20,120 nt of DNA from a virus: the IMG/VR virus record IMGVR_UViG_3300025960_000024, positions 1 to 20,120 of that record. One strand, 5' to 3'. Position 1 is the stretch's first letter. The number at the start of each line of letters is the position of its first letter. The notes under the pieces are model-generated. The model had not been told where the DNA came from. It saw only the letters and a list, made by a program, of their open reading frames with translations, and did no database searches. Positions 1 to 20,120 of the stretch are shown one piece after another. The position numbers and the translations under genes are program-made.

Positions 1-570
1 GGCGAAGGCGCCAACCGCACCATAACCGTGGCGGGGCGTCTGCAAGACGAGCTCACCCCGAGAACCGTAACCGTGAAGCTCGCCGATGCCAGAACCAACA
101 ACAGGGTTTGGCAGACGCAGCCCGATCAGCAGCTGATGTACCACGGCGTTCGCGTTTGGGCGCGTCGGCACACGCCGGAGCTTATGCTTGGCGTTTATTC
201 CCCCGAAGAATTTGACGAGAAGCCCAAGGGGCCACCAGTGCCCGCGCCCAACGTCATGCAGCACGCACACCCGTTTAATCCAGAAGTGCTCGGGCACGAT
301 CCAACAACGGGAGAAATCACCCAATCTGCCGTGGACGACGGAGATACACCCCCTTCGGCTCCAACAACGGCAGATGCCGCCCCGCCTGCCCTTAGCACAG
401 GTGGGGCGGCTCAAATTTCGATTGAGGACATGGCGCGCAACGCCGCCGCGCGCGGCGAGGATGTTTTCCGCACTTTCTACCGCAATCGGAGCGGGCCGGA
501 ACAAGCACGGGTCAACGCCATTGGTGACGAGCTACGCGAAATTATGGATGCGGTACCAAAGCAGGAGTGA
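1..570 (+). CDS. recT: RecT-family single-strand annealing recombinase, C-terminal part (5' end outside window)
   Basis: The reading frame is open to the left edge, so only the last 189 codons are present. RecT/Red-beta proteins anneal complementary single strands during phage recombination and usually work with an exonuclease. The visible part has the pattern found in the C-terminal half of RecT proteins: a tryptophan-containing stretch, then QQLMYHGVRVWARRHTPEL and LGVYSPEEFDE, where RecT relatives have a conserved 'R..W.R..YPE...G.y..eE' block. A Pro/Ala/Thr-rich linker follows (about residues 105-130 of this part). Last comes a short helical segment (IEDMARNAAARGEDVF...) of the kind ending many alphaproteobacterial phage RecTs. 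A GTG at 28 could be taken as a start, but nothing supports it, because the homologous region continues upstream. It heads the plus-strand early operon. Family assignment is by motif memory; a search of the full protein would confirm it. Confidence 0.75.
   Translation, partial: GEGANRTITVAGRLQDELTPRTVTVKLADARTNNRVWQTQPDQQLMYHGVRVWARRHTPELMLGVYSPEEFDEKPKGPPVPAPNVMQHAHPFNPEVLGHDPTTGEITQSAVDDGDTPPSAPTTADAAPPALSTGGAAQISIEDMARNAAARGEDVFRTFYRNRSGPEQARVNAIGDELREIMDAVPKQE
563..567 (+). promoter_or_regulatory. Ribosome binding site deciding the start at 576
   Basis: AGGAG ends 8 bases before the ATG at 576. It leaves no spacing for the alternative GTG at 567, so it favours ATG 576. It lies inside the end of the recT gene. 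Confidence 0.6.
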
Positions 571-575
571 GTGTC

Positions 576-842
576 ATGCCGAACGTGCGACGGCCAGACC
601 GCGTCAGTTTGAGTTTGGCCGACAAAGCAGCCCGCGCCATCCACGAGCTTTCGCAAGAGAACGATTGGCTGGTGTGGAGGCTAGAAACTCTGGAGCGCGA
701 GAACCGAGAATTGAGGACGGCCAATGATGACCACCGTGTTCGTTCTCAGCGTGCTCGGACTGATGGCGTGTTTAGCCGGGTGGGTCTGGCTAAACCGCGA
801 ACCACGAAGACCTCGACGGGTACTAATGGAGAGCGACGATGA
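576..842 (+). CDS. Small coiled-coil protein, unknown function
   Basis: This predicted 88-aa protein starts 5 bases after the recT stop. The ATG at 576 is preferred over a GTG at 567 because of a well-placed AGGAG. Residues about 10-48 form an amphipathic helix with heptad-like leucines (LVWRLETLERENRELR), typical of a short coiled coil. The part after about residue 50 is rich in Arg, Thr and Ser and looks like frame-shifted sequence. That same DNA encodes a hydrophobic peptide in another frame (724-858), so the C-terminal half may be less constrained than the N-terminal half. The stop overlaps the next start as ATGA, consistent with translational coupling. I do not recognise a family; small proteins of this kind are common between recombination and integration genes in phages. 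Confidence 0.5.
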   Translation: MPNVRRPDRVSLSLADKAARAIHELSQENDWLVWRLETLERENRELRTANDDHRVRSQRARTDGVFSRVGLAKPRTTKTSTGTNGERR

Positions 843-858
843 CCGAGAGATTGGCTGA
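724..858 (+). CDS. Possible nested small membrane protein (44 aa)
   Basis: This frame lies inside the 3' part of the 576-842 gene and overlaps the first 20 bases of the gene at 839. It starts with two consecutive ATGs (724 and 727). A GAGG (713-716) sits 7 bases upstream, a good ribosome binding site. The product begins with a hydrophobic segment (about residues 4-23, VFVLSVLGLMACLAGWVWL), followed by a strongly basic stretch (NREPRRPRRV) and a short acidic end. This is the layout of a one-span membrane peptide with a cytoplasmic positive tail. LMAC resembles a lipobox only loosely (Met at -2), and there is no positive N-terminus, so a membrane span is the simpler reading. Function is unknown. 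It could be a chance frame, but the combination of ribosome site, double ATG and clean topology is suggestive. Confidence 0.4.
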   Translation: MMTTVFVLSVLGLMACLAGWVWLNREPRRPRRVLMESDDDREIG

Positions 859-1111
859 CCTTGTGCTCGGCTTACAGCGGATGGCCGAGAATGTGCGGAT
901 GCGAGGCGACGACTTACGGCATCTCCAGCAGCAAGAAACCTATGACCACATTCAATGGCTCGATCATCAGCTGGCCATGGTGGAGAAAGTACGCGCCGTC
1001 TTCCTGGAAGAGAGGAAGAGGTTCATGCCGGTCGAGCGCGAGCGGGTTCACCAGCTACCGCATGACACGCCGGAGAAGATGCCGCGCGTCGTGCAGAAAG
1101 CGTCGGGATGA
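839..1111 (+). CDS. Small helical protein, unknown function
   Basis: This 90-aa protein starts at an ATG overlapping the previous stop (ATGA), with a GGAGAG motif (828-833) upstream. It is predicted to be almost wholly helical and charged. Residues about 5-65 include LADLVLGLQRMAENVRMR and a Gln/Glu/Lys-rich helix ending in LEERKR, suggesting a two-helix or coiled-coil protein. The last 20 residues are basic and probably disordered. Its stop overlaps the next small gene by ATGA. I do not recognise the family. The context (recombinase upstream, excisionase and integrase downstream) places it in the early operon, but no specific role can be read from the sequence. Confidence 0.55.
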   Translation: MTERLADLVLGLQRMAENVRMRGDDLRHLQQQETYDHIQWLDHQLAMVEKVRAVFLEERKRFMPVERERVHQLPHDTPEKMPRVVQKASG

Positions 1112-1266
1112 CCGGTCTTCTGTACCCCGATATGCTCGCGAGAATTGGAGAGCTCAAGCGCGAAAACGAAGAGCTAAAATCCTTTATCGCGATGCTGGAA
1201 GCGTTGAAAGCCGAGCTTGAACGGAGTGAGGATAATGGACGAGCCGCTTTACCTGACCGACACTGA
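1108..1266 (+). CDS. Small leucine-zipper-like protein (52 aa)
   Basis: The ATG at 1108 overlaps the preceding stop as ATGA. The frame ends at a TGA at 1264-1266, 32 bases inside the next gene. The product has one clear amphipathic coiled coil at residues about 10-41 (ARIGELKRENEELKSFI then AMLEALKAELERSE), with Leu/Ile at heptad spacing and many Glu/Lys pairs. The upstream ribosome site is weak, so translation would depend on coupling. No family is recognised. It resembles the small coiled-coil proteins at 576 and 839, and the three may be related in role. It is short, so a chance frame is possible, but the ATGA junction and strong heptads favour a real gene. Confidence 0.5.
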   Translation: MTGLLYPDMLARIGELKRENEELKSFIAMLEALKAELERSEDNGRAALPDRH

Positions 1267-1480
1267 ATTGGCTCGGCGCATTGGCTGTCCGCATAGTACA
1301 CTGCGCGACGCACTATCAATGTTCGACCGCGACCCCCGCAGCGGCTTCCCAAAAAAACAACCATTGTTCGGGGGCCGGCGCTACTGGCCGGCTGTACGTG
1401 ATTATTTCGACAAACTGAACGGAGTTCATAGAGGGCAACATGACAAAAACGGACAAGCGAAAGCCGCCGAAAGTAGATAG
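1235..1480 (+). CDS. Excisionase-like winged-helix DNA-binding protein
   Basis: This 81-aa protein begins LYLTDTELARRIGCPHSTLR, a helix-turn-helix of the MerR/AlpA/excisionase type. It continues with a wing-like segment rich in Gly, Pro and Lys and the ending QPLFGGRRYWPAVRDYFDK. I know this arrangement from small excisionase-like proteins encoded beside integrases in alphaproteobacterial phages. Such proteins bend DNA at the attachment site and push integrase toward excision. The ATG at 1235 is chosen over an in-frame TTG at 1217 because GGAG (1223-1226) lies 8 bases upstream of it. Its 3' end overlaps the integrase start by 41 bases, so the two are probably translated together. It could instead be a transcription regulator, but its position argues for excisionase. 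Confidence 0.7.
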   Translation: MDEPLYLTDTELARRIGCPHSTLRDALSMFDRDPRSGFPKKQPLFGGRRYWPAVRDYFDKLNGVHRGQHDKNGQAKAAESR

Positions 1481-2723
1481 CGCACCGGGGCTGACGTGGC
1501 GGGAGTTGAAGACGGGATGGGAAGCGCGCTGGCAGGCGAGATCGGACATCGCCAAAAAAGGCTTCAAGCCGACAGTGCAGCGCATTTGGTTCGGCGATAA
1601 TCCGACGCCGACAGAGTGCCTATGGATCGCGACGCGATGCCAGGCTCTACAGAGTGAAATGCTAGTGTGGTCGCGTGGCGGATTGCCGCCAGCACCTGAG
1701 AAAAAACCAACCTCGTTGACAGAACTAATCGAGGTGTACCGCGAGCACCGCCACAGCCCATATCTGAAACTGCGGCATCGCACCCGGCAAGTCTACAATA
1801 GCCGCCTTCGCATCATCGGGCGCGACCATGGCAATGAGTTGGTCTCCGACATCAAAGGGACCGACCTGATTGATTGGTATCAGACCTGGGTTGGCCCCAG
1901 AGTACAGTTGCCCCGCGCCTACTATCTGGTGGCGATGCTGCGTTCGCTGTTTGCTTTCGGCCACGGCATTCTGGAAGACGCGGAGTGTGCGCGCCTCTCG
2001 GCCGTTCTGGGCAAGCAGCGTTACCTTGGTGGCACCGGCGAACGAGAGGAACGGCTGACCGCCGAGCAGGTCACCACCCTCCGAGCGATGGCGCACCGGG
2101 CCGAGCGTCCCTCAATTGCGCTCGCTCAGGCGTTCCAGTTTGAGCTCGCGTTGCGCCAGAAAGACGTCGTTGGGGAGTGGGCTCCAGTGCGGGAGCCTGG
2201 CACCTCCGACATTGTCTACGGCCAGTCCAAATGGCTGTACGGCATCCGGTGGTCGGAGATCGACCAGTCTATGACCATCCGCCACTACACCAGCAAGAAG
2301 GACAAGCTGGTTGAGGCGAGCTTGTGGGGAGCCCCGATGGTGGTGGAGGAACTGGACCGGCTGACCGGCGGTCGGTTCAAGAGCGTTGGTCGCGCCGCGC
2401 TTCCCGCTGCCGGTCCTATCATCGTTAATGAACTCACCGGACGACCCTACAATGACCAGACCTTCCGCGACCACTGGCGGCGCCTGGCCGATGACTGCGG
2501 CATCCCCAAGGACGTCTGGAACATGGACAGCCGGGCGGGGGCGATTAGCGAGGCGACGGAGGCCGGCGCACCCATAGATCATGCGCGCGCATTCGCCACC
2601 CACAGCAAGGAAACGCAGACGGTGAAGTACACCCGCGCGAATAAAGCCAAGGTGGATAACGTGATGAAGTTCCGCGTCGATCACCGGCAGAAGAAGCTCG
2701 CGAACGTTACAGAAACAGAATGA
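1440..2723 (+). CDS. int: Tyrosine recombinase / phage integrase
   Basis: This 427-aa protein has the usual length for a phage integrase and would recombine attP with a chromosomal attB. The N-terminal part (about 1-190) contains the arm-binding and core-binding regions (TSLTELIEVYREHRHSPY starts the SAM-like domain). The catalytic domain follows from about 205. Visible catalytic residues are Arg239 (ALRQKD), Lys286 or Lys287 (TSKKDK), Arg365 (MDSRAG), His388 (ATHSK) and the nucleophile Tyr397 (KYTR). The first His of the HxxR box is replaced by Met362, an exchange I believe occurs in a rhizobial-type integrase subgroup. AGGG (1432-1435) lies 4 bases before the ATG. The gene points into the 178-bp gap that should hold attP. 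The domain call is secure; the integration target cannot be told from here. Confidence 0.93.
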   Translation: MTKTDKRKPPKVDSAPGLTWRELKTGWEARWQARSDIAKKGFKPTVQRIWFGDNPTPTECLWIATRCQALQSEMLVWSRGGLPPAPEKKPTSLTELIEVYREHRHSPYLKLRHRTRQVYNSRLRIIGRDHGNELVSDIKGTDLIDWYQTWVGPRVQLPRAYYLVAMLRSLFAFGHGILEDAECARLSAVLGKQRYLGGTGEREERLTAEQVTTLRAMAHRAERPSIALAQAFQFELALRQKDVVGEWAPVREPGTSDIVYGQSKWLYGIRWSEIDQSMTIRHYTSKKDKLVEASLWGAPMVVEELDRLTGGRFKSVGRAALPAAGPIIVNELTGRPYNDQTFRDHWRRLADDCGIPKDVWNMDSRAGAISEATEAGAPIDHARAFATHSKETQTVKYTRANKAKVDNVMKFRVDHRQKKLANVTETE

Positions 2724-2850
2724 CTACCAACTCACTGCCAAACAGGAAATTCCGCAATCATATCAATGCCCCCGTCTCCCGGGGCAAGTCCACCCAACCA
2801 TTGATATGGTTAACGTCTGGTAGTCGCCATTTTACAGATTTCCTGTAAGC
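2724..2850. other. Candidate attP region with nested inverted repeats
   Basis: This is the non-coding gap after the integrase stop. Several short perfect inverted repeats are packed here: 8 bp (2722-2729 with 2818-2825), 9 bp (2742-2750 with 2838-2846), 10 bp (2759-2768 with 2799-2808) and 6 bp TTACAG-N5-CTGTAA (2832-2837 with 2843-2848). The first two pairs interlock, so they cannot form one simple hairpin together, which fits protein-binding sites better than RNA structure. TTACAG-N5-CTGTAA has the geometry of a tyrosine-recombinase core site. Position next to int is the main argument for attP. No tRNA 3' end is evident. Confidence 0.45.
2759..2808. repeat. 10-bp inverted repeat with an inner GC stem
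   Basis: CATATCAATG at 2759-2768 is the exact reverse complement of CATTGATATG at 2799-2808. Inside lies a second pair, TGCCCC (2767-2772) with GGGGCA (2781-2786). Folded as RNA this gives a hairpin just after the integrase stop. There is no T-run directly after it on the plus strand. It may be an integrase or excisionase site, or an RNA-stabilising hairpin. Confidence 0.6.
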
Positions 2851-2896
2851 CGCTGGAAGGGCTAAAAATTGAACCAATAACGCGACCCTTCCAGCG
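2851..2896. terminator. Possible convergent-gene terminator hairpin
   Basis: CGCTGGAAGGG (2851-2861) pairs perfectly with CCCTTCCAGCG (2886-2896), leaving a 24-base AT-rich loop. It lies between the 3' ends of the integrase and the endolysin genes, where a two-way terminator is expected. On the plus strand a short TTT follows at 2901-2903; on the minus strand no good U-tract follows. The loop is longer than in classical Rho-independent terminators, so the role is uncertain although the inverted repeat itself is clear. Confidence 0.5.
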
Positions 2897-2901
2897 CATC
2901 T

Positions 2902-3900
2902 TTAAACCTGCTCGTATGGATAGACCACCTCGACCTCGTCATCGGTGGTGATGTCGAGGCTTTCCATCAGGCCCGGCGACAGGTCGGCGGCGCGTCCGGT
3001 CTGTTCTTCGTGCGGTCCCCAATCGGCAGGGTGAGCCAGCCGCGCGATCCCGGTTTTCTTCGCCGTGACCAGTGCCATCTGTCCGCTGTCGCGGAGCATC
3101 GTCTTGGGCGTCTTGTCGTAGTCCCAACGGCAGGCGAGATAGAACACGTTGGGGTCCAGCCTGCGCGCAAGACCCGTGGTCCCTGATGGCTGCTTTTGCA
3201 GGAACAGCCACGGGGCTTCGTCAAAATCGTAGATGAAGGCCAAGCCCTCGCTCGCCGAAACGCCGGTGTCCTGGGGGCCTCCGAAGGTCGAGCAGGTGCC
3301 TTCGGCGTGGAACAGAACGCCCTCGGGTTCCGGCTCGGGTTCCGGTCCCGGCTCCGGCGCGATGTCGTCGCCGGCAATGCCGGATGCGATGGCCTGGCAG
3401 ACGTGCTCAAACTCCTTGCGATACAGATCGCAGTCCGGCTTGGCGTCACAGAAGCAGACCTCGACCAAGGCGGCGATTTCCTCCGTGCCGTTGAGGAACG
3501 CCAGGTCGGTCCGCTTCTTCGGTCCCCGGTTGATGAACCCGACCGCATCACAGACCTTGTCCACGATTTCGTCGGCGAGCTCCAGGCCGGCGCTCGACAC
3601 GTAGAGCACTTCGCAGCCGCGCGCGGTTGTCGTCGTGACCTCGTAGGCGTTGAAGTGGACGCTGATGTCGAAGTCGCGGGTTTTGGAATTGTGGAAGTCC
3701 ACGATCCGGGTCAGGTTCTCCGACTGACTGTGGCTCACGTCGTCGTGATAGGTGATTGTCTCGACGCCGAAGCTGCGCAGGTTGGTGGCGACTTGCTCGA
3801 CCACGCGCCGCGCTTCGTTGACTTCGTCCAGCCCCCACGGCACCGGCCCGGCGGCACCACGGATATATTTGCCGTGGCCGGATGAGATCACAACTTTCAT
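2902..3900 (-). CDS. Endolysin: N-acetylmuramoyl-L-alanine amidase (Amidase_3) with C-terminal double-psi beta-barrel-like domain
   Basis: This 332-aa protein would cut the amide bond between muramic acid and the peptide stem to lyse the host. Residues 1-175 match the zinc-dependent Amidase_3 fold. Its expected ligands are visible: His9 (SSGHGKY), Glu26 (LDEVNEAR), His81 (SVHFNA), plus catalytic Glu146 (LVEVCFCD). A proline/glutamate linker follows (PEPGPEPEPEPE, about 181-193). The tail of about 135 residues (CSTFGGPQDTG, ACRWDYDKTPK, GRAADLSPGLMESL, EVEVVYP) has the look of an RlpA/expansin-type double-psi beta-barrel and may bind or modify peptidoglycan. There is no signal peptide, so a holin or other export route is needed. 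The start overlaps the upstream gene as ATGA. It is the last gene of the late operon. The amidase call is firm; the tail-domain call is an inference. Confidence 0.88.
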   Translation of the reverse strand: MKVVISSGHGKYIRGAAGPVPWGLDEVNEARRVVEQVATNLRSFGVETITYHDDVSHSQSENLTRIVDFHNSKTRDFDISVHFNAYEVTTTTARGCEVLYVSSAGLELADEIVDKVCDAVGFINRGPKKRTDLAFLNGTEEIAALVEVCFCDAKPDCDLYRKEFEHVCQAIASGIAGDDIAPEPGPEPEPEPEGVLFHAEGTCSTFGGPQDTGVSASEGLAFIYDFDEAPWLFLQKQPSGTTGLARRLDPNVFYLACRWDYDKTPKTMLRDSGQMALVTAKKTGIARLAHPADWGPHEEQTGRAADLSPGLMESLDITTDDEVEVVYPYEQV

Positions 3901-4223
3901 GGCTTGCTCTCACAGCCTGGAGGGTTCCACGCAATCGCAAATTTGCGCGCGCGGACATGGGCGTTGACCGCATTCGTCATCCCGACTTGCGCTCGCTTCG
4001 GCTGATCGGTGTCAGGGTCTTTTTGCCAAACGGTGTAGAGATGTGCCGCCGCTTGCACAAAGCCGTCATCAATACCCTTCAGCGCAAGCTCACGCACGCG
4101 CTCGCGCTCGGTAGGATCGACGCAGTCGTAGGGGATTTTGGACGACGCTTCGCGATCACACAGGGCCAGAACAATCAGCGTCAGAATGATGGTGACGACG
4201 CCGACCGCGAGCCGGACGATCAT
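3897..4223 (-). CDS. One-span membrane protein, probably lysis-associated
   Basis: This 108-aa protein has a single hydrophobic segment at residues about 3-22 (RLAVGVVTIILTLIVLALC), followed by a soluble, charged domain of about 85 residues. The segment ends in LALC, which is close to but not a proper lipobox (Leu at -1). The remainder contains four-plus conserved-looking aromatic and Asp/Pro positions (PYDCVDPTERERV, HLYTVWQKDPD) but no family I recognise. It overlaps the endolysin start by ATGA and the upstream gene by one base. Its place next to the endolysin suggests a role in lysis (holin-like, spanin-like or signal-anchor partner). The soluble domain is too large for a simple holin, and no coiled coil typical of an Rz spanin is seen. 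Confidence 0.6.
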   Translation of the reverse strand: MIVRLAVGVVTIILTLIVLALCDREASSKIPYDCVDPTERERVRELALKGIDDGFVQAAAHLYTVWQKDPDTDQPKRAQVGMTNAVNAHVRARKFAIAWNPPGCESKP

Positions 4224-4516
4224 CAGATGGTCTTGTTGACGCTGGTTTCGACCGCGCTCTGCAAGTCGGCGTCGGTGATTGCCGCGCCCGATGTCTTTAC
4301 CTTGTCGTCCATAATCAGGATCGGCATGATCTCGTTGACGGCGTTCTCACTGGCCGCAAATGTATTCTGTGCCCATTTCAGTCGCGTGGTGTGTGCGGGT
4401 ACATCAGTGGCCTCATCAACAATGTAGGCCGCATAGGTCAGACAGGCGATCCGCGTGCGCCCGTTAAAGTCGGCGTCGTGCATCAAATCTGATGCAGTCT
4501 TATAGTCGATTGCCAT
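4223..4516 (-). CDS. Conserved small phage protein, unknown function
   Basis: This 97-aa protein is mostly helical and slightly acidic. It has no membrane segment, signal peptide or cysteine motif (one Cys only, IACLTYA). I have seen proteins of this type (start MAIDYxTA..LM, middle TTRLKWAQ, end DADLQSAVETSVNK) beside tail and lysis genes in phages of alphaproteobacteria, but none has a known role. The ATG at 4516 follows a good GGGAG (4523-4527) with 6-base spacing, 11 bases after the tail-fibre stop. Its own stop overlaps the next start by one base (TGATG). It probably belongs to the tail/lysis end of the late operon. It could be a virion component or a fibre chaperone; nothing in the sequence decides this. 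Confidence 0.65.
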   Translation of the reverse strand: MAIDYKTASDLMHDADFNGRTRIACLTYAAYIVDEATDVPAHTTRLKWAQNTFAASENAVNEIMPILIMDDKVKTSGAAITDADLQSAVETSVNKTI

Positions 4517-4527
4517 AACAATCTCCC

Positions 4528-7053
4528 TCAGATGTATTCTGTGATGATGACAAAACCCGCCGAGCCTGCTCCACCAGCGGCCTTGGTTGCGGTGCCTCCA
4601 GACACAGCGCCGGCACCACCAGAGCCGTAATTGGATGCGGCACCGCCAGCTGTGGCCGCTGCGGAAGTGGCCGCCGCCCCCAACCCACCCCCACCAAAGA
4701 AGCTGGAACCCCCATTACCACCAACGGTATTGCTGCCGGAGCCGGTATTGCTACCACTGTTCCCTGGCTCACCCGCTGCTATTATATCGCCGACCGCACC
4801 AGTAACGCTGCCACCGGCACCACCACTCCACGCCGAGGCAGATGCTTGGCCAATTCCGCCATTGCCACCGTTGGCAGCACAGATAGCTGTTGCAAAATTT
4901 ACTCCGACAAATGTTTGCCCACCATTACCTCCGTTGCCGGAAGACCCCGCTACGCCGGCAGTTCCAGCCGCGCCGATTGTCACGTTCTTACTGACACCGA
5001 TTGTCGCAGCCGGAACCGTTATGCGCGAATAGCCGCCTGAGCCGCCGCCCCCTAATCCTGTACTGCCACCCGTGCTATCGCCACTAGCGCCACCACCACC
5101 ACCACCACCGACCAGTTCAATCGTGCAGAACTTCATGCCAGCAGTGGGCGTATAGGTATTTGCGCCTACGGTAGTAAACTTTTGAATGGCAATGGTGCTA
5201 AAGCCGCCACCACTAGCACTCGCCGCCAGCGTGGTGCCGGTCATGGTCAGGCCGGTGCCGAGTGTTATCTCCTGCGGATCGCCCGAGCCGCTATCACCGC
5301 GTCCAATCAGCAGCGACGCCGCCGACACGTTCTGCATCTTGGCGTAGGTGACGGCATCGTTGGCAATCGTCGTCGCCAGCGCACCGGAAACCGATGTCAC
5401 GTCGCCGGTCAGAGTGGGGAAGCTCGCCGCCTGAATAACGCCCGTTGCTGCCGCCGTCTTGGACAGATCAATCGCGCCAAAGGCCAACGCAGTACCGGCA
5501 CCGTTGATGCGGAGAACCTGGTCGGTCGTGCCCTGGATGCTCGCAACATCGGCGGTCGCATTGGCGGTGACGCCGAGCACACTGCGGGCGCTGCCCTGCG
5601 CCAATGCGCTAAACGGCAGATCGCCCGTGGTGGCGTTGGCACTCGCAAGATCGAGCGCGCCCCACGCATATGTGGACGCTCCGGTAACGCGGAGCACTTG
5701 CCCGACAGTCGAGCTATTGGCAATGCCAGTGACAGCGCCGGTGCCGTTGCCTTGCATCAGCCCGGTAATGGTGCCGACGCCCAGGCCACCGCGCGCGACC
5801 GCCAGTGTGCCGGTCCACCCAAGCGTGAGAGACACGGCACTGTAGAGCGCAGCTGCGGGCGTGCCGCCCAATGTCAGCGTGACATTGGTGTCGTCGGCCT
5901 TGGTGAGATCGCCTGACCCGATGATCGTCTTGGCATTAGCGCCGGTCAGTTCCTCTGTGCTGCCAGCCCCGGCGGTGATGCGACCGAGAAATCTATTGGT
6001 GACCGATACGTTCTGTATCTTGCTGTAGGTGATGACCGCCGGACGAACGGTCCAGATCGTTCCTGACCCACTGACCGCAATATCAGTGTATGTGCCGTCA
6101 GGAGGAAGCGAGCCGCCGCCGCCACCCGTTGCCGTTGCCTTGACCTGACCGGGCGTCGTGAAATCCCAAATTACGGTCGCCGTGTTTGTAAGCACGCGCT
6201 CGTTAGTCAGGGTGCCATCGAGGGCGGCAACAACATACTCCGCACCTGTCGGCGCACCGCCACTGGCCGGCGTGGCCCACGTTCCGTCTGCGCGTAGAAA
6301 GTTTGCGGTGCCGCCGCCGGACGCGGGTGCAACACCTTGCAGCGCGCTCGTAAACGGATTGAGCAGAGTTGTTGCCTGCGTCCCCGTCAGTTCCTCGGGA
6401 TCGCCAGCGCCTGCGGTGACGCGACCAATAAAGCGCGCGGTCGCACTGACGTTCTGCATCTTGGCGTAGGTGACAACGTCATTGTCGATTGTCCAAGTAG
6501 CACCACTACCAGTGACAGTGATGTCGCCCTTATCGCCGTCACTGACGCCGGTTGCCGTCGCCGACAGCGTGCCACCACTGAATGATAGTCCGGTGGAAAC
6601 AACCACCGGCGACCATGTATTGGCCGCCGAGCGGTAATAGATCGTATTGGTGCCGGTCAGCGCCGCAAGCGCGGTCAGGTCGCCATCGAGCGGCTGCACT
6701 GCTGCCCAGGCCGCATTCAAGCGGCCGTAGGTGGTGCCGTCGCTCGGCGCGTCAGGAATGCCGCCGCTGCCGGCTTGCGCGTCTACATACTGCTTGGTCG
6801 CGGCGTGCAGCGGCGCTGTCGGATTGGCGTTGAGCGTGAGAAAGCCGGACATGACGTCGCCGGTGCGATCCACCTTGTTGGCGGTGGCGGCGACAGCTGT
6901 ATCGGCGGCGGTTTGCGCTTGTTGCGCAGCGGCGAGGGCAACCGCCGCAGCCGCTGCGGCATTGCTTCCCGGAATGGCCGGCAAGAATTGTAGCTTGAGC
7001 GCCTGCGGCATCGTCAGCTTGAGCCGCAGGGTCGGATATGCGGTGAGGCTCAT
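4528..7053 (-). CDS. Tail fibre protein with internal repeats and glycine-rich C-terminal tip
   Basis: This 841-aa protein is the probable host-recognition fibre. After a short N-terminal segment there is an Ala/Gln-rich helix (about 30-60, likely a trimeric coiled coil), then a fibre motif (NPTAPLHAATKQYVD). Long repetitive Ser/Thr/Gly/Ala beta-structured stretches follow. Three 47-residue repeats are recognisable at 177-223, 324-370 and 551-597, sharing a (V/I)TY(A/S)K(M/I)QNVS core and mostly a GDPEELT-like ending. From about 645 to 830 the chain is extremely rich in glycine (GGGGGGGASG, GGNGGNGG-like runs) and ends GFVIITEYI. That is the pattern of phage fibre-tip glycine-rich domains thought to form packed polyglycine sandwiches that contact the receptor. 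The start overlaps the upstream 117-aa gene as ATGA. The fibre role is strongly supported; the receptor is unknown. Confidence 0.85.
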   Translation of the reverse strand: MSLTAYPTLRLKLTMPQALKLQFLPAIPGSNAAAAAAVALAAAQQAQTAADTAVAATANKVDRTGDVMSGFLTLNANPTAPLHAATKQYVDAQAGSGGIPDAPSDGTTYGRLNAAWAAVQPLDGDLTALAALTGTNTIYYRSAANTWSPVVVSTGLSFSGGTLSATATGVSDGDKGDITVTGSGATWTIDNDVVTYAKMQNVSATARFIGRVTAGAGDPEELTGTQATTLLNPFTSALQGVAPASGGGTANFLRADGTWATPASGGAPTGAEYVVAALDGTLTNERVLTNTATVIWDFTTPGQVKATATGGGGGSLPPDGTYTDIAVSGSGTIWTVRPAVITYSKIQNVSVTNRFLGRITAGAGSTEELTGANAKTIIGSGDLTKADDTNVTLTLGGTPAAALYSAVSLTLGWTGTLAVARGGLGVGTITGLMQGNGTGAVTGIANSSTVGQVLRVTGASTYAWGALDLASANATTGDLPFSALAQGSARSVLGVTANATADVASIQGTTDQVLRINGAGTALAFGAIDLSKTAAATGVIQAASFPTLTGDVTSVSGALATTIANDAVTYAKMQNVSAASLLIGRGDSGSGDPQEITLGTGLTMTGTTLAASASGGGFSTIAIQKFTTVGANTYTPTAGMKFCTIELVGGGGGGGASGDSTGGSTGLGGGGSGGYSRITVPAATIGVSKNVTIGAAGTAGVAGSSGNGGNGGQTFVGVNFATAICAANGGNGGIGQASASAWSGGAGGSVTGAVGDIIAAGEPGNSGSNTGSGSNTVGGNGGSSFFGGGGLGAAATSAAATAGGAASNYGSGGAGAVSGGTATKAAGGAGSAGFVIITEYI
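5263..5403 (-). repeat. Fibre 47-aa repeat, copy 3
   Basis: Residues 551-597 of the tail fibre, including VTYAKMQNVSAASLLIGRGD and GDPQEIT. The middle is diverged (GRGDSGSGDP replaces GRVTAGAGDP), but the TYAKMQNVSA core is identical to copy 1, down to a shared 26-base DNA run. Confidence 0.78.
5944..6084 (-). repeat. Fibre 47-aa repeat, copy 2
   Basis: Residues 324-370 of the tail fibre, including ITYSKIQNVSVTNRFLGRIT and AGAGSTEELT. It is closest to copy 1 at the protein level (FIGRVTAGAG against FLGRITAGAG). Confidence 0.8.
6385..6525 (-). repeat. Fibre 47-aa repeat, copy 1
   Basis: Residues 177-223 of the tail fibre. Shares with copies 2 and 3 the pattern D(I/V)T-SG-----T(I/V)-----V(T/I)TY(A/S)K(M/I)QNVS. 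A 26-base identical DNA segment (about 6447-6472) recurs in copy 3, suggesting recent duplication or gene conversion. Confidence 0.8.
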
Positions 7054-7403
7054 GCCGCAACCACTCCATCCACTACAGGCAGCTGGCCGGCAAACAACTG
7101 ATAGGTCACGCCGTCCGCGAGCTTTACGGTGATACCGATATCGAGATCGCCGGGAGCGAAGCGCACCATTTCAGCGCGGTTGAACCGCACGTCGAACACG
7201 CCGAGACCAACGACGGTGACATGGCCGTCCAGATTGGTGCCGCTGATTGCGGGCAACGACTGCGACGACGGCCGCAGCGCGACCGTGATTGTGGACCCGG
7301 TGAGATTGACGTTGTCGTTGGTCACGGGGTCAATCAGGTTGACCTGGAACAACAGGTCCGCGCGATTGCTCGCCGCCGCGATGTGTCCGGTGTAGAACGG
7401 CAT
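7050..7403 (-). CDS. Small beta-rich tail-associated protein
   Basis: This 117-aa protein has alternating beta-strand patterns (DLLFQVNLIDPVTNDNVNLT, STITVALRP, HVTVVGLGVFDVRF, LDIGITVKLADGVTYQLFAG) ending LPVVDGVV. This is the style of a small Ig-like or BppU-type domain encoded just before tail fibres in many phages, where it may link the fibre to the tail or act as a base for it. It lacks a signal peptide and membrane segment. The ATG at 7403 lies about 15 bases after the T-run of a Rho-independent terminator. A weak GGGA precedes it. Its stop overlaps the fibre start (ATGA), so the two form a pair. The function is inferred from position; I do not recognise a named family with certainty. 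Confidence 0.65.
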   Translation of the reverse strand: MPFYTGHIAAASNRADLLFQVNLIDPVTNDNVNLTGSTITVALRPSSQSLPAISGTNLDGHVTVVGLGVFDVRFNRAEMVRFAPGDLDIGITVKLADGVTYQLFAGQLPVVDGVVAA

Positions 7404-7417
7404 CAGGTTTTCCCAAT

Positions 7418-7442
7418 AAAAAAGCCGCCCCGGAGGGCGGCT
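7418..7442 (-). terminator. Rho-independent terminator after the collar-protein gene
   Basis: On the minus strand an 8-bp perfect stem (AGCCGCCC with GGGCGGCT, 7442-7435 and 7430-7423) closes a TCCG loop and is followed by a run of T (7423-7418) and ATTGGGA. It lies 22 bases after the collar stop and 15 bases before the next start, so it separates the virion genes from the fibre/lysis genes. Confidence 0.85.
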
Positions 7443-7464
7443 GTCAGGCGAGATGTCAGAATTT

Positions 7465-8571
7465 CTACAGTTTGATGTAGATCGTCATCACTAGCGCCGG
7501 GGCCATGGTGCGGTGTGCTGTGCCCGAGCCCTGTGATGAGGTCGTGAACGGGCTGCTTGCGAATGAGTGAGTGTGATTTGAGCTCATACCCCCGGTTGGC
7601 CCGGAGATCGTCACCTGATGGGTGTGGTCGTTGCTCTCGCCGCTGGTCGCATTAACGACGCCGGGAGCAATGACACCACCGCCGCCCGTCGCGGAGCCTT
7701 GTCCACTGCTTCCGTACAGATGGGTGTGGCTTGCGCTCACGCCGCCAGTCGTGAATGTTCCCTGCTGCGCGTGGGTGTGATCGGTCCCGGTCTGATCGGT
7801 CGTGCCTGACGCGGTGCCGGTGTGCGTGTGCGCTGGCATGTTTGCCAGGGAAAGAGTGGTGGCTTCGTTGCCGCCAACGTTGCCAAGCACAATGCCCGAT
7901 GAGCCAAAGAACGCGGACGTCAGCCGGCTCGCGGCCGTAGCCCCCATGTCGTCCATACCGGCGATCACGCGACCGCGCAAATCAGGAAGGATCATCCGCT
8001 TTAGATCAATAAAATCCTGATGGGCATTTGCGCCCTTCGATGCACTCTGCAACGTGATGTTCGGAAATGCCCAGAGATATTCAAACAGCGCTTGCGCTAA
8101 CGTCGTATCGGCCAACTCATTTGCGCCCGATCCCGTTGCGCCAATGGTGTTGCCGTTACAACGAACAAACCCAGTTCGCGTTTGGTTGTCATATCTGACT
8201 TTAATATCGCCGGTTTGCAGCACGGTCGTCGCATCAACGGCGCCGCCGCCACCACCACCACCACTCGCCGGGCCGATAATCAACAGCTGGTCAGCCGCGA
8301 GGATGGTAACGCCGGCCTTGTCAGTGAGCCTGATCTTGATCTGACCGCTGGCATTGCCCTCGGCTAATGTTGAGGCGAGATAGAACATCGGTATGCGCCC
8401 GCTGGCGTCGAGCACAACCGGGTTTGGCCACAGGATCGTGAGCCCGCTGTCCTGGAAGGCGTTCTGCGGCGTGGTAGAGCCGGCGGCGAAGAAATATAAA
8501 AAGCCGCCCGAAAGCGGCTCTCCATCCATATCGAATTGCTGACTGAGTGCGAGATTGATTGTGCCTGCCAT
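7465..8571 (-). CDS. Tail collar-domain protein with histidine repeats (short tail fibre or needle-like)
   Basis: This 368-aa protein has an N-terminal domain (about 5-105) beginning INLALSQQFDMDGEPLSGGFL, with ASGRIPMFYL further on. It is reminiscent of head- or tail-binding domains at the start of podovirus tailspikes. A polyglycine hinge (about 104-110) follows. The middle (about 165-245) contains PDLRGRVIAGMDDMGATAAS and GGNEATTLSLANMPAHTH, the signature of the phage tail collar domain. The C-terminal part carries five His-Thr-His motifs at residues 248, 265, 282, 316 and 333, spaced 17, 17, 34 and 17 residues apart. Such HxH motifs bind iron along the axis of trimeric phage fibres and needles. 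The start touches the upstream stop directly (TAG then ATG). A terminator-like hairpin lies within the first codons. The exact virion position (fibre, needle or tip) is inferred. Confidence 0.8.
   Translation of the reverse strand: MAGTINLALSQQFDMDGEPLSGGFLYFFAAGSTTPQNAFQDSGLTILWPNPVVLDASGRIPMFYLASTLAEGNASGQIKIRLTDKAGVTILAADQLLIIGPASGGGGGGGAVDATTVLQTGDIKVRYDNQTRTGFVRCNGNTIGATGSGANELADTTLAQALFEYLWAFPNITLQSASKGANAHQDFIDLKRMILPDLRGRVIAGMDDMGATAASRLTSAFFGSSGIVLGNVGGNEATTLSLANMPAHTHTGTASGTTDQTGTDHTHAQQGTFTTGGVSASHTHLYGSSGQGSATGGGGVIAPGVVNATSGESNDHTHQVTISGPTGGMSSNHTHSFASSPFTTSSQGSGTAHRTMAPALVMTIYIKL
7567..7830 (-). repeat. 17-residue-period His-Thr-His repeat region
   Basis: Encodes residues 248-335 of the collar protein. 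HTH occurs at 248-250, 265-267, 282-284, 316-318 and 333-335. The gaps are 17, 17, 34 and 17 residues, so one position (about 299) has lost its motif. The segments between are Gly/Ser/Thr-rich and not identical, so the period is conserved but the sequence is not. Confidence 0.85.
8498..8519 (-). terminator. Terminator-like hairpin inside the collar gene
   Basis: On the minus strand AGCCGC (8519-8514) pairs with GCGGCT (8507-8502) around a 6-base loop, and a short T-run follows (8502-8498, then ATATTTC). It lies about 52 bases after the collar start codon, inside codons for EPLSGGFLYFF. It could act as a weak attenuator, or be a by-product of the codons used. Confidence 0.4.
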
Positions 8572-10728
8572 CTACGGCCCCTGTTGCTCTCCCGCAATCG
8601 TGCCGCCGACACGACCGAGCGCGGCGGGACCAGGCGTGAGTGCGTCTGTTACTTCGTGGAGCATTCGCCGCCAGGCCGGCTTTGCAGTCATCATCTGCAA
8701 TGCCTTGCTGTACTCAGCGGGATCGCTGGACATGAGCCGTTCGGCCACCTGGCGCATCACTTTGGCGTTGGATGCGTTCCACCGCTTGGTACCAGCGCCA
8801 GCGAGAAGACCTGCGACCGTTCCAACTCCTATGTTTTTCGGATCGTAGTCGCCAAAAAAAGCCCCGCTGGCGCTGCCCGCCGCAGTGCCAATTGGCGACG
8901 CATAGCGCAGCGCGTCCTGTAGCAAACGCGACGTCGGCGAGCCGCCCGACACCGCCGCGCGCGATTGCTCCATCAGCGTCTCGACGCGCAACCAGTCCTC
9001 GATTTGCGCGGCCTTCTGCGTACCGAGCATGGTCTGCATTTCGGTTTTGAAGTTCGGCGAGGTCTTGATTTTGTTAAGCAGGTTTTGCTTGTCGGCCGCC
9101 GATTGCACCTTGTCGATGAAGGCTGGAAGATAACCGTCTTGCGCAATCGCCTTCTGCTTGTCCGATAGCTTCTCAAACCCGGCGAGCCGTTCGCGAAAAT
9201 CCTTCTTGGTGCTGGCGCCAAAGAAGTCGCGGCCAAAGTCGAGCGCGTTCTCGCTGCCGAAAAAGTCTTTCGCCGACGCTCGCGCTTTTGCGAACTCAGG
9301 AACCTCTTTGTCCAGCGCCGTTTTCAGGCGACCGGCGAAGCCGCCTATAAGTGACGCGGTATCGTTGTCACCAGCATCCCGCGCACGCGCGGCCCTAGCT
9401 TCAAGATTGCGTCCGGTATAGTCCCACAGCTGCAAATTTGGATAAGTCGGAAAGCCCCGGCTGTTGGTAAACACCATTTCGCCAGTGCGCGGATCAATGT
9501 CAATCGGTGCTTTCAGGTTGCCATAACCGGCCGCTACTTGGCGGTCTCGCCAGCGCGTAATGCTTTCTTTCATCGCATCCCTAACGGCAGGGGCCGATAA
9601 TAAAGTATTCAATTCTGGATTTTCCAAGCCGATGGCACGGTCGCCAGCCTCGTAGGCGCGCTGGTAGAGCGGTCGATTTTCCAGGCCGCCAACCGAGCGG
9701 ATAGCGCTCGCCAATTCGCCGTCGTCAACATGGTTGGACATGGTCTTGAGGAATTCGCCCATGCGCGGGGCTTGCCCCTCGAACCGCTCGCGCAGCTGCG
9801 GCTCCATAATGGCCCGCGCCTCCGGCGAGGCATCGGCAGCGGCCCGCGCGAGTGCGCGAGTGTTGGTGCCGAATTGATCGAGCGCCGTCACCGGCTGGCC
9901 GCGCGCTCGTGCGAGCTCGGCCTCGGCGCCGCTCAAGCCGACGTCGCCGGCCGCAACGTCGCGTCCAGTAACGTCCACAAAGCGACGCGCTTCCTCGGTG
10001 GCGGGCAGCCCACGCAGCCCGCGCGCGATGTTGAGCGTCGGGCCAAGTATCTTGCGCACTCCGGCACCGACCAGGCTGATGGCGGGCGACGCCACGAGCC
10101 CAGCGGCCAAGCCATAACCGGCGCCCTCGACCGCAGCCGGCACGCGCTCGCCGAGATCGCCCTCGGCTTCGCCCAGTCCAGTCAGGCCACCCTGCACCGC
10201 GCCGGTGCGCGCTGCTGCTATCGCGCGCGCTGGCCATGTCGCCGCTCTGGCTGCAAAGCCAATCGGCAGCGCGACGGCGCCCGTAATCTGGCCAGCGGTC
10301 GTTGCAACTGGCTGGTCTTCGGCCAGCTGCTTGCCTTGCTCGCGCTGGCGCTTAACCTCTTCGGCATAGAGCCGTTCGGCCTCGGGATCGCCGGTGAGCT
10401 TGCGATAGGCGCCCTTGCCAATCCCGTAGATCAGGCCAGGTAGGTCTGCGGGATTGGTGCTGTTCGGATCGGCGCCGCCGGCAGCACCCAGGCCGGCGAG
10501 CTCGTCGCGGAAGCCGAAGCTGGCGGCGCTGGTGAAGCCTCGCCCAAACGCATCGCTCGCCGTTGTCTCCGGCGGCGCCGCGCCGGGAGGGCGCACCGTA
10601 ATGCGCGCGGGAGCGCCTTCGGTGGCCGACGTAACGTCGCCGCCCCTCGGGATCAGGGCGGCATAGGGGTCGTCGTCTTTGGGCTTTGCGGGAATGAGGG
10701 CGGCGTAGGGATCGTCTTCGGCTGCCAT
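8572..10728 (-). CDS. Probable DNA-ejection (internal virion) protein, gp16-like by position
   Basis: This 718-aa protein lies third in the block of three large proteins after the head-tail genes, in the place of P22 gp16 (609 aa), which is ejected and helps DNA cross the inner membrane. The N-terminus has a duplicated DDPYAALIP motif (residues 5-13 and 19-27). A Pro/Ala/Gly-rich stretch follows, then a region of Ala/Gly-rich hydrophobic segments (about 145-230, e.g. ALPIGFAARAATWPARAIAAA, with GLAAGLVASPAISLVGAGV) that could insert in membranes. From 270 on it is mainly helical and charged, with a second small hydrophobic patch near 610-640. I see no lysozyme or transglycosylase catalytic motif. 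It starts directly after the upstream stop (TAAATG). The assignment rests on order, size and composition; sequence identity to P22 gp16 is not evident. Confidence 0.6.
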   Translation of the reverse strand: MAAEDDPYAALIPAKPKDDDPYAALIPRGGDVTSATEGAPARITVRPPGAAPPETTASDAFGRGFTSAASFGFRDELAGLGAAGGADPNSTNPADLPGLIYGIGKGAYRKLTGDPEAERLYAEEVKRQREQGKQLAEDQPVATTAGQITGAVALPIGFAARAATWPARAIAAARTGAVQGGLTGLGEAEGDLGERVPAAVEGAGYGLAAGLVASPAISLVGAGVRKILGPTLNIARGLRGLPATEEARRFVDVTGRDVAAGDVGLSGAEAELARARGQPVTALDQFGTNTRALARAAADASPEARAIMEPQLRERFEGQAPRMGEFLKTMSNHVDDGELASAIRSVGGLENRPLYQRAYEAGDRAIGLENPELNTLLSAPAVRDAMKESITRWRDRQVAAGYGNLKAPIDIDPRTGEMVFTNSRGFPTYPNLQLWDYTGRNLEARAARARDAGDNDTASLIGGFAGRLKTALDKEVPEFAKARASAKDFFGSENALDFGRDFFGASTKKDFRERLAGFEKLSDKQKAIAQDGYLPAFIDKVQSAADKQNLLNKIKTSPNFKTEMQTMLGTQKAAQIEDWLRVETLMEQSRAAVSGGSPTSRLLQDALRYASPIGTAAGSASGAFFGDYDPKNIGVGTVAGLLAGAGTKRWNASNAKVMRQVAERLMSSDPAEYSKALQMMTAKPAWRRMLHEVTDALTPGPAALGRVGGTIAGEQQGP
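10648..10716 (-). repeat. Duplicated DDPYAALIP peptide motif
   Basis: Residues 5-13 and 19-27 of the 718-aa protein are identical (DDPYAALIP), separated by AKPKD. Short repeated motifs like this at the N-terminus of phage internal proteins could be docking or packaging signals; that is an inference. Confidence 0.75.
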
Positions 10729-12198
10729 TTAGTTGCCCAGCACCCGCTCAGGGTTCGGGATGCCGTCCTTGCGCATCTGCTCCAGCACCGCCTCGCGTGG
10801 CGCCCCTAACCGATATGCCCTCCGCGCACGGCCGGTCGCATCATTGGCCTCTTCCTGATTTTGGACCTTCGTCGAAGCCGGCGCCGTTTGTCTCGCCGAC
10901 GATGCCGGCGGAATGGCCTTGCCAAACTGCGACTGAAAGCCCGTGACCAAGTCTTTGCCGCCGCGCCCCCTGCCGACCTCGGTTCCAACATAGCGGAGAG
11001 CCTGCTCGAGCTCGTTGAGCTTGCGGACCTGGTCTTCCCTGGTGGGCGTCTTGATGTCGAAGGCGTAGCGCCGCTTGTAAGTCGCGGCTTCCGACGCGGG
11101 CATGCCGGCGCCGGTCAGCATGCGTTCCAAACTCTCGGCGCCGCCGTCGATCACGCGCGCGAGCTCGCCGGGGCCGCCCGTATTGATAAACGCTTGCGCG
11201 CGACCGCCGAGGCTTGCTGTCTCGCCAGCGATGATGCGCGACCTGATCCCAGGAACGACGTTTCCTTGTTCGTCCTTGGTGTCGTCCAGTTTGCTCAGGA
11301 AATCGTTGCCCAGGCCAACGCGGCCGGCGACCTCGCCACTTGGCGGCGTTCCCCGCTTCTGAAACTCTGACGCATTAAAGTCGGGGCGATATTGCTTCGC
11401 CGCTGCCAGGAGGGCGGGTCGGTCCTTGGCCTCAAATTCCTTTACGTCCACGTCGTAGTTCGCAATTTGCTTCACAATCGAGCGCAGCTGCGGCGTGCGT
11501 AAACTGTTGAGATAGTCCTCGTTGTAGACCGGCGCGGCCTTCGCGTCCGCAGGGGCGGGCGCCACTACTGGCGCGACCACAGGAGCAGCGGTCGCCGGCA
11601 CGACGGCGGGTGGCGGTTGTGGCGCAACCGCCGGAGCCGCCGGTGTTGCACCAGGCACCGCTGGCGCGGGCGCCGGCACTGGACCTGGCGCAGCGGTCGC
11701 GCCGGGGAATGGATACATTGTCGGCGCCCCACCTTGGCGGGGAACCGAGTAGATGCCACCAGGATCGGTCAGCGAAGGCGGAACGGCATGAATTGTCGGC
11801 CGGTTGGCCTCCATTTCGGCAATCCGGCGCCGTTCGGCCAAATCCGCCTCAAGCGCCTTCTGGTGCGCCGACGTAATGTCCTGTCCGCGCTCGGTGAGCC
11901 GGCGCCCTTCCGCCCGGTCGGCTTCGGCCGATGTCAGAGCCTTCTGCCGCAACGCGCTATCGAGCAGGCGATTGGCCTGGCCGGCAAAGCCGGCGGCAGC
12001 CATGTCGCGCGCGGCCTTATCGAGATCGAGTTGACCATCCGGGCCGGTGGCGCCCGCGAGGATGCCGCCGATCTGCTGCTGCTGGCGATACTGCCCGATG
12101 CCCTCGCCAATGCTCTGCAACGGCGAGAAGTCGATGGGGACCGGCCGCAGTGGTTGGGGGAGTTGTAACTCCCCGACGCGGAAGGGATTGATGGCCAT
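10729..12198 (-). CDS. Probable DNA-ejection protein, gp20-like by position
   Basis: This 489-aa protein is close in size to P22 gp20 (471 aa) and sits second in the ejection-protein block. Residues 1-30 begin MAINPFRVGELQLPQPLRPV, a leader style common in internal virion proteins. Residues about 35-135 are helical and rich in Ala, Gln, Arg and Glu. Residues about 165-225 form a long Pro/Ala/Val low-complexity linker. The C-terminal half (about 290-430) is helical, with FLSKLDDTKDEQGNVVPG, GGPGELARVIDGGAESLERM and a Gly/Arg-rich turn (VGRGRGGKDL). There is no signal peptide and no enzyme motif. It begins 8 bases after the upstream stop with a weak ribosome site (GTGAG). Its role in forming the trans-envelope channel is inferred from synteny and size only. 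Confidence 0.6.
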   Translation of the reverse strand: MAINPFRVGELQLPQPLRPVPIDFSPLQSIGEGIGQYRQQQQIGGILAGATGPDGQLDLDKAARDMAAAGFAGQANRLLDSALRQKALTSAEADRAEGRRLTERGQDITSAHQKALEADLAERRRIAEMEANRPTIHAVPPSLTDPGGIYSVPRQGGAPTMYPFPGATAAPGPVPAPAPAVPGATPAAPAVAPQPPPAVVPATAAPVVAPVVAPAPADAKAAPVYNEDYLNSLRTPQLRSIVKQIANYDVDVKEFEAKDRPALLAAAKQYRPDFNASEFQKRGTPPSGEVAGRVGLGNDFLSKLDDTKDEQGNVVPGIRSRIIAGETASLGGRAQAFINTGGPGELARVIDGGAESLERMLTGAGMPASEAATYKRRYAFDIKTPTREDQVRKLNELEQALRYVGTEVGRGRGGKDLVTGFQSQFGKAIPPASSARQTAPASTKVQNQEEANDATGRARRAYRLGAPREAVLEQMRKDGIPNPERVLGN

Positions 12199-12206
12199 GA
12201 TTTAGC

Positions 12207-13100
12207 TCACTTCGCTGCTGCCGGGCCTGCGTATGCTTTGGCCGCAGCGCCGCCCAGGTTGCCGAGCAGGTTCCAGAAGTTCGAGGCGTCCTGCATCCCG
12301 GCCTGCGCAACGGAGTTGTTGCCCGCCGCTGTGCCGGAGGTGACGTCGCGCAATGCACCGGCCTGGCCCTGCGCCACGTTGCCGTAGATATTGGACAGGT
12401 TCTGTCCCTGGTTGGTGTAGAGCCCGGCGAGTGCGCCGGAATTGGCGCCGTAGGCCGAGCCGATGCCGCCGTAGCCGCTGCTGTAGATATCGGCCAAAGT
12501 CTTGTTGGCGCCGGCAATGCCCGATGCCGCGCCCGCCGTCGCCTGTAGCTGCGGATTGACGAAGCTGCCGAGCCGGTCGAGATACTGATTGTAGTTCTGG
12601 TCGGCGAAGCCTTGCGCGCGGCTGCGGATCGCGTCGAGGGTATTACCAGAGCCGGCGATGCCGAGCGCTGACGCCGAGTTGGCCGCAGCCTTGGTGCCCT
12701 CATCGACCGCAAACTGATAGCCCGGCCCAGTCTGGAACTGGCTCTGTGCGCGCTGGACACCGCCCGGCCCGTTGAGCCCGAGCGCGTCGTAATAGCTGTC
12801 TACGGCCGTTCCGTAATACCCCCCGAGCGCACTCAGCGGATTGTAGGCGGCAACGCCAGCCTGGCCGGCGCCTGCCGCAAGATCGGTGCCGGTGCGCAGC
12901 GCGTCGATCTGGTTGGTCAGCCCGCTCCCGAGCGCACCCACACCTTGGTTGAGCGCGGTGTTGAGCGCGCCGGTCGATTGCGTGCCATAGGTGCCATAGA
13001 TGTTGCCGGCTTGGGCACCGTACTGCTGGTAAAGCGCGGCGTTCTTGGCCGCAGCTTCCTCGGCGTCATCTTTGCCGGATAAAAAGTCAAACAGGCCCAT
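12207..13100 (-). CDS. Probable DNA-transfer/ejection protein, gp7-like by position
   Basis: This 297-aa protein is extremely rich in Gly, Ala, Tyr, Gln and Asn. It opens MGLFDFLSGKDDAEEAAAKN, then has glycine/tyrosine repeats (GNIYGTYGTQSTGAL). Its best-conserved-looking core is FQTGPGYQFAVDEGTKAAAN plus SGNTLDAIRS and GFADQNYNQYLDRLG. I know this core from phage proteins annotated as DNA-transfer proteins in short-tailed phages. It is the first of the three-protein ejection block, where P22 has gp7 (229 aa). The ATG at 13100 overlaps the upstream stop by one base (TGATG). An in-frame GTG at 13103 is also possible but less likely. A virion role is well supported; identity with gp7 is an inference. 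Confidence 0.65.
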   Translation of the reverse strand: MGLFDFLSGKDDAEEAAAKNAALYQQYGAQAGNIYGTYGTQSTGALNTALNQGVGALGSGLTNQIDALRTGTDLAAGAGQAGVAAYNPLSALGGYYGTAVDSYYDALGLNGPGGVQRAQSQFQTGPGYQFAVDEGTKAAANSASALGIAGSGNTLDAIRSRAQGFADQNYNQYLDRLGSFVNPQLQATAGAASGIAGANKTLADIYSSGYGGIGSAYGANSGALAGLYTNQGQNLSNIYGNVAQGQAGALRDVTSGTAAGNNSVAQAGMQDASNFWNLLGNLGGAAAKAYAGPAAAK

Positions 13101-13315
13101 CACGTCACCCTGATCTGCACGGCGCTACCATTGCGGTAGAACCCATTGAGGGGAACGCCGCCGGCTGCGGCCGCAGCATCGGTGGCGAAGTTCTTTAGCG
13201 GCGTGCCGCCCGCCAGACCGGCCAGAAAGTCGTACCAATATGGGTCGATCATGCCGGTCTTCGGATCGACCAGGCGCACGCCCGAAAGCGGAATACTGAC
13301 AATGCCGACTGCCAT
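13100..13315 (-). CDS. Small protein between tail hub and ejection genes, unknown function
   Basis: This 71-aa protein begins MAVGIVSIPLSGVRLVDPKT and continues PYWYDFLAGLAGGTPLKNF, ending GFYRNGSAVQIRVT. It is short, with no membrane segment. I have seen similar small proteins (a 'G.i..Wy.FL..L' core) in phage tail regions without known role. The ATG shares one base with the upstream stop (TAATG) and its stop shares one base with the next ATG, so its frame is set by tight coupling. A longer upstream open frame (to 13747) runs through the gp10-like gene and is not real coding. In P22 this place holds gp26 (tail needle) and gp14. This protein is too small to be the needle, so it may be a replacement adaptor. 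Confidence 0.7.
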   Translation of the reverse strand: MAVGIVSIPLSGVRLVDPKTGMIDPYWYDFLAGLAGGTPLKNFATDAAAAAGGVPLNGFYRNGSAVQIRVT

Positions 13316-14766
13316 TAGCCGATGTCCGATACTTTGGGGCTGATGTTCTGGTAGGCACCCATAAAGCCGACATGCACGGGATCGGCGATATCGAGGCGCC
13401 AGCGGCGCGCGTTCCACGAGCTCCGGCCAGTGCAAGCAATCAGCGACACCAGCTGCCGGGTCTGCGCCTGGCGCCCGAGCTTGCGCTGGATCGGCGCGTA
13501 GTAGGTTTGCCCGCCGTCGTCGCTCCAGGAGATTTCCACAATGGGATCGGTCTGGATCGGATCGGTGCCGACTGCCTCGCCGACGCCGGTAACGAACTCG
13601 GCATCGAAGCGGCCAACGCGCGCACCCACCGGGAAGTTCTCGACGGCGCCGCTTTCCAGGCGCCAGCGGAAAGGCTGGCCGATTTCGGTGTGCGTCTGGT
13701 TGGTGATTTCCTGCACGTTGCCGGTGAGCGTGTCGCCGCACAGCCATTTGCCGAAGGCAAATACGCCGCCAGTGATGCGCGAGCGCGACTGCAAGTAGCT
13801 GTTACGTTCGGCCCATTTGTTGTTGTTGAGATCAAACACCCAGGACCAGGTGAGCGATGACAGCAAAATGAAAGCGTGGCCCCGGCTGATGTAGCAGGAC
13901 ATTTCCAACTGTCTTTTATCGGTCACGCGCTCGATCAAGCCGTCGAGGTCGGGCGGGCTGATCTTCTCCGGGGTGTAGCCGTTGAGCCGAACCACGGTGT
14001 TGTCGTCAGCCACCCACACCAGCGCACGGCTGAAATTGTCCTCAAAGCCAGAAACGCAATATGGACCGGCGATGCCGCGCGGGATGACCACCGAGCGCTT
14101 GAGCGGGAACGGCGTGGTGCCGGCGTTGGCCCACACCTCGGTTGTGGACGGCCCCATCAGAAACACCTGGCCGGACCAAGCCACGCCCCTGGTCAGGCCA
14201 TCCGCCTTGGCCTCGGCGGTGGCGAACGATAGGGGGGTCACATCGGTCGAGTTGAGGTCGCTGGCAAACGCGCGGCCATCGCCGATGGTGTAGATGAAAA
14301 AGTTGTCCAGAACGCACACCGAGTTCGGCGCCGGCAGATCGGTGTCGTAGTTCATCGTGATCGCGTTGGTGGAGAGGTCGATCTTGGCGTAGTTGCCATC
14401 GGGATCGCAGAACACCAGCTGCGGTGTTGGCCGCAGCATGTTGCGGGCGAAGAACCCTTTCGACGTTCCAGTGAGATTGCCGATGTCGGTGGCAGCCCCA
14501 CCACCTGAGTTAAACGACACCAGGCGATTGCCAAAGGCACAATAAAAGATGCTGTTGATTTCGATGCCGCCGCGAAAACCGGTGCGAACCGTGGTGCCGA
14601 AATTGCGCAGGCCCGGTGCGCGGCGGAAGATTATTCCGGCCGGCGCGGTCGGCGCGAGCGGCTCGACATAGCTGTTGATGATGCGCCCGCCACTTTCCTG
14701 AAAGTGGCCCGGCGTCCCCGGCATGGTGCTGTCGGGGAATGGAATGGGGAGTGTACCGACCGGCAT
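13315..14766 (-). CDS. Tail hub / packaged-DNA stabilisation protein, P22 gp10-like
   Basis: This 483-aa protein is very close in length to P22 gp10 (472 aa). gp10 closes the portal channel after packaging and forms the hexameric tail hub. It is beta-rich. Segments that recall gp10 include the N-terminal PFPDSTMPGTP start, WSGQVFLMGPSTTEVW (gp10: ...FGSSTIEYF), IPRGIAGPYCVSGFED (gp10: KGIAGTYCKTPF), a late 'CGDTLTGNVQEI' segment (gp10: CGDKSEAVVGQL) and the ending WRLDIADPVHVGFMGA (gp10: IGFKLRVITKSP). The gene sits directly after the gp4-like gene, as in P22, and its ATG shares one base with that stop (TGATG). The comparison is from memory of P22, but several aligned blocks and the gene order make this one of the firmer assignments. 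Confidence 0.85.
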   Translation of the reverse strand: MPVGTLPIPFPDSTMPGTPGHFQESGGRIINSYVEPLAPTAPAGIIFRRAPGLRNFGTTVRTGFRGGIEINSIFYCAFGNRLVSFNSGGGAATDIGNLTGTSKGFFARNMLRPTPQLVFCDPDGNYAKIDLSTNAITMNYDTDLPAPNSVCVLDNFFIYTIGDGRAFASDLNSTDVTPLSFATAEAKADGLTRGVAWSGQVFLMGPSTTEVWANAGTTPFPLKRSVVIPRGIAGPYCVSGFEDNFSRALVWVADDNTVVRLNGYTPEKISPPDLDGLIERVTDKRQLEMSCYISRGHAFILLSSLTWSWVFDLNNNKWAERNSYLQSRSRITGGVFAFGKWLCGDTLTGNVQEITNQTHTEIGQPFRWRLESGAVENFPVGARVGRFDAEFVTGVGEAVGTDPIQTDPIVEISWSDDGGQTYYAPIQRKLGRQAQTRQLVSLIACTGRSSWNARRWRLDIADPVHVGFMGAYQNISPKVSDIG

Positions 14767-15185
14767 CAGGTGCCCCGACTAAAGCTGCCGAACGGTGTTG
14801 AACGCAAGCCGCGCAGCTGGATATCGGTGCCGAGTGTGCGCCGCGTCGAAGCCGGACGGCCGATGATGCGAAGCACGCTGATAGCCTCGATCTGCAACGC
14901 CTTGAGCGACGGGCTGTCGGCCAGATTGAAGCCGCCGGCCACCGACCAGGCGATGCAGCTGGCGAGCGGCATGAACAAGGCGTCGTCTATTTCGCCACCG
15001 GCTGGCGGGTTGGGCGTGCCGGCGTCAGCGACATAGACGATGGCCTGTGCCGCCAGGGTCGCGAGAGTAGGGTCGATGACGCCATCGACCCTGCTCACCG
15101 CTTCATCGCCGGGCGCCTGCCCAGGCACCAGGACGCCTAGATTGTCCAGAACCTGGTCGATCAATTCCCGGCGCGTTCGTGCCAT
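14766..15185 (-). CDS. Head completion / tail accessory protein, P22 gp4-like
   Basis: This 139-aa protein corresponds to P22 gp4 (166 aa), the first adaptor that binds the portal ring after DNA packaging. In P22 gp4 is also reported to have a peptidoglycan-cutting activity. The N-terminus (ARTRRELIDQVLDNLGVLVP) has the gp4 pattern of a helix ending in 'L..LGV'. A central NPPAGGEIDDALFMPLASCI segment parallels the 'PP...L...A...LA..IA' of gp4. The C-terminus is basic and short (GLRSTPFGSFSRGT) and could reach into the portal. It lies between the coat region and the gp10-like gene, as in P22 order (gp5-gp4-gp10). A weak ribosome site precedes it, 5 bases after the upstream stop. The assignment rests on pattern and synteny; whether it has any hydrolase activity is unknown. 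Confidence 0.7.
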   Translation of the reverse strand: MARTRRELIDQVLDNLGVLVPGQAPGDEAVSRVDGVIDPTLATLAAQAIVYVADAGTPNPPAGGEIDDALFMPLASCIAWSVAGGFNLADSPSLKALQIEAISVLRIIGRPASTRRTLGTDIQLRGLRSTPFGSFSRGT

Positions 15186-15190
15186 GACGA

Positions 15191-15646
15191 TTACTCTGCC
15201 GGGACCGCTTGCTTTTCGCCTTCGCGTTGCTCGGGCGTCATGTCATCGTCAGGCTCTTCGATCTTGCGCGGATTGCTCCGCACCTCGACGGCCTCGTTGT
15301 AGGTGCAGAGCAAGCGGAAGCCGTAGACACCGGCGCCTTGCAGCGGCGGATCGAAATAGAGGTGCAAGCCCTCTTCGCTGGTGGTGATCGGCCGTTTGTC
15401 GTCAACCAGACGATTGTTCGCCGAGATTTCCTGGATGCTGTCGGGTTCCTCGGACAGACCGAGACAGCCCCACTCGATGACGATCTCGTTGAACACGCCG
15501 GGATTGGCGAGCGTGACTTGCACTTGTACGGGGATGCCGACCGTCCCGAGCAGCGTTCCCGGCACATCTTCGGCGCGTGGCGTAACGCTCTGCGCTTTGC
15601 GCTTTTTCTTCTTGGCTGTCGTGGACTTCTTGGCGGATGCCATCAT
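15191..15646 (-). CDS. Late protein with lysine-rich N-terminus and beta-rich core, unknown function
   Basis: This 151-aa protein starts MMASAKKSTTAKKKKRKAQS, a strongly basic, disordered tail. A beta-rich core of about 95 residues follows (VPVQVQVTL-like strands, VFNEIVIEWG, GLHLYFDPPLQGAGVYGFRL), then an acidic end (EEPDDDMTPEQREGEKQ). The core looks like an Ig-like or jelly-roll fold. It sits immediately after the major coat gene, a common place for capsid decoration or head-stabilising proteins, and P22 itself has no such gene there. A good AAGGAG (15655-15660) lies 8 bases before the ATG at 15646. Possibly a decoration protein whose basic tail contacts DNA or acidic partners, but this is a guess from position and charge. 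I do not recognise its family. Confidence 0.6.
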   Translation of the reverse strand: MMASAKKSTTAKKKKRKAQSVTPRAEDVPGTLLGTVGIPVQVQVTLANPGVFNEIVIEWGCLGLSEEPDSIQEISANNRLVDDKRPITTSEEGLHLYFDPPLQGAGVYGFRLLCTYNEAVEVRSNPRKIEEPDDDMTPEQREGEKQAVPAE

Positions 15647-15675
15647 TGCCGTTGCTCCTTTTGCAATAGGACGAA

Positions 15676-15697
15676 CGAGCGCCCGCGAAGGCGCTCG
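15676..15697 (-). other. Hairpin between coat gene and next gene
   Basis: CGAGCGCC (15697-15690 on the minus strand) pairs perfectly with GGCGCTCG (15683-15676) around a 6-base loop. No T-run follows, so it is not a Rho-independent terminator. It may stabilise the coat mRNA 3' end or partly reduce downstream expression, consistent with the need for far more coat protein than adaptor proteins. Confidence 0.55.
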
Positions 15698-15712
15698 CCG
15701 TTGCTCTTGCGG

Positions 15713-17011
15713 TTACTGGGCTGGATTGCCGAGCGTGGAGGCGCCGCCGGTCATGCGGACAGCCATGCGGTTGTCTATCGTCTTGACGCCATAGAGGACG
15801 TCGAAACGATAGTTCGAGACGTCGTTGGTGCCGTCGTAGTACGGGATCAGACGAGCGCTGATGCCCTTGTAGGTTTCGCGCGCAACATCAACGGCGCCAG
15901 GCGGCTTCACCATCGGAACCACAACCAACGCGAATGCGTTTTTGTGGAACATCAGGTTCTGCCGGTAGTTCTGGCTGTCGCCGCCGACCACCTGAATGGT
16001 GGCGCCGGCACCGGCCGCGATGTTGGTGGTGCCGAACGCCGCGTCCGCCGTGATCGGGATAATGGGCGGCGTGATCGACAAGGTGGCTGCACCACCTACG
16101 GCGGTCACGTCGGCCAACACCGTGAACATCTGTTGGAACGGCAGGATGGCCTTGGTCACTGGATTGACCGCGAGCACAGCGGTCGCGCCGGTGCCGATGG
16201 TGAACACCGTACCGGCCCGGATCAGGTCGGTGGTGCCCCACGCGCCCGTCACCAGGTTCATGGTGCCAGGCACTGCTTCGGTGTCTCTCACCGCCGCGTA
16301 GGTCGTGGATTGTGCGCCGGTGACGGTGGCCGCGTCGTCGTTGGCCGCAGTGCCGAGATAGGTCGGCACGTTCTGCGACATGTAGGTGGCGACGCCGCCG
16401 ATCTCGCCGATCTCACCCCGGCGATAGGCTGCCTGACCGATCTGCGGGAGGAACAGGCCGGTCTGCGAGGTGGCCATCGCCCAATAGCTTTCGGGCGCGA
16501 GCACGGCCGAGCGCATGTCTTGCGGCACGGCCATCTGGTCGAGCCGCTCGGCACCACGCGCGAACATGGCAAACGACGAGATCGGCGCGTCGGCGCCGGT
16601 CGCGGGTTGGCCCACCCAGTTCGGGATGCGGTAGAATTCCGCCATCACATCAACGTCGATCTGATTGGCGAGGCGCACCATGGCCGGGCGAATGACGCGC
16701 TCGGACAGGTCTTCGATCTTGAGCGTCAGGTCGCGGCTGGAGAACGAAAAATCGACGCCCTTTTGCTGGTTGACCACCAGGGAGAGCTTGCCTTCCTGGA
16801 CGTCTTGCAGCACCGCCACTGCCGTTTGCCGCACCGAGAATTGCTGCGGCTTGCGGATGGAGATGGTGTCGCCGATTTCGTAGCCATTGACCTTCTTGTC
16901 GAACTCTTCCTCGTAGCCGCGATAGACGCGGCTCGCCATGACGAGCTCGTTTTCGAGAATACGCACCGCCGTAGAGGCGATGATTGATGGATTAAGGACG
17001 GTGTTGGGCAC
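15713..17011 (-). CDS. Major capsid (coat) protein, P22 gp5 family
   Basis: This is the main shell protein, 432 aa from the GTG at 17011 (P22 coat: 430 aa). The start was chosen because AAAGG (17020-17024) lies 8 bases upstream and because relatives begin M(A/P)NTxLNPxIIAxxALRILEN; here the sequence is PNTVLNPSIIASTAVRILEN. An upstream in-frame GTG at 17050 has no ribosome site. Other blocks typical of the family are IGDTISIRKPQQFSVR, FSSRDLTLKIEDLSERVIRP, DQMAVPQDMRSAVLAPESYW, AVNPVTKAILPFQQMFTVLA, YRQNLMFHKNAFALVVVP and YRFDVLYGVKTIDNRMAVR. The fold is expected to be HK97-like with an inserted domain. It directly follows the scaffold gene, as in P22. The assignment is firm at the family level. 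Confidence 0.93.
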   Translation of the reverse strand: MPNTVLNPSIIASTAVRILENELVMASRVYRGYEEEFDKKVNGYEIGDTISIRKPQQFSVRQTAVAVLQDVQEGKLSLVVNQQKGVDFSFSSRDLTLKIEDLSERVIRPAMVRLANQIDVDVMAEFYRIPNWVGQPATGADAPISSFAMFARGAERLDQMAVPQDMRSAVLAPESYWAMATSQTGLFLPQIGQAAYRRGEIGEIGGVATYMSQNVPTYLGTAANDDAATVTGAQSTTYAAVRDTEAVPGTMNLVTGAWGTTDLIRAGTVFTIGTGATAVLAVNPVTKAILPFQQMFTVLADVTAVGGAATLSITPPIIPITADAAFGTTNIAAGAGATIQVVGGDSQNYRQNLMFHKNAFALVVVPMVKPPGAVDVARETYKGISARLIPYYDGTNDVSNYRFDVLYGVKTIDNRMAVRMTGGASTLGNPAQ

Positions 17012-17019
17012 TGCCGTAA

Positions 17020-17024
17020 CCTTT
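17020..17024 (-). promoter_or_regulatory. Ribosome binding site supporting the GTG start of the coat gene
   Basis: AAAGG on the minus strand, 8 bases before the GTG at 17011. No comparable site precedes the alternative GTG at 17050. Confidence 0.6.
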
Positions 17025-17056
17025 CGGCTGCGGCTCGCACCCGATGACACACGCTG

Positions 17057-17965
17057 TTAGGCGCGGTCGCCGTAGAGCTTTTTGATGTAGGCGTCTCTGG
17101 CGGCCGTTTGTGATTGTGGACGGGTGCCACTACCCTTGAGCGGAGCAATCGGCTTGCGAGCCTGTGTTTGCTGGGGTTTTTGCGGCCGAGACAGTTTTCC
17201 CTCGATGCGTCCGAGCTCGCGCGCCACTTCCTCGGGATTGGAATGGTTTAGGCGCGTGAGCAGTGCTTGATCTTTGGCAAGCACCAATCCGATGTGATGC
17301 GACTTGTTGCTGTGCAGGATCAGCCGTTCGACGTGCGGGGCGACCCGGACCGTGGCTTTCGCCATGATCGCGTCGTAGTCCTTGATTTGCGTCTTGAACT
17401 TGGCCACGCGCGCCTTGTGATCGGCGACTAGTTCGACCATGCGGTTTTGTTCGGTTTCGACCGCCTGGACGAATTGCTTTTTCACCTCGCGCGTCACCAC
17501 CCGTTTCTCGGACAGGTACGCCTGCATTTCGCGCTCAAAGCCGATGTAGTCGCCCTTGAAATCAGCTTCCTTGGGCGGCTCGCCGATTTCCTGCTGCACG
17601 CGATGTTCAATCGCGCGCACCAAGGCCGCGTCGTCTTGAGGAAGGCTGCCGTTGCTGGAACGGCTGCGCAGTGCCTCGTTCTCGGCCTTTAGGCGTTCGG
17701 CTTGGCGTTTGTAGCGCTCGTTACGGGAGGCTTTCTTGCGCTTTGGCTCATCGCCATCGTCGCTGTCATCCTCGTCGTCGTCTACATCATCATCGTCGGA
17801 GGTATCGTCGTCGGCGTCCTGGTCGGACGCCTCCGCTTCTGTCTCGGTATCACCCTCGGGCTCATCGCCTTCGGGCTCGGTGTCCGCTTCCGGCTCCGGC
17901 TTGTCGGCTGGCGCTCCGTCAGAGGCTGGCGCTGACTGTTTCGGATCGTCGTCGTCTACCTGCAT
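17057..17965 (-). CDS. Capsid scaffolding protein, P22 gp8-like
   Basis: This 302-aa protein is almost the same length as P22 scaffold (303 aa) and lies directly before the coat gene. Scaffold guides coat assembly, then leaves the procapsid. Residues 1-80 are extremely acidic (runs of Asp/Glu such as DDDTSDDDDVDDDEDDSDDG). A basic patch follows (KRKKASRNERYKRQAERL), then a long helical middle region, and a short basic end (AARDAYIKKLYGDRA) like the coat-binding tail of scaffolds. The ATG at 17965 is chosen because GGAG (17972-17975) lies 6 bases upstream. A longer in-frame start at 18013 would run through a terminator hairpin and is unlikely. Sequence identity with P22 gp8 cannot be claimed; order, size and charge pattern are the support. 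Confidence 0.82.
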   Translation of the reverse strand: MQVDDDDPKQSAPASDGAPADKPEPEADTEPEGDEPEGDTETEAEASDQDADDDTSDDDDVDDDEDDSDDGDEPKRKKASRNERYKRQAERLKAENEALRSRSSNGSLPQDDAALVRAIEHRVQQEIGEPPKEADFKGDYIGFEREMQAYLSEKRVVTREVKKQFVQAVETEQNRMVELVADHKARVAKFKTQIKDYDAIMAKATVRVAPHVERLILHSNKSHHIGLVLAKDQALLTRLNHSNPEEVARELGRIEGKLSRPQKPQQTQARKPIAPLKGSGTRPQSQTAARDAYIKKLYGDRA

Positions 17966-17971
17966 TGTTGT

Positions 17972-17975
17972 CTCC
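17972..17975 (-). promoter_or_regulatory. Ribosome binding site deciding the scaffold start
   Basis: GGAG on the minus strand 6 bases before ATG 17965, immediately after the T-run of the terminator. It rules in favour of this ATG over one at 18013. Confidence 0.7.
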
Positions 17976-17977
17976 AA

Positions 17978-18000
17978 TAAAAAAACCGCCCGAAGGCGGC
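17978..18000 (-). terminator. Rho-independent terminator after the adhesin gene
   Basis: On the minus strand GCCGCC (18000-17995) pairs with GGCGGT (17990-17985, ending in a G-T wobble) around a very stable TTCG loop, followed by seven T (17985-17979). It lies about 55 bases after the adhesin stop and 13 bases before the scaffold start. The sequence after the hairpin (TTTTTTTATTGGAGA) closely resembles that after the terminator at 7418-7442. Confidence 0.87.
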
Positions 18001-18002
18001 TT

Positions 18003-18038
18003 GCGTCATCCAAGCGGCTGCCGCGTCATGCGGCTGCC
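18003..18038. repeat. Two short imperfect direct repeats
   Basis: GCGTCATCCAAGCGGCTGCC at 18003-18022 and GCGTCATGCGGCTGCC at 18023-18038 are adjacent copies differing by a 4-base insertion and a nearby change. They lie in the spacer between the adhesin stop and the terminator. Probably a small tandem duplication; no function is apparent. Confidence 0.6.
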
Positions 18039-18054
18039 TGCTGTGGAAAGGGGT

Positions 18055-20120
18055 TTATGGGGCGGGTTTCAGCCCAATGAGATATGAGGTCCAGGCACCG
18101 CCGAATGCGCTGTTGTTTGTGTGTGATTTGTCGCCAGTGGCACCCGCCAAAGCCAGCGTCCCATCGGCGATGTACATCAAGACCTGATCGACGCGTTCTG
18201 TGAACGTTGGCGTTGTTCCGGTCGGCGGCACGGTGTCGGCGGTGTTATCGGCCCAATCCGTTTCGGTAAAAACAATGAAGGTGTTGGCAACAGTGGTTGT
18301 GAAACCCAGTGCGGTTGATATCGTGCCGGTCCCGGTATTTGTTGTTGGTGTGGGACTGAATGGAGTAGCTATGTCTACTCCGGTGTAACGCATGACGACG
18401 CCGCAGGACGATCCGCCGGCAGGGTGTGTGAACAAATAATCACCGCTCTCCGACGAGGCAATTTTGTAGAAGATGCTGAATTTAACGAAAAAGCCCGCAA
18501 CAGTAGCTTGGATGGGTGAGCCCGGAAGCGTGCTCCAACCACCTGGCGGGGTTGGCGTCGTTGGGCTGCTGCTCTGACCAACAGCCAGATAGGCGATAAG
18601 CAAATCGTTGTTGGCAATACCGGCTGGCGCAGCCAGGGTGGAGTTGGTTCGCGCGGCATAATTCAGATAGGTGCCAGCACTGCCAAAAGAGACAGTTGGG
18701 CCGCTACCGCCAGTGCTTCCGTCAAAAGGTGAACCTGCGTTCGGGCCATCGGCCCAATTGTTGTCTGACCTGACGTTGCCTGTCGTTCCCCATACGGGTT
18801 GGGATGGATGTATTGCTCCGTTCGAGCCGCCATTCGGGTAGAACAGCGTCGTCATCCTATTCCCGGTCATCTTCATGTTCTGTGCCGCCGGTCCCCCGGC
18901 ATAGATGCAGTAACCGGTGCCGCCGATATAATTATTCTCCATCTTGTAGCCGAGCGATCCGTCCCGGTTAGTGCCGGTGCCGGGATAGCTGCCGAAGTCG
19001 TTGAAGAATGCAATGCAATCGGTTTGCTCAATGACATTGCCATCTTCATCAGGCGTTGCGATCACTATGTTGTTGCGCAAGACCAAGGCATTTGTCTCGC
19101 CACCGTTGAAGGCAATGCCATTGAGATGAAAACCCGGATTAAACAACGACAATTTTGAAATATAATTTTCGGTCACTTCGTTGTTGGCTGGCAAATTCAT
19201 CTGCACGCCGGTCGTCGTGTAAGAGACGTAATTGCGATAGATGATTGACGAAGGAGCGTGACTGATCTTTATCGGAACTTCATTGCTATCCGCAGAGTGG
19301 CCGCTCAAGCCACCCAAGTCGCAAAAGAAGACATGAAGGTTTCCGGTGTTGTCGGATTGAGTGTTGAAAAAGCCGGGAGCAGTGCTCGGACCTCGGAACC
19401 GACAACCCCGGAATAGGTATGAATTACCTGTATTGAGAAGAAAGCCACCTTGTGAGAAATCCTTGAATTGAAGCACACGGGTTCCAGCCGGGATGAAGTA
19501 GCCGTCGATGGTCAATCCGCCTGCTGGAACAATTCCGCCTCGATTGGTGACGGTGTTGTTATAGACATACGTTCCGGGTTCGATGAATGTGGCCTCGTTG
19601 TCGGCCCGCCAATTGCCACCGCCAGGCGGTGTGATGACTTGCAGATTGGCAGGGTATCCCGCGCTTCCGAGCAGCGCAGTCGGCCCGACATTCACTCCGG
19701 CTGATCCTTGTGGGATTAGCTGACTGCCGTGGGTGATGCTACCGGCCGTGGTAAATGTCACGATGTTATCGGTACTGGTAGACGCCGAGTTTGCATTGCC
19801 TGCAAGGTCCGTCACCACTGTCGCCGGGATGGTTGCCACCACGTCGCCGTCTCCGGTCATGCCGGTCACGGCAACATTGTAGGTCGGCCCGCTGCCGGTC
19901 ACTGCCGCTGCCAGCGTGCCCGCTGCCGTGCTGCCGGCGAAGCTGACATCGCTGCTGGTGAAGCCGATGACTGCCTCGCTGAAGACAATGGTAAAATTTA
20001 TCGGCGCCGTAGTTGCGGGATCGGCTTGGCCGGCGGCCTTGTTGATAGTCACGCTCGGCGCGGTAGCGTCGAACATGACGGTGGCTGACATGGATGCGGG
20101 GGATGGAGCGCCCGTCGCAT
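18055..20120 (-). CDS. Ig-like / beta-helix adhesin or tailspike-like surface protein (5' end outside window)
   Basis: The frame is open to the right edge. The first ATG (20091) has no ribosome site and falls just before a domain whose usual beginning is upstream, so the protein is probably longer. Numbering from that ATG: residues about 10-115 are a bacterial Ig-like domain (APSVTINKAAGQADPATTAP, INFTIVFSEAV, TYNVAVTGMTGDGDVVATIP, VTDLAGNA). Residues about 150-470 are a right-handed beta-helix of the pectate-lyase/tailspike sort, with short repeats ending in Asn/Asp (YRNYVSY, TENYISK, LRNNIVIA, MENNYIG, MTGNRMT). Residues about 485-678 form a beta-sandwich (NDLLIAYLAVG, PPGGWSTLPG, FYKIASSESGDYLFTHPAG, VMRYTGVDIATPF) like terminal domains of many surface proteins. 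Such proteins bind or degrade cell-surface sugars. It ends before a strong terminator, upstream of the scaffold gene, an unusual place. Catalytic residues are not identified. Confidence 0.75.
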   Translation of the reverse strand, partial: ATGAPSPASMSATVMFDATAPSVTINKAAGQADPATTAPINFTIVFSEAVIGFTSSDVSFAGSTAAGTLAAAVTGSGPTYNVAVTGMTGDGDVVATIPATVVTDLAGNANSASTSTDNIVTFTTAGSITHGSQLIPQGSAGVNVGPTALLGSAGYPANLQVITPPGGGNWRADNEATFIEPGTYVYNNTVTNRGGIVPAGGLTIDGYFIPAGTRVLQFKDFSQGGFLLNTGNSYLFRGCRFRGPSTAPGFFNTQSDNTGNLHVFFCDLGGLSGHSADSNEVPIKISHAPSSIIYRNYVSYTTTGVQMNLPANNEVTENYISKLSLFNPGFHLNGIAFNGGETNALVLRNNIVIATPDEDGNVIEQTDCIAFFNDFGSYPGTGTNRDGSLGYKMENNYIGGTGYCIYAGGPAAQNMKMTGNRMTTLFYPNGGSNGAIHPSQPVWGTTGNVRSDNNWADGPNAGSPFDGSTGGSGPTVSFGSAGTYLNYAARTNSTLAAPAGIANNDLLIAYLAVGQSSSPTTPTPPGGWSTLPGSPIQATVAGFFVKFSIFYKIASSESGDYLFTHPAGGSSCGVVMRYTGVDIATPFSPTPTTNTGTGTISTALGFTTTVANTFIVFTETDWADNTADTVPPTGTTPTFTERVDQVLMYIADGTLALAGATGDKSHTNNSAFGGAWTSYLIGLKPAP

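Follow-up and report, generated by a model that had tools for sequence, protein, structure and literature searches.

A portal-scaffold slot of variable content carries candidate adhesion cassettes in temperate P22-coat podoviruses

Accessory adhesion devices on phage and phage-like heads are among the closest described systems to the locus discussed here. The head spikes of the gene transfer agent RcGTA bind capsule (PMC7296036, PMC10218006), and the head fibre of this particle has a Leu/Gly-rich N-terminus (PMC7296036). Ig-type adhesins on phage heads are exemplified by Hoc, pb10 and N4 gp17 (PMC7602432). Here we describe a gene located next to the scaffold gene of a virus from soil, known from a 20,120-bp IMG/VR record that was analysed as a whole and is referred to as the window. 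We consider it probable that this gene belongs to an exchangeable adhesion cassette as one of its alleles, that it occupies a slot between portal and scaffold in temperate podoviruses with a P22-type coat, and that its product is a late virion fibre acting as an accessory receptor binder.

Read leftward on the minus strand from its right end, the window encodes the adhesin ORF, a hairpin with a T run, the scaffold and coat proteins, an Hc3 head-closure protein and more structural proteins, followed further along by a tail fibre module and an endolysin (Table 1). The major capsid protein (MCP) of the P22 coat family and the adjacent scaffold gene identify a P22-coat podovirus, and named relatives are mostly alphaproteobacterial prophages with a coat identity of 47-58%. 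The phage is temperate, since it encodes an integrase, alongside which a RecT-like annealing protein is found at 28-570. Another contig, L003 (IMGVR_UViG_3300005364_000015, 32,272 bp), represents the same phage (99.994% identity over 16,954 bp) and extends the window on the downstream side to 32 kb, but its sequence starts within the coat gene and does not include the adhesin. The missing 5' end of the window and the portal gene were found neither in L003 nor in portal-based contigs. The first-pass annotation had presumed a portal region beyond the adhesin; the window itself contains no portal gene, and its position upstream is deduced from the relatives.

Table 1. Features of the window and the basis of their assignment.
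Feature	Position	Strand	Basis or remark
Integrase	1440-2723	+	phrog_1
Tail fibre module	4528-8571		
Major capsid protein, P22 coat family	15713..17050	-	Pfam P22_CoatProtein PF11651, E 3.7e-47
Head scaffolding protein	17057..17965	-	PHROG phrog_8865, E 2.8e-30; ATG start at 17965
Recombination edge	17980..18050		identity to L002 0.53-0.75 (adhesin) vs 0.97-1.00 (scaffold, coat)
Terminator-like hairpin and T run, scaffold leader	17983..18002	-	
Adhesin ORF, 687 aa, 5' end cut off by contig end	18055..20118	-	open reading frame
C-terminal all-beta module, ~210 aa	18058..18690	-	homologues and low-confidence model
Middle module, swappable, probable right-handed beta-helix	18721..19743	-	weak similarity to L002 middle and low-confidence model
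Ig-like domain, Pfam Big_12	19765..20070 (aa 17-118)	-	E 4.4e-9, above cut-off

Alignment to full-length relatives (L009, L025, L026) indicates that the adhesin ORF lacks about 115-125 N-terminal residues, which comprise a short anchor and most of the first Ig domain. The Big_12 domain corresponds to the second of at least two Ig domains in these relatives and confirms the Ig-like part of the architecture that the first-pass annotation had proposed, namely Ig-like plus beta-helix plus beta-sandwich. It is also the best-modelled part of the protein (core pLDDT of about 70-85), in a structure model that reached a pLDDT of 32.6 from the single sequence and 46.9 from eight sequences, the latter being usable in the Ig and partial C-terminal regions only. 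The beta-helix was recovered in the sister allele of contig L002, the middle of which scores above the cut-off as Pfam Beta_helix. In the window allele, the middle module has no close relative in the viral collection, no Pfam match and no significant family or fold match; it shares 23% identity with the L002 middle (E 1e-3), and profile comparison between them is weak. Judged from this similarity and the low-confidence model, it probably folds as a right-handed beta-helix as well. Homologues of the C-terminal module with 64-65% identity occur in L002 and in L107, where the module terminates a protein of 1190 aa. The 211 residues of the window module, proposed to be a beta-sandwich, are all-beta in the low-confidence model and have no fold match. 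For the adhesin as a whole, no PHROG or NCBIfam model matched, a scan of the viral collection and tblastn in cultured phages returned no relatives, and a PDB sequence search gave nothing credible; in Foldseek searches with the model, no PDB match had an E-value below 0.09 and the viral matches were all of low TM score. No known tailspike N-terminal domain or catalytic family was detected with Pfam, PHROG and NCBIfam.

The part that is cut off in the window can be read in five full-length relatives (L009, L025, L026, L013 and L015). In the junctions read, the start codon of the adhesin gene (TTG or GTG) overlaps the portal stop codon by 8 nt and is preceded by a purine-rich ribosome-binding site. 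The protein begins with a charged anchor of 25-30 residues (ADxxxxYLRxLEEEY-type), followed by Ig domains in two or three copies. A profile of this anchor finds slot Ig proteins only (E 1e-14 to 1e-16) and the anchor has no match among known capsid- and tail-binding domains, nor do the charged N-termini contain a clear signal peptide. A Leu-Gly repeat N-terminus is absent from these Ig adhesins, and the slots of L009, L025, L026 and L015 encode no base protein of the Rcc01079 family. Behind the Ig array the proteins diverge: L009 continues with two beta-helix-like stretches and differs in its C-terminus, and L025 has another pair, while in L026, L013 and L136 the protein ends after the Ig array and separate genes follow, the next one in L026 encoding a pectate-lyase-like protein.

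Replacement of the cassette is most evident from sister contig L002 (4,022 bp). Its scaffold protein is identical from the ATG on and its coat protein 98% identical to that of the window, whereas its slot protein follows the same plan (Ig, beta-helix, C-terminal module) with an overall identity of only ~40%. The drop in identity spans ~70 bp and coincides with the hairpin and the stop codon of the adhesin gene. Synonymous divergence (dS) between the two is 0.03 for scaffold and 0.05 for MCP, but 1.72 for the adhesin C-terminus; this difference indicates that the cassette was replaced by recombination and did not evolve fast in place. Against the unrelated long-tailed phage L107, the C-terminus has a dS of 1.48, close to the value between window and L002. 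Over the adhesin alleles dN is 0.24-0.32 at a dS of 1.2-1.7, and such an excess of synonymous change implies that they are kept functional by purifying selection. The L107 gene (3070-6642) encodes repeated beta-helix-like stretches before ending in the C-terminal module of the window, and it lies just upstream of the head-tail adaptor gene, so that a related adhesin is present in another head region; neighbours in L107 and L108 are the head-tail adaptor, major tail protein and tape measure genes.

Coat searches yielded 80 viral loci and 16 genome loci, with some prophages represented twice, by a copy from each of two collections. The gene order of the clade is terminase, portal, slot, scaffold, MCP. 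With an empty slot defined as a portal-scaffold gap under 300 bp, 43 of the 80 classified loci were empty, 10 contained an Ig-adhesin and 27 something else, so the gene is far from universal among relatives. On the coat-protein tree, at least 16 changes between empty and occupied are required, 10 of which are forced by well-supported branches; the Ig state needs 4, with L015 entered as Ig from its reading frame (its automatic label was 'other'). Ig-adhesins cluster in one clade of 28 rows that also contains empty slots (L005, L006, L008, L018, L020, L021, L023). The 3-kb insert of L009 is lacking in L023 at 80-83% identity on both flanks, and L005 and L006 have no adhesin gene at 79% coat identity. 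Together with the cultured relatives Rhodoferax P26218, Xanthomonas PBR31 and Thalassomonas BA3 (portal and scaffold genes unnamed in the last and assigned by position and size), in which portal adjoins scaffold, these pairs bear out the earlier proposal of an insertion between the two genes. Loci L013 and L015 are 97% identical over 4.7 kb from about the hairpin onward and have identical coat proteins, yet their slots differ; their scaffold dS of 0.30 exceeds the MCP dS of 0, from which it follows that exchange in this region is mosaic and did not involve one clean block. Conversely, the Ig proteins of L013 and L026 are nearly the same (dS 0.04), although their coats have diverged (dS 0.79). 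These two loci form a gene-by-gene mosaic, with a dS of 0.43 for the gene after the Ig protein and 0.15 for scaffold. At the level of sequence, the slot is variable and its modules are swapped.

The first-pass annotation also regarded the cassette as closed off by a strong terminator, which did not hold. Of 85 scaffold leaders, 51 contain a GC hairpin with a T run, and in almost every case it lies 15-24 nt ahead of the scaffold ATG. The hairpin occurs at 27 of the 43 empty slots and at all nine loci that carried the label Ig in the leader scan. Among 32 distinct hairpin sequences, 98.7% of cells in the five outer pairs were paired, both-sided changes occurred in four pairs, and the covariation score was reached by none of 500 shuffles. 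Its presence before scaffold at empty slots as well marks the hairpin as a conserved backbone element that belongs to the scaffold leader; a role as cassette boundary is ruled out. There is no room for a promoter between hairpin and scaffold, which implies that the hairpin is read through or acts as an attenuator or protector of the mRNA 5' end; attenuator, antitermination target and mRNA protector are all possible roles. This also bears on the proposed moron status of the gene. It does qualify as an inserted gene that close relatives lack at this junction (L009 versus L023, and the 43 empty loci), but in the strict sense it is not a moron, because the terminator is not its own, its start codon in relatives overlaps with the stop codon of portal, and a promoter scan restricted to the sigma-70 type found 2 sites where 1.5 were expected, which is chance level.

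Other occupants of the slot include known types of adhesion proteins. An 80-90-aa gene is found in L079, L122 and L066, scoring in the first two as 'spike base protein, Rcc01079 family' (NF048002), and a profile of the group retrieves from the PDB the base of the RcGTA head spike (E 9e-8); L115 also has a spike-base homologue. In L079, L122 and L066 the base is followed by a fibre with a Leu/Gly-rich N-terminus (LGLG-type), which in L079 ends in a GDSL esterase. These pairs lie in podovirus-like prophages or contigs (L079 7358-9044, L122 7993-9049, L066 7264-8545). Pectate-lyase-like spikes are encoded in L026 and L073 and an esterase-family protein in L125, and the slot proteins of L010 and L073 match the tail spike family phrog_2234. 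These occupants suggest that the slot repeatedly receives surface-binding or surface-modifying devices. Some other slots carry small genes without an assigned role (L029, L032, L034/L035). In L042/L116 (7093-8958), the slot contains a 132-aa gene similar to 'Tail wing arm, gp31' (PDB 9d93, E 1.4e-6) and, after it, a gene for a 487-aa protein that belongs to no family. Two of the loci with such other devices are prophages of Mesorhizobium sp. Root157 (L116) and M. wenxiniae (L122). Further spike-base genes lie upstream of terminase and hence outside the slot (L052, L061, L062, L076/L128), which means that the slot is not the sole adhesion locus.

The architecture of the protein and the genes that replace it in the slot support a predicted adhesin or receptor-binding role; location in the virion, glycan binding and a function in adsorption are inferred. 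The cassette would be expressed late with the head genes, by translational coupling to portal as read in relatives. Its product would form a virion fibre with a short charged N-terminal anchor, two or three Ig spacers, a beta-helix and a C-terminal beta module, the last two of which may contact a glycan on the host surface, and it would thus provide a second, accessory receptor binder beside the tail fibre. Homologous recombination could act at the conserved flanks, where the 3' end of portal and the Ig array face the hairpin and scaffold leader across the exchanged part, and would swap either the distal modules or the whole cassette, so that a different surface is recognised.

The protein could instead be attached to the tail, as a second tailspike or depolymerase that is anchored on the portal or tail machine and cleaves capsule or O-antigen. 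Beta-helices and pectate-lyase-like occupants are typical of tailspikes, the matches to phrog_2234 and the 'tail wing arm' resemblance in L042 point the same way, and coupling to the portal gene would suit tail stoichiometry. However, the anchor has no homology to tailspike head-binding domains, the window allele contains no catalytic motif or enzyme family, a tail fibre module is already encoded elsewhere in the window, and the slot is part of the head module, where some clade members place RcGTA-type head-spike bases. We therefore consider a tail-attached depolymerase rather unlikely. On the location as such, locus and head-spike occupants tip the balance slightly towards the head. Enzymatic cleavage is conceivable, but nothing in the window allele supports it.

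An expression from the prophage, with display on the surface of the lysogenic host, would be compatible with a temperate phage and with an architecture of Ig domains and beta-helix that is also common in bacterial surface proteins. Such a lysogenic-conversion moron would, however, be expected to differ from what was found, namely promoters at chance level, a start that overlaps the portal stop, charged N-termini without clear signal peptide in the full-length relatives, and a terminator that is not the cassette's own; it seems very improbable. Confinement of Ig-adhesins to one clade of the coat tree might suggest a fixed structural gene of this lineage and no cassette at all, which is contradicted by the empty slots inside that clade and by module replacement between near-identical genomes and can hardly be upheld. 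Finally, the contig breaks off within an ORF, in an Ig array whose counterparts in relatives are repetitive, as might be seen in an assembly chimera or at a junction with host chromosome. Synteny excludes such an origin for all practical purposes: the gene order of the window recurs in the independent contigs L002, L009, L025, L026 and others, and the C-terminal module has no relative in 84,980 bacterial and archaeal species genomes at the sensitivity used.

If the proposed exchangeable cassette is correct, these phages, probably of soil alphaproteobacteria, have a defined socket for exchange of accessory surface-binding modules. Natural swap pairs on near-identical backbones would then allow the contributions of accessory adhesin and tail fibre to adsorption and host range to be compared, and gene-transfer-agent head spikes would be linked to a podovirus locus. 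A small open-access literature search gave no description of a portal-scaffold slot, which is weak evidence of novelty. It is conceivable, though we lean slightly to the doubtful side, that the portal-scaffold junction of alphaproteobacterial P22-coat podoviruses is dedicated to the exchange of head-borne adhesion devices, with base-plus-fibre spikes of the GTA type, esterase fibres and single-chain spikes of anchor, Ig domains and beta-helix as unrelated solutions that replace each other, and that the window represents a new, self-anchoring class of head spike.

Among known systems, one that resembles the locus is the RcGTA head spike (base Rcc01079/GhsA and fibre Rcc01080/GhsB), an accessory capsule-binding device of alphaproteobacterial particles, homologues of whose base occupy the slot of L066, L079, L115 and L122. 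The full-length Ig relatives differ from it in being a single chain of anchor, Ig domains and beta-helix, without base gene and LGLG-type peptide. With T4 Hoc, T5 pb10 and N4 gp17 they share Ig-like repeats, an accessory nature and a link to surface adhesion (PMC7602432), but no sequence homology was found, the slot Ig proteins carry large swapped distal modules, and their location on the head is presumptive. Modular tailspikes and depolymerases, such as the receptor-binding proteins of Klebsiella phages (PMC8262889), likewise combine an anchor with an exchangeable distal specificity module, whereas the window gene lies between portal and scaffold and has no recognisable head-binding domain or enzymatic family. 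In gut-phage Ig-like modular adhesins, too, sequence variation alters surface targeting (PMC13370021); those are BACON and PKD types that bind epithelium, whereas the adhesins described here are of the Big_12 type, belong to soil phages and most likely target bacterial surfaces.
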